Made by a program: the position numbers and the translations under genes. DNA of 64,000 nt, taken from contig NZ_BAABWK010000001.1 in assembly GCF_040362765.1 (NCBI RefSeq), positions 1,341,501 through 1,405,500 of the forward strand, given 5' to 3'. This stretch comes from Pyruvatibacter sp. HU-CL02332 (GTDB taxonomy: Bacteria > Pseudomonadota > Alphaproteobacteria > CGMCC-115125). Shown piece after piece: positions 1 through 64,000 of the stretch (positions are counted from its first letter, which is position 1; each line of letters opens with the position of its first letter). The notes below the pieces were generated by a model. It saw only the letters and a list, made by a program, of their open reading frames with translations, had not been told where the DNA came from and searched no databases.

Positions 1-40
1 CGGACCAAGCCCCTTGCACCGGCGCTCCATGAGGGAAACA

Positions 41-439
41 ATGGCTGTAATGAGCGAACCAACACACCTCACTGTTGTGTCCACACAGCAGCCCCAGTCA
101 GCGCACAAGTCAGCCCGCCGGCATAACGCACCCAAATCCGTTTTCTGGGACCGTCGGGAGCTGGACGCCATCCTCAATATTTATGGCAGACGCGTCGCCG
201 CCGGTGACTGGCGCGACTACGCCATGAGCGGCCTCAAGGATTGTGCGGTGTTCAGCGTCTATCGCCGCGCCAGCGAAATGCCGCTCTACCGCATCGAGAA
301 ACGTCCAAAACTGCGCAACAAACAGGGTGCCTACTCGGTCATCTCAGCCTCTGGCATGATCCTCAAGCGCGGCCATGAGCTCAAACAGGTCTTGAAGGTC
401 CTCGAACCCAAGCAGTTATCGCTGGTCACAGACATCTAG
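41..439 (+). CDS. DUF2794 family protein
   Basis: Small cytosolic protein of unknown function in the DUF2794 family, which I know from alphaproteobacteria. A polar, probably disordered N-terminus of about 30 residues leads into the conserved core, which opens at FWDRRELDAILNIYGR and continues through YRRASEMPLYRIEKRPKL to an ISASGMILKRGHEL segment near the end. No catalytic motif or membrane segment is visible. ATG 41 is chosen because GAGGGA lies 5 bases upstream; in-frame TTG 14, ATG 29 and ATG 50 lack that spacing. The gene ends 3 bases from the end of the opposite-strand antiporter gene. The family call is from memory of the core sequence. Confidence 0.8.
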   Translation: MAVMSEPTHLTVVSTQQPQSAHKSARRHNAPKSVFWDRRELDAILNIYGRRVAAGDWRDYAMSGLKDCAVFSVYRRASEMPLYRIEKRPKLRNKQGAYSVISASGMILKRGHELKQVLKVLEPKQLSLVTDI

Positions 440-442
440 CAG

Positions 443-1684
443 CTAGCGTTTTCGAGGATTCAGCAGCACGCCCAGCGCAATTGGCGCGATCAGCGTCGTC
501 GCAATCGCCATCAGCACCAGAGCCGACGGCATCGCCGCAACCACCCGGTCTGTGGCGCCTATGGCAAACAGCCCGTGCTCCACCGCAATGGATATCACCA
601 CAAGTTCCACCGCACCGCGCGAACTCATGCCCATGCCGATGGCAGCCGCTTCGCGCGCACGAAACCCACGTAATCGCGCAGGCACGCCTGCGCCCACCAG
701 CTTGCCGGCAATCGCCACACCGATGAGCGCTGCCAGAAAGACCGGCGTCTGAACCACTGCTGTGAGGTCTACCGCCAGCCCGATGGACGCAAAGAACACC
801 GGCCCCAGAAACCCTGCCGTGATACCGCCGGTAAGAATTTTCATTTCTGCATAGGCCCGCGGTCCGACACGGTCCGGCTCGAAGAACAGGCCGGCCATGA
901 ACACGCCAATGATCCAGTGCATGCCCAGCACTTCCGCCAGCACCCCATAGCCCAGCGCCACACCCATGAGGATGGCAAACTCAGCAGACGCGATCTGCAG
1001 CACATGCAGCTGCCGCGAAATCCGCGGATAGACATGCGCACCCAGCAGCCCCGTGACCACAAAGAACGCCGCCGCCTTGAGCAGCATCACGGCGAACTCA
1101 ACAACACCAGGCACCTCACCCGTTGCAATCAACGCGGTGATGACCGCCAGCAGCACCAGGCCGATGACATCATCAAAGATTGCCGCCGCCACCATGGTCT
1201 GCCCCAGCTGGGTCGACAGCAGCCCCATTTCAGCGAGCACCCGAACCGTGGTGGGAATGGCCGTGATGGCCAGTGCTACGCCCACAAAGGCTGCCTGCAC
1301 CGCCCGCATGTCCGTGTCCGGCAAAAAGGTCCAGGCCAGCCACGTCCCCGCGACCAGCGGCACAACGGCACCACCTGCCGCCACCAGAAACGATGTCGTG
1401 CTGTGCGCTGCAATTTGCGTGGGCTTCATGTCGATGCCCGCCGACAGAAGCAGGAAGAAGATCCCCGCTTCCGCCACAAGATGAATCAGCTCTGAGTCAA
1501 GATGCACATAGGTTGCAAGGCCCGTGGGCCCGCCATTCAGCGACACGGCTGCCGCCAGCGCCAGACCGATCAACAGCCCCGCCAGCAATTCTCCCACAGC
1601 CGCCGGTTGCCCCACCCGTTCGGCACCTTCACCAAACAGACGGGCCAGCACGAAGACCACAAACAGCCCGGCGAGCGCTTCCAT
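443..1684 (-). CDS. Cation:proton antiporter (CPA2/KefB-like)
   Basis: Inner-membrane monovalent cation/proton antiporter of the CPA2 (Na_H_Exchanger) type, 413 residues and about twelve hydrophobic segments. The N-terminus has the family's VGQPAAVGELLAG pattern after the first helix. FDDVIGLVLLAV around residue 170 carries the paired acidic residues expected in the ion-binding helix. There is no C-terminal TrkA-N domain, so this is a membrane-only version. It lies downstream of the Bax-inhibitor-like gene on the same strand, but a strong terminator hairpin ends about 17 bases before its ATG. It therefore needs readthrough or a promoter inside a very short leader. Which cation is exchanged cannot be told from sequence. 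Confidence 0.87.
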   Translation of the reverse strand: MEALAGLFVVFVLARLFGEGAERVGQPAAVGELLAGLLIGLALAAAVSLNGGPTGLATYVHLDSELIHLVAEAGIFFLLLSAGIDMKPTQIAAHSTTSFLVAAGGAVVPLVAGTWLAWTFLPDTDMRAVQAAFVGVALAITAIPTTVRVLAEMGLLSTQLGQTMVAAAIFDDVIGLVLLAVITALIATGEVPGVVEFAVMLLKAAAFFVVTGLLGAHVYPRISRQLHVLQIASAEFAILMGVALGYGVLAEVLGMHWIIGVFMAGLFFEPDRVGPRAYAEMKILTGGITAGFLGPVFFASIGLAVDLTAVVQTPVFLAALIGVAIAGKLVGAGVPARLRGFRAREAAAIGMGMSSRGAVELVVISIAVEHGLFAIGATDRVVAAMPSALVLMAIATTLIAPIALGVLLNPRKR

Positions 1685-1700
1685 ACCTCAAGCTGATACG

Positions 1701-1734
1701 AAAAACCCCCGGACGCTGGCAAGCGCCCGGGGGT
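1701..1734 (-). terminator. Intrinsic terminator after the Bax-inhibitor-like gene
   Basis: Read on the minus strand, a GC-rich stem (CCCCCGGGCGCT pairing with AGCGTCCGGGGG, one mismatch) with a TGCC loop is followed by TTTTT. It begins about 40 bases after the stop at 1775 and finishes about 17 bases before the antiporter start, so it separates two same-strand genes. Confidence 0.85.
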
Positions 1735-1774
1735 GTGTTTCTTCAATCAGCGCGGTCTGCGCTGTGAGCCGAAG

Positions 1775-2530
1775 CTACTCGCGGTTACCGAACAGCTGCA
1801 GCAGCATGATGAAGAGGTTGATGAAGTCGAGATAGAGACGCAGGGCACCCATGATGGACTTGCGTCCGGATACCGTGCCGTCATCGTTGACGTCATACAT
1901 CTCTTTGATCTGCTGTGTGTCGTAGGCGGTAAGGCCGGCAAACACGAGCACGCCAATGACTGAAATCGCGAACTGCAGGGCAGATGAGCCCACAAAGATG
2001 TTCACGACGGAGGCAATGATGATGCCGATCAGGCCCATGAACAAGAACGATCCCCAGCCGGAGATATCCTTCTTGGTGGTGTAGCCCCACAGGCTCAGCG
2101 CACCGAAGGACGCAGCCGTGATCAAGAACACCTGGAAGATGCTGCCACCGGTGTAGACCAGGAAGATCGACGAGAGTGACAGACCCATCAGGGCTGCAAA
2201 CGTCCAGAAGGAGAACTGGGCCGCACCAACGCTCATTTTGTGAACGCGGAAGCTCAGGAAGAAGACCATGCCCAGCGGTGCCAGCATCACAACCCACTTG
2301 AGCGGGCTGTTAAACAGCAGGTTGCCGAATGCTGAAAGCATCAGGCCTTCAGGGGTCTGGACCACAGCCATGGAGTAGGCGAGATAGGCAATGACGCCTG
2401 TAATCGCCAAACCACCGGCCATGTAGTTGTAAACGCCCAGCATGTAGCTGCGCAGGCCGGCATCAATATCGGCGCCGCGTGCTTGCGCGGGGCTACGGCC
2501 ACGAAGGACTTCGCTGTCGTAGTCAGCCAT
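1775..2530 (-). CDS. Bax inhibitor-1/YccA family membrane protein
   Basis: Integral inner-membrane protein of the Bax inhibitor-1 (UPF0005/YccA) family, 251 residues with seven hydrophobic segments. Bacterial members are linked to pH-sensitive calcium leak or to FtsH control; the role here is unknown. The family signature is seen as the repeated aromatic/glycine helices and the C-terminal block GLTAYDTQQIKEMYD followed by ALRLYLDFINLFIMLLQLFG. ATG 2530 is preferred over an in-frame upstream start because GAGAGG lies 12 bases before it and because the shorter N-terminus (MADYDSEVLRG) is polar, as is usual. A strong terminator follows the gene. It is divergent from the thioesterase gene. Confidence 0.92.
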   Translation of the reverse strand: MADYDSEVLRGRSPAQARGADIDAGLRSYMLGVYNYMAGGLAITGVIAYLAYSMAVVQTPEGLMLSAFGNLLFNSPLKWVVMLAPLGMVFFLSFRVHKMSVGAAQFSFWTFAALMGLSLSSIFLVYTGGSIFQVFLITAASFGALSLWGYTTKKDISGWGSFLFMGLIGIIIASVVNIFVGSSALQFAISVIGVLVFAGLTAYDTQQIKEMYDVNDDGTVSGRKSIMGALRLYLDFINLFIMLLQLFGNRE

Positions 2531-2652
2531 GGTGTTTATGATCCTCTCAAGGTTGATCAATCGAAACGTCGATAAACGAAACTCTGGCCCATAATATCGG
2601 CTGGAATTATGCCAGTTTCAAGGCGTTCTAAGGTGTCTCACGAGGAAATTCG

Positions 2653-3087
2653 TTGAATATTCAAACACTTAAAATGGATGTGGTTACTTTGAACGCGTTT
2701 TTGCAGCGCGAATTCCCTCAATGGAACAGCGAAACCGGCTCACAGGTGACCGATGTGACTGCCGACGGCGTCATTTGCCGCCTGCCCTTCAACGATAGTC
2801 AGCTGCGTCCCGGCGGCACCGTGTCCGGCCCCACAATGATGGGCCTGGCCGACAGCGCCATGTATGCCGCTGTCCTGTCACGTATCGGTCCCGTGGCCCT
2901 GGCGGTCACCACCAATCTCAACATCAACTTCATGCGAAAGCCCGAGCCCCGCGCCACCGTCGCCACCTGCCGCATCCTCAAACTTGGAAAACGCCTCGCT
3001 ATCGGCGATGTCTCCATCGTCAGCGAGGGCGACACGGATCTGGTAGCCCACGCGACCGTCACCTACTCGATCCCGCCGCAGGGCTAG
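2653..3087 (+). CDS. PaaI-type hotdog-fold thioesterase
   Basis: Predicted acyl-CoA thioesterase of the PaaI hotdog family, 144 residues, cytosolic. The core GTVSGPTMMGLADSAMYAAV matches the hot-dog helix that holds the active-site region, and INFMRKP then ATVATCRILKLGKRLAIGDV forms the following beta strands. The start is TTG 2653: GAGGAAA ends 4 bases before it, whereas the first ATG (2674) has no ribosome binding site. Substrate unknown. It stands alone, divergent from the Bax-inhibitor-like gene and followed by an inverted-repeat element. Confidence 0.85.
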   Translation: MNIQTLKMDVVTLNAFLQREFPQWNSETGSQVTDVTADGVICRLPFNDSQLRPGGTVSGPTMMGLADSAMYAAVLSRIGPVALAVTTNLNINFMRKPEPRATVATCRILKLGKRLAIGDVSIVSEGDTDLVAHATVTYSIPPQG

Positions 3088-3103
3088 ATACACCGTGACC
3101 ATC

Positions 3104-3194
3104 CCGTATCTCCGGACTTGATCCGGAGCCTACTCGCAAACGATCAACCGCGCAGCCACCGCGAGTGGACCCCGGATCAAGTCCGGGGACACGG
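3104..3194. repeat. Interspersed intergenic inverted repeat, copy 1
   Basis: Two 34-base arms (3104-3137 and 3161-3194) are inverted copies differing at 4 positions. Each arm holds its own smaller palindrome (TCCGGACTTGATCCGGA and CCCCGGATCAAGTCCGGGG), and the arm ends nearest the loop share ACTCGC/GCGAGT. A related element lies at 9157-9244. Copy 1 is between two convergent genes, so it could form a cruciform and act as a two-way terminator. It looks like a dispersed genomic repeat family. Confidence 0.85.
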
Positions 3195-3241
3195 TGTTTT
3201 CGGATAATTCGACACAGGGCGTTGCAGGTGCGCTCGAAGCA

Positions 3242-3772
3242 CTAAGCGCCTACTTCCCGCGAATATCGCTCCGCTCCTTCGGACATGTCGCCGGTGGCCG
3301 TCATGCCAAGCCGTTTGGCAAGCGCAATCGAGCGACCATTGACCGGCTCCACAAACGCATCAATGCGCGCCACGTCCTTGTCAGCCAACCGCCAGTCGAG
3401 CGCAGCCTCGCAGGCCTCCAGCATCAGCCCCTGCCCCCAATAGTCCGGGTGCAGATGATAGGCGATTTCAGCCGCCGGGCGCAGCGCGTTGAAACCAACC
3501 ATGCCGGCAAAGGCCTGCGCAGCCCCCAGCAGCATCGCCCAGCGACACCCCCAGTCATCCGCCTGCGCCTTACGCCAGAACGCAATCAGCCGGTCGGCGT
3601 CATCCAGAGACGTCATGGGCATCATGATGGGAATGCCGAAGGCATCCAGCACGCGGCCTGAGTGCCGCACAACGGCAGGCTGCGACCACAGGGCCCGCAC
3701 ACCATCGCGGTGATCGTCGCCCAGGGGCACGAGCGTCATCCGCTCGGTTTCAAGGACCGGAACGTCAAGCAT
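3242..3772 (-). CDS. GNAT acetyltransferase (RimJ/RimL-like)
   Basis: Predicted acetyl-CoA-dependent N-acetyltransferase, 176 residues, of the Acetyltransf_3 group that includes RimJ/RimL. It opens with ETERMTLVPLGDDH, has the family's GFNALRPAAEIAYHLHPDYWGQGLM block where acetyl-CoA contacts are made, and continues with the VEPVNGRSIALAKRLGM helix. The canonical R/Q-x-x-G-x-G loop is reduced to YWGQGLM, as is common in this group. It starts 3 bases after the end of the large ABC permease gene on the same strand, so the two are probably co-transcribed. Substrate unknown. Confidence 0.85.
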   Translation of the reverse strand: MLDVPVLETERMTLVPLGDDHRDGVRALWSQPAVVRHSGRVLDAFGIPIMMPMTSLDDADRLIAFWRKAQADDWGCRWAMLLGAAQAFAGMVGFNALRPAAEIAYHLHPDYWGQGLMLEACEAALDWRLADKDVARIDAFVEPVNGRSIALAKRLGMTATGDMSEGAERYSREVGA

Positions 3773-3774
3773 CT

Positions 3775-6387
3775 TTATTCAGACCGCAGGATCGGCGCCG
3801 CTTTGCGGCTCAGCGCCGACCATGTGCCCACGAGCCCAAAGCCCATGGTAATGACCGTCGCCCCGATCACCGTGATGGCCAGCGTCACGGGCAAAAACGC
3901 CCACTCCGCCTGCATCACCTGCGTGATCACAAGATAGGCCGCCAGCGTGCCAGCACTTGCCGCGATCAGTGCCGTGCCGAAGCCCAGCAACGCATACTCA
4001 AGCGCATAGGCACCCAGCACCTTGGCACGCGTGGCACCCAGCACCTTGAGCACCACCGAGTCATACACACGATGCCGATGCCCCGCCGCCATGGCGCCGG
4101 CCAGCACGAGAATGCCCGCAATGATCGTCACGACACTGGTCGCACGCACCGCAAGCACGAGGTCTTCCAGCAATGCCGATACGGAGCTGATGGCTTCCTT
4201 GACGCGAATGCTCGTCACGTTGGGGAACGCGTCCGTCACCTGACGCTGCAGTTCAAGCTCGCCCGCTTCTTCCATCGTCACCGTGGACAGAATGGTCTGC
4301 GGGGCGTTGTCCAGTACGCCGGGCGAGAACACGAGAATGAAATTGATGCCGCCCGTCTGCCACGTCACTTCACGCAGGCTGGCAATCTCAGCTGTGATCT
4401 CACGACCCAGCACATCAATGGTCAGCGTGTCGCCAATACCGATGCCCCAGCCATCTGCCAGATCCTTGACGAAGGACACAAGCGGCGGACCCGCATAGTC
4501 TTCAGGCCACCACTCCCCTTCGAGGATTTCAGACCCATCCGGCAGCGCAGCTGAATAAGTAAAGCCACGGTCACCGCGCAAGGCCCAGCGCGAGTCAGGT
4601 GTCGCTTCCACATCACCGGCGCGCACATCATTCACCGCAACAATCGGTCCTCGGATCATCGGCACCCGGTTGACGTTCGCAATCCCGTCCGTCTCATCCA
4701 GAATGGTATTGAAGCCATCCAGCTGACCTTTTTGCAGATCAAGGAAGAAGAACGACGGCGCACGATCCGGCAACTGCGTCGAAACCTGCCGAGTAATGTT
4801 GCCGTCAATGAGCGAGATCGTGACGAGCAGCGTCAGCCCCAGACCAAGCGACAGCACAACAGAGCCCGTAGGCGCACCGGGTCGATACAAATTGGCCAGC
4901 GCAATGCGCAGAGACGGCATCTTCGGACGGCCCACACGCTTGGCAACCCACATCATCAGGTCAGCGGTGAGCAGCAGCACACCAAAGGCCGCTGCGGTAC
5001 CCACCAGGAACCAGACGGCAAAAAGCCGCTGATAGTCTTCCGTCAGCGCCACAGCCAGAACCGCCAGTGTCGCCAAAGAGCCTAGCGTCAAAACAATGTA
5101 GAACGGTCGCGGCCAGCGGCTGGCCGGCGCAACAATGTCCCGGAACAATCCGGCAGCCGGAATGTCCCGCGCCCGCGCCAGCGGCCAAACCGCAAAAGCA
5201 ACAGCTGTCACAATGCCGTAGATCGCAGCCAGCACCAGCGGTCCTGTATGAACCGCAAACTCTGTCGGCACCGGCAGCAGTTCCGCCAGCGACGCCTGTG
5301 CAATCATCGGCACCATGGCGCCAATCCCAAGGCCGATGGCCACACCCACCAGCGCAATGGCCATCACCTGCAGGAAATAGATCTGGAAGATCAGCCCGCC
5401 CGGCGCGCCAAGACATTTGAAGGTCGCAATCACTTCGCGCTTCTTGTCGATGTAACTCTTGATGGCATTGCCCACACCAACACCACCAACGATCAGTGCC
5501 GTCAGGCCCACCAGCGTCAGGAACAACGCCACCTGCCCCACCGTGCGGCGAATACCCGGCGCGGAATTCGAGCGGTCACGGATGCGCCAGCCGGACTCAG
5601 GCAGCGCTTCCTTGGTCTCTTCCACAAACGCAGCAACGGCTTCGTTGGGCTGCTCGGCCGCTGGCAGTCTCAGCCGATACTCATAGTCCACAAGGCTGCC
5701 GATGGTCACAAGACCCGTTTCAGCCAATGCCTCGTCTGAAATCATCACCCGCGGCCCGATGGCAAAGCCCCCGGCCACACGGTCCGGCTCATTGTCTATG
5801 GCCGAGCGAATGACAAAGGTGAGGTTGCCGACATTGAGTTCATCGCCGGTCTCAAGACCAAGACGTTCCAGCAGCACCGGTTCAACCACAGCCCCAAAGG
5901 CCCCATCGCTACCGCGCGCCAGGGCTGCATCCAGCGACTGCCCGGACGCCAGTGAGACCTCCCCATAGAGTGGATAGGCATCGTCAACGGCCTTGAGCTC
6001 AACGAGTGTCCGCTGGGTGTTTTTCACCGCCCGGCCCATGGCCCGCATATCAGCGGTCTTGGACAACGCACCGCCGCGCTCGACCACCGCGTTCAGCCAC
6101 GCCCGTTCGTCTTCGTTGGTTTCTCGGTGGACGATCTCAAAGCCGACGTCTCCGCCCAGAATGGTCTGGCCTTCTTCCGCCAGTCCTCGCATCAGCGCTG
6201 ACGACACCGAACCAACAGACGCAATGGCGGCCACCCCAAGGGTCAGACACGCCAGAAAAATCCGGAAGCCTTTCAGACCACCGCGCAACTCGCGCGACGC
6301 AATCCTGAAGGGCAAAGGCAGCCGGCTGGAGCCGCCCCCACGAACGGACCCGGCCAGTGCAGGCGATGTTTCAGCGATATCGCTCAA
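3775..6387 (-). CDS. ABC transporter permease (FtsX/YbbP-like, 870 aa)
   Basis: Large inner-membrane permease of the FtsX family (YbbP type). One helix near residue 35 is followed by a periplasmic MacB_PCD-like domain (about 60-260), then a first FtsX transmembrane block (about 270-400), a central hydrophobic region, a second periplasmic domain, and a second FtsX block at the C-terminus, ending in RKAAPILRSE. The repeated layout is usual for YbbP proteins of 800-850 residues. Its start overlaps the stop of the ATPase gene by 4 bases (ATGA), showing translational coupling. With the divergent SGNH esterase at 7285 this recreates the ybbA-ybbP/tesA arrangement of E. coli. The exported substrate is not known. 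Confidence 0.92.
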   Translation of the reverse strand: MSDIAETSPALAGSVRGGGSSRLPLPFRIASRELRGGLKGFRIFLACLTLGVAAIASVGSVSSALMRGLAEEGQTILGGDVGFEIVHRETNEDERAWLNAVVERGGALSKTADMRAMGRAVKNTQRTLVELKAVDDAYPLYGEVSLASGQSLDAALARGSDGAFGAVVEPVLLERLGLETGDELNVGNLTFVIRSAIDNEPDRVAGGFAIGPRVMISDEALAETGLVTIGSLVDYEYRLRLPAAEQPNEAVAAFVEETKEALPESGWRIRDRSNSAPGIRRTVGQVALFLTLVGLTALIVGGVGVGNAIKSYIDKKREVIATFKCLGAPGGLIFQIYFLQVMAIALVGVAIGLGIGAMVPMIAQASLAELLPVPTEFAVHTGPLVLAAIYGIVTAVAFAVWPLARARDIPAAGLFRDIVAPASRWPRPFYIVLTLGSLATLAVLAVALTEDYQRLFAVWFLVGTAAAFGVLLLTADLMMWVAKRVGRPKMPSLRIALANLYRPGAPTGSVVLSLGLGLTLLVTISLIDGNITRQVSTQLPDRAPSFFFLDLQKGQLDGFNTILDETDGIANVNRVPMIRGPIVAVNDVRAGDVEATPDSRWALRGDRGFTYSAALPDGSEILEGEWWPEDYAGPPLVSFVKDLADGWGIGIGDTLTIDVLGREITAEIASLREVTWQTGGINFILVFSPGVLDNAPQTILSTVTMEEAGELELQRQVTDAFPNVTSIRVKEAISSVSALLEDLVLAVRATSVVTIIAGILVLAGAMAAGHRHRVYDSVVLKVLGATRAKVLGAYALEYALLGFGTALIAASAGTLAAYLVITQVMQAEWAFLPVTLAITVIGATVITMGFGLVGTWSALSRKAAPILRSE

Positions 6388-7133
6388 GAGGCCGCTCCCA
6401 CCAGGAGATCAGCTTTGTCGCGGGTGCCTTTGGTCGTCTTTTCCACCAGCCCGTCGCGCAGATGCACAACGTCGTCGCACAGCTCTGCCAGATGCATGTC
6501 ATGGGTAATCAACACCAGCGTCGTGTCGCGGCGTGAATGCAGGTCAAACATCAGATCAATGATCGCGTCACCCGTTGTGCCATCGAGATTACCCGTCGGC
6601 TCATCCGCTAGCAGAATGGCCGGATTGGGCGCCACGGCGCGGGCCAGGGCCACACGCTGCTGCTCACCACCGGACAATTGACCCGGATAATGGTCCAGCC
6701 GATGGGCCAGGCCCACCGCCTTCAATTCTTCCGCCGCCACATCAAAAGCGTCCGCCCGTCCGGCGAATTCCAGCGGGATTGCAACATTTTCCAGCGCCGT
6801 CATGGTCGGGACCAGGTGGAAAGACTGGAACACAATCCCCACATTATCCCTGCGGAACAGTGCCAGTTGGTCCTCGTTCATCTGAGTCAGTTCACGATTG
6901 GCAACCTTGATGCTGCCGGATGTGGGTTTTTCGAGCCCCGCCAGTACCATCAGGAGCGTGGATTTGCCCGAACCGGACGGCCCCACAAGGCCCGCAGCCT
7001 TGCCGGGTGATACATCCAGGCCGATACCGCGTAGAATATGCACCGGGCCCGCTGTGCTCGGCAGCGTCAGATGGACGTCACTAAGAGAGATGATCGGATC
7101 AGATATGGACTTGCCGGCAGAAGCATCGGTCAC
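6384..7133 (-). CDS. ABC transporter ATP-binding protein (YbbA-like)
   Basis: ATPase subunit partnering the 870-residue permease. All motifs are intact: Walker A GPSGSGKST, Q-loop within VFQSFHLVPTMTALENV, signature LSGGEQQRVALARA, Walker B ILLADEPTGNLD and the H-loop in LVLITHDMHLAEL. It belongs to the LolD/MacB/YbbA branch, which drives mechanotransmission rather than substrate passage through the membrane. The length of 249 is normal. The gene overlaps the permease by 4 bases and is divergent from the SGNH esterase. Confidence 0.93.
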   Translation of the reverse strand: MTDASAGKSISDPIISLSDVHLTLPSTAGPVHILRGIGLDVSPGKAAGLVGPSGSGKSTLLMVLAGLEKPTSGSIKVANRELTQMNEDQLALFRRDNVGIVFQSFHLVPTMTALENVAIPLEFAGRADAFDVAAEELKAVGLAHRLDHYPGQLSGGEQQRVALARAVAPNPAILLADEPTGNLDGTTGDAIIDLMFDLHSRRDTTLVLITHDMHLAELCDDVVHLRDGLVEKTTKGTRDKADLLVGAAS

Positions 7134-7284
7134 GCGGATTTTCCAGACTTTGTTTGGTAACGCGCCTCAGCAGACCCCCCAAAAGGCTCCAGATGGGCGC
7201 GCGTCCTTGGCATATGGCGGTTTGCGGCTCTTATACAACCGTCGGTCAGATAAGAGTCCTACGCACTCCTTTGCAAGCTGGATC

Positions 7285-7938
7285 ATGGCAGCAGCCCTGT
7301 TGGTTGCCCCCGGTATCCCCTCTGCCATGGCCGAAGAAGCCAAGGCAGACGCTAAGTTAACGGCCCAGCCGGTCAAAGTGGTCGCTCTGGGCACAAGTCT
7401 GACCGCTGGATATGGCCTTGAGCAGGGCCAGGGCTTTGTTCCACAGCTGCAGGCAGCCCTCGATGAAGCCGGGCTCAGCGTTGTGCTCGAGAATGCGGGC
7501 GTATCCGGTGATACCTCCGCCGGGGGCCTTGCGCGCCTGGACTGGTCGCTCAACGACGATGTGGATGCGGTCATTGTGGAGCTTGGCTCCAATGACGCCC
7601 TGCGCGGTTTCGAGCCGCAGCAGACCCGCGAGAACCTCACAGCCATTCTGGACGCCCTGAAAGAACGTGGCCTGCCGGTCCTTCTCACCGGCATGCTGGC
7701 CCCGCCAAATCTGGGTGAGGAATATGGCGAGGAGTTCGCGTCGATCTATCCAGACCTTGCGGCGGAATACGACGTGTTGTTTTATCCCTTCTTCCTGGAA
7801 GGAGTGGCCGCGGAGGCAGCGCTCAATCAGGCGGACGGCATTCATCCCAACCCGGATGGTGTGGCAGTGATTGTGGAGGCGATCACGCCCTATGCGGTTC
7901 AGCTTGTAGAACATGCCCGCAAGGACAAATCTTCCTGA
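7285..7938 (+). CDS. SGNH/GDSL arylesterase (TesA-like), exported
   Basis: Secreted SGNH-fold esterase/lysophospholipase of the TesA/arylesterase family. The four blocks are complete: block I VVALGTSLTAGYGL with nucleophile Ser (Thr replaces the Asp of GDS), block II Gly in GVSGDTSAGG, block III ELGSND with Asn, block V DGIHPNPDG with the Asp-His pair. A hydrophobic stretch ending PSAMA-EEA is a signal peptide. ATG 7285 gives a very short signal; in-frame TTG 7222 would add 21 residues with a basic N-region (RLLYNRR), so the true start may be there. Upstream frame extension into the ABC gene is not credible. Divergent from the YbbA-like ATPase gene. Confidence 0.88.
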   Translation: MAAALLVAPGIPSAMAEEAKADAKLTAQPVKVVALGTSLTAGYGLEQGQGFVPQLQAALDEAGLSVVLENAGVSGDTSAGGLARLDWSLNDDVDAVIVELGSNDALRGFEPQQTRENLTAILDALKERGLPVLLTGMLAPPNLGEEYGEEFASIYPDLAAEYDVLFYPFFLEGVAAEAALNQADGIHPNPDGVAVIVEAITPYAVQLVEHARKDKSS

Positions 7939-8081
7939 CCGACATTTAAGCTTCTGCGCGCCGCATCTGGGGAGAGGCGCGCTTTCCACCACTGAACACG
8001 TTTTTCGTGGCCGAACGCCGTTCGTGCCGCGCTTCAACCACATTCGCTTAATCGAAAAGATCGCACTCAAGGAAGCAACGC

Positions 8082-9128
8082 ATGGCTATGGACTATCGCC
8101 AACTCGGCACCACGGACCTCAAAGTCTCTTCAATCTGCCTGGGCACCATGACCTGGGGCGAACAGAATACGGAAGCCGAAGGCCACGAGCAGATGGACTA
8201 CGCGCTGGAGCGTGGCATCAACTTCTTCGATACGGCCGAAATGTATGCCGTGCCGCCGCGTGCTGAAACACAGGGGTCAACCGAGCGCATCATCGGCACC
8301 TGGTTCAAGGACCGCGGCAACCGCGACAAGGTCATTCTTGCCACCAAGGTTGCAGGCCGTGCGCCCTTCAGCTGGCTGCGCGACAATGACGAAGTGACCG
8401 ACCACTCCGCCCGCCAGATCGAAGAAGCCGTTAACAAGAGCCTTAAGCGTCTGCAGACGGACTATATCGACCTCTACCAGCTGCACTGGCCGGACCGTCC
8501 CATCAATCTCTTTGGCGGTCTGGGCTACACCCACATCGACAAGCCCGGCACGCCGCTGGATGAAATCCTCGAAGCCCTCGACAAGATCGTGAAGGCCGGC
8601 AAGGTCCGTCACGTAGGTCTCTCCAACGAGACGCCGTGGGGCACCATGAAGTTCCTTCAGTATGCTGAAGAACGCGGTCTGCCGCGCATGCAGTCCATCC
8701 AGAATGCCTACAACCTCATCAACCGCACATTTGAGCAGGGCGGCTCCGAGATTGCCCACCGCGAAAAAGTCGGCCTCCTGGCCTACTCACCCCTGGGTCA
8801 GGGCTACCTCACCGGCAAGTACCGCAATGGCGCCAACCCAAAGGGCTCACGCAAGCAGCTCTTCAATCGCTTGCAGCGCTATGAAACCCCGGCTGCTGAC
8901 CGCGCCATGGAAAGCTACTTCAAGATCGCCGAAAAACATGGGATCGATGTCTCTCAGATGGCACTGCAATATGTGACGCAGCGCCCCTTCGTGACGTCCA
9001 ACATCATTGGCGCCACCACCATGGAGCAGCTCAAGGTCGACATCGACAGTGTGGATCTCGACATGAGCGAAGAGCTGGTGGCAGAGATCGAAGCAGCACA
9101 CCTCGAGCAGCCCAACCCCTGCCCGTAA
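8082..9128 (+). CDS. tas: Tas-type NADP(H)-dependent aldo-keto reductase
   Basis: TIM-barrel aldo-keto reductase closely resembling E. coli Tas: the N-terminal GLGTMTWGEQN-like motif, the AEMYAVPPRAETQGSTE block and a 348-residue length all match. The catalytic tetrad is visible as Asp and Tyr in FFDTAEMY, Lys in ILATKVAG and His in LYQLHWPD. A NADP-binding C-terminal segment (SNIIGATTMEQLKVDI) is present. AAGGA 8-9 bases before ATG 8082 supports the start. A strong intrinsic terminator lies after the gene, beyond a dispersed inverted repeat. The physiological substrate is unknown. Confidence 0.9.
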   Translation: MAMDYRQLGTTDLKVSSICLGTMTWGEQNTEAEGHEQMDYALERGINFFDTAEMYAVPPRAETQGSTERIIGTWFKDRGNRDKVILATKVAGRAPFSWLRDNDEVTDHSARQIEEAVNKSLKRLQTDYIDLYQLHWPDRPINLFGGLGYTHIDKPGTPLDEILEALDKIVKAGKVRHVGLSNETPWGTMKFLQYAEERGLPRMQSIQNAYNLINRTFEQGGSEIAHREKVGLLAYSPLGQGYLTGKYRNGANPKGSRKQLFNRLQRYETPAADRAMESYFKIAEKHGIDVSQMALQYVTQRPFVTSNIIGATTMEQLKVDIDSVDLDMSEELVAEIEAAHLEQPNPCP

Positions 9129-9156
9129 GGCACATCACAAAGATACCACCGGCCCC

Positions 9157-9244
9157 GCAGCCCCGGGCTTGACCCGGGGCCTACTCGCAGACGCCTCACA
9201 CCGCAGCACACGCGAGTGGACCCGGGGTCAAGCCCGGGGATACG
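9157..9244. repeat. Interspersed intergenic inverted repeat, copy 2
   Basis: Same architecture as the element at 3104-3194: arms at 9157-9187 and 9212-9244, each with an inner palindrome (CCCCGGGCTTGACCCGGGG; CCCGGGGTCAAGCCCGGGG) and the shared CTACTCGC/GCGAGTGG arm ends. The core is CTTGACCC where copy 1 has CTTGATCC, so the paired changes keep the stem. It lies between the Tas-like gene and its terminator. Confidence 0.85.
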
Positions 9245-9271
9245 GAAGGTGGGAAACACACAATGACAAAG

Positions 9272-9303
9272 GCGGGTGGGTAGAAATGCCCGCCCGCTTT
9301 TTT
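9272..9303 (+). terminator. Intrinsic terminator of the Tas-like gene
   Basis: GCGGGTGGG pairs with CCCGCCCGC (one U-G pair) around the loop TAGAAATG, followed at once by TTTTTT. Placed about 140 bases after the aldo-keto reductase stop and 50 bases before the next gene. Confidence 0.9.
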
Positions 9304-9355
9304 GTATCGGCAGCGCCGCCTTTCAACTGACACACGACTCAGCTACGCCTGACCC

Positions 9356-9904
9356 ATGATAAGATTGTTCGTTGCCATCGGACTGCCGCACGCCACCAGC
9401 GTTGACCTTGCCATGATGTGCGGCGGCGGCATGCCCGGCGCCCGCTGGGTGCCGATGGAAAATTACCACATCACCCTGCGCTTCATTGGCGAAGTCTCAG
9501 AACCGCAGGCCGACGATATTGATTCAGCCTTGGCCACCCTGTCGAGCAAACCCTTCGACCTTCAGATCAAGGGATGTGGCGTCTTCGGTCAGGACCACCC
9601 CCGCGCCCTGTGGGCCGGCATTGAGCCGAACGAAGCGCTGACAAATCTGCAAAAGAAGATCGCGCGTGTGTTCCAGCAGATCGGCCTTGCACCGGACAAG
9701 CGCAAATTTGCGCCCCACATCACCCTCGCCCGCCTGCGCAATGCGGAGCCCCTCAAGGTTCAGCAATTCATTCAGGATCACAGCCTCTACAAGGCCCCGC
9801 CAATCGCCATCGACAGCTTCGGGCTATACTCAAGTGATCTCAGCCATTCCGGTTCGATCTACCACCTGGAACAAAGCTATACGCTTGCCCGCGTCAAAGC
9901 CTGA
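9356..9904 (+). CDS. thpR: RNA 2',3'-cyclic phosphodiesterase (2'-5' RNA ligase family)
   Basis: Two-histidine phosphoesterase of the ThpR/LigT family, which hydrolyses 2',3'-cyclic phosphate RNA ends and can act as a 2'-5' RNA ligase in vitro. The two catalytic HxT motifs are HITLRFIGE near residue 40 and HITLARL near residue 122. The N-terminus MIRLFVAIGLP and length of 182 are typical. It is followed 40 bases later by the PhhB-like gene on the same strand, probably one transcript; no functional link is known. Confidence 0.93.
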   Translation: MIRLFVAIGLPHATSVDLAMMCGGGMPGARWVPMENYHITLRFIGEVSEPQADDIDSALATLSSKPFDLQIKGCGVFGQDHPRALWAGIEPNEALTNLQKKIARVFQQIGLAPDKRKFAPHITLARLRNAEPLKVQQFIQDHSLYKAPPIAIDSFGLYSSDLSHSGSIYHLEQSYTLARVKA

Positions 9905-9944
9905 GCCTAGGTAGAAGGCAACAACGCTCATCCAGGAGGCCACC

Positions 9945-10235
9945 ATGACCGCAAAACTCGAAGGCGACGCCCGCGCCACAGCGCTTGCCACGCTCACCGG
10001 CTGGACCGAAGTCGCTGACCGCGATGCGATCAACAAGGTCTTCAAGTTCAAAGACTTTTCACAGGCCTTCGCCTTCATGACCCGCGTTGCCCTTAAGGCC
10101 GAGGTCATGGATCACCATCCTGAATGGTTCAACGTCTACAACAAGGTGGACGTCACCCTGACCACCCATGATGCGGACGGCCTGAGCCAGAAGGACATCG
10201 ATCTGGCCACCGCCATGGAAGACTACGCCGCCTGA
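9945..10235 (+). CDS. phhB: 4a-hydroxytetrahydrobiopterin dehydratase
   Basis: Pterin-4a-carbinolamine dehydratase, 96 residues, which recycles the pterin cofactor of aromatic amino acid hydroxylases. The signature is clear: [16 protein letters not shown] then [21 protein letters not shown], holding the His-His pair and the Trp of the active site. CCAGGAGG lies before ATG 9945. No phenylalanine hydroxylase gene is in the window, so the partner, if there is one, is elsewhere. Confidence 0.95.
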
Positions 10236-10247
10236 GCACTGGGCTAT

Positions 10248-10907
10248 CTACCGCTCAAAAATCGCAATCGCCGCCACCAGTTTGCCGGCAGGTTCCTGCG
10301 TGACGTCCACCACGCTGAACCCGGCCTGCTTGGCCGCATCCACGGCCCGCTCCACCCGGTCCCAGCCACCCTGGGCCCCGGCAAAATTGCTCGTCGTGTC
10401 CGCGCCTGCTGATCTTTGAACAATGACAAGCCGCCCACCAGGTTTCAGGACCCGGGCCAGCTCCACCAGACCCTCATGGGGCTCTGGCCAGAACTGAAAG
10501 CTGTTGACGGCATATGCCTTGTCAAATCGCCCTGTCTCAAACGGCAGATCTTCCACGCTGGCCTGAAGCACCTGCGCGCAGCCGCGTTTGATCATCCAGT
10601 GAAGCTTATGCCGGGCCATGTGCACCGCCAAAGGCGCATGATCCACCCCAGCCACAAACCCGCTTTGGCCAATGATCCGCGCCACTTTGCGCAGAGAAAC
10701 CCCAGGCCCACAGCCAATTTCCAGCACATTGTCACCCGGCTGCAGATCCAGCGCCTGCCGCGCGGCACCATTGTAGCGGCCATTCTTGTAAGCCATGGAT
10801 GTCAGCGCCAGCCGCCCCAGAAGTCCACGCGGATTGCCAAACTGCGAGGCCACTGACCGGCTCTCGGCGGCGTCATTTAGCATCGCACCTGTCTTTGCCT
10901 TGCTCAT
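10248..10907 (-). CDS. SAM-dependent class I methyltransferase
   Basis: Rossmann-fold methyltransferase of 219 residues. Motif I is VLEIGCGPGVS, the acidic residue after strand 2 is in GFVAGVDHAPLAV, and motif IV-like sequence follows in FDKAYAVNSFQFWPEP. VLKPGGRLVIVQ is the usual post-I strand. This Methyltransf_11 type is found in ubiquinone and small-molecule methylation, but the substrate is not readable. The gene is divergent from a MarR-type regulator with 136 bases between them, so the regulator may control it. Confidence 0.87.
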   Translation of the reverse strand: MSKAKTGAMLNDAAESRSVASQFGNPRGLLGRLALTSMAYKNGRYNGAARQALDLQPGDNVLEIGCGPGVSLRKVARIIGQSGFVAGVDHAPLAVHMARHKLHWMIKRGCAQVLQASVEDLPFETGRFDKAYAVNSFQFWPEPHEGLVELARVLKPGGRLVIVQRSAGADTTSNFAGAQGGWDRVERAVDAAKQAGFSVVDVTQEPAGKLVAAIAIFER

Positions 10908-10938
10908 ACCGTCACCCTCCTGTCATGAATCTCTGAAC

Positions 10939-10953
10939 GACAACTAAATTGTC
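10939..10953. promoter_or_regulatory. Candidate operator between methyltransferase and MarR gene
   Basis: A 15-base inverted repeat, GACAA-CTAAA-TTGTC, lies in the divergent intergenic region 32 bases upstream of the methyltransferase start and 91 upstream of the MarR-type gene. Size and placement suit a MarR dimer site. No experimental support. Confidence 0.4.
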
Positions 10954-11043
10954 ATATAAGAGATCGTTTGCCCCCTTCAAGAGGCTCGCGGGGGGAGGTA
11001 GAGTCCGCGCTTCGTTTCGCACAGCACACCCAAGGGGGCACAC

Positions 11044-11610
11044 GTGGCCAAAGACAATGGCGGCAAGAAGAAGCCCGGCAAAGGCGCCAAGAAACTGGTC
11101 AAAGCCGCCTCTCCCGCCAAGGACATGGGCCGCCGGGACTTGTCTCTTGCGGTCATGAACTGTGTGCCGTGGCTGTATTTTCGCCTGCAGGCGGAAGGTC
11201 AGGAGATCGGTGCCGTCAATGCCCAGCGCGGCGGCACCTGGGGCATGTTGAACTCAGTCATCACCCAGGGCCCCCAGACAGTCCCTCAGCTTGCACGCGC
11301 CCGGCCGGTGTCACGCCAGCACATTCAAAAGCTGGCCAATGAAATGGTCGCCGAAGGCCTGATCCGCTTCGTGCCCAACCCGGCCCATCGCCGTTCGCAG
11401 CTCATCGAAGCAACGCCCAAGGGCCTCGACGCCTATGCCCGCATGAATTCAAGCCTCGGCGAACTCGCAGACATGCTGGGCGACGGCTTTTCAAAGGAAG
11501 AACTGTTTGTGGCCGCCAGCGTGCTGGAACGCATGCGCGCCAAGCTGGCCGAAAATCAGGGCGGCGGCGGTGCCCCCGGCGCATTGCCGATATCCCTGGC
11601 CGCCGAATGA
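11044..11610 (+). CDS. MarR-family transcriptional regulator
   Basis: Winged-helix regulator of 188 residues. A lysine/glycine-rich leader of about 30 residues precedes the domain; the wHTH runs from about residue 65 (GMLNSVITQGPQTVPQLARARPVSRQHIQ) through the wing FVPNPAHRRSQLIEATPKG, followed by a dimerisation helix pair. The start is GTG 11044 with AAGGGGG upstream. It is divergent from the methyltransferase gene, its most likely target. The basic leader is unusual for MarR proteins and may add non-specific DNA contacts. Confidence 0.85.
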   Translation: MAKDNGGKKKPGKGAKKLVKAASPAKDMGRRDLSLAVMNCVPWLYFRLQAEGQEIGAVNAQRGGTWGMLNSVITQGPQTVPQLARARPVSRQHIQKLANEMVAEGLIRFVPNPAHRRSQLIEATPKGLDAYARMNSSLGELADMLGDGFSKEELFVAASVLERMRAKLAENQGGGGAPGALPISLAAE

Positions 11611-11622
11611 GTCACAGCCGCA

Positions 11623-12069
11623 ATGGCCAAGCACACCACTCTTCACTCGATCGCCCACAATTGGGCTGACTCGTTGGCTTGCGGACTCGGATTTGCTCTG
11701 GGTGATCTCTACATGTCCGATATCTTCGCGGAGGCCGAATTATCAGAAGCCAAGTACATTTCAGTAGATTTCCTAACCGGAAAAATCGCTGGAGGTGAAG
11801 CTTCGGAAAGCCTGCAAAACGTGATCAGGCTTTACTGTGAACGCTTTCCACACTTCTGCGAAAAACACAGCGCTAAACGCGACGAGTATCGTGAGTTTAC
11901 GGCTGTTTTCTCTGCAGGAGCCCTTGGCTGCGAGCCACGTTTAGAGATCATCGTTGCGGATGCAAAGGGCAAGAGATCATCAATACAATACCATGGCAGA
12001 CTCGGGCGCCGCGTACGTGTCATGGATAAAGACGGCAAAATAATCCGCGCGAGGCGTAAGACAGTATGA
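11623..12069 (+). CDS. Hypothetical protein, 148 aa
   Basis: I do not recognise this protein. It is soluble and of mixed charge, with no signal peptide or clear membrane segment; notable stretches are NWADSLACGLGFALGDLYMSDIF near the N-terminus (which could be one amphipathic helix), LYCERFPHFCEKH in the middle and a basic end (GRLGRRVRVMDKDGKIIRARRKTV, split here by function, not motif). It starts 12 bases after the MarR-type stop. Base composition drops locally (11761-11820 is 28 G+C of 60), unlike its neighbours, hinting at later acquisition. A strong hairpin terminator follows at once. Confidence 0.6.
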   Translation: MAKHTTLHSIAHNWADSLACGLGFALGDLYMSDIFAEAELSEAKYISVDFLTGKIAGGEASESLQNVIRLYCERFPHFCEKHSAKRDEYREFTAVFSAGALGCEPRLEIIVADAKGKRSSIQYHGRLGRRVRVMDKDGKIIRARRKTV

Positions 12070-12071
12070 AC

Positions 12072-12104
12072 AAAAAAGGCCGCCCCCTGAGGAGCGGCCT
12101 TTTC
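12072..12104. terminator. Bidirectional terminator between convergent genes
   Basis: AAAAGGCCGC pairs with GCGGCCTTTT around a 10-base loop; the A-tract and T-tract flank the stem, so it can end transcription from both the hypothetical gene (+) and the first VOC gene (-). Confidence 0.9.
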
Positions 12105-12127
12105 TCATTGCAGATCGCGCTTATGCG

Positions 12128-12496
12128 CTATCCCATGTGAAACGCACAGATCTTGTTGCCATCCAGGTCACGGAAATAGGCCCCATAAAAGCCCTGACCG
12201 CGATCACCCGGCGCGCCTTCATCGGCACCACCCAGCTCCATGGCTTTGGCGTGCAAGGCATCCACCGCTTCCTTGCTGCCCGGTGCCATGGCCAGCATGT
12301 TGCCATTGCCCGGCGTGGCTGTGTTCCCGTCATAGGGTTTGGTGACCATGATCATGGCGCCCGGCCCACCGGCATAGACACGCATGGTGCCTTCTTCTTC
12401 CATCAGGACCTGAGGGTTCAGGTCAGCCAACAGCGCGTCATAAAAGGCCAGCGCCTTGGGCAGATCGTTGGTTCCAACAGTGGCGTAAGCAAGCAT
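12128..12496 (-). CDS. VOC family protein, tandem copy A
   Basis: Vicinal-oxygen-chelate (glyoxalase/bleomycin-resistance) protein of 122 residues. It starts MLAYATVGTNDLPKALAFYD and ends GFYGAYFRDLDGNKICAF, the usual strand that carries the last metal ligand. Start ATG 12496 has AGGAGA at good spacing. It is 68% identical (83 of 122 positions by hand count) to the next gene upstream, with no gaps and an identical last 21 residues, so the two are a recent tandem duplication. Function of this subgroup is unknown; members are usually annotated as glyoxalase-like. Confidence 0.9.
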   Translation of the reverse strand: MLAYATVGTNDLPKALAFYDALLADLNPQVLMEEEGTMRVYAGGPGAMIMVTKPYDGNTATPGNGNMLAMAPGSKEAVDALHAKAMELGGADEGAPGDRGQGFYGAYFRDLDGNKICAFHMG

Positions 12497-12608
12497 GTGT
12501 CTCTCCTGGAGGCGTGGGGGAAGATTGAATACACCCACTAAATCCCAAAGCACGCCAGCACACACTTACGCTGGAGGTAAGCACCACAGGGAAAAGCAGA
12601 CGAACACG

Positions 12609-12638
12609 AAAAAGGCCGCCCCTCACAGGACGGCCTTT
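12609..12638 (-). terminator. Terminator after VOC copy B
   Basis: AAAGGCCG/CGGCCTTT stem with a 12-base loop lies 27 bases after the stop of VOC copy B; read on the minus strand it ends in TTTTTC. It resembles the terminators at 12072 and 13124. Confidence 0.8.
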
Positions 12639-12664
12639 CCACTTTTATCCATCGCGCTGTGGGA

Positions 12665-13033
12665 TCAACCCATATGGAACGCGCAGATCTTGTTGCCGTC
12701 CAGATCGCGGAAATACGCGCCATAGAAACCAGGCATCCGCTCGCCGGGGCCGCCTTCATCTGCGCTGCCAAGGTCCATGGCCTTTTTGTAGAGCGCGTCC
12801 ACGCCCTCACGGCTGCCACCGGGAATGGCGATCATGCAGCCATTGCCAACTGTCGCTTCGCCGCCATCAGCAGGCTTGGTCACCATCAGCATGCCGCCCT
12901 GGCCATTGCTGTAAATGCGCATGCGGCCAGGATCTTCCATCACCATGTTGGGATTGTGATCGGCCAGCAATGTTTCGTAGTAGGTCAGCGCCTTGGGCAG
13001 GTCGTTTGTACCAACGCAGGTATATCCAAGCAT
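12665..13033 (-). CDS. VOC family protein, tandem copy B
   Basis: Second 122-residue VOC protein, paralogous to copy A. It keeps the VGTNDLPKAL start and the AYFRDLDGNKICAFHMG end, but differs in the central strands (PGRMRIYSNGQGGMLMVTKP versus TMRVYAGGPGAMIMVTKP). Each copy has its own ribosome site (CGGAGGAG here) and terminator, so they appear to be separate transcription units rather than an operon. Probably a metal-binding small-molecule lyase, dioxygenase or binding protein; the substrate cannot be inferred. Confidence 0.9.
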   Translation of the reverse strand: MLGYTCVGTNDLPKALTYYETLLADHNPNMVMEDPGRMRIYSNGQGGMLMVTKPADGGEATVGNGCMIAIPGGSREGVDALYKKAMDLGSADEGGPGERMPGFYGAYFRDLDGNKICAFHMG

Positions 13034-13123
13034 CGAAATCTCCTCCGGGAGTAATGTGTTGTGGGAGTGGTTGTAAGGCCAAACGACCGCCTGTGCACTT
13101 ACGTTTTCGTGATGCCCCCAATG

Positions 13124-13155
13124 AAAAAGGGCCGCCCGGCATTGCCGGACGGCCC
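13124..13155 (-). terminator. Terminator after the SDR gene
   Basis: GGGCCG/CGGCCC outer stem with an inner CCGGC/GCCGG stem, and on the minus strand a following TTTTT. It is 57 bases past the SDR stop codon. Confidence 0.85.
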
Positions 13156-13180
13156 CTATTCACTAACGTTATGTAAGGTC

Positions 13181-13230
13181 TACCGCGGTGCCATGCGGCC
13201 CCGCCCCGCGTTTACCGCGGCGCCATGCGG
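13181..13230 (-). repeat. Duplicated 3' end of the SDR gene
   Basis: Two 18-base direct copies (13181-13198 and 13213-13230), identical at 17 positions and 32 bases apart. The inner one encodes the last codons of the SDR (RMAPR and TAA); the outer one repeats CGC ATG GCA CCG CGG TAG just beyond the stop. It looks like the scar of a short tandem duplication or recombination at the gene end. Confidence 0.75.
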
Positions 13231-13994
13231 ATTGCGCCGTCGAGACGAACGCTCTCACCATTGAAGTAGCCGTTTTCAATCATGGTCTTGGCCAGATGCG
13301 CGTACTCATCCGGCGCACCAAGACGTGCGGGGAAAGGAACCTGTGCACCAAGCGCCTGACGGACCTTTTCTGGAGCACCGGCCAGGAGCGGCGTATCAAA
13401 GATACCCGGCAGGATCGTGTTGATGCGGATGCCTTCGCGGCTCAAGTCACGGGCAATCGGCAATGTCATGCCGACAACGCCAGCCTTGGATGCTGAATAA
13501 GCCGCCTGGCCGATCTGGCCGTCCTGAGCTGCAACAGACGCTGTGTTGATGATCGCACCGCGATCACCGTTTTCCAGCGGGTCCAGCGTCATCATGCCGG
13601 CTGCTGATTTGGCGATGCAGCGGAAAGTGCCGACCAGGTTGATCTGGATGATCAGGTCGAACTTGTCCGTTGGGAACGCATTGATTTCGCCGGTTTCGCG
13701 GTTGCGACCAGCCGTCTTGATGGCGTTACCGATACCGGCACAGTTCACCAGAATACGTTCCTGGCCAATGGCCTCGCGTGACTTTGCAAAAGCAGCGTCA
13801 ACGCCGGCTTCATCAGTCACGTTGCACTGGGCAAACACGCCACCGAGTTCTTTTGCCAGGGCTTCGCCCTTTTCAGCGTTGAGATCGAAAATGCCGACCT
13901 TGACGCCGTCTGCAGCCAGCGCACGGGCTGTTGCTTCACCCAGACCGGATGCACCGCCGGTAATGACGGCTGAAATTGAACTGTCGAGCTTCAT
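13212..13994 (-). CDS. SDR oxidoreductase, 3-hydroxyacyl-CoA dehydrogenase type-2-like
   Basis: Classical short-chain dehydrogenase of 260 residues, NAD-binding motif TGGASGLG, NAG-equivalent NCAGIG, catalytic Ser in INTASVAA and YSASK for Tyr/Lys. The long insert between NCAGIG and the catalytic Ser (IKTAGRNRETGEINAF) is characteristic of the HSD17B10-like type-2 3-hydroxyacyl-CoA dehydrogenases, which oxidise short- and branched-chain hydroxyacyl-CoAs or steroids. It stands as its own unit with a terminator. The C-terminal codons are duplicated downstream. Confidence 0.9.
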   Translation of the reverse strand: MKLDSSISAVITGGASGLGEATARALAADGVKVGIFDLNAEKGEALAKELGGVFAQCNVTDEAGVDAAFAKSREAIGQERILVNCAGIGNAIKTAGRNRETGEINAFPTDKFDLIIQINLVGTFRCIAKSAAGMMTLDPLENGDRGAIINTASVAAQDGQIGQAAYSASKAGVVGMTLPIARDLSREGIRINTILPGIFDTPLLAGAPEKVRQALGAQVPFPARLGAPDEYAHLAKTMIENGYFNGESVRLDGAIRMAPR

Positions 13995-14256
13995 GGAACA
14001 AAGCCTCCCTTTTGAGCCTTAAAGTGTGTGGTTTTGATCGTCTTGAACCGTGATTGGGCGCGGGTGTACCACGAAGAAAGGCCCATGTCACAAGGGGTTC
14101 CCCCTACATATCCGGCCCCAAAATCGCCCATAGTTTGACGTAGGGGAACGGTGGATGTGTCACGCAGATCGCTTGCGAAGCCGCGTTGAAACCCCCATCT
14201 TTGCCTCAAGGGCAACATGGATTTTGTGCATTTTTGCCCACCACGAGCAGGACCAC

Positions 14257-14661
14257 ATGACCAGCAGTTCCGCAGACAATGACGCTGTTACGCTTATTGA
14301 AGACCCCCGCATTCAGTTGCCGGTGGTCGCAGAGCGCAATGAACGCGTGGCCCGCAAGGGCTTCTGGCGCAAGCTGGCGCGTGTGGCAGGCAAAGTCCCC
14401 TTCGCGGAGGATGCCACCGCCGCCTATTACTGCGCCATCGATCCCGGCACGCCTATGCGGGTGCGCGCCACGCTGTTTGCAGCCATCACCTATTTCATTG
14501 TGCCCACAGACCTGATCCCGGATGTCATCGCAGCGCTTGGCTTCACTGACGATGCCACGGTGCTCACCACCGCGATTGCCATTGTCGGCAGCCACATCAA
14601 GGACCATCATCGCATTCGTGCCCAACGCACCTTGAAGCAGGGCGAGTTCGAAGACGCCTGA
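14257..14661 (+). CDS. YkvA/DUF1232 family protein
   Basis: Small membrane-associated protein with the DUF1232 core ATLFAAITYFIVPTDLIPDVI followed by GFTDDATVLTTAIAI (two adjoining hydrophobic stretches). About 75 polar residues precede the core. ATG 14257 has AGGA five bases upstream and is preferred over ATG 14155, which would add 34 residues of unlikely composition. Function of the family is unknown. It ends 4 bases from the end of the convergent EamA gene. (134 residues.). Confidence 0.85.
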   Translation: MTSSSADNDAVTLIEDPRIQLPVVAERNERVARKGFWRKLARVAGKVPFAEDATAAYYCAIDPGTPMRVRATLFAAITYFIVPTDLIPDVIAALGFTDDATVLTTAIAIVGSHIKDHHRIRAQRTLKQGEFEDA

Positions 14662-14665
14662 TGGG

Positions 14666-15586
14666 CTACGTGCCCTCGGCGGACCGCCGCGCCTTGGCCT
14701 CAACCGCTTCCCGTCGCGCGATGTAGAGCGTCGTCGCCACAATGATGACGGCGCCGGCAATCGTCAGCCAGTCCGGCACATCACCGAAAATCAGGAAGCC
14801 CGCAATCGCTGCAAAAACGAGACGCGAATAATCAAACGGCACAATGGCCGATGCATCCCCTTCCCGGTAGCCGCGAATGAAACAGTTATGCGCGCCAGCC
14901 GCAAACACGCCCATGAGCACCAGCAGCCCCATCTCGTTCCACGTGGGCGTGATCCACACAAAGGCCGCAGGAATACCCGCCACCACCGTGCCGACGACGC
15001 CTGTGTAAAACATCAATGTGACCGGTGCGTCCTTCACAACGATCTTTACAAAGATTGTTGCCATGGCCACGCACAGCGCACCGGCGAGCGCCACCAATGC
15101 CGCAGGATCGATCTCCACCGTTGGCCGCAGCATCACCAGCACACCAACAAACCCGATCAGCACAGCACCGATGCGACGCGGACCTGCCGGCTCTTTCAAA
15201 ATGAAATAGGCCAAGGGCACCACAAACAATGCCTTGGTAAAATTGTAAGCCAGCGCATCAGCCAGCGGCAGATGCACCAATGCGTAGAACCCGCACATCA
15301 TGGCTGTGGAGCCAACCACGCCACGGGCGATCTGCAGCAGGGGATAGTGCGTCTTGATGGACGCCATGCCGCCGCGAATGAGAAACGGCACAATCACCAG
15401 CAGCGCAATGAACATGCGAAAGAACGCCAGCTGCAAACTGTCCAGCCGGTCCCCCAGCGTTTTTGCCAGCACTGCCATCGCTGTAAAACACGTGGCCGAC
15501 AAAAGCAGCCACAAGGCACCGCGCACATTGGGGGGCAATGTCACCCAGTAGGCAGCCGCCCGCTCACGTTGGGACGCAACACTCAT
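14666..15586 (-). CDS. EamA/DMT-family transporter A
   Basis: Drug/metabolite transporter with ten predicted helices in two EamA repeats, 306 residues. The start overlaps the stop of the next DMT gene by 4 bases (ATGA), so the two are translated together. The proteins are clear paralogues: both begin with a TLxPNxRGALWLLxSxxxFTxMAVLxK segment and share the repeated GxVLIGFxGVLVMLRP block, interrupted at different residues. Two half-similar DMT proteins encoded in tandem could work as homodimers or a heterodimer. Substrate unknown; small organic metabolites are usual. Confidence 0.9.
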   Translation of the reverse strand: MSVASQRERAAAYWVTLPPNVRGALWLLLSATCFTAMAVLAKTLGDRLDSLQLAFFRMFIALLVIVPFLIRGGMASIKTHYPLLQIARGVVGSTAMMCGFYALVHLPLADALAYNFTKALFVVPLAYFILKEPAGPRRIGAVLIGFVGVLVMLRPTVEIDPAALVALAGALCVAMATIFVKIVVKDAPVTLMFYTGVVGTVVAGIPAAFVWITPTWNEMGLLVLMGVFAAGAHNCFIRGYREGDASAIVPFDYSRLVFAAIAGFLIFGDVPDWLTIAGAVIIVATTLYIARREAVEAKARRSAEGT

Positions 15587-16548
15587 TCGGCTTTGCTTTC
15601 AGATACGGCTGCGGCAGCTTTTGCACGCGCGACCGCGGCTTCACGCTGCGCAATGTAAAAACTTGTAGCCGCAATAATTACCGCACCCACAATCGTATAG
15701 ATGTCGGGCACCGTGCCAAAGAACAAAAACCCGGCAACGCCAGCGAACAGCAACCGCGTGTAATCAATTGGCGCCATGGCCGTGGCTTCACCCACCCGGT
15801 AAGCCCGCAGAAAACAGTTATGCGCGCCGGCACCGACAATGCCCATGCCAGCCAGCATCGCCCACTCATAAGGCGTTGGATCAATCCAGTTGAGGGCCAT
15901 AGGCACGACCGTCATGGCGCAGCCGAACACGCCGGAGAAGAGCATCATGGTGAGCGGCCCGTCCTTGTCGGACACAAGCTTGACCATGATCGCAGCGCCC
16001 GCAATCAGCAACGCACCAAACAGCGCCACGAAGGCTGCCGGTTCAAAGTCGCCCGAAGGCCGCAGCATGACCAACACACCCAGGAAGCCGATAATCACCG
16101 CCGTGATGCGCCGCCACCCGGGCACCTCGCCAAGAAAGATGATGGCCAGCGGCACCATGAACAGCGCCTGCGCAAATTGAATGGCCTGCGCGTCAGCCAG
16201 AGGCAGTTTCACAAACGCATAAACCATGCAGATCATCGCGCCACCGCCGATGATGCCGCGCAGGGTCATCAACCGTGGATGGTTGGGAATGAACCCGCCA
16301 TCCTTGATGAGCCACGGCATGATGATGGCGGTTGCAAAGAACAGACGAAAGAACGCGACCTGCATGGGGTCGAGCCGCGTGCCCAGAAATTTGGTGAGCA
16401 CCGCCATGACCGTGAACAGCGACATGGACATCAACAGCCACAGGGCGCCACGCGTGTTGGGCGCGAGCGTGAACCACCACGACGTCAGGCGGTCACGGCG
16501 CGCCGAATAGGCGGTTGGTGTGTCGTGATCAGTCACGCGAGAGTTCAT
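15583..16548 (-). CDS. EamA/DMT-family transporter B
   Basis: Upstream member of the coupled DMT pair, 321 residues and ten helices. It has a longer polar N-terminus (MNSRVTDHDTPTAYSARRD) than its partner. ATG 16548 is chosen; the frame continues upstream to 16629, but that extension is Cys/Trp-rich and lacks homology. The C-terminal tail is rich in Ala and Lys/Glu and cytoplasmic. Probable function is export of amino acids or related metabolites, as inferred from the family only. Confidence 0.88.
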   Translation of the reverse strand: MNSRVTDHDTPTAYSARRDRLTSWWFTLAPNTRGALWLLMSMSLFTVMAVLTKFLGTRLDPMQVAFFRLFFATAIIMPWLIKDGGFIPNHPRLMTLRGIIGGGAMICMVYAFVKLPLADAQAIQFAQALFMVPLAIIFLGEVPGWRRITAVIIGFLGVLVMLRPSGDFEPAAFVALFGALLIAGAAIMVKLVSDKDGPLTMMLFSGVFGCAMTVVPMALNWIDPTPYEWAMLAGMGIVGAGAHNCFLRAYRVGEATAMAPIDYTRLLFAGVAGFLFFGTVPDIYTIVGAVIIAATSFYIAQREAAVARAKAAAAVSESKAE

Positions 16549-16707
16549 CCTGACGGGAATACAGCAGCCCCAGCACCACTGTGGATATGCCCAACCTAGG
16601 TGCCAGCCGCCGCAGCTACAAGATGACACAGCGTCATTTAAGCTGATGTCTGTTGTGCGCTGGCGGACATTGCCACAAAAAGGTCAATGGCTCCGCGCAC
16701 TTAGAAC

Positions 16708-17523
16708 CTATGGCGCGGGAACCGCCTGATCCAGCGGATCAACTGTCGGAGAGGGGGCAGATCGCAATCGGTCTCCCAGGTCCACCATCAACCGCTGACG
16801 GATCGCCCGCCCGATAACCGCATAGCCTTCTTCGTTGAAGGCCAGCCCGTCCCACCGAAACAGGCTTTCATCCATCTGGCCGTCATCCGTCGCAATGAGC
16901 GACGCGGTATCAACAAAGTGCACCCCGGCATTGGCGTCGGCCAGCGCCTTGAGCTGCGTATTGGCCTGCGCAAAGGCGGGCCAGCGAGCCGACCGCATGG
17001 GCGATGGCGTGATGGAAAGAATGTAGACCTGCGGCGCATCGCGCGATCGCAGCTCTGCTGGACGCAGCAATGCAATCAACTCTGCCATATCCGCTTCCAC
17101 CTGATCCGGAGGCTTGCCGCCCACGTCAGCCAGATCATCCGCACCCGCCGAAATGACAACGGCAATCGGTTCGTAGGGTTGAATGATACGCGGCGCATAG
17201 GCTGTTACATGGGCAACATGCGCCCCGCCAAAGCCGCGCTTGATGACCGGTAGCGGAGCCAACGCCTGCTCCAGCGTGTCCCACTGGCGAATGGTGCCAC
17301 CACCGGCAAACACGATCTGATTTTTTTCAGGGGGGTTTGAAATATCCAGCCGTTCAAACTCGGCTATTTCACCGGCCCAATAAACCGGATCGCTGGAGGC
17401 CAGCAGCACATAGACAAGAAACGCAAAGACGATAACCACAAGCCCAGCCACAATGGCGGCGGCGCGTATTGCTGCGCGCCGCCACCCCCGTGGATCACGA
17501 TCATCGACCCTGTTCAGTGACAC
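16708..17523 (-). CDS. Membrane-anchored SGNH-fold protein lacking catalytic residues
   Basis: One N-terminal helix (about residues 18-42) anchors an SGNH-hydrolase-like domain. The fold is recognisable from the order of blocks: FAGGGTIRQWDTLE (block I), VIKRGFGGAHVAHVTAYAPRI (block II, in part), ISAGADDL (block III) and WDGLAFNEEGY (block V). In the active family these read GSSSIR, GFGG, GDNDL and DGLH. Here the nucleophile Ser is Gly, the block III Asn is Asp and the catalytic His is Ala, so it is a probable pseudoenzyme. The GTG start directly follows the stop of the quinone oxidoreductase gene, and no ribosome site is seen, implying translational coupling. Confidence 0.75.
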   Translation of the reverse strand: MSLNRVDDRDPRGWRRAAIRAAAIVAGLVVIVFAFLVYVLLASSDPVYWAGEIAEFERLDISNPPEKNQIVFAGGGTIRQWDTLEQALAPLPVIKRGFGGAHVAHVTAYAPRIIQPYEPIAVVISAGADDLADVGGKPPDQVEADMAELIALLRPAELRSRDAPQVYILSITPSPMRSARWPAFAQANTQLKALADANAGVHFVDTASLIATDDGQMDESLFRWDGLAFNEEGYAVIGRAIRQRLMVDLGDRLRSAPSPTVDPLDQAVPAP

Positions 17524-18525
17524 TTATTCAGTAACAAGAACAATCTTGCCCTTCACTTTGCGTGCCGCCATGTCGTTCAGCGCAGAGGCTGCGTCCGACA
17601 GGGGATAGGTCTTGGAGACCAGCGGCTTGATCTTGCCGGCTTTGAACATGCTCATCAGTTCAGCCAGGTTTTCCTTGTTGCGCTCTGGTTCGCGCGCCGT
17701 GAAGGCACCCCAGAACACACCAACAATCTGGCAGCCTTTGAGCAGCGCGAGATTGAGCGGCACTTTGGGGATCGGACCGGAGGCAAAACCAACAACCAGG
17801 AAACGACCTTCCCAGTTGGTCGCGCGAATGGCCGGTTCAGAATAGTCGCCACCCACCGGGTCATAGACAACGTCCGCACCCTGACCACCTGTCAGCTCCT
17901 TGATCTTTTCAGACAGCGCCTTTTGCTGATCGCGATCAAGTTCGCCGGTCGGATAGACAAGCCCGTCATCCGCACCATGGTCCTTGGCGACCTGCACTTT
18001 GTCTTCAGTTGACGCAGCCGCAATCACGCGTGCGCCCATGGCTTTGCCAAGCTCAACAGCAGCAAGGCCAACACCACCGGCCGCGCCCAGCACCAAAAGA
18101 GTTTCGCCCGGCTGGATCTTCGCGCGATCCTTGAGGGCGTGATGCGACGTGCCGTAGGTCATAAGGAAGGCAGATGCGGTCGTGAAATCCATTTCGTCAG
18201 GGAACGGTGTGCACCGTGCAGCTTCCAGAACGATCTCTTCAGCAAAGCCACCCCAGCCACATGAGCCGATGACCCGGTCGCCTTCCTTGAGCGTGGTGAC
18301 GCCCGGACCAACCTTGTCGACAACGCCTGCAACTTCACCGCCCGGTGAAAATGGCAGCGGCGGCTTGAACTGATATTTGTTTTCAATGATCAGCACGTCA
18401 GGGAAATTGACGGCGGCGGATTTAACCGCGATGCGCACCTGGCCTTCGCCCGGCTCCGGTGACGCCACATCTTCCAGAACCAGCGTTTCCGGCGGCCCAT
18501 ATTCCTTACACAAAACAGCCTTCAT
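17524..18525 (-). CDS. NADPH:quinone oxidoreductase, MDR superfamily
   Basis: Zinc-free medium-chain dehydrogenase/reductase of 333 residues, quinone oxidoreductase type. N-terminal GroES-like domain (MKAVLCKEYGPPETLVLEDV; later LPFSPGGEVAGVVDKVG) and Rossmann domain with LVLGAAGGVGLAAVELGKA. The zinc-ligand cysteines of alcohol dehydrogenases are absent. ATG 18525 has GGGAG upstream; a longer in-frame start at 18573 is unlikely. It reduces quinones or enones with NADPH. The gene abuts the SGNH-fold pseudoenzyme gene with no gap. Confidence 0.92.
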   Translation of the reverse strand: MKAVLCKEYGPPETLVLEDVASPEPGEGQVRIAVKSAAVNFPDVLIIENKYQFKPPLPFSPGGEVAGVVDKVGPGVTTLKEGDRVIGSCGWGGFAEEIVLEAARCTPFPDEMDFTTASAFLMTYGTSHHALKDRAKIQPGETLLVLGAAGGVGLAAVELGKAMGARVIAAASTEDKVQVAKDHGADDGLVYPTGELDRDQQKALSEKIKELTGGQGADVVYDPVGGDYSEPAIRATNWEGRFLVVGFASGPIPKVPLNLALLKGCQIVGVFWGAFTAREPERNKENLAELMSMFKAGKIKPLVSKTYPLSDAASALNDMAARKVKGKIVLVTE

Positions 18526-18650
18526 GGCGCTCTCCCTTGCTTCGTTGTCGTATCGATTATGGCAATTGCACATGCGTGCAGCTTCGCCACGGGATGTACC
18601 ATGGAGAGCGCATCAAAGCCAAAAGAAGTAAGAGGGTTGGCCCGTGTAGC

Positions 18651-19187
18651 CTAGGAGCCGGCGCGGCGGGCACCGGCCAGATTGCGCACCGTAATTTCAA
18701 TCGCGGTTGCCCCATCGGCAACGCTCACTGCAGCATCTTCAAAATCCGGGGCTGAAAACACCGGCACCGCACCATTGGAAAAGCCGATCGGCTCCAGCGG
18801 AATGCCGAACAAACCGCGATCCAGCTCGCCATTGCCGTTGAGATCCTGATAGGCGACCGCTGCATATTCACCCGGCGCCAGGTCAGCGAAAGTCAGCTGA
18901 GACACACCATCGTCGGGCACCGCCACTTCAGCCTGCGCATCTTCCTGCTTCAAAAAGGCAGCTTTGGATGCGTACAGATTAACCCGCACCGTGCCGACGC
19001 CTGCTTTTGTGCCATCAACGGCAATTTCAAGCACGCCCGGCAATGCAGGAGCCGTCAAACTGGCGGTCGCAAGGCCATCCTCGGCCTGAACAGGCAAAAC
19101 AAGTGCTGCTGCAAGCGGAAGCGCAAAAAGGAAGGCTGCCAAAGGTCGTCCAGACGTTTTTCTTGTTGTTTTCTGCCAGACAGTCAC
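18651..19187 (-). CDS. Exported DUF2141 family protein
   Basis: Secreted protein of 178 residues. A signal peptide with a basic start (KTTRKTSGR) and hydrophobic core ends at LPVQAE. The DUF2141 beta domain follows: GVGTVRVNLYASKAAFLK, then LAPGEYAAVAYQDLNGNGELD, GLFGIPLEPIGFSNGA. The DLNGNGELD loop resembles a calcium-binding loop of EF-hand type, as is usual in this family. Function unknown, probably periplasmic. No operon partner; it faces the RNA methyltransferase gene divergently. Confidence 0.88.
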   Translation of the reverse strand: MTVWQKTTRKTSGRPLAAFLFALPLAAALVLPVQAEDGLATASLTAPALPGVLEIAVDGTKAGVGTVRVNLYASKAAFLKQEDAQAEVAVPDDGVSQLTFADLAPGEYAAVAYQDLNGNGELDRGLFGIPLEPIGFSNGAVPVFSAPDFEDAAVSVADGATAIEITVRNLAGARRAGS

Positions 19188-19404
19188 AAAAAGCCCCAGT
19201 GCTCACTCAACCTTTTATGCCCCAAATGAGGGCTTCGATCTCAAAGTCTAACGCTCTTTGGACCGCTAAACCGTTGCGTATATGACGCTTTTTCGCCCAA
19301 TAGCAAATGCACATCCACGTGAGGCATCAGTGATTGGGACATGCTATGCAGGACCACACGTCCATAAACGACCTCAAGCAGACCACAGTCCGGCTGACAC
19401 CACG

Positions 19405-20055
19405 ATGAACACAAATGTCACCACCACCCGCGCCAAAGGCTTCTTCGCCATCGGGGCAGAACGCATCTCAAAGCCTGGAAATCTGGGAAATCTGGTGCGA
19501 TCAGCCCATGCTTTTGGCGCCAGCTATTTCTTCACAGTGGACGCTCACAAGCGCATCAGATCCGGCCGGTCAGACACCTCCGACGCGAGCAGCAACATCC
19601 CCTACTACGGCTGGGACGGCGTCGATCAGATGCAAATGCCCGAGGGCTGCGATCTGGTGGGAATTGAGCTGATGGACGACGCGGTTGATCTGCCCAGCTT
19701 TTACCACCCCAGAAAAGCCGCCTATGTGCTGGGGCCTGAAGCAGGCTCCCTGTCGCCGGAAATGCGTGAGCGATGCACCAGCTTCATTCGCATCCCAACC
19801 GCCTTTTGCATCAACGTGGCCATGGCCGGGGCCATCGTCATGTATGACCGGGTCAAGACCCTGGGCAATTTTCCTGCCCGTCCCGTCTCATCCATGGGAA
19901 TGCCCGAGGGCGTGGCCCCACCCCTTGGCAGCTACGCTGACAAACGCAACTCACCGCGCGGCCGCGGGTCCACGGCGACACCCTCAAATGGAACTGGTGC
20001 TAGTCGGAGCCGCCTAGGGACAGAGCGCGCTGCACGAGTCCGAGTGCCCCGGTAA
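19405..20055 (+). CDS. TrmH/SpoU-family RNA methyltransferase
   Basis: SPOUT-fold 2'-O-ribose methyltransferase, 216 residues. The catalytic region has the N-x-x-x-x-x-R motif in KPGNLGNLVRSAHAFG, YVLGPEAGSLSPEM for motif 2 and IPTAFCINVAMAGAIVMYDR for motif 3 (usually IPxxxSLNVSxAxAI; here Phe-Cys-Ile-Asn-Val-Ala). The last 35 residues are a low-complexity Arg/Ser/Pro tail that overlaps the anti-sigma gene by 56 bases, so a frameshift or true tail are both possible. ATG 19405 begins the conserved part. Target RNA unknown. Confidence 0.85.
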   Translation: MNTNVTTTRAKGFFAIGAERISKPGNLGNLVRSAHAFGASYFFTVDAHKRIRSGRSDTSDASSNIPYYGWDGVDQMQMPEGCDLVGIELMDDAVDLPSFYHPRKAAYVLGPEAGSLSPEMRERCTSFIRIPTAFCINVAMAGAIVMYDRVKTLGNFPARPVSSMGMPEGVAPPLGSYADKRNSPRGRGSTATPSNGTGASRSRLGTERAARVRVPR

Positions 20056-20710
20056 GCTGCAGCGGCGCATCCGTAATCGCCAGAGCAAAACAGGTGTCTC
20101 CTGCTTCAGCAATGGGGCGATGGGTAATCTCAGGTGAAGCAACAGACACTTCCCCTGGACCAAACCGGTCCCGACCATCCGCGAACGCGCCCGTCAGGAC
20201 CAAAGTTACCTCACTGCCCTTATGGGTATGCGTCGGTACGCCCTTGCCCTGCTCCAGCCGGTAAAGCTTCACTTCCCCCGGCGCTGAATCAGCACTGCCC
20301 TGCGGCGCGTCAAATCCAAGGTCCATTGCCTTGACGCCCGGCGTCACGAAAGACCACTTGCCGCCACATGCGGCAATTCTATCCTGAATGACCTGCGGCA
20401 GGACTGTCAGTTCATCATCCATGGCCCGATCTGCCTGTGCATCCACCGGCATCCGGTCGATCAAAGACATCACCGCGTCAAATGCGCCCTCGCGCATGGC
20501 CACGGGCTCCGCATCATCCAGCAGGGCACCGCCCACAAGGGTCATCATATCCACGGTCTTGCGCGCGTCCGGGCAAAGGTCGAGATGGGCCGCCACCATC
20601 AAATTTGTGGCTTCATCCAGAGAACCGGTCACGTAATCGAGTAGAATCTCTTCGCCAAACCGCCGGTCTGGAGCTGGAGCCTCTGTCTGTGTCGTCTCGA
20701 TATTGGTCAT
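20000..20710 (-). CDS. ChrR-like cupin anti-sigma factor
   Basis: Anti-sigma factor with an N-terminal zinc anti-sigma domain and a C-terminal cupin, 236 residues. R. sphaeroides ChrR binds zinc through His6, His31, Cys35 and Cys38; aligned by the shared LLxxYxxG and AxHLxLC segments, this protein has Arg17, His42, Cys46 and Ala49, so two of four ligands are gone. The cupin metal motif THTHKGSE and later ITHRP are kept. It starts 3 bases after the sigma factor stop, the usual ChrR arrangement. By analogy it holds the sigma factor inactive until singlet oxygen or organic peroxide appears. Confidence 0.85.
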   Translation of the reverse strand: MTNIETTQTEAPAPDRRFGEEILLDYVTGSLDEATNLMVAAHLDLCPDARKTVDMMTLVGGALLDDAEPVAMREGAFDAVMSLIDRMPVDAQADRAMDDELTVLPQVIQDRIAACGGKWSFVTPGVKAMDLGFDAPQGSADSAPGEVKLYRLEQGKGVPTHTHKGSEVTLVLTGAFADGRDRFGPGEVSVASPEITHRPIAEAGDTCFALAITDAPLQLTGALGLVQRALSLGGSD

Positions 20711-20713
20711 CGT

Positions 20714-21322
20714 CTAAACAGTTCCCTCAAGTCCGCCTTTGAGTTTGCGGAAGGCAAGCCGCAGTCTCGATTTCACAGTTCCCAGCGGCAAGTTCTGATC
20801 TATGGCGATTTCGCTGTGTGACCAGCCCTTGAAGAAGGCCAGTTTTATCAACTCCGCCTGCTCCTCCGGCAAGGTTTCAAGCGCCGCACGCACTTTGACT
20901 TCTCGCTCGCCTGCCGCCACAGCCTCATCCGGCTGCTCAGCCTCAGAGGGCAACAGCAAGGGGTCGTCAGGGTCATAATCGGGAAATCTATCCCGCCGCA
21001 GCACATCAATGCGCCGGTTACGGGCAATCGTATAAAGCCATGTGGAGACCGATGACTGCCTGCGATCAAACTGCCCGGCCTTGCGCCAGAGGGTGATCAT
21101 GACTTCCTGAGACAGCTCTTCCGCCAGCGGCTCGCCGGACCCCAGTTTCATCAAATAGCCTTTGAGGCGGGGCGCGAAATAGTCAAACAGGGTCGCAAAG
21201 GCTTGCTTGTCCTGCCGCGCAGCAACCGCCTCAATGCAATCTGCCATGGCCTCACGGTCGTAGCCGCCGGTTTTTCCGGCCCCTGCTGCCTTGGCACTTA
21301 TCTGTGACGTTGCCACGTTCAC
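20714..21322 (-). CDS. rpoE: ECF sigma factor, RpoE/ECF11-like
   Basis: Extracytoplasmic-function sigma factor of 202 residues. Region 2 covers AFATLFDYFAPRLKGYLMK to QEVMITLWRKAGQFD and the -10-binding helix STWLYTIARNRRIDVLRR; region 4 covers LPEEQAELIKLAFFKGWSHSEIA and the helix LPLGTVKSRLRLAFRKLK. A polar N-terminal leader of about 25 residues precedes region 2; the first start is GTG 21322 and ATG 21247 is possible. With the adjoining ChrR-like gene this forms the photooxidative-stress pair known from R. sphaeroides. The regulon cannot be seen from this window. Confidence 0.9.
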   Translation of the reverse strand: MNVATSQISAKAAGAGKTGGYDREAMADCIEAVAARQDKQAFATLFDYFAPRLKGYLMKLGSGEPLAEELSQEVMITLWRKAGQFDRRQSSVSTWLYTIARNRRIDVLRRDRFPDYDPDDPLLLPSEAEQPDEAVAAGEREVKVRAALETLPEEQAELIKLAFFKGWSHSEIAIDQNLPLGTVKSRLRLAFRKLKGGLEGTV

Positions 21323-21648
21323 CCGTCGTTTATCCTCATCAACCGTCTACCCCAGCATCATCCCCCACATCGTAGGGGCCAGAGCGACGGCAGCATCTCT
21401 AGACACAGCGCAGGGCCACGAAAACGCCATGTTCCCTGCGCACTATTTCGCCATTCAACGCCACTCTTATAGCAGACGCAACGCCCCAATACTCGGCATA
21501 CTTACTATCTGGCAACCGCAATCTCCCCGCCGTTCCATAGGGATCATGCAGATAGGATTATGAGGTGCTGGTGACATTGACCGTCGAACAGCGATAAGAA
21601 GGGGCAATTGATGGCAAATGCCCATGGTTTAAGAGGATGTTTCCGCGC
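21323..21648. other. Intergenic region, sigma gene / ialB-like divergent leader
   Basis: About 325 bases separate the divergent sigma factor and IalB-like genes. No coding frame looks real and no RNA gene is recognised. It should hold both promoters, but no clear RpoE-type -35 (TGATCC) sits at the right distance from a -10; one TGATCC on the minus strand near 21545 has no matching -10. Confidence 0.5.
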
Positions 21649-22209
21649 ATGACACGCCCTGCCTTTCTGACCCGTTCTGTCCGCGCCTCAGCACTGGGGG
21701 CCGCTGTAATCGGCGCAGCATTGATGCTGCTCCCCTCAGCCGGCGCTCTTGCAGCAGAGCCCGTTCCCCTCGGCACCTTCACGGACTGGCGTGCATACAA
21801 GGTCACTAACGGGCCAAACACCATCTGCTATGCCCTGAGCCAGCCCAAGGACACAGCACCCAAAAACGTCAAGCGCGGCCAGATCTACGTCATGGTCGCC
21901 AACTGGCCGGGCCGCAACGTGAAGGGTGAAGTCAGCGTGGTTGCCGGCTATCCCTACAAGAAGGGCAGCAACGTCACAGCAGATGTGGATGGCGCCAAGC
22001 ACACAATGTTCACAGAGAACGACGCCCAGAACGAAGGCGGCGCGTGGGTCCAGGACCGCGCCAGTGAGCGCAAGCTGATTGCAGCCATGAAGCGGGGCAA
22101 CTCCCTGCGCGTTCAGGGCACATCAGGTCGCGGCACCCTCACAACTGACAGGTATTCTTTATCCGGCGTGACTGCCGCCATCAAAGCCATCGACGACGGC
22201 TGCAAGTAA
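21649..22209 (+). CDS. Invasion-associated locus B (IalB) family protein
   Basis: Secreted or periplasmic protein of the IalB family, 186 residues. The signal peptide begins [16 protein letters not shown] and ends GALAAEP. The mature part has the family pattern: FTDWRAYKV near its start, [30 protein letters not shown], and a C-terminal Cys (DDGCK) that would pair with the Cys of ICYALS. Bartonella IalB aids erythrocyte entry, but the family is widespread in free-living alphaproteobacteria with no known role. AAGAGG abuts ATG 21637 but stands 12 bases before ATG 21649, so the latter is preferred. rlmN follows after 7 bases. Confidence 0.85.
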
Positions 22210-22216
22210 GGCACAC

Positions 22217-23425
22217 ATGTCCACCCAGCCGCTTGATATTGCCCGCGCCAATCCCAACGCACCCACCATCACCGGTGGCGTGGTAGCAGCACCCGTGCGC
22301 CCATCACTCATCGGGCAGTCACGCAAGGCACTGGTCAAGACGCTAGAAGGCATTGGTCTCCCCAACCGGGAAAGCCGCATGCGCGCAAGCCAGATTTACA
22401 ACTGGCTGTATGTACGCGGTGTCACGTCCTTCGACGATATGACGAATATCTCCAAGGCGGTGCGGGCACAGCTGGCTGACGCGTTCGACATCAGCCGCAT
22501 GGAAATCGTCAGTGAACAGATTTCCACCGACGGCACCCGCAAATGGCTGATCCGTCTCTCAGACGGCAATGAAGTCGAGACCGTGTTCATTCCAGAGCCC
22601 GGCCGCGGCACGCTGTGCGTTTCATCGCAGGTCGGCTGCACCCTCACCTGCACCTTCTGCCACACAGGCACACAGCGCCTGGTGCGCAACCTCACCGCTG
22701 GTGAGATCGTTGGTCAGGTGCTGATTGCCCGCGACAGCCTGGGCGAATGGCCCGAGGTGAATACATCCCTCACCAACCAGCCCCGCACCCTGACCAATGT
22801 CGTGATGATGGGCATGGGCGAGCCGCTCTACAATTTCGACAATGTGCGCGATGCGCTGGAACTGGTGTCCGACGGCGACGGCCTGTCCATCTCCAAGCGC
22901 CGCATAACCCTGTCCACCTCCGGCGTCGTGCCGGAGATTGAGCGCTGCGGGGCGGAAATGGGCGTCATGCTCGCCATCTCCCTGCATGCAGCCCGCGACG
23001 ATGTGCGCGACATACTCGTGCCCATCAACAAGAAGTACCCGATCAAGGAACTGCTGCGCGCCTGCCGGCACTATCCCGGCCTGTCCAATGCCCGCCGCAT
23101 CACCTTTGAATATGTGATGCTGAAAGACATCAATGACAGCGACAAGGATGCCCGGGAACTGGTGAAGCTTCTCAGGGGCATTCCTGCGAAGATCAACCTG
23201 ATCCCGTTCAACCCCTGGCCCGGCTCGGACTATGAGTGCTCCGACTGGGACCGGATCGAAGCCTTTGCGTACATCATCAACAATGCGGGCTACGCCAGCC
23301 CCGTCCGCACGCCCCGTGGCCGCGATATCCTCGCCGCCTGCGGCCAGCTCAAGTCGGAAAGCGAAAAAGAACGCGCCTCCGTCCGCCACGCGCGGGAACG
23401 TGCAGAAGCTGCTGAATCTACTTAG
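22217..23425 (+). CDS. rlmN: 23S rRNA (adenine-2503-C2) methyltransferase RlmN
   Basis: Radical-SAM enzyme that methylates C2 of A2503 in 23S rRNA and of A37 in some tRNAs. The iron-sulfur motif is CTLTCTFC; the mechanistic C-terminal Cys is in [25 protein letters not shown] and the [15 protein letters not shown] block complete the family profile. At 402 residues it is at the upper end of normal. TAAGG precedes ATG 22217. Its last 8 bases overlap the end of the convergent cyclase-like gene, marking the border of the accessory module. Confidence 0.95.
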
Positions 23426-24683
23426 ATTTGTTGCCTGATTTGTTTTGCGTTTTCGCCTTAGACTTTCGTTTTGTTTTTGGAGCGCTCCTTGAAGACCGCG
23501 CCTTTTTGGAGCTTGGTTTCTTAGAGCGGTCCTGCTTGCCGAGTACGTTCTGGGCAAAACTCTCAAGCTCCGATTTCGGAACATCCAGTTCTTCTGTGAC
23601 TGGGCCCGGTTTGTCAGACAGCGACTGTGTCTCGGTCTCAAGCTTGATTCTCGTCTGATGCCAATCGTTCGATCGACGAGTGAGTTCTGCCTCATAAAAA
23701 TCTGGCATTCGATGGTTTGAAAAACTCAGTGTTGAACAACCAACAACAAAAGGGTGAGTAATAAATGCATCATTCTCTTCGATAAATGCATTGCAAAATT
23801 CACTTACTTTGTTGGGAGAGATTTCTTTCTCATCCCTAATGGCATCTTCGATCTTGAGTAACTCATCATCATACAAAGCATCAATGTGGAATACCGGATA
23901 TGGTTTTCCTCCTAGTATTCCTTTCAACGGCACGCGTCCCTCGTACCTAAAAAGAAATTTGCCAATGCTCTTTTTGGGTGCCTTGGAGATTTGGGTTTCT
24001 TGGAGGGATGACAAGATGCAGGCAAGTTCAACAGAGAGTATGAACTTCCGAGGTGACGCAAGAGACGCAAGGCGAAATCCAGCATCTAAGGACGGGCCAA
24101 CAAAATCCCTTATCAGACCTGATCGTGCACCGTCATCTTCGTACCATGCATTGAGCAACTCATCACTCGCGTAAGTGGGAGCACCAGTACTGGATTCCCT
24201 AGCTTCAGAAGCGGACGCCGTTTGAAATATGATTTCCCGGTTTCTAACAGGAAACCCAGCGGTCCAAGCGGTCGCCTTGACGTCTATCCCTGAGAATTCT
24301 TTACGCATCAACTCGGCACGCGTTCTTCTCACAGCTTCCAACCAACAATGCACGACGGCTTGCGCCTCGATTACATCGGTCAGTATCTTTACAAAAATTA
24401 GTTCGTCACCGTTGGCTTTCCAAAGCTCCGGGTCCGAACCAAGTTCAAGTGTACCGTCTTTTGCTAAGGTAGTTTTCAGCCTCGTCCATTCATCAGCAAA
24501 TGATGTCTCTACATGACGATAGAAGCTATTAAGAGTGTTTAGCCAACCGTCTGACAAGTTCTTGTCACGGTGCTCATCGCTTGATCGAACTGCCTGTTTT
24601 AATTTCGATGAGCCAACTAAATCTGCGCTCAAAAAAATTCTGAGGCGAGGTTTTAGGAAACTTGGCAGCGCTTCAAATTCCAA
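23418..24683 (-). CDS. Class III nucleotide-cyclase-like protein with basic tail
   Basis: Not obviously annotated, but residues 14-220 read as a class III nucleotidyl cyclase domain. Metal Asp21 is in [10 protein letters not shown]; Lys89 and metal Asp93 in [10 protein letters not shown] have the K-x-x-G-D spacing of ATP-specific enzymes; Asp193 and Arg204 in [17 protein letters not shown] match the second adenine-specifying Asp and the transition-state Arg. The transition-state Asn is Asp200. About 30 extra residues separate the two metal sites. Residues 225-370 are an unassigned domain; 386-421 form a Lys/Ser-rich tail likely to touch nucleic acid. TTG start. AT-rich (23761-23820 is 20 G+C of 60). 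It lies 23 bases after an ImmA-like protease gene, in the same operon. Confidence 0.65.
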
Positions 24684-24706
24684 GATTCCAACCTAACGAG
24701 CGGGCT

Positions 24707-25294
24707 CTAAGCCGCCAGTGTGAGCGCTTTGGCCCGAGTATCAGCGGCGGACGTAGAAACGCCAAATTCACGCGCAACAAGACTAGCATTGCCACTTTTT
24801 TGCCAAGCCGCGCGGAACTCTTTTTCTGGCATGAGAAAGGCAGCCGCAAACCAATTTGCTTCCCACTCCACCCGATTTGACCCAAACCGGTTGGCCGCCA
24901 TGCGTTCTAACTGCTTGCCCTTGTGACGCTGCCATAAAAAATGAAGTACGTAGTGCCCAAGTTCATGCGCAATAGTGAAGTTATCTCTCTCAACACTTGT
25001 ATCAGGTGAGATGTAGATCTTGAACTTGCCAGGTTCCTCAACGATCATCGACTCTGGATTTGAAGAAGGATCGTCTCGAAAATTGTGCACCTCAATGGAC
25101 CCACCGAGTTTTGCTACGGCATTAGATATTTCTGAACCTGGTTTGTAATCCAGCTGGCGGGCTATATCTTCTGCCAAAGAATAAATGGAACTCTTGGACA
25201 ACTGCGTTGCTTCCGCAGCCGGATACTCCGGCACCTCGTGAGAGAGAGCTGTCATGATGTCCAATTTTTCGATTCGCGTGGCTGCTGTTACCAT
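24707..25294 (-). CDS. ImmA/IrrE-type zinc metallopeptidase
   Basis: Gluzincin-like peptidase of 195 residues. The motif HELGH in FTIAHELGHYVLHF supplies two zinc His and the catalytic Glu, and the third ligand is in the EWEANWFAAAFLMP helix, both exactly as in ImmA/IrrE. ImmA of B. subtilis cleaves the ICEBs1 repressor ImmR and IrrE/PprI of Deinococcus cleaves DdrO, so the family usually acts on an XRE-type repressor. No XRE domain is fused or adjacent; the partner in the operon is the cyclase-like protein. The N-terminal 60 residues (helical, IARQLDY) are typical. ATG 25294 follows GAAGAAC; TTG 25306 is an alternative. Confidence 0.88.
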   Translation of the reverse strand: MVTAATRIEKLDIMTALSHEVPEYPAAEATQLSKSSIYSLAEDIARQLDYKPGSEISNAVAKLGGSIEVHNFRDDPSSNPESMIVEEPGKFKIYISPDTSVERDNFTIAHELGHYVLHFLWQRHKGKQLERMAANRFGSNRVEWEANWFAAAFLMPEKEFRAAWQKSGNASLVAREFGVSTSAADTRAKALTLAA

Positions 25295-25306
25295 TTTGTT
25301 CTTCAA

Positions 25307-25323
25307 GACTTAAGTGTCAAGTC
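25307..25323 (-). promoter_or_regulatory. Inverted repeat at the protease-cyclase promoter
   Basis: GACTT-AAGTGTC-AAGTC (17 bases) lies 13 bases upstream of the protease ATG. On the minus strand it includes TTGACA, a possible -35 element, but no good -10 follows before the start codon. It may be an operator for autoregulation. Confidence 0.35.
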
Positions 25324-25437
25324 CCATACCGCCATGAGGCTGAAAGCACGGCTTGGCGTCAGGCGTCTCCCCTCCTAAAGTCCACACATGACCTAGGGCC
25401 TTGCAAAAAGGCCGAACGACCGGGGGGATCGTTGCGC

Positions 25438-27168
25438 ATGGCTGACCCAATCAAGCACATCACCATTGTGGGTGGCGGCACGGCGGGGTGGTTTACCGCC
25501 AACATGCTGTCTGTGTTTTTCGGACTGCAGAAGAACCATCCGGCCAACCGGATGCGCATCACCCTCATTGAAAGCCCGAACATCCCCACCGTGGGCGTCG
25601 GCGAGGCCACCGTCCCCTCCATGTCCCTGTCGCTTCAGCAGACCGGCATCTCCGAGACGGAGTTCTTCAAGACCTGCAACGCGTCCTTCAAGCTGGGCGT
25701 GGATTTTGCCGGCTGGAATGTGGACGCCAAGGGCAAGCCCTTCAGCTACATCAACCCGTTCAACACAGGCCACCGCGTCGGCGGCATTGACCCCGGCTAC
25801 TATTACGGGCGCTTTGGCGGCAGCGGCGCGAGCTTCGTGCAGACCATCTCGCCAGCCCAGGACCTGGGCATGATGCGCAAGGGCCCTCGCCCACTCGGCT
25901 CCAAACCATTCACCGAACCGGTCAACTACGCCTACCATCTGGACGCAGGCCTCTTCGCCAAAATGATGCAGGGCATCAGCGTGGCGCGCGGCGTTGAACA
26001 TGTGCTGGACGACATGGTGGATGTGGAGCGTGCCGAAGACGGCAGCATCGCCGCCATCAATTTGAAAGAGACCGGCCGCCACGAGGTCGAGCTGGTGATC
26101 GACTGCACCGGCTTCAAAGGCCTGCTCATCAATGGCGCGCTGGATGAACCTTTCATCTCCTACGACAAATATCTGGCCAATGACCGCGCCATGGCCGTGC
26201 AGATTCCCCACCCGGAGCAAACCGCGAACGGTCCAAAGTTCATTGAGCCCGTCACCCGCTCCACAGCGCTGGGCGCAGGCTGGAGCTGGCGCGTGCCGCT
26301 CTTCAACCGCATCGGCACGGGCTATGTCTATTCATCCGCCCACCGCAGTGACGACGAAGCCCGCGACGAATTCCTCAAGCATCTGGGCGATGCAGGCAAG
26401 AACGCCGAACCCCGCGTCATTCCCATGCGCGTGGGCCGCACCCGCAACAGCTGGGTCAAGAACTGCATCGCCATCGGCCTGTCCGGCGGTTTCATCGAGC
26501 CGCTGGAATCCACTGCCATCTACATGATCGAAATGGCCGTACGCTGGCTCATCGCCTACTTCCCGGATAATTCGTACCCGGACAGTCTGCGCAAGCGCTA
26601 CAACGAGGTGGCATCCGGCCTCTATGACGAAGTGCGTGACTTCATCTGCCTGCACTATGCCTTGGGCAACCGCACGGACAGCCAATACTGGATTGATGCC
26701 CGCGAAGAACTCGAAGTGCCCGACTCTCTGGCAGAGAATCTTGAGGTCTGGAAACACGCCATGCCGGTGATGACCGACCTGAAGTCGCAGCACCTGTTCT
26801 CGCCCGAGGTCTACACCGCCGTGTTGCAGGGCAAGCGCGTCTACCAGATGCGCGATGACTGGAACGCCGGCCTGAGCCTCAATCTCAACCGAGATATGTG
26901 GCGCAAGCATGTGAGCGGCCAGCGCCACAAGATCAGCCAGTTCGTCAAGGCCATGCCTGACCATGTGGCCCTGCTGCGCCAGATCCGCGGCGAGACGCCA
27001 GCGCAGGAGGCCCCAAGCCCGCTGATGGGCAACATGCAGGGGCTACCCGGCCAGCAGGCTCCCCTTCAGCAAGGTTCTGTGCCCTTGCCGGGCCTTGGCA
27101 CACGGCGGACACCGGTCATCAAGACGCCCATAGCCCCCGCTGACGCAGGCGACGGCAACCTGCTCTAG
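25438..27168 (+). CDS. Flavin-dependent tryptophan halogenase family protein
   Basis: FADH2-dependent halogenase-like protein of 576 residues. Dinucleotide motif IVGGGTAGWF at residues 10-19, the catalytic Lys at 85 in CNASFKLGVDFAGW (Lys79 of PrnA) and the EPLEST block near residue 355 are present. The diagnostic WxWxIP at 282-287 reads WSWRVP, the conservative Val variant. A proline/glutamine-rich tail of about 60 residues extends beyond the usual end. GGGGGGA lies 10 bases before ATG 25438. No flavin reductase, TonB receptor or biosynthetic gene adjoins it, so the acceptor is unclear; many such marine homologues act on indoles or aromatic groups. Confidence 0.88.
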   Translation: MADPIKHITIVGGGTAGWFTANMLSVFFGLQKNHPANRMRITLIESPNIPTVGVGEATVPSMSLSLQQTGISETEFFKTCNASFKLGVDFAGWNVDAKGKPFSYINPFNTGHRVGGIDPGYYYGRFGGSGASFVQTISPAQDLGMMRKGPRPLGSKPFTEPVNYAYHLDAGLFAKMMQGISVARGVEHVLDDMVDVERAEDGSIAAINLKETGRHEVELVIDCTGFKGLLINGALDEPFISYDKYLANDRAMAVQIPHPEQTANGPKFIEPVTRSTALGAGWSWRVPLFNRIGTGYVYSSAHRSDDEARDEFLKHLGDAGKNAEPRVIPMRVGRTRNSWVKNCIAIGLSGGFIEPLESTAIYMIEMAVRWLIAYFPDNSYPDSLRKRYNEVASGLYDEVRDFICLHYALGNRTDSQYWIDAREELEVPDSLAENLEVWKHAMPVMTDLKSQHLFSPEVYTAVLQGKRVYQMRDDWNAGLSLNLNRDMWRKHVSGQRHKISQFVKAMPDHVALLRQIRGETPAQEAPSPLMGNMQGLPGQQAPLQQGSVPLPGLGTRRTPVIKTPIAPADAGDGNLL

Positions 27169-27303
27169 GGCCTGACGCGCGCATCTGCCCATCTTGCGCT
27201 TGCAGCCGCAATCCGTATGATCCCGCGCTTCTTGCTGCGCCGCACAATTCAGCCGGATTGAGCCGCGCAGCCCCCAAACCGCCAGTCGCAGGACCAAGAG
27301 CCA

Positions 27304-28647
27304 ATGCCGGGCCTTCGCCCCATGACCGCACATCCGCTGCGCCAGCAGCTCAATGACGAGGTGCATTCGCGCCCGTCAGCGGACGTGCATGCGCCCATGA
27401 TGGTGACCCAGATTTCCGTCATCACTGGCGAAACCGGCGCCGAGGCGGAGCGAACCCTGCTGCGCGAACTTGCCGAGGAAATGGGTGTCGAGGCTCCCGG
27501 CGCCTTCGGCAATCATCTGGCCATAGATCTGGGGACGGACGAGACAGCCCTGCATCTGGTCTGGGAGCGCCACACCGAGTTTTCGACCTATGCCTTCTCC
27601 CGCCGGTGCAGCGCATCGCCGGACGCGGACATTCCAGACCTTGGTCGCCCGTTTTCAACACCGCCCCTGTCCGGCATTCCCGAAGGTTGGCGCGCGCGGC
27701 TGCCCGGTGAAGTTCTTGTCGGCATCAACCTGCTGGCAATCCCCGGCAATGCCTCCGACATCGAAGCGCGCCTGCCCGAAGCCTTTGGCGACAGCAAGTG
27801 CGTGGGCGCAGGCATGTCTGGCGGACGTGCAAGCGCCTGGACGGATTTCCAGCTGCACGAAGACGGGATGAGTCGCATCATTGTGGCCAATCAAACTTTG
27901 CGCCCCGGCCGCCTGGGTCGCCTCATCCAGCGTCTGCTGGACGTGGAGACCTATCGCATGATGGCGCTGCTGGCGTTCCCGCTGGCCCGCGACCTGACGC
28001 CGGATCTGGGTTCCATTGAAACCGAGCTGTCCACTCTGGCCGCAGAAACCGCCCGGATTCAAAACCTTGAGGACGAGCAGCGCTTGTTGGCCCAGCTGTC
28101 CACCCTGGCGGCCCGTGCCGAAGATCTTGCGGCCCGCAGCCATTATCGCTTCTCCGCCGCGCGCGCCTACCACCAGCTTGTGGAGCGCCGCATCAGTGAA
28201 CTGGATGAAGTGAAGCGCGAAGGCCTGCAGCAGATCGGCACTTTCATGGAACGCCGCCTCGGGCCCGCCATGCGGACCTGCACCGCTGTGGCGGATCGGC
28301 TTGAAGCCGTGTCAGTGCGTATCTCCCGCGCCTCCAGCCTGCTCAACACCCGCGTGGAAGTTGCTTTGCAGGAACAAAACCAGAGCCTGCTGCGTTCCAT
28401 GGAAGGCCGCGCCCGCCTGCAACTGCGTTTACAGGAAACCGTCGAAGGCCTGTCCGCAGTCGCCATCACCTATTATCTGGTCGGCCTCATTGCCTATGTG
28501 CTCAAGGCCCTGGAAAAAGCAGGCCAGCCCATCAACCCGACATTGGCAACCGGGGCGCTGGCCCCCTTCGTGCTGATGGGCGCCTATATCGCCGTGCGGC
28601 AGATCCGCAAACGCGTCACGCGCAGCGACGTTGGAGGCGATCTGTAA
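27304..28647 (+). CDS. DUF3422 family membrane-associated protein
   Basis: Protein of 447 residues in the DUF3422 family, common in proteobacteria and of unknown function. The N-terminus has the conserved LRQQLNDEVHSRP motif; the middle is alpha-helical and coiled-coil-like (LSTLAAETARIQNLEDEQ, YHQLVERRISELDEVKREG), and the C-terminus carries two hydrophobic segments (AVAITYYLVGLIAYVLKAL and TLATGALAPFVLMGAYIAV) ending in RKRVTR. This suggests an anchored protein with a large soluble N-terminal part. ATG 27304; a start at 27322 is possible. Same strand as the halogenase, with 135 bases between. Confidence 0.85.
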   Translation: MPGLRPMTAHPLRQQLNDEVHSRPSADVHAPMMVTQISVITGETGAEAERTLLRELAEEMGVEAPGAFGNHLAIDLGTDETALHLVWERHTEFSTYAFSRRCSASPDADIPDLGRPFSTPPLSGIPEGWRARLPGEVLVGINLLAIPGNASDIEARLPEAFGDSKCVGAGMSGGRASAWTDFQLHEDGMSRIIVANQTLRPGRLGRLIQRLLDVETYRMMALLAFPLARDLTPDLGSIETELSTLAAETARIQNLEDEQRLLAQLSTLAARAEDLAARSHYRFSAARAYHQLVERRISELDEVKREGLQQIGTFMERRLGPAMRTCTAVADRLEAVSVRISRASSLLNTRVEVALQEQNQSLLRSMEGRARLQLRLQETVEGLSAVAITYYLVGLIAYVLKALEKAGQPINPTLATGALAPFVLMGAYIAVRQIRKRVTRSDVGGDL

Positions 28648-28679
28648 AGGACCGCCCCCACGACGCCTGACTGTGTGGC

Positions 28680-29114
28680 CTATTTCGGAGCCGCGGCGTC
28701 CGAGTACTGTGCTGCAAACTCAGCCGATGGCGGGATGATCTTGATGACATCCACAAGATTGCCGTCCGGGTCCTGCATGATGAAGTGACGCTGGCCAAAG
28801 TCCTCGTCCCGCAATGTCAGCAGGATGGGCGCCCCTTGCGCCGTCATCGCCTCATACAGCGCGTCCACATCATCCGTCTCGAAATTCATCAGCCGGGGAG
28901 CCGCCACACCGCGGTGACCCGCAGGCATCGTTTCATGGCCCTCAACGATGATCGCCAGATTGCCCGGCCCTGCGCCCGTGCCGTCTCCGGCCGTCAGATG
29001 CACATACCAGTCAGAGTCAAACGCCGTGTGGAGCCCAAAGGCGTCCCGGTAAAAGGCCGTCAGTCGGGCCACGTCCTTGGTGGCAATCACAGGGTAGATG
29101 CTTGCAATGGTCAT
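28680..29114 (-). CDS. VOC/glyoxalase-family protein
   Basis: VOC-superfamily protein of 144 residues: [27 protein letters not shown], then [20 protein letters not shown] and [16 protein letters not shown] with a candidate ligand position in the last strand. It is divergent from a TetR-type regulator, with two palindromic operators in the 143-base gap, so expression is probably induced by the TetR ligand. The substrate or drug is not predictable. Confidence 0.88.
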
Positions 29115-29178
29115 TTTGGTTCTCCTGCTTGGACCCGCCCAAAGGTCGTGTTCGCGATCATGGTCGGGCTAATCTTGG

Positions 29179-29195
29179 AAACAGACAGTCTGTTT
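29179..29195. promoter_or_regulatory. TetR operator candidate, site 1
   Basis: Perfect 17-base palindrome AAACAGAC-A-GTCTGTTT in the VOC/TetR intergenic region. A related site lies 32 bases away (centre to centre), about three DNA turns. Confidence 0.75.
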
Positions 29196-29209
29196 GTTTT
29201 ATCGATATA

Positions 29210-29228
29210 CAAACAGGCAGACTGTTTG
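29210..29228. promoter_or_regulatory. TetR operator candidate, site 2
   Basis: CAAACAG-GCAGA-CTGTTTG (19 bases, 7-base arms). It shares the AAACAG/CTGTTT half-sites with site 1, and is nearest to the TetR gene start. Confidence 0.75.
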
Positions 29229-29269
29229 TAAAGTAGCGCGATTGAATTTTCTCAAAGATGCATCTTTCC

Positions 29270-29857
29270 ATGGCCAGCAACGAACAACGCACCGCCAGAA
29301 CCCGCGCCGCCCTCATCAAGGCGGCCCGCGCCGAGTTTGCTGCCAATGGCTATGCAGATGCAGCGACTACCGCCATCGTCGCCCGCGCAGGGGCAACGCG
29401 CGGCGCCATGTATCATCACTTCAAGGACAAGCTGGCGTTGTTCGACGCAGTGGTGGAAGCAGAAGACGCCCGCCTCGCCGCCCTGATTGATTCAGAAACC
29501 GTGGACATGCCCGATGCCTACAAGAGCCTGATGCACGGCATCGGCATCTATCTGGACAACGCAACAAGTCCCGCCACCCGCCGCATCCTGATGCTTGATG
29601 GCCCTTCGGCCCTTGGTTGGAAACGCTGGCGCGAGATCCAGTCCCACAATTCCCTGCGCACTCTGAGAGAGGGGCTTGAAGCGGCCCAGACCCAGGGCAC
29701 CCTCAACAAGAAGCTGTCTGTCACGGTTGCAGCATCTCTGTTCGCAGCAGCCCTTGATGAAGCCGTCCACGTCATTGCCGAAGCCAAGAACCGCAAAGCA
29801 GCACGGAGCGATGCCATCAACGCCGCAGAAGCAATGCTGGAAGGGATGCGGGCTTAA
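29270..29857 (+). CDS. TetR/AcrR-family repressor (VOC cassette)
   Basis: One-domain TetR regulator of 195 residues. The HTH is residues 10-55: RTRAALIKAARAEFAANGYADA, TTAIVARAGATRGAMYHHFKDK (quoted in two parts), and a helical ligand domain follows (ATSPATRRILMLDGPSALGWKRW). Probable repressor of itself and the divergent VOC gene through the two palindromes between them. The exact start (ATG 29258 or 29270) is uncertain; no ribosome site is visible. It overlaps the LysR gene by 4 bases tail to tail. Confidence 0.9.
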   Translation: MASNEQRTARTRAALIKAARAEFAANGYADAATTAIVARAGATRGAMYHHFKDKLALFDAVVEAEDARLAALIDSETVDMPDAYKSLMHGIGIYLDNATSPATRRILMLDGPSALGWKRWREIQSHNSLRTLREGLEAAQTQGTLNKKLSVTVAASLFAAALDEAVHVIAEAKNRKAARSDAINAAEAMLEGMRA

Positions 29858-30789
29858 ACAGCATCCCCATGGATGCGCGGCATCTGCGCCCGCAAGGCCT
29901 CGGACATATGATCCATGAAGGCCCGCACCCGCGCCGTCTTGCGCAGGTCCGAATGGGTCAACAGCCAGATGTCGTAGGCATGCTCGCTCCTGTCAGGGAA
30001 AACCCGCGTCAGGGTTGGATCATCAAGCGCCGACATGAAGGGAAGCCGCGCAATGCCGCCACCGGCACGGACAAGCCCTGCAATGTGCAAGGGATCGCTG
30101 GCCGTCAGCGTCGCCCGGGACTCCGGCAGCTCCGCCCGCAACCAGGGCACATGCACCGCATTGTCGCGTCGGCCGTTATAGCCAAGCATCGGCGGCATGG
30201 TCGCCAGATAGGCATCCACCCCACCGGCCGCATCCACGGCATTGGTTCCGGCATAAAACCCGTACCCAATCGGCCCGAACTTCTGCCCGACAAGCGTCTC
30301 GGGCGGGCTGTCAGTCACCCGCACCACCACATCCGCCTCGCGACGATCAAGGTTGGCAGATATCGACGTTCCCAAAACCTCAATATTCACATCCGGGTAA
30401 GCGTCACTGAAGGCAACAAGAGCCTCCTGCAAGAGGCTCAGTCCAACCATCGGGTTGATCGAGACACGCAAGGTCCCTGTGAGCGTAAGGTCGCGACCGG
30501 CAATGCGCCGCAACGCCACCGCCGCCGCATCATCCATTCGCGCCGCTGACGCCGCTAGGTCTTCGCCAGCAGCGGTCAGCTCCACCGCACCTGATGCGGG
30601 CCGGTCAAACAGGCGGACACCCAGCTGTTGTTCCAACCGGGCCAACCGCCGCGACAGGGTTGCATGTCCCAACCCCAGCACAATGGCCGCCTTGCGCAAA
30701 CTTCCCGACCGCCCCACGGCCAGAACCAGTTTAAGGTCATCCCAGGACGGATCGACGGGCTCACTTGTTGCGGTTTGTTTTTGGACCAT
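29854..30789 (-). CDS. LysR-family transcriptional regulator
   Basis: LysR-type regulator of 311 residues. N-terminal wHTH in residues 15-75 (DDLKLVLAVGRSGSLRKAA, LGLGHATLSRRLARLEQQLG) and a substrate-binding domain of two Rossmann-like lobes thereafter (LRVSINPMVGLSLLQEALVAF). Its long branch resembles the D-amino acid/GcvA-like group. It is divergent from the MAPEG gene at 30904, its likely target. Inducer unknown. Confidence 0.9.
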   Translation of the reverse strand: MVQKQTATSEPVDPSWDDLKLVLAVGRSGSLRKAAIVLGLGHATLSRRLARLEQQLGVRLFDRPASGAVELTAAGEDLAASAARMDDAAAVALRRIAGRDLTLTGTLRVSINPMVGLSLLQEALVAFSDAYPDVNIEVLGTSISANLDRREADVVVRVTDSPPETLVGQKFGPIGYGFYAGTNAVDAAGGVDAYLATMPPMLGYNGRRDNAVHVPWLRAELPESRATLTASDPLHIAGLVRAGGGIARLPFMSALDDPTLTRVFPDRSEHAYDIWLLTHSDLRKTARVRAFMDHMSEALRAQMPRIHGDAV

Positions 30790-30903
30790 TGCGGTGCTCT
30801 ATTTCTGTCTTATGGACTGAAAACGAAACACCTACATCGGTGGTCCGGGGCGGTCCATCAAGTGACACGCCCCAAAAAGGCTCATTTTAGGGAGGTCCGG
30901 CAC

Positions 30904-31377
30904 ATGCCAGACGCAATGACCACAACCATGACACTTCCAGTCATCTCCGCTGCCCTCGCAGGCGTCATACTCATCCTTCAGCAGATTCTGATGCTCGCTA
31001 CCGGCACCCGCCGTGGCAAAACCGGACAGGGCGTTGGCGTAGCCGGTGATGTGGAGCTTGAACGAATGGCCCGGCGCCACGGCAATCTGGCCGAGAACTC
31101 CGGCATCTTCATCGCGTCACTGGCCCTGCTTGAGCTGCTCATCGGCTCCGGCATGACCGTGCAGATCTTCGCCCTCGTCTTCCTGGTCGCGCGGCTGTTC
31201 CACGCCCTGGGCTTCAGCACCCTGCGCGGTTCCCATGGTAAGATTGACGGTGAAACGGCGCCGGGTTCTGCCCTTTTTGTAGGCCTGCGGGCGGGCGGCG
31301 CCACCCTCACAGCCCTCTCAGGCATCGCCCTTGGTGGCTTCATCCTGTTCAATGTCTGGGGCTATCTGCCTTTCTAG
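30904..31377 (+). CDS. MAPEG family membrane protein
   Basis: Membrane-associated protein of eicosanoid and glutathione metabolism (MAPEG) type, 157 residues with four helices: LPVISAALAGVILILQQILM; GIFIASLALLELLIG; VQIFALVFLVARLFHALGF; LTALSGIALGGFILFNVW. The conserved NLAENSG and RLFHALGF features match bacterial members. GGGAGGT is 7 bases before ATG 30904. It may be a membrane glutathione transferase, but that is inferred from the family. Divergent from the LysR gene. Confidence 0.87.
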   Translation: MPDAMTTTMTLPVISAALAGVILILQQILMLATGTRRGKTGQGVGVAGDVELERMARRHGNLAENSGIFIASLALLELLIGSGMTVQIFALVFLVARLFHALGFSTLRGSHGKIDGETAPGSALFVGLRAGGATLTALSGIALGGFILFNVWGYLPF

Positions 31378-31511
31378 GGCGCTGACGCATTTCAGACCTG
31401 ACATTTCGGCGGTGCGAACCCTTTGACAAACGCCGCCAGACGCGCAAAACCCCGCGCACGGACATCGTTTCCGATAGACTTTAATTTCCGATGCGCGGGG
31501 CAAGACCAAGA

Positions 31512-32732
31512 ATGACCGTGACCGACGTCAAGAAGGTGGTGCTCGCCTATTCAGGCGGGCTCGACACTTCCATCATGCTGAAATGGCTGAAGGAGACCTA
31601 CGACTGCGAGGTCGTGACCTTCACTGCTGATCTGGGCCAGGGCGAAGAGCTGGAACCAGCCCGCCAGAAGGCCGAGATGGCTGGCATCAAGGACATTTAC
31701 ATCGAGGATCTGCGCGAAGACTTCGTGGCGGACTACGTCTTCCCGATGATGCGCGCCAATGCCCTCTATGAGGGGCTGTATTTGCTCGGCACCTCTATCG
31801 CCCGGCCGCTGATTGCCAAACGTCAGATCGAGATTGCCCGCGAAACCGGCGCGGATGCCGTGTGCCATGGTGCCACGGGTAAAGGCAATGATCAGGTCCG
31901 TTTCGAGCTGGCCTATTACGCGCTGCAGCCCGACATCAAAGTCATTGCCCCCTGGCGCGACTGGGAGCTCAAGTCCCGCGAAGCCCTGATCGACTTTGCT
32001 GAAAAGCATCAGATCCCCATCGCCAAGGACAAGCGCGGCGAGGCACCCTTCTCCGTGGACGCCAACCTGCTGCATACATCCTCAGAAGGCAAAGCCCTGG
32101 AAGACCCCGCTGTGGAAGCACCGGAATATGTCTACCAGCGCACCATCTCGCCTGAAGCAGCACCGGACACACCGACTTACATCGAAGTCGGCTTTGAAAA
32201 AGGCGATCCCGTTTCCATCAACGGCGTTGCCATGTCTCCGGCCACGATGCTCACGGAGCTGAACCGCTACGGCCACGACAACGGCATCGGCCGGCTGGAC
32301 CTGGTCGAAAACCGGTTCGTCGGCATGAAGAGCCGTGGCATCTACGAGACCCCCGGCGGCACCATCATGCTCATGGCCCATCGCGGCATCGAGCAGATCA
32401 CGCTGGACCGCGGCGCGGCCCATCTCAAAGACGAGCTGATGCCAAAGTATGCAGAGCTTGTGTATTTCGGCATGTGGTTCTCACCCGAACGCGAAATGCT
32501 GCAGGCGCTGATCGACCAGAGCCAGGAGCGGGTCAACGGCACTGTCCGCCTCAAGCTCTACAAGGGCTCGGTCGATGTCGTCGGCCGCTGGTCGGATGAT
32601 TCCCTGTACTCGATGGAACACGTCACTTTTGAAGAAGACGACGTCTACGATCAGGCGGACGCGTCCGGCTTCATCAAGATCAATGCCCTGCGCCTGCGCC
32701 TCCTCGCAGACCGCAACAACCGCTCCAAGTAG
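31512..32732 (+). CDS. argG: Argininosuccinate synthase
   Basis: Joins citrulline and aspartate with ATP to give argininosuccinate, the penultimate step of arginine synthesis. The PP-loop AYSGGLDTS is intact at the N-terminus, followed by [22 protein letters not shown] and the EFG-like [11 protein letters not shown] block. Length 406 is normal. ATG 31512 starts the usual [16 protein letters not shown]; an in-frame ATG 31491 has no ribosome site. It is transcribed with the ppa gene (23-base gap). Confidence 0.97.
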
Positions 32733-32755
32733 CAGCAACCACAAGGCTCACAGTT

Positions 32756-33283
32756 ATGCGTATCGAAGCCCTGTCCATCGGTGACAACCCGCCCTACGAC
32801 GTCAACGTCATTGTTGAAGTGCCCGTCGGTGGCGCGCCGATCAAATATGAATTCGACAAGCCGTCCGGCGCCTTGGTGGTGGATCGTTTCCTGAACGCGT
32901 CCATGCGCTACCCGTGCAATTACGGCTTCGTGCCGCACACCCTGTCCATGGATGGTGACCCGGTGGACGTGCTCGTCGCCGGAACACCTGCCGTGGTGCC
33001 CGGTGCCGTCATGGCCTGCCGCCCGGTCGGCGTGCTGATGATGGAAGACGAAGCCGGCATGGACGAAAAGATCGTCGCCGTCCCGCCGTCACGCCTCAAC
33101 ACCTATTATGACAGCGTCCAGAACTACACGGACCTGCCCAAGATGCTGCTCGACCAGATCGAGCACTTCTTCAACCACTACAAGGCGCTTGAAAAAGACA
33201 AGTGGGTGAAGCTCAACGGCTGGGGCGATGCCAGCAAGGCCCGCGGCCTCATTGAAGAAGCCATTGCCAAGGCAAAAGCGTAA
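32756..33283 (+). CDS. ppa: Inorganic pyrophosphatase
   Basis: Family I soluble pyrophosphatase, 175 residues. Metal-ligand motif DGDPVDVLV and the [14 protein letters not shown] and [11 protein letters not shown] segments are complete. It removes the PPi made by biosynthetic reactions, including the argininosuccinate synthase step encoded immediately upstream, which makes the pairing sensible. A perfect hairpin lies just beyond the stop. Confidence 0.97.
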
Positions 33284-33316
33284 ACGGGCGCAATTGCCTT
33301 GTGCTCCCTGACAGAT

Positions 33317-33344
33317 GCGGAAACAGGCTTACCCCTGTTTCCGC
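33317..33344. terminator. Hairpin between convergent ppa and VOC genes
   Basis: Perfect 11-base stem GCGGAAACAGG/CCTGTTTCCGC around a 6-base loop. No strong T-tract on either side, so it may end transcription weakly in both directions or protect mRNA ends. Confidence 0.65.
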
Positions 33345-33360
33345 GACTGTTCACCCAAAG

Positions 33361-33732
33361 TTACTTTGTCAGATCCTGAGCCAGCATGAGGGCATTGCCA
33401 TCGGGATCGTAGAAGGTCGCGGTACTGACCATGCCCTCAATGGTCTCTGTTGCCCCGTCAAACGACACATCGACCTTTTCCAGAGCCGCGCGCGCAACCG
33501 CAATGTCTGCAACGCCAAACACGGGAACCGTGTTGCCCGGCGTGGGCTCTGCTTGCTCGCCCAGACCCAGCGTCACGCCGGCGGTCTTGGTCTGCAGTTC
33601 GCTCCAGCCAGCCTCATCCGCATGATACAGCAGCCCAAATCCAAGATGCTTTTCGTACCATTCAGCGCTGGCGTGCCTGTCCCGCACCGAAAGAGCCAGA
33701 GTGATCGTATCGTCCAGTGAGACTACCGACAT
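33361..33732 (-). CDS. VOC family protein (third type)
   Basis: VOC protein of 123 residues: VVSLDDTITLALSVRDRHASAEWYEKHLGFG, shortened here to its pattern of ALSVRD...AEWYEKHLGF; ends ATFYDPDGNALMLAQDL. Related only distantly to the tandem copies at 12-13 kb. It is divergent from a two-domain HxlR-like regulator, with a palindrome in the gap. Function unknown. Confidence 0.87.
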   Translation of the reverse strand: MSVVSLDDTITLALSVRDRHASAEWYEKHLGFGLLYHADEAGWSELQTKTAGVTLGLGEQAEPTPGNTVPVFGVADIAVARAALEKVDVSFDGATETIEGMVSTATFYDPDGNALMLAQDLTK

Positions 33733-33755
33733 GATGCTTCCTTATGTAGCAAAAG

Positions 33756-33768
33756 TATAGTAACTATA
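33756..33768. promoter_or_regulatory. Operator candidate TATAGT-A-ACTATA
   Basis: Perfect 13-base AT-rich palindrome, 24 bases upstream of the VOC start and only 4 bases before the regulator ATG, where it could overlap both promoters. No ribosome site precedes the regulator start, so its mRNA may be leaderless. Confidence 0.55.
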
Positions 33769-33772
33769 TTTC

Positions 33773-34309
33773 ATGGATATAGCACTGCTTGTCAACATCA
33801 CATCCAAGGCCTGGGCTTTGAAGATCCTGGCCCTGCTGGACTCCGGCGTGCCAGGTCGGCAGGCACCGCTGCTGGCTGCAACACAGGCAAGCCGCACATC
33901 GTTTGCGGCAAGCCTCCGTCATCTGGTGCAGCTTGGATTGCTTGAGAAGAACCCCGGCCATGGTCACCCCCTGCGCCCGGAGTTCCGACTGACCCCGGCA
34001 GGAGAAGTCGCCGCGTCGGTTGCCGGCAGGATCATGAAGATCGCCCCTGACGATGACGCATTTGCCATCATAAGGCGGAGTTGGGCCGTGCCCATTCTGG
34101 CTGTCACACAGTCGCCGGAGCGCTTCTCGGGCATCAAGTCCGGGCTGGGAACGATCACCGATCGCGCCCTGTCACAGTCCCTGTGCATTCTGGAAGACAA
34201 GGCATGGCTTAAACGTGAGATTGACGTTTCACAACGCGCACCATTTCCCACCTACCACGCAGCAAACGCCGGCAGAAAAATCAGCCACGCCATTGGCCTG
34301 AGCATCTGA
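33773..34309 (+). CDS. Regulator with two tandem HxlR-like winged helices
   Basis: Protein of 178 residues with two wHTH repeats. Repeat 1 (about 8-80): SKAWALKILALLDSG, SRTSFAASLRHLVQLGLLEK, HPLRPEFRLTPAGEVAA. Repeat 2 (about 98-172): RRSWAVPILAVTQSPERFSG, DRALSQSLCILEDKAWLKRE, PTYHAANAGRKIS. Both follow the HxlR pattern of helix, recognition helix and wing. A single-chain pseudo-dimer would bind DNA as a monomer, which suits the short palindrome before it. Likely controls the divergent VOC gene. Confidence 0.7.
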   Translation: MDIALLVNITSKAWALKILALLDSGVPGRQAPLLAATQASRTSFAASLRHLVQLGLLEKNPGHGHPLRPEFRLTPAGEVAASVAGRIMKIAPDDDAFAIIRRSWAVPILAVTQSPERFSGIKSGLGTITDRALSQSLCILEDKAWLKREIDVSQRAPFPTYHAANAGRKISHAIGLSI

Positions 34310-34323
34310 TTGGTAGCTGCGCC

Positions 34324-34917
34324 CTAGTCAGCGCGATGTTCTGACAGAGACCCAAGCATGAGCTGCGTCAGCACGGTTACAGCCGTCTTGCGCGGCATCC
34401 GACCCGCCGCCGCATCCGCACCAAGCGCATCTGCGGCCCCTAAAAATCCCACAATCAGGGCCCGTGCCTTTGAAGGTGACAGGGTCACAAACGGCTTGAT
34501 GGCGTCATGGCAGGCGCGGATGTAGATCTCGCGCAGCTCGGCCTTCACCGCATGCATCTCTTCGCTGCCTTCAAGGGCTGCGGAAATAGCACCGAAGGCA
34601 GGTCCGGCCTTGACGCAGCAGTCCACATAGGACGCCGCCACGATCTCGCACACCGCATCGAGTGTGCCCGGCGCTTGAGCCAGGGCATCACGTGCCGCAT
34701 TGATCTGCTCATTGTCCATGCGCTGGTAGAGCGCGATCAGCGCACCGTCCCGGGAGCCGAAATGCTCATACGCAATCGGCTTGGTGACACCGGCCCGCTC
34801 GGCCAGCGTCTGCAGGGTCAACGCGTCCGTGCCCGCCTCGCTTACAATGCCCTGTGCCGTCTCCAGCAACTGCTGCCGCCGATCTGCCTTGGACAGCCTT
34901 TTTTGTCCCGTCGCCAC
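34324..34917 (-). CDS. TetR-family repressor (GNAT-reductase operon)
   Basis: TetR regulator of 197 residues. HTH in residues 8-55: LSKADRRQQLLETAQGIV, then LQTLAERAGVTKPIAYEHFG. The C-terminal part resembles the TetR_C_33-like group (AALEGSEEMHAVKAELREI). A 27-base palindrome in the divergent gap is its likely operator. It probably represses the three-gene operon at 35008-37647. Confidence 0.9.
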   Translation of the reverse strand: MATGQKRLSKADRRQQLLETAQGIVSEAGTDALTLQTLAERAGVTKPIAYEHFGSRDGALIALYQRMDNEQINAARDALAQAPGTLDAVCEIVAASYVDCCVKAGPAFGAISAALEGSEEMHAVKAELREIYIRACHDAIKPFVTLSPSKARALIVGFLGAADALGADAAAGRMPRKTAVTVLTQLMLGSLSEHRAD

Positions 34918-34963
34918 GATAGTGCTCTTTCTCGCTCTTGACTCGTCTGATTCCGTATATATC

Positions 34964-34990
34964 TTACTTTTCGTAACTTACGAATAGTAA
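34964..34990. promoter_or_regulatory. 27-base TetR operator candidate
   Basis: Near-perfect palindrome, TTACTTTTCGTAA-C-TTACGAATAGTAA in halves, one mismatched pair, with a perfect 15-base core at 34970-34984. Lies 46 bases upstream of the TetR gene and 17 before the GNAT gene, overlapping where the GNAT promoter should be. Confidence 0.8.
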
Positions 34991-35007
34991 TTTATTGGAT
35001 CATTATC

Positions 35008-35640
35008 ATGACCGCCCATGCCCTGACGCCCGCGACCGCCAATGCACCAAGTGCACAGATCGCCAGCCTCGTTCACATGACCGGCCCGCAATCCTATGAC
35101 TACATCTTCGGGTCACAGGCGAAGCTCGAAAAATTCATCGCCAAGGCCTGGCCAATGACCGGCACCCTGTATTCCTACGACGCAACAACGCTCGTCGAGG
35201 AAAACAACGCCATCATCGGCATCGAGCTGGGCTATCCCGGCAAGGAATTCTACAGCCGTCGCAATGCCTCCCTGCAGGCCTCCATCAAGGCGGCAGAAGA
35301 TGGAAGTCTCACCGAACAGGACCTTTACGGCATTGGTGATCGCGCCGACAAAGCCAGCTATCTCAACGCCTGGGTACCAGAGGATGTCTACTACCTCATG
35401 GCCCTTGCGGTGCCAGACACTCAACGTGGTCGCGGCATTGGCAAACATCTTCTTGCATCCGCCATCGACAAGGCCCGTGCAGATGGCTTTCGCGCTCTGC
35501 ACCTTGATGTCCTGTCCGGCAACCCGGCCATTGGCCTCTACACCGCCATGGGCCTGACCTGCCTCGCCGAAACAATCGCTCCTGAACCCTGCCGCGACCA
35601 TGGCGTCCCCATGGAAATGCGCATGGGGATCACGCTCTAA
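35008..35640 (+). CDS. GNAT family N-acetyltransferase
   Basis: Acetyltransferase of 210 residues, first gene of a three-gene operon. The acetyl-CoA loop VPDTQRGRGIGKHLLASA matches the Q/R-x-x-G-x-G/A motif; the last third (FRALHLDVLSGNPAIGLYTAMG) is the standard GNAT C-terminal arm. N-terminal half is unusually long. Substrate unknown. The operon organisation with a TetR gene suggests inducible modification or detoxification. Confidence 0.87.
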   Translation: MTAHALTPATANAPSAQIASLVHMTGPQSYDYIFGSQAKLEKFIAKAWPMTGTLYSYDATTLVEENNAIIGIELGYPGKEFYSRRNASLQASIKAAEDGSLTEQDLYGIGDRADKASYLNAWVPEDVYYLMALAVPDTQRGRGIGKHLLASAIDKARADGFRALHLDVLSGNPAIGLYTAMGLTCLAETIAPEPCRDHGVPMEMRMGITL

Positions 35641-35664
35641 CTTTCAAACCTAAAGGGAACGCAC

Positions 35665-36660
35665 ATGTCCAAGACCATTCTCGTTGCTGGTGGCTACGGC
35701 CTCGTTGGCAGCCACATCGCACGGCACCTGCGCCGCATCATGCCGGACGCCAAACTCATCATTGCCGGGCGCAACCCGGACAAGGCCGCAGGCCTCGTCA
35801 GCGAGCTAGGGAATGCGCAAGCCCTGGGCCTTGAAACGACGGACCCGGTCGTAGCCCTCGAAAGCGTCGGCAAAATCGATGCCCTGATCGCAGCCCTTCA
35901 GGACCCCCACGACAAGATGCTGACCCATGCCATCAACAACGGCATTGCCCATCTCAGCATCACCCGCTCCGTGCTGGACATGTCCGGCTTCGTAGGACAT
36001 GTGGCCCACGCCAACCTGACAGCACCCGTGGTTCCCACGGCCCACTGGCAGGCGGGCATTCTGTCGCTCGCAGCGCTCGATCTCGCATCGCAGTTCAAGA
36101 GTGTGGACAGCATCGCCCTGTCCGCCCTGTTCGACATGACAGACCCCATCGGCCCCATGACCGTGGAAGATGCCGGCCATTTCTTTGGCAAGGCCCTGCT
36201 GGTCAGGGATGGATTGTGGACCTGGGTGGACCCGGATGCAGAAGTAACGCCGATCACTATTGACGGCGAAACATTTGATGCCCGCCCCATGAGCAACCTG
36301 GACACCATGAGCCTGCGCTCGGCCACAAACGCGGCCGACATCACTTTCCACCTCGGCATCGCGAACTCACGCGGCACGCGCGCCGGGGGTGCGGCCTCCC
36401 ATGACATGCAGATCGTCATGAAGGGCACGGATGCCAATGGCAGCGCCATCACCCGCACCCGCCTCGTGTCAGACCCCCGCGGCCAGGCACAGCTCACAGC
36501 GACCGGAGCAGCCCTTGCGGTCCAGCGCGCCATTGGCGGCGACGGCAAACCCGCCCCCACCCCCAAGCTCCACATGCCCGAAACAATATTGGACACAGCG
36601 GACTACACCGCACGGCTGCAATCAGAGTTCGGCATTCTCGTTCAGGACGCGGACGCGTAA
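35665..36660 (+). CDS. Saccharopine-dehydrogenase-like NAD(P)-binding protein
   Basis: Rossmann-fold protein of 331 residues with TILVAGGYGLVGSHIARHLRR at the start and a saccharopine dehydrogenase NADP-binding domain. The C-terminal part lacks strong saccharopine-type motifs, so it is probably a reductase of a small metabolite rather than a lysine pathway enzyme. 24 bases after the GNAT gene and 12 bases before the MDR reductase, so co-transcribed. Confidence 0.8.
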   Translation: MSKTILVAGGYGLVGSHIARHLRRIMPDAKLIIAGRNPDKAAGLVSELGNAQALGLETTDPVVALESVGKIDALIAALQDPHDKMLTHAINNGIAHLSITRSVLDMSGFVGHVAHANLTAPVVPTAHWQAGILSLAALDLASQFKSVDSIALSALFDMTDPIGPMTVEDAGHFFGKALLVRDGLWTWVDPDAEVTPITIDGETFDARPMSNLDTMSLRSATNAADITFHLGIANSRGTRAGGAASHDMQIVMKGTDANGSAITRTRLVSDPRGQAQLTATGAALAVQRAIGGDGKPAPTPKLHMPETILDTADYTARLQSEFGILVQDADA

Positions 36661-36672
36661 GGGGTAACACCA

Positions 36673-37647
36673 ATGGCTGAGACCATGATGCCTGGGACAA
36701 TGAAAGCAGCAACATGGCCGCCCACCGGCGGTGCCATGCAGATCATCGACGCACCCGTACCAAAGCCCAAATCCGGCGAGGTGCTGGTGCAGGTCAAAGT
36801 CGCTGCCATCAACGAAATGGATGTGCAGACACGAGATGGCGGCTGGAAGCGGGAGGTGAAGACCTTCCGTAAGGCTGGTCCTGTCGTCACCGGCTTCGAG
36901 TTTGCCGGCATTGCAGCCAGCAGCGACGGGCACATCAAGGCCGGCATGCGGGTCGTCGCCTACAGTCCTGTCCTCAAGGGCCCCCGCGCCCATGCGCAAT
37001 TTGCTGTGGCTCCAACACAGTCTTTGGCCGAGATTCCACACGACATGAGCTTTGCCGACGCCACAGCCCTGTCCGTGATGGGCCTTACAGCTATTGAGGT
37101 GGTAGATGACATCGCAAAGATCACCCCGGGACAAAAAGTCTGTGTGCTGGGCGCCGCAGGTGGCCTTGGAGCCTATACGGTCCAACTGGCGAAGGCGCGC
37201 GGTGCACATGTGACGGCGATCGCATCGGCCGAAAACGAGGCCTTTGTCATGGCGCAGGGTGCCGATGTGTTTCGCGCCAGAAGTGACACACCTGTTCTGC
37301 ACAGGGGCGACCGCTTCAACCTCATTCTGGATGTGCCAGCGAAATACAGTTTTGCGGGCTCCCGCAGACATCTGGCTCCCGGCGGTGTGTTCGTCTCGTC
37401 AAACCCGTTGAACGACCTTACCGGCTTTCCCCGCGCGCTCGTGTCTCGACGCAAAGCCGGTTGGCTGCTGATGCTGAGCACGACGCCGCAGAAACTGAAA
37501 CGCCTAATCGAAACGGCAGCATCAGGAGACCTGACGCCCGTGATCGACGCGACCTATGGGCTAGCGCAGATCGATGCAGCCTTTGACAGGTTTGCCACGC
37601 CGGGCAAGCAGGGCCGTGTTCTGATTGACATGGAGGCAGGCAGCTAG
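36673..37647 (+). CDS. MDR-superfamily NAD(P)H-dependent oxidoreductase
   Basis: Zinc-free medium-chain reductase of 324 residues. The N-terminal GroES-like fold begins near KAATWPPTGGAMQIID; the nucleotide site is VLGAAGGLGAYTVQLAKARG. Last gene of the TetR-controlled operon; together with the Rossmann protein before it, it may reduce a carbonyl or enone. Ends 4 bases from the convergent serine hydrolase gene. Confidence 0.88.
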   Translation: MAETMMPGTMKAATWPPTGGAMQIIDAPVPKPKSGEVLVQVKVAAINEMDVQTRDGGWKREVKTFRKAGPVVTGFEFAGIAASSDGHIKAGMRVVAYSPVLKGPRAHAQFAVAPTQSLAEIPHDMSFADATALSVMGLTAIEVVDDIAKITPGQKVCVLGAAGGLGAYTVQLAKARGAHVTAIASAENEAFVMAQGADVFRARSDTPVLHRGDRFNLILDVPAKYSFAGSRRHLAPGGVFVSSNPLNDLTGFPRALVSRRKAGWLLMLSTTPQKLKRLIETAASGDLTPVIDATYGLAQIDAAFDRFATPGKQGRVLIDMEAGS

Positions 37648-37651
37648 CGCC

Positions 37652-39178
37652 CTAGAAGTTCGGCGCAACAGCCGCAAACGGCACGATCCAGGATTCATCG
37701 CGCTCCAGTTCAACAAGCCCGCCGAACACATGCGCGCCAAGTTCCTGAACCAGACGACCACCGGACTGTGAGTTTGTCAGCACAACCAACGCGGCTTGGC
37801 TGCGCGGTTCAATCACCAGAAGGCTTGAGTAGCCCGGGTTGGAGCCCCACTGCCAAAGTGTCCGCTGCGTGTCGCCGTCACTCAGCCGCCGGTCACGCAC
37901 ACCAATGCCAAGGCCCCAGGCCAAGCCTTCCGGCGCGCCATGACCAACAGGCACATGAGGCCGTGTCATCTCGCGCATGTCAGCGCGTTCCAGCAAGCGC
38001 GGATCGATGATTTCCTGCGCAAACAGCGCGATCTCACCAGCCGTACCACGAAGGGACGCCGCCGGGTGCACATCACCTGCGGCGCGCAATGGCAAAGGCA
38101 CGCTCATGAACATCAGCGGCAACAGGGAGACCACCGCCAGGACCACAGCAATGCGTGTCCAGAAACTGCCCGATACTTCTTCGCGCCGCATCACCGTGCC
38201 CGGTCGGGCTCGGGTGAACCCCAGAAGGTGAAACACCAGCCGCCACAACACAGCCGCCAGCGCCACGCACAAAACAAAGATGAAGGCGATCAACAGCACA
38301 GCCGTCAAAAGGCCCAGCCCCACCAGCTCCAGCAACACAACAATAGTGGCAATGCCCGCCAGAATGCCCGGCAGGACCAGATGTCGGCTTTCCATATGTG
38401 GCTGCTGCAGAACCAGCCGCACCACGAGGAAAGCAAGCAACGCTCCAATCACAAACACCGCGACGAACGGCACGAACACCATCGCCAGCGGCATCCAGAG
38501 GCCTGTGTGACCCGTTGCCACCAATGCCATCTGCGCGTCTTCGAGGGCAAACCCTGTTGCAGCCATGCCCAATGGCTCCAGCAATCTTACCCGCGCAACG
38601 TCTGCAAAGGGCCGTTGTTCATGGGCGGTGATCGCATAACCAAGATATCCAAACCCCTCACCGGCATAGGAGAAGGCGCCACCGGGAGGCGTCACGAGGC
38701 TGTGCGACGTACGGCGAATATCGTTGGAAAGTCCTGATCTATGGGTCAGGACCTGCTCAAGGGTGATCTTGGGAATGCTGCCGTCAGCTCCCGGCTCCAG
38801 CCATGGCGGCTCAAGCCCCAGACCAATGTCCTTGTCGAGCCGCAACTTGCCGGCGGCCACAAGCTGCAGAGCAACATGAGCCGCGACCGGCTTTGAGATC
38901 GAGGCCGCTTCAAAAATCGTCTCGGTGGTAACCGGCGCGCGTCCAATGACATTGCGCACCCCAAACGCGCGCTCATACACCATGCGCCCATCACGAATGA
39001 ACGCGACCTGGGCACCGGGCACATTTTCTTCGTCCATCAGGCGCGGCATGAACGCATCAAGCGCCTGCGCAATCTCGCGGTCTTCCCAGTCCAGCATGCC
39101 CGTGTCTGCGCGCGCTGCACCACTCACAACAAGAATGCCGATCAGAACCGCCGCAAGATATGACCGGACCCGGCGCAT
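37652..39178 (-). CDS. Class C beta-lactamase-like serine hydrolase with internal membrane insert
   Basis: Secreted/membrane serine hydrolase of 508 residues. A signal peptide (RRVRSYLAAVLIGILVVSGA) precedes a beta-lactamase-type domain: nucleophile SxxK at Ser93-Lys96 (SISK) and Tyr171 in FSYAGEGFGY. The hydrolase chain is then interrupted by about 140 residues (225-365) with four hydrophobic helices, and resumes at HPAASLRGTAGEIALFAQE to reach WQWGSNPGY, the third motif. The catalytic domain is therefore split by a membrane module. It overlaps the aldo-keto reductase gene by 1 base. Substrate could be peptidoglycan peptide or an ester. Confidence 0.82.
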   Translation of the reverse strand: MRRVRSYLAAVLIGILVVSGAARADTGMLDWEDREIAQALDAFMPRLMDEENVPGAQVAFIRDGRMVYERAFGVRNVIGRAPVTTETIFEAASISKPVAAHVALQLVAAGKLRLDKDIGLGLEPPWLEPGADGSIPKITLEQVLTHRSGLSNDIRRTSHSLVTPPGGAFSYAGEGFGYLGYAITAHEQRPFADVARVRLLEPLGMAATGFALEDAQMALVATGHTGLWMPLAMVFVPFVAVFVIGALLAFLVVRLVLQQPHMESRHLVLPGILAGIATIVVLLELVGLGLLTAVLLIAFIFVLCVALAAVLWRLVFHLLGFTRARPGTVMRREEVSGSFWTRIAVVLAVVSLLPLMFMSVPLPLRAAGDVHPAASLRGTAGEIALFAQEIIDPRLLERADMREMTRPHVPVGHGAPEGLAWGLGIGVRDRRLSDGDTQRTLWQWGSNPGYSSLLVIEPRSQAALVVLTNSQSGGRLVQELGAHVFGGLVELERDESWIVPFAAVAPNF

Positions 39179-40239
39179 CAGTGCAGCGTATCCTTGCCGT
39201 CATCCCCTGACATCGCCGCCAGAGCTTCCATCGAAAACTCTTCAAGCGGGATGCGCGGTTTCTGGAAGGCCAGCCGCAACGCATCGATGCGGTCACGCAC
39301 ATCATCTTCCAGTGGCCCGCGCGCTTCTGCGTCCACCAGCTGTTTCAGCTCTTCACGGTTTTTGACACCCAGAATGACACTGTCCACGCCTTCCATGCCG
39401 AGAGCATATCGGTGTGCAACCACTGCCGGGTCTTCACCCATTTCCTTGCACAGGGCGCGAAACGGTCCGGCCTTGGCGTAATCCGTCACCTGCTCATTGT
39501 CGTCCGGCAGGGCACGGTCAATAGCTGACGTCAGCGCGCCCGCCTGCACGGCCCGAATACCAAGCACACCCACATCGTTGTTCTTCGCCGTCCGGATGAT
39601 ATTGCGGGGCTCTGCTGGTTCCTCATAGCGGCGCATGTCGCCGGGGGAATCCATCAGGTTTGCCACCGCCTGCACCACGTCTGGCTTCACGTCGTGACGC
39701 AGCGCATCCATGATTGCGCGTGGCAGGCCGACACCGGTTATGCCCCACGCGCCAATCAGCCCACGCGAAACAAATGATTGCATCGCCGGGATCATATGGT
39801 CCGTATACGTGCTGAAGCGCGTGGCCCATTTGTGCTGGGTGTCCGCGTTGCGCGCATACTCATAATCGTCAGGGCAGATGTTGGAGTGCAGAAGGAAGAT
39901 GTCTGCCTGCTCAACCCGCATGGTCTCAAGCGAGCGCACAAGCCGACGCTCAAGCTCGGACGCAACCTTGTCTGCTGGCGGCGTCCCCAGCTGACACTTG
40001 GTGGTGACACGCACGCCTTGCGGCAGGTTGCCTTCAAATGCATCGCCGATGACCGTCTCCGCCTCACCGCGCCCATACAGCGGCGCCATGTCCAGCAACG
40101 TGATGCCGCTGTCCACAGCAGCGCGTGCCGTTGCCACAGCCTCGTCCCGGGTCGTCTCACCCCAGATCTGACCAAGGCCACCGCCGCCAAGGGTCAGTGC
40201 GCTGACGGGCCACAGAGTGCCCAGTTGCCGTGTCTGCAT
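39178..40239 (-). CDS. Aldo/keto reductase
   Basis: NADPH-dependent aldo/keto reductase of 353 residues, TIM barrel. Catalytic Asp and Tyr in LLDMAPLYG, Lys in VTTKCQLG, His in FLLHSNI. The C-terminal RYALGMEGVDSVILGVKNREEL is the cofactor-binding end. First gene of a two-gene unit; its stop overlaps the serine hydrolase start by a single base. Substrate unknown. Confidence 0.9.
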   Translation of the reverse strand: MQTRQLGTLWPVSALTLGGGGLGQIWGETTRDEAVATARAAVDSGITLLDMAPLYGRGEAETVIGDAFEGNLPQGVRVTTKCQLGTPPADKVASELERRLVRSLETMRVEQADIFLLHSNICPDDYEYARNADTQHKWATRFSTYTDHMIPAMQSFVSRGLIGAWGITGVGLPRAIMDALRHDVKPDVVQAVANLMDSPGDMRRYEEPAEPRNIIRTAKNNDVGVLGIRAVQAGALTSAIDRALPDDNEQVTDYAKAGPFRALCKEMGEDPAVVAHRYALGMEGVDSVILGVKNREELKQLVDAEARGPLEDDVRDRIDALRLAFQKPRIPLEEFSMEALAAMSGDDGKDTLH

Positions 40240-40271
40240 GTCCCGTCTCCCTGTTTGAAAGTGGTTGTGGC

Positions 40272-41165
40272 CTAGACCGCCGGATCCGGTAGTCCGGCCT
40301 GACGGTGCGCTGCAATCAGCGTGTTGCGCATCAGGCAGGCAACAGTCATCAGACCCACACCGCCCGGCACCGGCGTAATCGCACCGGCGATGTCCGAAGC
40401 TGCTGCAAAGTCCACGTCACCCACAAGCCGCGTCTTGCCTTCGCCTTTTTCAGGCGCCGGAATGCGGTTGATGCCAACGTCAATCACAAGCGCACCCGGC
40501 TTTACCCAGTCGCCCTGTACAAAATTAGGCTTGCCAATGGCCGCGACCAGCACGTCCGCCGCGCGCGCCTCCGCCCGCAGATCCTTCGTGCGCGAATGCG
40601 CCATGGTCACGGTGCAGTTTTCGCGAAGTAGCAACTGCGCAACCGGCTTGCCCACAAGGTTGGAACGGCCAATCACCAGCGCCTTCAAACCGGACAGATC
40701 TTCCCGCACGCCTTTGAGCATGAGATAGGCTCCATAGGGCGTGCACGGCACCATGGCATCCAGACCACTGGCCAGCCGCCCGGCATTGAGCGGGTGCAAC
40801 CCATCGACATCCTTCAACGGGTCAATCGTGTCGATCACCGCCTGCTGGGAAATCTGATCGGGGACCGGGAACTGCACCAGAATGCCGTTTACCTCAGGGT
40901 CCACATTCAGCGCGCGGACAAGTTGAAGCAAGTCTTCCTGAGAAGTTGATGCCGGGAGCTTGTGCTCGATCGACCGGATGCCGACTTCGCCGCTGACCCG
41001 CGCCTTGGAGGCCACATAAACCTTGCTCGCCGGGTCCTCGCCAACCAACACCACCGCAAGGCCGGGCGACGTGCCGGTCTTTGCCTTGAAAGCTTCAACG
41101 CCCGCTGTGACCTGCTCCTTCACCTTGGAAGCATAGGTCTTGCCATCAATGAGCGTCGCGGGCAT
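40272..41165 (-). CDS. folD: Bifunctional methylenetetrahydrofolate dehydrogenase/cyclohydrolase
   Basis: FolD, 297 residues: interconverts 5,10-methylene-, methenyl- and 10-formyl-THF using NADP. Conserved active-site Tyr and Lys lie in [17 protein letters not shown]; the NADP site is [15 protein letters not shown], and [15 protein letters not shown] completes the family signature. Length and order are normal. In one-carbon metabolism this feeds purine and formyl-methionine synthesis. Confidence 0.96.
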
Positions 41166-41206
41166 GGGCGGGAAATCCTGGATATGAAGCGTGGAAGGGC
41201 CGGCGG

Positions 41207-41485
41207 CTACAGCATGTAGGTAATGATGATGACCCGCAGGGCATAAATGCCGACGAGAACGATCAGCGGTGACAGATCAATACCGCCAAGGTCAGGCATG
41301 ATATTGCGGATCGGCCGATACAGCGGTTCCGTCAGCTGATGGAACATGTTGGTGATCTGGTAGACGAAATTGTTGCGGGTATCGAGCACATTGAAGGCGA
41401 TAAGCCAGCTCAGGATCACGCTGATAATGACGAACCACCAGGCGATGTCGAGAATGAAAAGCGCGATGAGTGCAATGGCCTGCAT
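41207..41485 (-). CDS. YggT family membrane protein
   Basis: Integral membrane protein of 92 residues with two hydrophobic segments flanking a short amphipathic loop: [20 protein letters not shown] and [20 protein letters not shown]. The central [13 protein letters not shown] is the YggT signature. The family has been linked to osmotic tolerance and cell division, with no mechanism known. It is 41 bases upstream of folD on the same strand and probably co-transcribed. Confidence 0.9.
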
Positions 41486-41585
41486 CTGGGTATCCGTATT
41501 GCTGATTCCGGTTACACCACATGTACTTGCGCCACCTCGCCGACGCAAGGCGGGATGAGCCCCAACCCGCCCAATATGGCCACAG

Positions 41586-41867
41586 CTACCCCCGGTGAGA
41601 GCGGAATTTGACCCAGCCCATGACCATCACACACACCCAGACCAGAATATTGTTGATGATGATCGACGGCGCCTCCAGCACCACCCCATAGGCTGCCCAC
41701 AGGGCAACACCCGCCCCAAAGGCTGCAAGCCATCCCCATGAAAAATCATCCGCGTGGCGCGTTTTCACGGTCTTCCAGACCTGCGGCAGGAAAGAAGCCG
41801 ACGTCAGCACGGCGGCAATGGCGCCGATGATCTCGGCGTAGGGGGCAAGGGCAGCAAGAGACATCAA
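41586..41867 (-). CDS. SemiSWEET sugar transporter
   Basis: Three-helix half-transporter of 93 residues that works as a homodimer. The PQ-loop motif is seen in SASFLPQVWKTVKT and later helices contain NNILVWVCVMVMGWVKF. The conserved Asn in NNILVW contributes to the sugar site. Bacterial SemiSWEETs move mono- or disaccharides down their gradient. No sugar genes adjoin it. Confidence 0.92.
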   Translation of the reverse strand: MMSLAALAPYAEIIGAIAAVLTSASFLPQVWKTVKTRHADDFSWGWLAAFGAGVALWAAYGVVLEAPSIIINNILVWVCVMVMGWVKFRSHRG

Positions 41868-42065
41868 TCACAACTCCACAAAACCGCCCGCCGGCACCCA
41901 TGCCCGCGTGACGCGCATCACCCATACCCGCCAGACCGCCCCACTGAAAGCACCCAATGCGAAAGTACGAGATGCCCCGCCTTTTCACTGACCCGGTGCC
42001 GTATAGACAAATGACACTATGAATGCCAATTTATAAGCGCAACACGCATCAAAGAAGGAAACGGG

Positions 42066-42716
42066 ATGAGAAACCTAGGCGCAGGCACATGGATATGGGG
42101 CACCGCACTTGCTTTGTCTTTGGCTTTCACCGCCTGGTATCACAACTGGAGCGGCCCGCTTACGGCAGCTGAGATCAGTGCTTACGTTGAACAGTTACAG
42201 GGTCGACCGGGCAGCAATCCAGAGGCCGTCATGACCCTGAAAACCTTTCTGGAGGCCGACGATGGGCGCGAATTCATCATGCTCAACGTCATCAAGCTGC
42301 ACGCCGACCCGCAGCCACATCCCCAGACCGGCGAGCCAACCGATGCGGCAGAGCTGCTGGGAACCTATTCCAGTGCCTTTATGGGCCGGCTTTTGCGTAG
42401 CGCAGGTCACCCGGTGTTCGTCGCCGACAAGGTGGGCCCCTTTGTAGATACATTCGGCGTCACCGAGCGACCTGACTGGACCTTTACCTCCATGGTGCGC
42501 TACCGCTCCCGCCGCGACCTGGCAGAAGCGGCAACCTACGAAGGCTTCCCCGGTGCGCACCTGTTCAAGACCGCCGCCATTGAGAATACATTCAACTTTC
42601 CGACCCAGACCCGGATACAGCTCTTTTTCAGCCCTGGACTGCTGCTGCCATTGCTTTTGTTCTTCGTCGCGTCACTGACGCATCTCATCGTGATGGTACG
42701 GAGGCAAAGGCCTTAG
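42066..42716 (+). CDS. Bitopic membrane protein with DUF1330-like domain
   Basis: Protein of 216 residues with hydrophobic helices at both ends (about 8-25 and 188-207). The region between resembles the DUF1330/dimeric alpha-beta-barrel fold: EFIMLNVIKLHADPQ, ELLGTYSSAFMGRLLRSAG, FTSMVRYRSRRDLAEAAT. Standard DUF1330 proteins are about 95-residue soluble dimers; being held between two helices would put it in the periplasm or cytosol near the membrane. Function unknown. It overlaps the Crp/Fnr gene by 4 bases tail to tail. Confidence 0.65.
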   Translation: MRNLGAGTWIWGTALALSLAFTAWYHNWSGPLTAAEISAYVEQLQGRPGSNPEAVMTLKTFLEADDGREFIMLNVIKLHADPQPHPQTGEPTDAAELLGTYSSAFMGRLLRSAGHPVFVADKVGPFVDTFGVTERPDWTFTSMVRYRSRRDLAEAATYEGFPGAHLFKTAAIENTFNFPTQTRIQLFFSPGLLLPLLLFFVASLTHLIVMVRRQRP

Positions 42717-43405
42717 GCCCTCGGCAGCATGAAAAGCGGATCATCCGCTTCCACCTTGGCAATAAGGCCCTGAACATCCGGCAGGCCGATGCGCCCATAT
42801 CCAAGCTCGACCATCCCGTCCTGCTCGAGACGCTTGAGCGCCTTGCCCGTGGCAACGCGCGACACCCCCAGCGTCACCGCAAGATCCTCCTGACGGCACT
42901 CCACCGTATCCGCGGGTGCCTTGGGATCGACCGATGTCAGCAGCAACTGCGCAATCCTGATGGGCAGTGTCAGGCGACGCTGGGCATCCAGGAATTCCAG
43001 AAGTTCGTGATTGCGTAACAGGGCGATGGTCAGCAGGGCATGCGCGAAGGCCGGCTCCTCATCCATCAACCGGGTGGCAAGCGACCCTTTGATGAACGTG
43101 ATCGTCGTCTCCCCCTGCGACCACAGCGTGTGCGTATGAGGCAGGTCGGCCATCACGGTGAATTCGCCAAATGTCTCCCCGGGGCGCAGCAGTGCGGACA
43201 CCAAAAACGAGCCGTCGGCCCCTGCATTGCCCGCCACGATCTGCCCCGAGGTCAGAACGGAAATACCCTGCCGGTCATCGCCGCGCTGCTGAATGATCTG
43301 GCCATCCTTGAAACCACGTGACGTCCCGGTGGCGAGCACCCGGTCCAGAACCGGCTGCGGCAGCAGGTCATAGAGCGTTCTGGTCTTGGCCCGCAGCACC
43401 CGCAT
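42713..43405 (-). CDS. Crp/Fnr-family transcriptional regulator
   Basis: Regulator of 230 residues with an N-terminal cyclic-nucleotide-type beta-roll (RPGETFGEFTVMADLPHTHTL) and a C-terminal helix-turn-helix (CRQEDLAVTLGVSRVATGKALKRLEQDG). The four Fe-S cysteines of Fnr are absent. The effector could be cAMP-like or a small metabolite. A palindrome upstream may be its autoregulatory site. Divergent from the GST gene at 43528. Confidence 0.9.
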   Translation of the reverse strand: MRVLRAKTRTLYDLLPQPVLDRVLATGTSRGFKDGQIIQQRGDDRQGISVLTSGQIVAGNAGADGSFLVSALLRPGETFGEFTVMADLPHTHTLWSQGETTITFIKGSLATRLMDEEPAFAHALLTIALLRNHELLEFLDAQRRLTLPIRIAQLLLTSVDPKAPADTVECRQEDLAVTLGVSRVATGKALKRLEQDGMVELGYGRIGLPDVQGLIAKVEADDPLFMLPRA

Positions 43406-43430
43406 GGCGGCCTCCCGACAATCTGCCTCA

Positions 43431-43449
43431 AATGTAACTTGTTAGCATT
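43431..43449. promoter_or_regulatory. Crp/Fnr-type operator candidate
   Basis: AATGTAAC-TT-GTTAGCATT, an inverted repeat with one bulged base, 26 bases upstream of the regulator start. Position suits autorepression; it is also about 80 bases upstream of the divergent GST gene. Confidence 0.4.
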
Positions 43450-43527
43450 CTAGGCCACATGACCCCGCTACTGTCAAAATACGGCAACTACAAAACAAGC
43501 CCACAAAACAAACGATGAGGGACGACA

Positions 43528-44610
43528 ATGATCAAGGTCTGGGGCATTTCAGTTTCCTACTACACCGGCAAACTTGAGGCGTATCTTCGCTACAAGGGCG
43601 TTCCCTATGTGATGGACAACCCGTTTGCCTGCCAGGACCACATCAAGGAAAAGGCCGGCGCCGTTCAGGTTCCAATTATTGAGCGCGAAGACGGAAGCTT
43701 CCTCTCAGACAGCACGCCGACCATCCAGCTCATGGAACAGGAGTTCGTGGACAGCGGAGAGACAGACCGGATGGTCTTTCCAACCGATCCGGTGGTGCGG
43801 TTCATTGCATTGCTGATTGAGGACTATGCCGACGAATGGCTCTGGCGCTCCGCCATGAGCTACCGCTGGAGCAACGAGAATGATCGCGAACTGCTGACCA
43901 GCATTCTGACCGATGAGCTCACCAACCACGTCAAGGCACCGCGGTTCATCCGCCGTCGCATGGTCAAGAAACGGCAGCTCGCCCGGTATGTGGCTGGCGA
44001 CGGCGTGACTGAGACAACGAGAGCGCATGTGGATGAAACATTCCTCAATGCCATGCGTGTCATGCTGTCCATGCTGGAAAACCGCCCCTACCTGCTGGGC
44101 GACACCCCCTCCATTGCAGACATCGGCATGATGGGCCCCATGCTCCGTCACTACAGTCAGGACCCCACGCCCTCCACCATCATGCGCAATGAGTGGCCAG
44201 CCATCACTGAATGGGTGGCCCGGGTCTGGAATGCGCGGGCAACCGCGGGTGAGACATCCCTGCTGGATCACGTCCCCGATGATGCAGCCCCGATGCTGCG
44301 CGAGATCGCCCAGACCCATCTGGTTCAGCACCGCGAAAACGCCCGCGCCTTTTCAGCTGGGCAAAGCCGTTTCGAAATGACCGTGCAGGGGTGCCACTAC
44401 AAGAACCTTCCCGTCACCCAATACAGGGTCTATTGCCTCGAACGCCTGCGCGAGGAATTTGATGATCTGAGCGATGAGCACAAAGCCAAGGTCAAAGCAC
44501 TGCTGCCCTATGAAGGCTGCGACCTGATCTGGGATCACACGGTGCAGGCAAAGTCTGGTCACGATGTGGAGCGCAAAGCCCCCTTCGCCCACGGCATCAA
44601 CGTCGTCTAA
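43528..44610 (+). CDS. Glutathione S-transferase with C-terminal extension
   Basis: GST-like protein of 360 residues. The N-terminal thioredoxin-like domain is residues 1-80 (VSYYTGKLEAYLRYKG, VPIIERED with the cis-Pro) and the helical C-terminal domain runs to about 235 (PYLLGDTPSIADIGMMGPM). About 125 more residues follow, including NLPVTQYRVYCLERLREEF, with no assigned fold. It may conjugate or isomerise hydrophobic electrophiles; the extension is unusual. Confidence 0.85.
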   Translation: MIKVWGISVSYYTGKLEAYLRYKGVPYVMDNPFACQDHIKEKAGAVQVPIIEREDGSFLSDSTPTIQLMEQEFVDSGETDRMVFPTDPVVRFIALLIEDYADEWLWRSAMSYRWSNENDRELLTSILTDELTNHVKAPRFIRRRMVKKRQLARYVAGDGVTETTRAHVDETFLNAMRVMLSMLENRPYLLGDTPSIADIGMMGPMLRHYSQDPTPSTIMRNEWPAITEWVARVWNARATAGETSLLDHVPDDAAPMLREIAQTHLVQHRENARAFSAGQSRFEMTVQGCHYKNLPVTQYRVYCLERLREEFDDLSDEHKAKVKALLPYEGCDLIWDHTVQAKSGHDVERKAPFAHGINVV

Positions 44611-44625
44611 CCCGAAAGCTTCATT

Positions 44626-44654
44626 GGCAGGCAATGCACTTGGCATTGCTTGCC
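44626..44654. other. Hairpin between the two GST genes
   Basis: GGCA-G-GCAATGC pairs with GCATTGC-T-TGCC, a 12-base stem with one G-U pair and a 5-base loop. It lies between two same-strand GST genes, with no T-tract; it may be an mRNA stability element or attenuator. Confidence 0.55.
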
Positions 44655-44706
44655 ACTCCCCCGCCCGCCACTATGCGCGCAACCATTACAAATATGGATT
44701 GCACAC

Positions 44707-45432
44707 ATGACCGCGCCAATCACCCTCTACACGGGCCCCACGCCTAACGGCCGCAAGGTCTCCATCGCGCTCGAGGAAATGGGCCTGCCCTACACCCTCG
44801 AATATGTGGACATTCTCGAGGGGGACCAACACACCCCGGCCTTCCGCGCCCTCAACCCCAACAACAAGTTCCCCGTCATCATTGACCCGGACGGGCCAGA
44901 CGGCGAAGAAATCGTTTTGTGGGAGTCCGGCGCCATCCTCTGGTACCTCGCAGAGAAGACCGGCCAGTTCCTGCCCGTCTCCGGCAAGGCCCGGCACCTT
45001 GCTCATCAGTGGCTGATGTTTCAGATGGCCAGCGTCGGCCCGATGTTCGGCCAGTTCGCGCATTTCTTCTTCTACGCCAAGGAGAAACACCCCTACTCCA
45101 TCGAGCGGTATCAGTCAGAGATGCGCCGCCTGCTGGACGTCATGGAGGAACACCTCTCCACATCCACCTGGTTTGCTGGGGACGATTACACCATCGCCGA
45201 TATGGCGGTCCTGCCCTGGGTCGAAGGAACAGTGGACATACCCGGCATTGAGAACGTCGACAGCCTGCGCGCCTGGGTGCATCGCATGAAGGATCGACCC
45301 GCCGTTATCAAGGGGCTGGATGTTGCACGCGAAAAAGTCCGCAAGGAGACCGTTGAAGGCGGCATGAAAGACCTCAACGACACGCACCGCTCACAGTTGT
45401 TTGGTGAAGCGCAGTACACCCGACAGAAATAA
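44707..45432 (+). CDS. Glutathione S-transferase (Ure2-like)
   Basis: GST of 241 residues resembling the Ure2p/YfcG group. N-terminal domain TLYTGPTPNGRKVSIALEE, FPVIIDPDGPD with cis-Pro; C-terminal TWFAGDDYTIADMAVLPWV. The YfcG group acts as a disulfide reductase or GSH transferase. ATG 44707 begins the conserved part. It may be co-transcribed with the larger GST upstream, but the hairpin between them could weaken this. Confidence 0.88.
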   Translation: MTAPITLYTGPTPNGRKVSIALEEMGLPYTLEYVDILEGDQHTPAFRALNPNNKFPVIIDPDGPDGEEIVLWESGAILWYLAEKTGQFLPVSGKARHLAHQWLMFQMASVGPMFGQFAHFFFYAKEKHPYSIERYQSEMRRLLDVMEEHLSTSTWFAGDDYTIADMAVLPWVEGTVDIPGIENVDSLRAWVHRMKDRPAVIKGLDVAREKVRKETVEGGMKDLNDTHRSQLFGEAQYTRQK

Positions 45433-45471
45433 TCCGTCTCCGGATAATCAGGGAGGCAACGACGTGGCTGT

Positions 45472-46056
45472 CTAGGCAGGCACCCGATCCCCCATCGCAG
45501 CGCGCAGGGTCTTGGCGCTGCGTGCCAGCGATGACGTGAAGATGGCTGCATCGTCAAAGGCATGCGCCATCAACAGGCCACCCTGTATATCCACCATGCA
45601 GGCCATGGCCTGGACCTTGCTCTCCTTGGCCGACAGGCCACCGCGCTTTAGACAGCCCGCCAGCGTCTCCACCCATCGTGAAAAATAGCTGACGATTTCA
45701 GCGTCAAACGCCGTGCGCACGTCATAAAGCGAGAATGCGCCCAACAGGCACAGCCTGCGGCCGGAGCGAAAATAGTCATCCACCTGCACGAACATCTGAT
45801 CCACCGCCTCCATTGGATCAGTTTTTGAGGCAAGCACACCAAACACATTGTCCTCAAACCATCCATGCACATGGGCAAGGACGGCACGCGTCATGTCTTC
45901 TTTGCCATTGGGAAAGTGATTATAGAGACTGCCCTTGCCCAGCCCGGTCGCAGCGGTGATCTGCCCATAGGACGTGCCGTGGTAGCCGTGCTCCCGAAAG
46001 AGTTCACCAATCGCCACAACGGCCTGCGCACGATCCATTCTGGATGCCACTGACAA
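45472..46056 (-). CDS. TetR-family repressor (DUF1348 cassette)
   Basis: TetR regulator of 194 residues: HTH ALVAIGELFREHGYHGTSY-type with TAATGLGKGSLYNHF, then a ligand domain with QAMACMVDIQGGLLMAHAF. It lies 18 bases downstream of the DUF1348 gene on the same strand and is probably co-transcribed with it. The palindrome upstream of that gene is its likely target. Confidence 0.87.
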   Translation of the reverse strand: MSVASRMDRAQAVVAIGELFREHGYHGTSYGQITAATGLGKGSLYNHFPNGKEDMTRAVLAHVHGWFEDNVFGVLASKTDPMEAVDQMFVQVDDYFRSGRRLCLLGAFSLYDVRTAFDAEIVSYFSRWVETLAGCLKRGGLSAKESKVQAMACMVDIQGGLLMAHAFDDAAIFTSSLARSAKTLRAAMGDRVPA

Positions 46057-46074
46057 CTCCCCGCTGGCTAACGT

Positions 46075-46557
46075 CTAAAGACCCAGTTCCGTTAGGCCGG
46101 GATAGTCTTCCGGCCGCGGACCCGCCTCCCACAGAAACTTTCGGTCAGACGGGTCAATCAGAACATCATTGATGCTTGCTTCGCGCCGCTGCATGTGGCC
46201 GCTGGGAGCAAAGGCCCATTGTTCGTTCCCGTAGGAGCGATACCACTGCCCCGCCGCATCATGCCATTCATACTGGAACCGCACGGCAATGTGGTGGTCA
46301 TGAAAAGCCCACAGCTCCTTGATCAGGCGATAGTCCAGTTCACGCTCCCACTTACGGGTAAGAAACGCTTCAATCTCGCTATGGCCCTGCAGAAAGTCAG
46401 ACCGGTTTCGCCACACACTGTCCGGCGTGTAGGCCAGCACCACTTTGGACGGGTCGCGCGTATTCCAGGCGTTTTCCGCCATGCGGGCCTTTTGAGCAGC
46501 CGTTTCCGCCGTAAAGGGGGGAAGCGGCGGGCGATCCTGCACCGAGCTATCTGTCAT
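46075..46557 (-). CDS. DUF1348 family nuclear-transport-factor-2-like protein
   Basis: NTF2-like protein of 160 residues, DUF1348 family. The core has [22 protein letters not shown] and the [20 protein letters not shown] block. These proteins are cone-shaped with a hydrophobic pocket and include isomerases and dehydratases; the role of this subgroup is unknown. First gene of a unit with the TetR regulator; operator candidate 21 bases upstream. Confidence 0.88.
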
Positions 46558-46578
46558 TCTGTTACCTACTCAACATAT

Positions 46579-46596
46579 TTGTACCGATTGGTACAA
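46579..46596. promoter_or_regulatory. TetR operator candidate TTGTACC-N4-GGTACAA
   Basis: Perfect 7-base arms around GATT, 21 bases upstream of the DUF1348 gene start. Its form is common among TetR-family sites. Confidence 0.7.
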
Positions 46597-46662
46597 CATA
46601 GGCAGAGCGCACGCCCACATCAAGACCGCCCTTGAAAACACCCCCTCACCCCCCTAGCTAAT

Positions 46663-46675
46663 TGACCAGCGGTCA
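46663..46675. promoter_or_regulatory. Palindrome TGACC-AGC-GGTCA upstream of the NAD-reductase
   Basis: Perfect 5-base arms, 58 bases upstream of the 46734 start. It could be the site of a neighbouring TetR regulator controlling the reductase. Confidence 0.45.
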
Positions 46676-46733
46676 TTAATATGATCGGCGGCAGGTACCA
46701 AGCTGTGACACTGGCTCAAGGGGAGTGATGGAT

Positions 46734-47774
46734 ATGTCTGACCAGATCAACAAAGATGCGCCGGTTCTTGTGACGGGCGCCTCGGGCTACATCGCCCAGC
46801 AGGTGATCCTGTTGCTGCTGGACAAAGGCTATAAAGTCCGCGGCACCATCCGCTCCCTGGACAAGGGCCCGGCCCTCAAAAGCCTGCTGGCAACCCAGGA
46901 CCCGCGCGCCGCAGACATTGAGCTGTTTGCTGCCGACCTCACATCGGACGCGGGCTGGGACGACGCGGTCGCAGGCTGCACCTATGTGCACCACATTGCG
47001 TCCCCCATTCCGCCGGAACTTCCCAAGGACCCCAACGAGCTGATCGTTCCTGCCCGCGACGGCGCGCTGCGTGCCCTCAAGGCCTCAAAGGCTGCGGGCG
47101 TCAAACGCGTGATCATGACCTCGTCTGTCGCATCCGTCGCCTACGGATATGACGACCAGCCGGAAGTCCTAACAGAGGAAGACTGGTCCAACCCGGACAA
47201 CCTCAAGGACAACACGGCCTACACGCGCTCCAAGACCATCGCTGAAAAAGCCGCCTGGGAATATCTCTCAGGTCCAGGCCAGGGCCTTGAGCTAGTTACC
47301 GTCAATCCCTCTGCTGTGCTCGGACCAGTTCTGAACGGCGACTTCTCAGCTTCCGTTGAAATCCTCACCCAGCTGATGGGTGGCAAACTGCCTGCAACAC
47401 CAAAAGTCGGCTTCCAGATCGTTGACGTGCGCGACGTAGCGGCAACCCATGTGGCGGCCATGGAAACACCCGGCGCTGCGGGCCACCGCTTCATTGCCGC
47501 GAATGACTTCTACTGGTTTGAGGACATCGCCAAACTGCTGCGCGACGCGTTCCCGGCCCAGAAGAAGAAGATCCCGACCCGCAAGCTGCCGAGTTTCCTG
47601 CTCCGCCTGCTGTCAATCTTCAACCCGGTCATGAAACAGGTCGTGCCCGAGCTCGACAAGAAGCGCTTCGTCTCCAACGACAAAGCCCAGTCCATGCTCG
47701 GTGTCACCTTCCGCCCCGGCAAGGACGCCATCCTCGACGGCGCGCAGTCCCTCATCGACCACAAGGTGGTCTGA
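46734..47774 (+). CDS. NAD-dependent epimerase/dehydratase-type reductase
   Basis: Extended SDR of 346 residues, resembling dihydroflavonol/cinnamoyl reductases and aldehyde reductases. NAD(P) site VLVTGASGYIAQQVI, active-site YTRSKTIAEKAAW (Tyr and Lys) and the VNPSAVLGPVL substrate loop. AAGGGGAG is 8 bases before ATG 46734, making it the better start than 46725/46728. Substrate probably an aldehyde or ketone. Confidence 0.88.
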   Translation: MSDQINKDAPVLVTGASGYIAQQVILLLLDKGYKVRGTIRSLDKGPALKSLLATQDPRAADIELFAADLTSDAGWDDAVAGCTYVHHIASPIPPELPKDPNELIVPARDGALRALKASKAAGVKRVIMTSSVASVAYGYDDQPEVLTEEDWSNPDNLKDNTAYTRSKTIAEKAAWEYLSGPGQGLELVTVNPSAVLGPVLNGDFSASVEILTQLMGGKLPATPKVGFQIVDVRDVAATHVAAMETPGAAGHRFIAANDFYWFEDIAKLLRDAFPAQKKKIPTRKLPSFLLRLLSIFNPVMKQVVPELDKKRFVSNDKAQSMLGVTFRPGKDAILDGAQSLIDHKVV

Positions 47775-47804
47775 CGCCCTTACGCGCAAAGCACTCACGC
47801 ACAA

Positions 47805-47848
47805 GGAACGTACCCGCCTAATCCCGGCGGGTGCGTTCCAGGCGTTTT
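47805..47848 (+). terminator. Terminator overlapping the convergent gene
   Basis: 14-base stem GGAACGTACCCGCC/GGCGGGTGCGTTCC (one U-G pair), a 7-base loop and, 4 bases on, TTTTT. It ends plus-strand transcription of the reductase gene but lies across the last codons of the XRE-2TM gene on the minus strand. Confidence 0.75.
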
Positions 47849-48309
47849 TCAATCTCACGCTTTTCCCAGTCCGGGCTGAACAGCGACATCACTTCAAAGA
47901 CCGACAGGCCGTGCGCGGCCACACCAACGCCCCAGCCGAGCATCGGCCAGATAAACCACGGCGTGCTGATGCCGGTGAACAGGTTGATGATGAACAACCC
48001 GAAAATCACAACCGCATAGGTCGCTGCATGGCTGTAAAAGGCCTTCAGATCGCGCACATAGCGGATCGCCCGGCGTTCTTCTTTCGACAGTTCGTTGGGT
48101 GTGTACATGGGAGCCTCCGTTGACAGGGTGGGAACATCCACCTCGAAGACCGCAGCCAGCGCTGTAAGAGTTTCCAGGCTCGCCTTGTCGCCCCGCTCGA
48201 GCCGCTGAATGGTGCGCACGCTCAATCCACTGACTTCCGCCAGTGTCTCCTGCGACCATCCCTTGTCGATCCGTAGCTTGCGAATAAGCACCTGAACTCT
48301 CTCCATCAT
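47818..48309 (-). CDS. XRE helix-turn-helix fused to a 2TM domain
   Basis: Protein of 163 residues with an N-terminal XRE HTH (MERVQVLIRKLRIDKGWSQE, SGLSVRTIQRLERGDKASLE; in two parts) and a C-terminal pair of transmembrane helices (SHAATYAVVIFGLFIINLF; MLGWGVGVAAHGLSVFEVM) of the 2TM-domain type. A DNA-binding domain tied to the membrane would let regulation respond to membrane state. The C-terminal helix ends in a charged tail (EKREIEKRLERTRRD). No regulated partner is obvious next to it. Confidence 0.85.
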   Translation of the reverse strand: MMERVQVLIRKLRIDKGWSQETLAEVSGLSVRTIQRLERGDKASLETLTALAAVFEVDVPTLSTEAPMYTPNELSKEERRAIRYVRDLKAFYSHAATYAVVIFGLFIINLFTGISTPWFIWPMLGWGVGVAAHGLSVFEVMSLFSPDWEKREIEKRLERTRRD

Positions 48310-48404
48310 GTGTCGGTTGCGGTGCCGCCAATCTGTGAATTCTCACAGACCATCGCCACGTCACCACCCCGTCACCAACCTGACAGCGCCGCGTCACACA
48401 CCCG

Positions 48405-48433
48405 AAAACCCGCAGAAAATAGGAGTTTCTGCG
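48405..48433 (-). terminator. Terminator after the first acyl-CoA dehydrogenase
   Basis: CGCAGAAA/TTTCTGCG stem with a 7-base loop directly after the stop at 48434; read on the minus strand it is followed by GG then TTTT. Confidence 0.75.
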
Positions 48434-49630
48434 CTAGAGGCCCAACACCCGCTTGGCAATGATGTTTTTCTGGATCTCATTGGTGCCGCCATAAATCGAC
48501 TGTGCCCGACCCGCAAAATACGAGGACACCGATGGCGGCGCGTAGCTCGTCAGGGCATCCTGAGACCAGTCAGGGGACGCACAATCGGGACTGCCGATCT
48601 GGGCCGCCCGGCCACAGGCTTCCACCATCAGCTCGGTGATCCGTTGATGGGTTTCCGTCGCCAGAATTTTGACCGTGGACGCCTCATTGCCCGGTGACCC
48701 GCCTTCCGCCACCGACGACAGAATGCGCAGCACGGTTGTCTCCAACCCGTCCACGCGCATTTCCGTGTCAGCTATCTTCAGCTTGAACACTTCATCATCA
48801 TAGAGCGCTTCATTGCCGCCCATGGGCGCTGCCTTGGCAATCTCCTTGAGGTCGGACAGCATCTTCCGCTTGGCGCCGATGCGCGCATAGGACGTGCGCT
48901 CATTGCCCAGAAGGTAGGTCGAGTATTCCCAGCCCTTGCCTTCTTCGCCGATCATGTAATCTACCGGCACACGCACATCTTCAAACACCACCTGATTGAG
49001 ATAGTGCTTGCCGTCAATGCCGATGATCGGCACCAGCGTCACGCCTTCGCGGGTCATTTCACAGCACACAAAGCTGATGCCCTGCTGCTTGCGTTCGCCC
49101 TTGGAGGTCCGCGCCAGCAGAAAAATCCAGTCCGCATGTTGCGCAGCCGACGTCCAGATCTTCGTGCCATTGAGCACAAACTCATCGCCATCGCGCACGG
49201 CGGAAAACTGTAGCGACGCGAGGTCAGACCCCGAGCCCGGCTCGCTGTAGCCCTGCGCCCAGCCCATTTCGCCGGAGCGGGTGGGTCCAAGCCATTTTTC
49301 CTTCTGCTCGTCGCTGCCGAAATTGAAGATCACCGGCCCCACATAGATGACACCCATGGGCGTCACGGTCGGCGCACCGGCGCGCTCAAGCTCTTCATCA
49401 AAGATGTATTGCTCCTCGATGGTCCAGCCCGGCCCGCCGAACTCCTGCGGCCAGGCAGATGCCAGCCAGCCTTTGGCACCCAAGGCCATTTCGGCCTTAC
49501 GGACTTCCGGCGTGCTCAGCGAATAGCCGGAACGCACCTTGTCCAGAATGTCCTGCGGGTAGTCATTGGCAAAGAAGCTGCGTACTTCCTGCCGAAACGG
49601 CTCAAGGTCCGCGCTGAAGCTCATATCCAT
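48434..49630 (-). CDS. Acyl-CoA dehydrogenase family protein
   Basis: FAD-dependent acyl-CoA dehydrogenase of 398 residues with the family's N-terminal, middle and C-terminal domains. Typical landmarks: EFGGPGWTIEEQ, GYSEPGSGSDLASL (FAD loop), and IYGGTNEIQKNIIAKRVLGL at the end. The C-terminal helical domain has QRITELMVEACGRAAQIG. It resembles the FadE-like enzymes that act on steroid or long branched side-chain CoAs. Own terminator; DUF3237 gene upstream on the same strand may be co-transcribed. Confidence 0.9.
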   Translation of the reverse strand: MDMSFSADLEPFRQEVRSFFANDYPQDILDKVRSGYSLSTPEVRKAEMALGAKGWLASAWPQEFGGPGWTIEEQYIFDEELERAGAPTVTPMGVIYVGPVIFNFGSDEQKEKWLGPTRSGEMGWAQGYSEPGSGSDLASLQFSAVRDGDEFVLNGTKIWTSAAQHADWIFLLARTSKGERKQQGISFVCCEMTREGVTLVPIIGIDGKHYLNQVVFEDVRVPVDYMIGEEGKGWEYSTYLLGNERTSYARIGAKRKMLSDLKEIAKAAPMGGNEALYDDEVFKLKIADTEMRVDGLETTVLRILSSVAEGGSPGNEASTVKILATETHQRITELMVEACGRAAQIGSPDCASPDWSQDALTSYAPPSVSSYFAGRAQSIYGGTNEIQKNIIAKRVLGL

Positions 49631-49692
49631 GGGGTCGTCTCCCGAATAGCCGGGCCTCGCTTGCTCGCAAGGCCCTCAATATCTGTTCGGGT

Positions 49693-50166
49693 CTACTTTA
49701 CCGCATGTACCTCATAAATCACGCCACCATCTCCGGTCCGGCCCTTGCCGACCGCCACTACGTGATTGAGCCATAGATATCGCTCATCTCCGGTTTCAAA
49801 CAGCGGATTCGTTCGGAAATAGTACCGCTCCGCGCCGGCCACATCGTCCGGCTTGGCAAAATCCAGCGCATACTCATAATCACCGTCCAAAGCCAGCATT
49901 CGGCCGAAATAGGTCATGTAGATGATTGCCCCGTCATCCATCTCCAGACTGAGACGAACATCCAGCGCACCGGATCCATCGCCGCGCACCATGGCCCAAT
50001 CACCACCGGCGTTCGGCACCACGCGCCCCTCCATGCGCGGGCCTTCAACAGTACCTTGCGTACCAATGCAGATCATCCGCATTCCGTTAGGCGTGACGCC
50101 ACTGGTGACGGGGGCTGCAAGTTTCACGCGCAGTTCAAACAGGAATTCAGTTTCAAGTGTTGGCAT
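49693..50166 (-). CDS. DUF3237 family protein
   Basis: Protein of 157 residues with the DUF3237 lipocalin-like barrel: LFELRVKLAAPVTSG, MRMICIGTQGTVEGPRMEG, YFRTNPLFETGDERYLWLN. A single-domain soluble protein often found near aromatic or terpenoid catabolism genes. ATG 50166 begins the conserved region. Function unknown; proximity to the acyl-CoA dehydrogenase suggests a catabolic role. Confidence 0.87.
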   Translation of the reverse strand: MPTLETEFLFELRVKLAAPVTSGVTPNGMRMICIGTQGTVEGPRMEGRVVPNAGGDWAMVRGDGSGALDVRLSLEMDDGAIIYMTYFGRMLALDGDYEYALDFAKPDDVAGAERYYFRTNPLFETGDERYLWLNHVVAVGKGRTGDGGVIYEVHAVK

Positions 50167-50322
50167 GGGCTGGCCTTTCAAGCAGGTGTTGAGGTCGTTC
50201 AGCCTACGCATGTGCGATGTTCAGCCCGCATAGCCGGGCAGATGATCATGTCCGATTTCGACCAGCGCATTTCCCGCCAGTGCGATAGTCTTGGACATCG
50301 CCATCAACTGCCCGAGACCCCC

Positions 50323-50847
50323 ATGCACATTCTCAAACGCGAGTTGCGCTACACCTATATTCCAAGCCCCATCGGCGACCTGCTGGTGGCCGGTGATGCA
50401 GATAGTCTGCACCTCATCAGCTTCCCTACCGGCAGCAAGACGATCCGCCATGCTGAGCACTGGCAGCAGGATGATGGTGGGTTCAGGAAAGTCGCAAAAC
50501 AGCTGGACGCCTATTTCGCAGGTGACCTGACAGAGTTTGATTTGCCGCTAACCCTCGACGGCACTGACTTCCAGAACCAGATATGGCGCAACCTTGCCAC
50601 CATTCCTTATGGCCAGACCGCTTCTTATGGAGAGATGGCAAAGAAGGCCGGTCGACCAAAAGCAAGCCGCGCGGTCGGTGCCGCCAATGGGGCCAACCCG
50701 TTGCCCATCGTCCTGCCCTGCCACCGTGTCATTGGGTCAACAGGGGCACTGACAGGCTTTGGCGGCGGCATGGAGGCCAAGAAGTTTCTACTGAAGCTGG
50801 AAGGCGCACTGCCGGACTCACCGGCCCAGCCTTCGCTGTTCCAGTAA
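50323..50847 (+). CDS. ogt: Methylated-DNA-protein cysteine methyltransferase
   Basis: Suicide DNA repair protein, 174 residues, that takes O6-alkyl groups from guanine onto its own Cys. The PCHRV motif is complete (VLPCHRVIGSTGALTGF), as is the DNA-binding helix (ASRAVGAANGANP). An in-frame upstream extension to 50056 has no domain, and ATG 50323 begins just before the conserved YTYIPSPIGDLLVAG. The Ada AraC-like domain is absent, so it is Ogt-like. Confidence 0.92.
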   Translation: MHILKRELRYTYIPSPIGDLLVAGDADSLHLISFPTGSKTIRHAEHWQQDDGGFRKVAKQLDAYFAGDLTEFDLPLTLDGTDFQNQIWRNLATIPYGQTASYGEMAKKAGRPKASRAVGAANGANPLPIVLPCHRVIGSTGALTGFGGGMEAKKFLLKLEGALPDSPAQPSLFQ

Positions 50848-50866
50848 GCACCACATGCACTGGTGG

Positions 50867-51478
50867 CTACTTGCCGTAAATCGCCGCGTTCCAGATCTCT
50901 GCTGACACCTTGCCGATCACCGCAGGATCATCAGGCTCTTCGCGCATCAGATTGTCATTCGCCAGCGCATTGTTCATCAGGATGAGGCTGCGGGCTGTCA
51001 GGTCGGGGTTTTCGACTTTGGATCGCCCAAGCATGATCTGCTGCCGGATGAAGCGTGCGGTCAAATCAATGAAGTAATCAATCACCCGCGACCGCCATTC
51101 GTCATGCACCTTTTCGCTGCTGTTGGAGGCGCGAGCGAGCGCCATCATGCCGGTGCGATGGTTGTCCATGGCCACGAACATTGTCGTGAGGCGGGCATGC
51201 GTATCAGCCCGGTAGTCGTCGGACCCGTCGCCATTGAGCCAGTCATCCACGGTCTCGCGGATGGCACCCTCGAGACGGCCCAGAAAGCCGAGTGCCAGCT
51301 CATCAACACTTTTGAAGTAGTGATAGAACGACGACCGCGTCATGCCCGTGCGCTGCATCACGGCATCCACCGTCAGGGCGTTGAAGTCCATTTCCGTCAG
51401 TGCCGCCTGGGTCGCATCGATAATCTCTTCGCGCGCCATTTCCGGTGTACGGCGAATACGCTGGGCTCTTTCAGACAT
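50867..51478 (-). CDS. TetR-family repressor (Baeyer-Villiger cassette)
   Basis: TetR regulator of 203 residues: HTH in PEMAREEIIDATQAALTEMD and VDAVMQRTGMTRSSFYHYFK; ligand domain includes NHRTGMMALARASNSSEKVH. Divergent from the monooxygenase gene. A perfect 9-base-arm palindrome in the gap is the probable operator, so it likely controls both. Confidence 0.9.
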   Translation of the reverse strand: MSERAQRIRRTPEMAREEIIDATQAALTEMDFNALTVDAVMQRTGMTRSSFYHYFKSVDELALGFLGRLEGAIRETVDDWLNGDGSDDYRADTHARLTTMFVAMDNHRTGMMALARASNSSEKVHDEWRSRVIDYFIDLTARFIRQQIMLGRSKVENPDLTARSLILMNNALANDNLMREEPDDPAVIGKVSAEIWNAAIYGK

Positions 51479-51540
51479 GACGGGCTTTCTGCTGCGTTTG
51501 ATGACTTCTCTTAGCCTGCTTGAGTCTATGCGTGCAATTC

Positions 51541-51563
51541 CTTATTGACAACCCGTCAATAAG
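51541..51563. promoter_or_regulatory. TetR operator candidate with 9-base arms
   Basis: CTTATTGAC-AACCC-GTCAATAAG: perfect arms over 23 bases, 62 bases upstream of the TetR start and 65 before the monooxygenase ATG. The TTGACA inside may be the -35 of the monooxygenase promoter, so a bound repressor would block it. Confidence 0.8.
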
Positions 51564-51628
51564 CTATCATGTTAGCGTCAACAAGCAGAATAAAGGGCGC
51601 CGAACGGCGCGATCGGGAGAAGATCGTC

Positions 51629-53173
51629 ATGAACATGCATACAAACGAGTTTGCATCCGGCGGATCAAACGGCTGGGCCAAGGCAGGCACACAGCCGCGC
51701 ATCGCCGTTGTGGGTGCGGGCATGTCTGGCATAGCTGCCGTCGTGAAGCTCCGCGAAGCCGGCTACACCGACCTCACCGTCTATGAAAAGTCAGACAAAG
51801 TGGGCGGCACCTGGCGCGAGAATCAGTATCCGGGCCTCTCCTGCGATGTCCCCTCCCGCTGGTACTCCTTCACCTTCAATCTCAACCCCGACTGGTCTCA
51901 CCGGTTTTCCTACGGCCCCGAAATCCAGGCCTATATGGAAGAAACCGCTGAGAAGTTCGGCGTTACCAAAGTTGTTAAATTCAATACGCCCGTGACCGAC
52001 CTCACCTATGAAGGTCCGCAGTGGAAACTCACTGACGGCAATGGCGACGTTGAACACTATGACGTGGTCATTTCCGCGACAGGCGTTCTGCACAAGCCGA
52101 CGCTGCCAAACATCGACGGCCTGGACAGCTTTGAAGGCGACATGTTCCACACTGCGCGCTGGGACCATTCGGTAAAGCTTGAAGGCCGCAAGGTCGGTAT
52201 CATTGGTACCGGTTCCACAGCAGCGCAGATCATCGGCGCCATCACCCACAAGGTCGGCACGATGAATGTCTTCCAGCGCACCCCGCAATGGATGATCCCG
52301 CTGCCGCAAAAGGAATATGCAACCGGCTGGAAATGGCTGATGCGCAAGTTCCCGGCACTGCAGAAAGCCAGCTTCAATTTCTACTACAAGACCATGGTCA
52401 AGAACTTCGGTGCTGCCACCACCGGCGACCAGGAAAAGCTGGCCGACGTACAAAAGGCCTGCACGGAACATCTGGAAGAAGCGATTGCCGATCCAGAACT
52501 GCGCGCCAAATTGACACCCAGCTATCAGGCAGCCTGCAAGCGCCTGATTTTCTGCTCCGAGTTCTACCCGGCCATCAGCCGTGACAATGCCAACCTGATT
52601 ACAGACGGGATTACACGCATCACCCCCAAGGGCATTGAGACTAAAGACGGCAAGCTGCATGAGCTGGATGTGCTGATCCTCGCCACAGGCTTTGATGCAT
52701 CCGCGTTTATCCTGCCCACCAAAGTCACCGGCGAAAACGGTCAGGACCTTGGCGAGAGCTGGGACGGGTCTCCCCGCGCCCACCGTGCCGTCGGCATGCC
52801 CGGCTTTCCAAACTTCTGGATGCTGGAAGGCCCGACAGGCCCCGTTGGAAATCTGTCCCTGATTACAATTTCAGAACGCCAGGTCGACTATGTCATCAGC
52901 ATGCTGAACAAGATGCGCGATGAAGGCTTGGAAGCCATTGCCCCCAAACAGGCCTCTTTTGATGCCTACAACAAGAGCATGGCCGAGCGCGCGCCGCAGA
53001 CAGTGTGGGCATCTGGCGGCTGTGACAGCTGGTACTTCGACAAGTCCGGCACGCCGAACCTCTACCCGTTCCCGCCTCAGCAATATCTCGAAGACATGCA
53101 CAACCCGGACTTCTCCGAGTTCCGTCTGATTGCTGATGTGAAAGAAGGGGATGCGGTTTCAGGCGCGGCCTAG
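51629..53173 (+). CDS. Type I Baeyer-Villiger monooxygenase
   Basis: FAD/NADPH monooxygenase of 514 residues. N-terminal dinucleotide site RIAVVGAGMSGIAA; the BVMO fingerprint FxGxxxHxxxW is exact in FEGDMFHTARWDHS; the second nucleotide site is KVGIIGTGSTAAQII. The fingerprint separates it from simple FMOs. It would insert oxygen next to a carbonyl of a ketone or terpenoid/steroid. GGGAGAAG precedes ATG 51629. Divergent from the TetR gene. Confidence 0.92.
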   Translation: MNMHTNEFASGGSNGWAKAGTQPRIAVVGAGMSGIAAVVKLREAGYTDLTVYEKSDKVGGTWRENQYPGLSCDVPSRWYSFTFNLNPDWSHRFSYGPEIQAYMEETAEKFGVTKVVKFNTPVTDLTYEGPQWKLTDGNGDVEHYDVVISATGVLHKPTLPNIDGLDSFEGDMFHTARWDHSVKLEGRKVGIIGTGSTAAQIIGAITHKVGTMNVFQRTPQWMIPLPQKEYATGWKWLMRKFPALQKASFNFYYKTMVKNFGAATTGDQEKLADVQKACTEHLEEAIADPELRAKLTPSYQAACKRLIFCSEFYPAISRDNANLITDGITRITPKGIETKDGKLHELDVLILATGFDASAFILPTKVTGENGQDLGESWDGSPRAHRAVGMPGFPNFWMLEGPTGPVGNLSLITISERQVDYVISMLNKMRDEGLEAIAPKQASFDAYNKSMAERAPQTVWASGGCDSWYFDKSGTPNLYPFPPQQYLEDMHNPDFSEFRLIADVKEGDAVSGAA

Positions 53174-53502
53174 ATAACTGTATCCAGAAGCGTTTCAACA
53201 ACTTCGGCCTGAGCCTTAAAGGCTTGGGCCGTTGCTTTGTAGGCAAACTCTGCACGCGTCAGATTGACCGCCGCAACTGCAAGGTCAGGTGACTGGGCCT
53301 GCGTGCTGGGCGCCAGTGGCGGCGTGTAACGCGGCGCCGCACTGCCCGAAGAGGAAGCTGATGTCCTGGATGCAGCAGATGCCGTCTGTTGATAAGCATT
53401 GCTGGCAGACTGCGCCGAGCGCACGACATCACTCGCCGCCTTGCCCACACCAACGCGGGCTGACCGCAAGCCTTCTGCCGCACTGGTCAATGATCCGATC
53501 AT
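53170..53502 (-). CDS. Small protein with flagellar rod-like C-terminal helix
   Basis: Protein of 110 residues. The N-terminus (IGSLTSAAEGLRSARVGVG) and C-terminus (SPDLAVAAVNLTRAEFAYKATA) resemble the ends of flagellar rod/hook proteins such as FlgC and FlgE, with a Ser/Ala-rich low-complexity middle. No flagellar genes adjoin it, so it may be a remnant or an unrelated look-alike. ATG 53502 begins the recognisable part. It overlaps the monooxygenase stop by 4 bases. Confidence 0.5.
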   Translation of the reverse strand: MIGSLTSAAEGLRSARVGVGKAASDVVRSAQSASNAYQQTASAASRTSASSSGSAAPRYTPPLAPSTQAQSPDLAVAAVNLTRAEFAYKATAQAFKAQAEVVETLLDTVI

Positions 53503-53595
53503 CACGCCCAGCCTAGCGGCGGCGGATTCCCCGCGCACGTCTAAGTGCACGGGAAACCTAATGAGCCGTTAAGCGTGTATCAGACCGAAACACAG

Positions 53596-54363
53596 CTACA
53601 TGGCAGAGATGCCACCATCGATCTTGATCTCGGAGCCGGTGACAAACCGGCTCTCATCGCTGGCGAGATAAAGCACCGCATAGGCCACATCATTGGGTTC
53701 ACCAATGCGCCCAAGCGGCACCTGCTTGGCGAGCTTGGTCTCAGCGTCTTCCGCGCGGGCCAGCAGACTTTCCAGAATAGGTGTCCGGATGAATGTCGGA
53801 TGCACCGAGTTGGACCGAATGTCATAGCCGCGCTTGGCGCAGTGCAGTGCGACCGACTTCGAGAACAGCCAGACACCCGCCTTGGCCGCATTATAGGCGC
53901 CCATGTTGTGTCCCGCGATCAGACCGGCAATCGAGGAAATATTGACGATCGATCCGGGCTGATGCGCTTTCATGTGACCAAGCGCATATTTGCAGCCCAA
54001 AAACACACTATCGAGATCAACAGACTGGATCTTCTTCCAGTTTTCAAACGTCTCATCCTCAACCGGCGCGGAGCCGCCAATGCCTGCATTGTTGACGAGA
54101 ATGTTGAGACCACCCATGAAGGCAACCGCTTCATCAAGCGCGGTCTGCCAACCGCTCTCTGACGTCACATCAAGCTCAACAGCCTTGGCACTGCCCGGCG
54201 CGTCCTTGTTGATGGCGTCAGCCACGTCCTGCGCCCCTTTGAGATTGATGTCAGCAACAACGACCTTGGCGCCTTCAGCGACCAGCAACTTGCATGTTGC
54301 AGTGCCCAGACCTGACGCACCGCCCGTTACCATTGCCATTTTTCCGTCTACACGTCCGGCCAT
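53596..54363 (-). CDS. SDR oxidoreductase
   Basis: Classical short-chain dehydrogenase of 255 residues: TGGASGLGTATCKLL, NNAGIGG, VNISSIAGLIAGHN with catalytic Ser, and YNAAKAG with Tyr/Lys. The Rossmann Asp in VVVADINLK indicates NAD preference. It resembles 3-alpha/beta-hydroxysteroid or sugar dehydrogenases. 47 bases downstream of the crotonase gene on the same strand, so probably co-transcribed. Confidence 0.9.
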   Translation of the reverse strand: MAGRVDGKMAMVTGGASGLGTATCKLLVAEGAKVVVADINLKGAQDVADAINKDAPGSAKAVELDVTSESGWQTALDEAVAFMGGLNILVNNAGIGGSAPVEDETFENWKKIQSVDLDSVFLGCKYALGHMKAHQPGSIVNISSIAGLIAGHNMGAYNAAKAGVWLFSKSVALHCAKRGYDIRSNSVHPTFIRTPILESLLARAEDAETKLAKQVPLGRIGEPNDVAYAVLYLASDESRFVTGSEIKIDGGISAM

Positions 54364-54410
54364 ATCAGACCCTCCTGTTTTTGATGTTGTGTTTGATTGG
54401 TCGTCGGGCG

Positions 54411-55226
54411 CTATTCGCCCGTGAATTTCGGTGTGCGCTTTTCAAGAAAGGCGGTAATGGCCTCGCGCTGATCCTTACCCGTTGCCGCCAGCGCAAATTG
54501 ATCCCGATCCATATAGGTCGAGACCGGATTGAGCGCCTTCGCCGCCATCTCGATGGACTGCTTTGACATGCGCAAGGGAACCGGTGGCACGGCCGCTGCA
54601 CGACGAGCGAGCTCAAGCGCTGCATCCAGCGCACTCCCATCTGCCACGACGTCTTCGATCAGACGCCAGTCAAGCGCATCTTGTGCCTTGAGCACTTCAC
54701 CAAGAATGACAAACAGCTTGGCCCGCGCCGGCCCCATCAGATTGACCAGCCGTGGATTGGAGTGCCAGCTCATGTTCATGCCGAGCGGGATTTCCGGAAG
54801 TCTGAAGCCTGCGGACTCACCGGCAATGCGAATGTCGCACGCCCCAACCAGCGCCACACCACCCCCGATGCAATGACCTTCAATGGCACATATCGTGAGC
54901 TGCTCGAGGTCTTCCCACGCATCACACATGTCGGGACCGACCTTGAGGCCGTGACGGCGTGCCAGCAGCCCGTCTTCGCTACCGGCCATTTCGGGATCCT
55001 TGAGATCAGCACCGGCACTGAAAATCTTCGCGGTGCCTGTCAGCACAATCACATGGGTGTCGATATCATCGCGAAAGTCCCGCGCAATCTGCGTGAGTTC
55101 ACGCATGGCAGCGCGCGACAGGGCATTCAGCCCATCGCCACGGTCGTAGCGCACAATGGCCACTGGACCATCTCGTTCGATGGTTGTGAATTCTCGTTTT
55201 TCGATAGCCAAAGTCTCTCCGCCCAC
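54411..55226 (-). CDS. Enoyl-CoA hydratase/isomerase family protein A
   Basis: Crotonase-fold protein of 271 residues. Oxyanion-hole segments FSAGADLKDP and EGHCIGGGVALVGACDIRIA, followed by RLPEIPLGMNMSW where one catalytic Glu is kept and the second position is not Glu. The GTG start at 55226 or a TTG at 55211 (GGAGAG before it) are both possible. It pairs with the SDR, the order expected for a beta-oxidation type pathway. Confidence 0.87.
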   Translation of the reverse strand: MGGETLAIEKREFTTIERDGPVAIVRYDRGDGLNALSRAAMRELTQIARDFRDDIDTHVIVLTGTAKIFSAGADLKDPEMAGSEDGLLARRHGLKVGPDMCDAWEDLEQLTICAIEGHCIGGGVALVGACDIRIAGESAGFRLPEIPLGMNMSWHSNPRLVNLMGPARAKLFVILGEVLKAQDALDWRLIEDVVADGSALDAALELARRAAAVPPVPLRMSKQSIEMAAKALNPVSTYMDRDQFALAATGKDQREAITAFLEKRTPKFTGE

Positions 55227-55313
55227 CCTGTTACTGCCATTGGTGACAATTTTGGCGACACGCTAGCCGATAGACTGCGGTCGGGGAAGGCAGGTGCACC
55301 CTGACCGACAAGC

Positions 55314-55958
55314 CTAGGTGCGCAATGCGTCCCACAGGCTTGCTTCTGCGTGAGCGACCACAGATGCCTCGATGGAGAGATGGCCGTCCTCTGCCATTTT
55401 CAACATGCCAAGCGCCCCACCCCAGATAAGGGCAACGGCGACGGCAGGTGGCATGTCCCGAACCTCTCCGGATGCCACAGCACCCATGACAAAACGCTCA
55501 ATGCCCTGCACGAAAATGCCATCCGCCTCACGGCTTTTCTCGTCAAGCAGCGGCTTATGATAGTGCTGCTCCAGAAATGTCGCTTGCTCCGGGTATTCAG
55601 CCAGCCAACCGGCAAGCCGGCGCCACAGGACACCAAATACGTCGCGGGCAGATGGTCCTGCAGGAGCGGGCGCAAACACGCACGCGTTGAGCTCACGCCT
55701 CGACCGCTGATACAGCACGTTCAGCAATGCGTCCTTAGTGTCGAAATGCCGATAGATTGTGCCGGTCGCCACACCGGCAGACTTGGCAATATCAGGGACA
55801 GCCGTCGCCTGATATCCACGCCGGGCAAACAACTCCAGTGCAGCACTCAGAATGCGCTCCTGCTTGTTGAGTGCCTCTGGCAGCACATCAACTGAGGGCG
55901 GAACCGCTTGCTCGGCGGCCTCAGGTGCACTGTCAGGAATACGCGGAGGATGTGCCAT
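55314..55958 (-). CDS. TetR-family repressor (catabolic cluster)
   Basis: TetR regulator of 214 residues with an extended polar N-terminus (about 30 residues) before the HTH: RILSAALELFARRGYQATAV, DIAKSAGVATGTIYRHFDTK. Ligand domain helices follow to the end. The overlapping palindromes at its start codon suggest autorepression. It probably also controls the upstream-facing catabolic genes. Confidence 0.9.
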   Translation of the reverse strand: MAHPPRIPDSAPEAAEQAVPPSVDVLPEALNKQERILSAALELFARRGYQATAVPDIAKSAGVATGTIYRHFDTKDALLNVLYQRSRRELNACVFAPAPAGPSARDVFGVLWRRLAGWLAEYPEQATFLEQHYHKPLLDEKSREADGIFVQGIERFVMGAVASGEVRDMPPAVAVALIWGGALGMLKMAEDGHLSIEASVVAHAEASLWDALRT

Positions 55959-55982
55959 TCAATCAAATTGAATGAACATTCA
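55956..55982. promoter_or_regulatory. Overlapping TetR palindromes at the regulator's start codon
   Basis: CATTCAAT-CAA-ATTGAATG (55956-55974) includes the start codon, and TGAATG-AA-CATTCA (55969-55982) overlaps it. Repressor binding here would block translation start and promoter together. Confidence 0.7.
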
Positions 55983-56044
55983 CATTCGGTCAAATGGGTT
56001 AAGGCCCCGCGCAGGGCCAACCGGCGTGAACACAGATCAGCCGG

Positions 56045-57238
56045 TCAAAGTGTGGCGGTGTCTGTCTCGAGTCCGAACAGGAGCCTGCCGGTCAGTTCCC
56101 AGGTCGCGGGCGCGGTCATCATATGCTGCGTGGCCACGTGGACGTCCCGGAAGGCCCGTTGCAGCGGCGACGTCCGGTGGACAGAACTACCACCACCCAG
56201 CAGATACATACGGTCAACCACCCTGGCAGATGCCGTTGTGGCATGGGTCGCAGCAAGACGCAGGTCGCGGCGATGGTCGACGCCAATAGACCCGTCCGCA
56301 GTGGCAGCATCCCATGCCGCCCCGACTGCATTCTCCAAAAAGGAATGCGCGGCGCGCAACTCCGCTTCACCCTGCGCAAGCTCGGACTGAGCCTGCGGCC
56401 GATGGGCAAGAGTCTTGCGGCTTCCCTGAGGGACTTTGCCGCCACCAATTTCAATGATCTCGTCAATCGCCTGCCGGGCCAGTCCCGTTGCGACAGAGGC
56501 AATGCCCACGGCAAGCAGGCCGAACACCGGGAAGGCATAGAGTGGATTTGTGAGACTTGGAGGCTTGGTAATGTCCGCCCCATGCCCAAGCGGCACCACC
56601 ACATCATTGGCCTCAAAGTCGCTGCTGCCGCTGCCCGCAAGGCCTGACGGGTCCCAGTTGTCATGCAGCTTCAAATCCTGAACCGGCATGGCAAACATCT
56701 GCGTCCGTGGCCGCCCGGCATCGTCCATCACGGGCGCACCATCGGATATCAACCGCGCACCGCCAAAGACCCATTGCGCATTGTGCGAGCCGGAGCCCCA
56801 TGCCCAACGCCCTTTGACCGTTGCACTGTCTGTGGACATGTCCGCCGTGCCCATGGGCGCAAAGACACCTGCTGTAATGGTATTGGGGTCATCACCATAA
56901 ATGCGCGCGGCCGCGGCCGGGTCAAGATAGGCGGCCGTAAGCCCGGTCGTGGATCCGATCATCACACACCAGGCCGCTGACCCATCCGCCTGTGCCAGAG
57001 CATCGATCACCCCGGCGATCTGTTGCGGTGTTGCTTCAAGCCCACCCAGCGCCTTGGGTACAGCCATGCGATAGAAGCCCGCGGCTGCAAACCGGTCTGC
57101 TATGTCCTGCGGCAACTGACGCCCGGACTCAATCTCCGCTGCACGCTCGCGCAGTTCACCGGCAAAGCCATGGGCAGCAGCGATAAGACCGTCACCGCCC
57201 GTGGGGTGGTCTACTATCTGTGCTGTGTCACTGGGCAT
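56045..57238 (-). CDS. Acyl-CoA dehydrogenase-like flavin monooxygenase
   Basis: Protein of 397 residues with acyl-CoA dehydrogenase fold and the Acyl-CoA_dh_2-type C-terminus. It resembles HsaA and DszC-like flavin monooxygenases: AAGFYRMAVPKALGGLEATP, GSAAWCVMIGSTTGLTAAYL, and HATTASARVVDRMYLLGGGS at the end. These use reduced flavin from a partner reductase to hydroxylate aromatic or steroid rings. No reductase is adjacent. Stands between the TetR gene and crotonase B. Confidence 0.85.
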   Translation of the reverse strand: MPSDTAQIVDHPTGGDGLIAAAHGFAGELRERAAEIESGRQLPQDIADRFAAAGFYRMAVPKALGGLEATPQQIAGVIDALAQADGSAAWCVMIGSTTGLTAAYLDPAAAARIYGDDPNTITAGVFAPMGTADMSTDSATVKGRWAWGSGSHNAQWVFGGARLISDGAPVMDDAGRPRTQMFAMPVQDLKLHDNWDPSGLAGSGSSDFEANDVVVPLGHGADITKPPSLTNPLYAFPVFGLLAVGIASVATGLARQAIDEIIEIGGGKVPQGSRKTLAHRPQAQSELAQGEAELRAAHSFLENAVGAAWDAATADGSIGVDHRRDLRLAATHATTASARVVDRMYLLGGGSSVHRTSPLQRAFRDVHVATQHMMTAPATWELTGRLLFGLETDTATL

Positions 57239-57285
57239 AATGATCTCCCTCTTCGATCCTGAGCATCGAACGCTGCGTCATAGGC

Positions 57286-58089
57286 TTATGTGCCGGTAAA
57301 GGTCGGCCGCCTCTTTTCAAGAAACGCAGACACGGCCTCTCGATGGTCGTCCCGCGTGAACGAGATCATCTCATAGGCCAGCGACGCATCAAACACTGTA
57401 GCCGCGAGCCGCTTGAGCTCCATGTTGACCGCCGCTTTGGTGTGCTGGATGGCCTGCGGCGCACCAGCTGCCAGCTTGGTCGCAAAGGCAAGAGCTTCCG
57501 CCTGCAATTCATCATCGCTGACCACATAGTTGACCAGTCCGATACGCTCAGCTTCCGCAGCGCGCACAGGATCACCGGTCATCAGATATTCCTTGGCACG
57601 CGCATAGCCCACAAGCTGCGGCCAGATCACAGCCCCGCCATCACCGGCCACGAGTCCAACGCGTACATGCGGGTCAGCGACCTGCGCGCTCTCACCCATG
57701 AAGATGACGTCACAGAACAAAGCAATCGTTGCCCCAAGACCAACCGCAGGCCCGTTGATGGCAGCCACAATCGGCTTCTCCACATCAAGAAGCGTCGTGA
57801 CGATGCGTCGCCCTTCAGACGCACTGGGACTGGCAGCCTTGCCCTCAAGTCCAGCTTTCATCCAGGCGATGTCGCCCCCTGCGCAAAACGCATTACCGTC
57901 CGGATCGCCAGTGAGAAGAATGACATGGGTCTGATCATCTTCCTGCGCGTCCACAAATATGTCCGCCAGCTCATGATGCATCTGCTCATCCACCGCATTG
58001 CGCAGCTTTGGATTGGACAGCATCAGAGTCAGGATCCCGGCATCGCGCGATGCTTTGATGCGTGTGTATCGGTCGAAGCGGTCAGCCAT
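57286..58089 (-). CDS. Enoyl-CoA hydratase/isomerase family protein B
   Basis: Crotonase-fold protein of 267 residues. Oxyanion hole FCAGGDIAWM and AAINGPAVGLGATIALFCDV; the catalytic loop reads ADPHVRVGLVAGDGGA, with His at the usual Glu place and Asp in AGDGG, a known subgroup pattern. It is 47 bases upstream of the flavin monooxygenase on the same strand, and likely shares its transcript. Confidence 0.87.
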   Translation of the reverse strand: MADRFDRYTRIKASRDAGILTLMLSNPKLRNAVDEQMHHELADIFVDAQEDDQTHVILLTGDPDGNAFCAGGDIAWMKAGLEGKAASPSASEGRRIVTTLLDVEKPIVAAINGPAVGLGATIALFCDVIFMGESAQVADPHVRVGLVAGDGGAVIWPQLVGYARAKEYLMTGDPVRAAEAERIGLVNYVVSDDELQAEALAFATKLAAGAPQAIQHTKAAVNMELKRLAATVFDASLAYEMISFTRDDHREAVSAFLEKRRPTFTGT

Positions 58090-58143
58090 TGGTCACCCCA
58101 GCGAGGACGTCCAGTTCGGACGTATTGCGAAAGACGTTCAGAC

Positions 58144-58209
58144 AAAAAAGTACCGCCGCCCTGCCCATGACGTAAACCTTGTTTCAGGTCTGTCCGGGCG
58201 GGGCGGCGG
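58144..58209 (-). terminator. Terminator after the Ycf48-like gene
   Basis: Long GC stem (58153-58166 with 58196-58209, one mismatch as DNA), 29-base loop, and on the minus strand a TTTTTT tract 3 bases after it. Separates the envelope cluster from crotonase B. Confidence 0.75.
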
Positions 58210-58238
58210 CTATGTCGCGGGTCTATGGTCGGACGTGA

Positions 58239-59294
58239 CTAGCTTCCGCTGCGGAAACCTTCAGCCGTGTCGGGATGCTTCACAACGCCAGGCTCACCAA
58301 AGATGAGAACGCTGCCGTCAGGGCCATCCACAACAGCCGAGTAGCCCTTACGGTCCGGACGGTCCACAACTTCGAATGTGTTGCCACCATCCGTGCTGTA
58401 GGCAACACCGCCATTGAGGCCGGCAAGGACAATCGCTCCATTGTCCATCTGCATGCCGCCACCAAATGACTTCTTGGAGCCGGTATCAACCTGCGCCCAT
58501 GTTGTGCCCTGGTCTTCAGAGCGCCAGACATTTCCACGCATGCCGAAGATCAGAATGTTGCCGTCATCGAGCGTCATGCCACCCCAGAACGAGCCGAAAT
58601 AGGGTGTCTTGATGGGTTCCCAGTTCGCGCCGCTGTCGAGAGACCGGAACACGAAGCCGGTTTCAGCCGCAATGAACATGGACCCATCAGGTCCTTCAAA
58701 GAGCGCATTGAGGTGTGGTTCGTACTCAAGACCTTCCAGCGGGGGAGGAGGATCGGGAATGACCGACTGGAGGTTCCAGGTCTCGCCACCATCCGTGGTA
58801 GACAGCGCGGTAGAGAACGCGCCTACCGCGACACCAGTGTTGGCGTCTGCGAAGCGAACCGAGAACAGAGGCATTTCAGCTTCTGCGTCGTCGTATTTCA
58901 GTTCCCAGTTTTCGCCACCGTCTTCTGTCTTGATGATGACGGCGTCATGGCCAACCGCGTAGCCGACTTTGTCATCAGCAAAATAGACCGATGTCAAAAG
59001 CGCCTGGGTTGGAACAGACGCTGCCTGGCGCCAGGTCGCGCCGTCATCGTCTGAAATCACAATGTGCCCAAACTGGCCAACAGCAACGATGCGTTCGCCA
59101 AGATCAGCGGCCGCAACCAGAAGCGTTTTGGAGGCAAGGTTGGAGGGCGTGGCGTAGCCTTTGGTTTCCAGCTCGCGGATTACCGCAGCTTCTGCCGGAT
59201 CAACTGAAGGCACGGCCTGGGCAGGCACGGATGCAACGCCGGCGAGAACCAGCGCGGCAACGCCGCCTTTAAGTGCTGTGCGTAGTGTGCTCAT
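58239..59294 (-). CDS. Ycf48-like exported beta-propeller protein
   Basis: Secreted protein of 351 residues. Signal peptide ends SVPAQAVPS. The rest is a BNR/Asp-box propeller: SDDDGATW, TEDGGENW, TDGGETW, SLDSGANW, SEDQGTTW and STDGGNTF give six blades. In Pseudomonas and other proteobacteria such proteins stand beside DUF1302/DUF1329 genes and an RND transporter. It likely scaffolds or docks to the envelope complex. It is the last gene of this cluster and has a strong terminator. Confidence 0.88.
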   Translation of the reverse strand: MSTLRTALKGGVAALVLAGVASVPAQAVPSVDPAEAAVIRELETKGYATPSNLASKTLLVAAADLGERIVAVGQFGHIVISDDDGATWRQAASVPTQALLTSVYFADDKVGYAVGHDAVIIKTEDGGENWELKYDDAEAEMPLFSVRFADANTGVAVGAFSTALSTTDGGETWNLQSVIPDPPPPLEGLEYEPHLNALFEGPDGSMFIAAETGFVFRSLDSGANWEPIKTPYFGSFWGGMTLDDGNILIFGMRGNVWRSEDQGTTWAQVDTGSKKSFGGGMQMDNGAIVLAGLNGGVAYSTDGGNTFEVVDRPDRKGYSAVVDGPDGSVLIFGEPGVVKHPDTAEGFRSGS

Positions 59295-59573
59295 GGGTCT
59301 AACTCAATCCACTCATTCGCCTCTCACACAAGAGGCATATACGTGCAGGTCCGGCATACAGAAAACAGATTGCCGCCGGTCTGACACTCGATTGCGTGTC
59401 TAATTCTGTGTCTAGCTCTAGGTCTATCCTACACCCTGAAACGGTTTCACCTAGCGTCAAATCGACCCCAAATCACGATGCTGAAACTATGGCTAACAGC
59501 CGCAGCCAGGCCTCGGTTGGGCGATGGAACCAGGTGAGATGGTCCAGGTTTTTGATGTGTATGGATGGACAGT
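59295..59573. other. Intergenic region of the Ycf48-like gene
   Basis: About 280 bases with no credible gene. It includes a small hairpin in the leader, CCTCT-CACACA-AGAGG at 59320-59335, and a dyad GACAC-N8-GTGTC at 59383-59400. It should hold the promoter of the Ycf48-like gene, since a terminator precedes it. Confidence 0.45.
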
Positions 59574-59611
59574 AACAAACGGGCCGGACCTCGGGTATGA
59601 GGACCGGCCCG
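59574..59611 (-). terminator. Terminator after the DUF1329 gene
   Basis: CGGGCCGG-A-CCTC stem with GGGTAT loop and GAGG-A-CCGGCCCG; on the minus strand it is followed by TTTGTTAC. The gene ends 30 bases earlier. Confidence 0.7.
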
Positions 59612-59641
59612 CCGTTGGATCGTACTTAGGCGTACAGCGAC

Positions 59642-61006
59642 TTAGCGCACACCGAGCTGACGGATAGCCGAAGGCGTATACCGGTCAGGGTTGAGCTCAT
59701 CGGCGAAGTAGTTCACGCCGGGCTCTTCGTTCTGCATGGCGAGTGACAGGTAACGACCGTTACCAGTGTCGTACACCACTTCAGTACCTGAACCACAGGT
59801 CGGTACGTTGTAACGCTGGATCGTGTGCAGTTCCTGCACGCGCCACAGCTCACCGCGACCGTCATAGAGTTCAGCCTGTGCCAGCTGCCACGCATCTTCA
59901 TCCATGTGCTTCACACGACGGCTGTAGATGTGGCGGTTTTCAGCACGCAGGTTCGCTTCGATTGTCCACACACGGTGCAGTTCGTAACGAATGTTGTCCT
60001 GGTTCAGGTGACGAGCCTGGATGTACTGGTCGTATGGAGCTGTTTCAGCGTCATACGTGTTGTAGGCAATGATCTTTTCGCTCTTGCCCTTAACAGTCCA
60101 GTCAAACCGGTCTGGCGCGCCATTGTAGCCGTCAAACGAGTCTGAAGTAGACAGACCGTCTGAGTTCGTGCCCGGGTTGTCATACGCAATATTCGGAGCA
60201 CGACGCACGCGACGTGTACCTGGTGAATACTGCCATGCCTTACGAGCATCGAGTGCACGGTTGAGGGTCTCATGCACCAGGATCACGCTACCAGCCGCAC
60301 GCGCCGGAGCGGTCGTGTTGGCAATGTAGTAGATCGAGATGTTGTCGAGTTCCTCAGCTGCACCCTTGGAAGGGTCAGACCACTGAAGGATGGCTTCATC
60401 CTGAACCGTCTGCAGTGTGTAGTCGCCGGTTGCCGTAACAGGAGCAGCCGTAAACTGACGCGTCACCTTAAAGGCACGATAGCGCAGAGTGTGGTTCCAG
60501 ATTGCTTCCAGACCAGAATTGATGATCGGGAAAGGCGAACCCATGATGCCTTTGCCAACACCATTACCGCCACCAACAAGTTCTGAAACAACAGCGTTAT
60601 TCTTGTTTGCTTCATAAACGAATTCAGGGAACGCGCATGAGCGGCGTGTCTGATAGACGTTCATTTTGTAGGTGTCGTAGGTCGAAAGCAGTTTCTTGTA
60701 GCCTTCGGTCAGAACACCGTCGTACTGGCCCATGTTGCCAGAATTGATTGTGTACTGAACTGCGTCACCCGAGAACGGGTTCTGCAGACGGTCACCTGCA
60801 TTGTAGGTAACGCCCGGAGGGGGTGTCGGCAGACCACCGGTCCATGCCGGGATCGCCCCGCCATTGCCGGCCTTCTCGCCACCCATCGGGTTGAGATCAT
60901 TACCCAGGCGGTCTGCCTGAGCCTGCGGAACTGCTGCGAGAGCGGCTGACGCGCCGAGCGCTACACCACCTGCAATAGTAGCCGCAATAATGCCACTGGT
61001 TTTCAT
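59642..61006 (-). CDS. DUF1329 family exported protein
   Basis: Periplasmic protein of 454 residues. Signal peptide ends AALAAVPQ. Conserved DUF1329 features: LGNDLNPMGGEKAGNGGAIP near the start, PAWTGGLPTPPPGV, and repeated aromatic stretches (WNHTLRYRAFKV, LRAENRHIYSRRV). The family fold resembles lipoprotein carriers of LolB type, suggesting transport of a hydrophobic molecule. ATG 61006 follows AGGAAG. Encoded just downstream of the DUF1302 outer-membrane protein, its constant partner. Confidence 0.9.
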   Translation of the reverse strand: MKTSGIIAATIAGGVALGASAALAAVPQAQADRLGNDLNPMGGEKAGNGGAIPAWTGGLPTPPPGVTYNAGDRLQNPFSGDAVQYTINSGNMGQYDGVLTEGYKKLLSTYDTYKMNVYQTRRSCAFPEFVYEANKNNAVVSELVGGGNGVGKGIMGSPFPIINSGLEAIWNHTLRYRAFKVTRQFTAAPVTATGDYTLQTVQDEAILQWSDPSKGAAEELDNISIYYIANTTAPARAAGSVILVHETLNRALDARKAWQYSPGTRRVRRAPNIAYDNPGTNSDGLSTSDSFDGYNGAPDRFDWTVKGKSEKIIAYNTYDAETAPYDQYIQARHLNQDNIRYELHRVWTIEANLRAENRHIYSRRVKHMDEDAWQLAQAELYDGRGELWRVQELHTIQRYNVPTCGSGTEVVYDTGNGRYLSLAMQNEEPGVNYFADELNPDRYTPSAIRQLGVR

Positions 61007-61110
61007 TGAGAATCTTCCTCCACTGAAGAGTTCGTTTGCGGCCATCCGGTTCACAGCATCACCTGCGCCTTAGGACCAATCGTGTTCCCCACGAGTTTTT
61101 GGTGTGACGC

Positions 61111-61140
61111 CCGGACCGCCTCAGGATTGAGACGGTCCGG
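61111..61140 (-). other. Intercistronic hairpin between DUF1302 and DUF1329 genes
   Basis: CCGGACCG-C-CTCA stem with GGAT loop and TGAG-A-CGGTCCGG, the same two-part architecture as the terminator at 59574. No T-tract follows, so it may stabilise or divide the mRNA. Confidence 0.6.
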
Positions 61141-61165
61141 TGTCAAAGTCGTTTTCAGTCTAACC

Positions 61166-63778
61166 TTAGAACGAGTAGCTCGCTGTGAGCGACACAAAGT
61201 CGTCATCAAGGTTGTTCTGATAGGTCTCGGAACCCATGAAGTCCGTGTAGCTCAGGCCAACACGCCATGTGCTCTGCAGGTTTGCAGTGACGCTGATGCC
61301 GATTGAACGACGGTCTTCAACAAAGTTGCCGAGCGGAGCTGGTGTGAAGCCCTCCAGGTCGTGACGGTACACGAGCTGTGGTGAGAGCGTCCAAGCAGTG
61401 CCGAAGGCATTGTTGTAGTCGAGACGTGTCAGGAGGATACCACCGTAAGACGTTTCAGTCGGACGGCAACCCTGACGGGTGTCGAGGTTCAGGATCGCGC
61501 CGAGCGGCAGATCCGTACCAGAGCGGCAAACTGGAGCGAGGCGGTTGAATTCAACCACTGCACCGGCAGCCTGCGTACCAGGCGATTCATCGGGAACACC
61601 AGGAACGTGCACGACGCCAAATTCCGTCACCAGGATACCGATGTCGGCACCCAGGAATTCGATGAGCGGGTTGGAGTTTGTGTACGTAGCCGTCGTACCG
61701 ATCTGGAAGGTAAATACTTCCTCACGAACGAAGGCAGTTGGCGTACGACCAAAGTTCTCAGGCTTACAACCAGTAAGGTCGGTTGCGAGTGGCTGAGTAC
61801 CTGGCTCTGTGGAAAGCGGCGAAATCGCCGTCCGCAGAACGTCACCGAAGGTGATGGCACCGACACACTGTGCACCAGCGGCAGAAATAGTCTGCTGCGT
61901 GGTGTCAACCTGCAGCGGCTGGTTTGGACGGTAGGACACTTCGCCCTGCACGCCCCAGTCGCCGACTGTGGTGTTGAAGCTGATACCCCAAAGCTCAATG
62001 TCTTCTGGGTAGATCAGTGTGGTTGACAGGTTCTGTGTCACGCCGATGTTTTCAACGCCATCCGGAGCGATCGGGATGTTACCCAGACCCGGAATTGCGA
62101 TCGTCGTGGAGGTACCGATGAAGATACCGCACTTGATGAGCGCAACCTGACGCATGTTCACTGTGGACTGGCCAGCAGTGATACCCGCGAGATCAGCAAC
62201 AGCAGTTGCGTTACCCAGAGCACCGTAAACAGCAGCAGCAGTTGAAGCCATGGCTGCAGCGGACGCATTCGGGTCAGCAACATTCACGCCTTCGAGGAAG
62301 CCACCATTGGCAAGTGAGGTATCCGCAAAGTCACGGTTACCAGCGCCAAGAAGCGCGCCACAAGCCTGTGCACCAGAAGCAATGGCCGTACCGGTGGAAC
62401 CAGGAGCCTGAATGCTTGTTTCAACCTGAGCGATGCCGTCTGGCTTCACCTGGGCGATTGGCAGACGGGAGTGGTACTTCATGTAGTAGAAGCCAAACTC
62501 GGTTGAGTTCAGAGCTTCTGAGTACCAGCGAAGAGCAACACCGAACTGACCTTCGTCCTTGGCGTTGATGTCACGACCACGGGTCGTGCCTTCAAGAGCA
62601 TGAACGTTGGACACATCGTCAACGATGTTCGTGCCGGTGCTGGCGCTAGTGTAGCCGTTCAGGAGAATTGTCTGAGCGGAGCCATCTGTCGGCAGGTTTG
62701 TCAGGTAATGCTGCGATGAAGCAGTGGAGCAACCCGTACCAACCAACTGAGCATAACGTGCAGCCTGACCAAGTGCCGCCGCAAGGTTACGCGTGGCGTT
62801 GGTTGTGTTGTCACAGTTACGCAGGTTTGGACCGGAGCGCAGTGAGCCGGAATAGAAACCGACACCCTGGTTACCACCGATGCTGGAGTTGGCATTCGCC
62901 ACGTCTGAACCAGCGAACGGCGTACCGGCTGGATCAAGCTGGAATGGTTCCCAGTCAAGCTGGTAGAACGCTTCCAAAGACAGGTCGAATGGCAGACCCA
63001 CAGAACCGTACAAGGCCCAGACCGGAATCAGGCCTTCCTTGATTTCCACACCTGGACGACGGAATGCGCTGACGTCAACTGGGTTGACCGCGTTGATGCC
63101 GTTGAAGATGAAGGTACCTTCACCCCAGGAGATAACCTGCTTACCAGCGCGGAAGTTGACCGGCAGGCTGCCGAGATCAAAGTCAGCTGACAGGTAAAGG
63201 TCGAGCAGGCGAATGTCGCGGCCCACTTCTTCCTTGTTGTTGTCGTCAATACCGAACCGGTTGTACGAGCTGTCATTATCCAAAACAGCGTCATAGAACT
63301 CCGTGGCACGGGCGAACAACGTGAAGTTGCGCCATGTGGCCTGGAAGTCGTGGTTGGCTTTGATGTTGGCAGACGTCAGATCGCCGGCACCGAAGTTCAA
63401 GAAACGGTCGTCCGTGTTGGGCGAGTCGTCAAAGTTGAACGGCACGACAGTGCCGCCAAGGGCACCGTTGTTTGTTGACGTCACCGGCGCAACAGATGCC
63501 GGGAAACCAAACAGGTTGGCAGTACCCGTAGGCACCAGAGTCGTAACGCCAATTGTGCTGGCCTCACGTGGGTCGAAGTTACCGCCGTTGAATTCTGTCA
63601 GGAACGCAGAGCGCGCATCCTTGGTCTTCATCTGAACACCGACGGAAACCGTCGTGTCAAAGAAGATTTTCAGTTCGCCGAACTCAGTAGACAAAGCATG
63701 TGCTTGTCCCCCTGAGACCAGCAGACCCACACCCACGGCACTGCCTAGGAGTGCGGATCGCAAATTGCGAGTAGTCAT
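61166..63778 (-). CDS. DUF1302 family outer-membrane protein, very large
   Basis: Outer-membrane barrel-type protein of 870 residues; typical members are 500-650. Signal peptide MTTRNLRSALLGSAVGVGLL to QAHALS. Mature chain starts FGELKIFFDTTVSVGVQMK and ends SLTASYSF with the terminal aromatic typical of barrels. Inserted loops contain eight cysteines (e.g. GTGCST, QACGALL, LIKCGIF, TGCKPENFG), which could form four disulfides. ATG 63778 follows GGAGG. With DUF1329 and the Ycf48-like protein it forms an envelope system for an unknown hydrophobic substrate. Confidence 0.88.
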   Translation of the reverse strand: MTTRNLRSALLGSAVGVGLLVSGGQAHALSTEFGELKIFFDTTVSVGVQMKTKDARSAFLTEFNGGNFDPREASTIGVTTLVPTGTANLFGFPASVAPVTSTNNGALGGTVVPFNFDDSPNTDDRFLNFGAGDLTSANIKANHDFQATWRNFTLFARATEFYDAVLDNDSSYNRFGIDDNNKEEVGRDIRLLDLYLSADFDLGSLPVNFRAGKQVISWGEGTFIFNGINAVNPVDVSAFRRPGVEIKEGLIPVWALYGSVGLPFDLSLEAFYQLDWEPFQLDPAGTPFAGSDVANANSSIGGNQGVGFYSGSLRSGPNLRNCDNTTNATRNLAAALGQAARYAQLVGTGCSTASSQHYLTNLPTDGSAQTILLNGYTSASTGTNIVDDVSNVHALEGTTRGRDINAKDEGQFGVALRWYSEALNSTEFGFYYMKYHSRLPIAQVKPDGIAQVETSIQAPGSTGTAIASGAQACGALLGAGNRDFADTSLANGGFLEGVNVADPNASAAAMASTAAAVYGALGNATAVADLAGITAGQSTVNMRQVALIKCGIFIGTSTTIAIPGLGNIPIAPDGVENIGVTQNLSTTLIYPEDIELWGISFNTTVGDWGVQGEVSYRPNQPLQVDTTQQTISAAGAQCVGAITFGDVLRTAISPLSTEPGTQPLATDLTGCKPENFGRTPTAFVREEVFTFQIGTTATYTNSNPLIEFLGADIGILVTEFGVVHVPGVPDESPGTQAAGAVVEFNRLAPVCRSGTDLPLGAILNLDTRQGCRPTETSYGGILLTRLDYNNAFGTAWTLSPQLVYRHDLEGFTPAPLGNFVEDRRSIGISVTANLQSTWRVGLSYTDFMGSETYQNNLDDDFVSLTASYSF

Positions 63779-63839
63779 TTGAGCGATCCTCCTCGATCCT
63801 CGCTTATTAGACGTAATGACGAAGCTAGGAGGAGTAGGG

Positions 63840-63856
63840 GCTCTAAAATATAGAGC
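63840..63856. promoter_or_regulatory. Inverted repeat upstream of the DUF1302 gene
   Basis: GCTCTA-AAATA-TAGAGC (17 bases), 62 bases upstream of the DUF1302 start. Possible operator for an unseen regulator; the rest of 63779-64000 shows no gene. Confidence 0.5.
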
Positions 63857-64000
63857 ACGTTCCCTGTCCCCCCGGCCAGTCAGCATCCCTCGCGCCTAGA
63901 CCACTGGATGACCCCCTGTGAGTCAACCCGATTGTGATGGAATGTGACGCCGCGATAACATCATTGGGTACGGGTATGGCTTTTTGGTCACGTTTTGAGC

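Follow-up and report, generated by a model that had tools for sequence, protein, structure and literature searches.

A gene at positions 16708-17523 (minus strand) of the 64,000-nt stretch of DNA analysed here (the window) encodes an SGNH-fold protein that lacks the catalytic Ser, Asn and His. The three-residue loss extends across the clade of its orthologues, a single clade that displays new invariant residues and a conserved gene order. The protein is probably a lineage-fixed, periplasmic, inner-membrane-tethered SGNH pseudoenzyme reused as a non-hydrolytic binding or scaffold subunit, a reading favoured because it best explains why the gene is retained, why its active site is gone and why constraint has newly arisen near the membrane. 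SGNH pseudoenzymes are already known; new here is that three residues are lost in a membrane-anchored protein whose gene has a constant place in the gene order. Because the clade is well sampled, has lost Ser, Asn and His, and combines an intact sister with fixed gene order and strong purifying selection, it would constitute a clean bacterial case of a hydrolase fold turning non-enzymatic. It also hints that these Alphaproteobacteria have an envelope function that is still uncharacterised. It should be noted that annotation by the PF13472 profile labels these proteins GDSL lipases; judged by their residues, they should not be annotated as SGNH hydrolases.

The gene is one open frame of 271 aa, its coordinates counting in the stop codon, and its GTG start codon (17523-17521, minus strand) directly follows the TAA of an upstream quinone oxidoreductase-like (QOR) gene. 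An assembly error was ruled out, the frame being common to three separate genomes of the window's genus. The translated aa sequence matches Pfam PF13472 (Lipase_GDSL_2) with an E value of 3.5e-13 and 50.9 bits (curated cut-off 32.9), and NCBIfam returned no match for the four proteins searched, i.e., the window protein and orthologues L004-L006. The nearest solved sequence is 4iyj, with an E value of 8.5e-06 in a sequence search and 7.8e-10 in Foldseek with an AlphaFold2 model. This model, for which the input was four sequences only, has a mean pLDDT of 77.8 and a pTM of 0.70 and consists of a long N-terminal helix (residues 11-43), a second helix (46-62) and then the alternating SGNH core. 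The computed fold is SGNH: the profile score lies above the cut-off and Z exceeds 20 to SGNH structures, including 9hi5 (Z 22.5, rmsd 2.6 over 202 residues, 23% identity) and the PAF-AH 1wab (Z 21.1, rmsd 2.6 over 192 residues). Among the closest folds are PAF-AH Ib alpha subunits and Bacteroides GDSL-like acylhydrolases (1wab, 1vyh, 4iyj and 4ppy), with Z of 20.6-21.7, rmsd of 2.6-3.0, 192-202 residues matched and 18-22% identity, the PAF-AH Ib alpha family at 18-20%. These four structures are titled acylhydrolases, however, and their match to the model, in which the ranges start at residues 39-45, does not take in the membrane helix described here. A tRNA scan of the whole window found none.

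The SGNH block roles described in the available text of PMC9487903 were used to assign the Ser, Asn and His columns. Residues were counted in 39 orthologues and in 23 other homologues (L048, L049, L011, L012, L013, L014 and 17 more, L015-L017 and L095-L108). Duplicates (L001, L004-L006, L058-L063) were removed before counting, the re-fetched copies L064-L077 were not counted, L015-L018 are absent from the first alignment, and weaker matches in which the block alignment is uncertain (e.g., L018-L021, L078-L084) were excluded from the set of 23. Block I (residues 72-79, FAGGGTIR, 17287-17310; all blocks are on the minus strand) has G76 in the column of the nucleophile Ser, where the orthologues display Arg (30), Asp (5), Gly (3) and Ser (1), versus Ser (22) and Ala (1) in the other homologues. 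The oxyanion Asn column of block III (residues 126-134, AGADDLADV, 17122-17148) is D129; it is Ala in 22 orthologues, Glu in 10, Asp in 5, Ser in 2 and Asn in none, versus Asn in 23/23. Block V (residues 222-234, FRWDGLAFNEEGY, 16822-16860) has A228 in the column of the general-base His, and here 19 orthologues have Thr, 18 Ser, 2 Ala and none His, versus His in 23/23. Ser, Asn and His occur together in 22 of the 23 related homologues; in no orthologue (0/39) do even two of the three.

Two other features of active SGNH hydrolases are retained. The oxyanion Gly of block II (residues 96-101, RGFGGA, 17221-17238) is in place, with G97, G99, G100 and the motif RGFGG found in 39/39 orthologues, and the block V Asp (D225) is found in 38/39, next to a newly invariant W224 (39/39). 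A sequence-only reading of this DNA had every catalytic residue lost. This holds for Ser, Asn and His, replaced by G76, D129 and A228 in the joint alignment, but not for the block II Gly and block V Asp. By established SGNH chemistry, as given in the available text of PMC9487903, the canonical Ser-His mechanism is impossible with the residues that the sequence predicts. The fold, the block order, block II RGFGG, the block V Asp and an N-terminal export signal or anchor are shared with exported SGNH/GDSL hydrolases of the FVGSSSIR...GDND...DxLH type (PF13472; e.g., L048/L049), whereas the clade described here is without Ser, Asn and His and without five further columns that are invariant in the intact hydrolases.

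Constraint lost and gained was compared by column entropy in 18 pseudoenzyme and 20 intact representatives (80% identity), with the Ser to Ala homologue L011 left out of the intact set. Of the 21 columns that hardly vary among the intact representatives, the pseudoenzymes have lost eight, namely 75, 76 (Ser), 125 (Tyr), 129 (Asn), 172 (Lys), 174 (Ser), 228 (His) and 237 (Trp); 12 are kept at an entropy of 0.31 or less, and Tyr234 is at 0.50. The sequence-only reading proposed checking whether orthologues are conserved at the pocket; at the residues of the old active site they are not. Forty-two columns are invariant across the 18 orthologue representatives. Newly invariant in the orthologues are R58, S62, N63, P90, R154, R180 and W224, and the former block III, IV and V loops show new constraint at D133, R154, R180, R223 and W224. 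In the block IV-side segment (residues 170-181, SITPSPMRSARW, 16981-17016, minus strand), R180 and W181 are invariant in the orthologue representatives and the Lys of column 172, invariant in intact proteins, is gone. W181 and the insertion at 134 are already foreshadowed in L048/L049.

The new invariant residues stand out most close to the membrane. Mean entropy is 0.52 in the outer half of the membrane helix and 0.58 in the juxtamembrane residues 44-65, versus 1.92 in the inner half of the helix and 1.27 in the core. The transmembrane anchor predicted from hydropathy (residues 16-43, 17395-17478, minus strand) forms part of the single helix 11-43 of the model, and its outer half (32-43) is strongly conserved; in the juxtamembrane helix and SNPP linker that follow (residues 44-65, 17329-17394, minus strand), 9 of 22 columns are invariant in the 18 representatives. 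Hydropathy over 19 residues (KD19) peaks at 3.09 for the window protein and reaches 1.6 or more in 38/39 orthologues; the one low value is probably that of L054, which has its 5′ end cut by a contig edge. Positive charges on the N-side equal or exceed those on the C-side in 38/39. The hydropathy and charge pattern supports a predicted N-in/C-out topology with the SGNH domain in the periplasm. Instead of an uncleaved anchor, there may be late signal-peptide cleavage at the conserved AS[GS] (after ASG or ASS). A docking surface is suggested because a plain anchor needs no invariant FxFLxYVLL.

The history and role that we propose are as follows. An exported relative of SGNH esterases would have gained an inner-membrane tether in the form of an N-terminal helix that is not cleaved, and its gene would have settled behind the quinone oxidoreductase gene; nucleophile Ser, oxyanion Asn and general-base His would then have been lost, with the fold kept. 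At present the protein would serve as a non-hydrolytic binding or scaffold subunit in the periplasm. Docking to a membrane partner would fall to the outer membrane-helix half together with the helix next to it, and the rim of the former active site, now remodelled (R180-W181, R223-W224 and the insertion after block III), may hold a ligand or partner. As a counterpoint, the variable residues at the three catalytic columns would fit no single conserved ligand contact there. A more specific version can be put forward only tentatively: a two-family lineage in which an SGNH esterase became a dedicated non-enzymatic membrane-docking subunit, with the outer helix half and YWxGEIAxFERxDxSNPP as a specific interface with a putative inner-membrane partner, and with the gutted active site, marked by a new R-W-D-G signature, taken over for binding a ligand or partner.

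In the tree the 39 orthologues form a single clade (support 100/99). The nearest intact relatives, L048 and L049, are second copies in two genomes (G391 and G390) and join the clade with support 98/73, a join that, according to a warning of the tree program, unites long branches; L014 was excluded from the tree. L048/L049 are membrane-anchored intact paralogues with GSSSIR, GDND and DGLH, found only in these two genomes, and they are natural active controls for the pseudoenzyme. The simplest history would be a duplication in which the copy behind the quinone oxidoreductase gene was retained and catalysis was lost in that copy. A rival idea is that the protein regulates an active SGNH paralogue in the manner of a prozyme, forming dimers with it like those of the PAF-AH Ib alpha subunits. 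PAF-AH Ib structures, including the alpha1/alpha2 heterodimer 1fxw, are among the close fold matches, two genomes carry the intact paralogue, and the window's own genome has seven further PF13472 matches. As background, an inactive PAF-AH alpha exists in Drosophila, although a literature search for it did not bring it up. However only 2 of the 36 orthologue-bearing genomes of the related family have the near paralogue, and the window protein as query gives no second match in its own genome, where the other SGNH genes are only distant. Regulation of a paralogue is unlikely, and weaker than a binding or scaffold role, since nearly all the genomes lack the near paralogue.

The replacements at the catalytic columns bear on whether the protein is still an enzyme. 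The exact set GGGT/GADD/DGLA is limited to the window and its nearest relative. The window clade has G76, T77, D129 and A228 (T228 in L003), and most of the sister family has R76, D77, Ala or Glu at 129 and Ser or Thr at 228. Sharing of the same substitutions, the other point that the sequence-only reading proposed to check in orthologues, is not what was found: the loss is common to all, and the replacements differ. Different replacements by branch suggest that the nucleophile column was freed from constraint after function had been lost. A different catalytic apparatus in the same fold could nevertheless be imagined, e.g., acidic residues at blocks I and III acting with the kept Asp225. Acidic residues are common at position +3 of block I (Asp in 34/39) and at block III, and SGNH variants are known with a rebuilt oxyanion hole that does not use the block III Asn (the SASA family and PatB1, in the available text of PMC9487903). 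In that same text, however, the variants without Asn retain the nucleophile Ser, which is absent here. A new enzyme is weaker still than paralogue regulation, and rather improbable, because no replacement residue is common to the orthologues. The sole orthologue with Ser at the nucleophile column, L009, is placed among rows with Arg, and its Ser may be a retention or a reversion. A distant homologue, L011 (G055, match 1258-1860), has FVGSADFK, with Ala for the nucleophile Ser and with Asn and His kept, apparently a separate, partial loss.

The 39 orthologues come from 39 genomes, 3 in the window's genus and 36 in a related family. In a class-wide sample, 18 of 385 genomes have a match at E <0.001, and close matches are confined to the window's own genus and that one other family; named loci of the orthologue group are MAGs labelled Rhodobiaceae and Alphaproteobacteria. 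The related family has an orthologue in 36 of 40 genomes, and in 26 of 27 good ones. The window's own order, which in the sample comprises the same four genomes as its family, carries the gene in 3/4, the fourth genome being 81% complete and in 740 contigs. Between the window and its nearest relative (G001) dN/dS is 0.036, with 6 non-synonymous and 49 synonymous differences; other listed pairs with dS <0.49 give 0.068-0.195, L007-L022 gives 0.056 (dS 0.498) and pairs with larger dS reach 0.35. Read from stop to stop, orthologue proteins are full length except for the contig-edge copies L054 and L055; stops listed in some matches were read as falling in alignment ends. The gene is under purifying selection, and the loss without collapse of the frame that the sequence-only reading described is confirmed. 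With SGNH pseudoenzymes of the ERMO3/MVP1 kind the protein shares a homologous fold without the catalytic Ser, kept by selection, and like them it would be without hydrolase activity.

A relic on its way out, i.e., a decaying gene kept only through its operon position, would agree with the lost active site and with the absence of the gene at the same locus in one genus. It is very improbable against the low dN/dS (0.036-0.195 in the listed pairs with dS <0.49), the open frames, the 42 invariant columns and the presence in nearly all good related-family genomes. A simple loss confined to the window, all other orthologues being intact, would suit the narrow occurrence of the exact replacement set, but is refuted in the sample examined and has next to no probability, given that Asn and His are in 0/39 orthologues, that 38/39 are without Ser and that the orthologue clade excludes the intact homologues; the intact orthologues by which the sequence-only reading would have fallen were not found.

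The QOR gene directly upstream (17524-18573, minus strand) is MDR-type, with Pfam ADH_zinc_N and ADH_N, and its best NCBIfam match, TIGR02824, is below the cut-off. The same QOR-like gene immediately precedes the SGNH gene, in the same orientation, in 38/38 testable orthologous loci (tblastn; 39 loci); at the untestable locus, L054, a contig edge leaves 1 base ahead of the residue-33 codon. No gap separates the QOR stop codon from the GTG in the window and in its nearest relative, and in the third genus member an ATG lies at 1 nt. Such near-zero spacing is found only in the three genomes of this genus. Likely starts in the other family are mostly ~20-90 nt after the QOR stop, some at 119-251 nt. 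The link to the quinone oxidoreductase, described by the sequence-only reading as translational coupling, is a kept gene order; coupling may apply in the window's genus, but was rejected as a general feature. Downstream in the related family is a beta-lactamase-family gene (PF00144), in some genomes with a RidA-type gene too. These do not follow in the window's genus, and the window's own genome has only a 37% relative of the beta-lactamase-family gene, located elsewhere. In both genomes of genus g277 (L086 and L085; G386 and G385) the QOR and beta-lactamase-family genes are adjacent and the SGNH gene is absent, an empty site; therefore the SGNH gene is not required by that operon. The neighbours QOR, ECH and RidA look cytoplasmic, and therefore are no obvious physical partners in the periplasm.

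Some precedents can be compared. The Arabidopsis GDSL-family pseudoenzyme ERMO3/MVP1/GOLD36 has Gly for the catalytic Ser, and a Gly-to-Ser variant complements the mutant (available text of PMC3498303); a few such plant SGNH pseudoenzyme sequences are counted in the part of PMC4757993 available. There, too, the catalytic Ser is gone and the protein is retained, in ERMO3/MVP1/GOLD36 with a non-hydrolytic role (PMC3498303 and PMC4757993, same texts). However ERMO3/MVP1/GOLD36 resides in the plant vacuole and, as described, carries a single essential mutation, whereas in the bacterial clade three residues are missing and the protein has a membrane anchor. CtCE2, an SGNH-fold CE2 esterase, binds cellulose non-catalytically at its active site and is a precedent for binding there, but retains the Ser-His dyad and activity (available text of PMC2661963). 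A literature search found no paper on the bacterial clade, which does not prove that such papers are absent.

Other SGNH domains and gene pairs occur in the window and its genome. A second SGNH domain, TesA-like and apparently intact with GTS/GSND/DGIH motifs, is encoded at 7384-7863 (plus strand), ~9 kb from the pseudoenzyme. Elsewhere in the genome are two pairs of neighbouring SGNH-domain genes (G000:C1:797599-799776 and 1117412-1119361), which we take to resemble acetyltransferase-type clusters. Tandem EamA-type transporter genes at 14666-15586 and 15583-16629 (minus strand) overlap by a few bases and share ~49% identity. At 20000-21322 (minus strand) an ECF sigma factor gene is followed by a ChrR-cupin/zf-HC2 anti-sigma-like gene; the pair is separated from the DUF2141-QOR-SGNH run by ~800 bases, in which a SpoU-type gene lies on the other strand.
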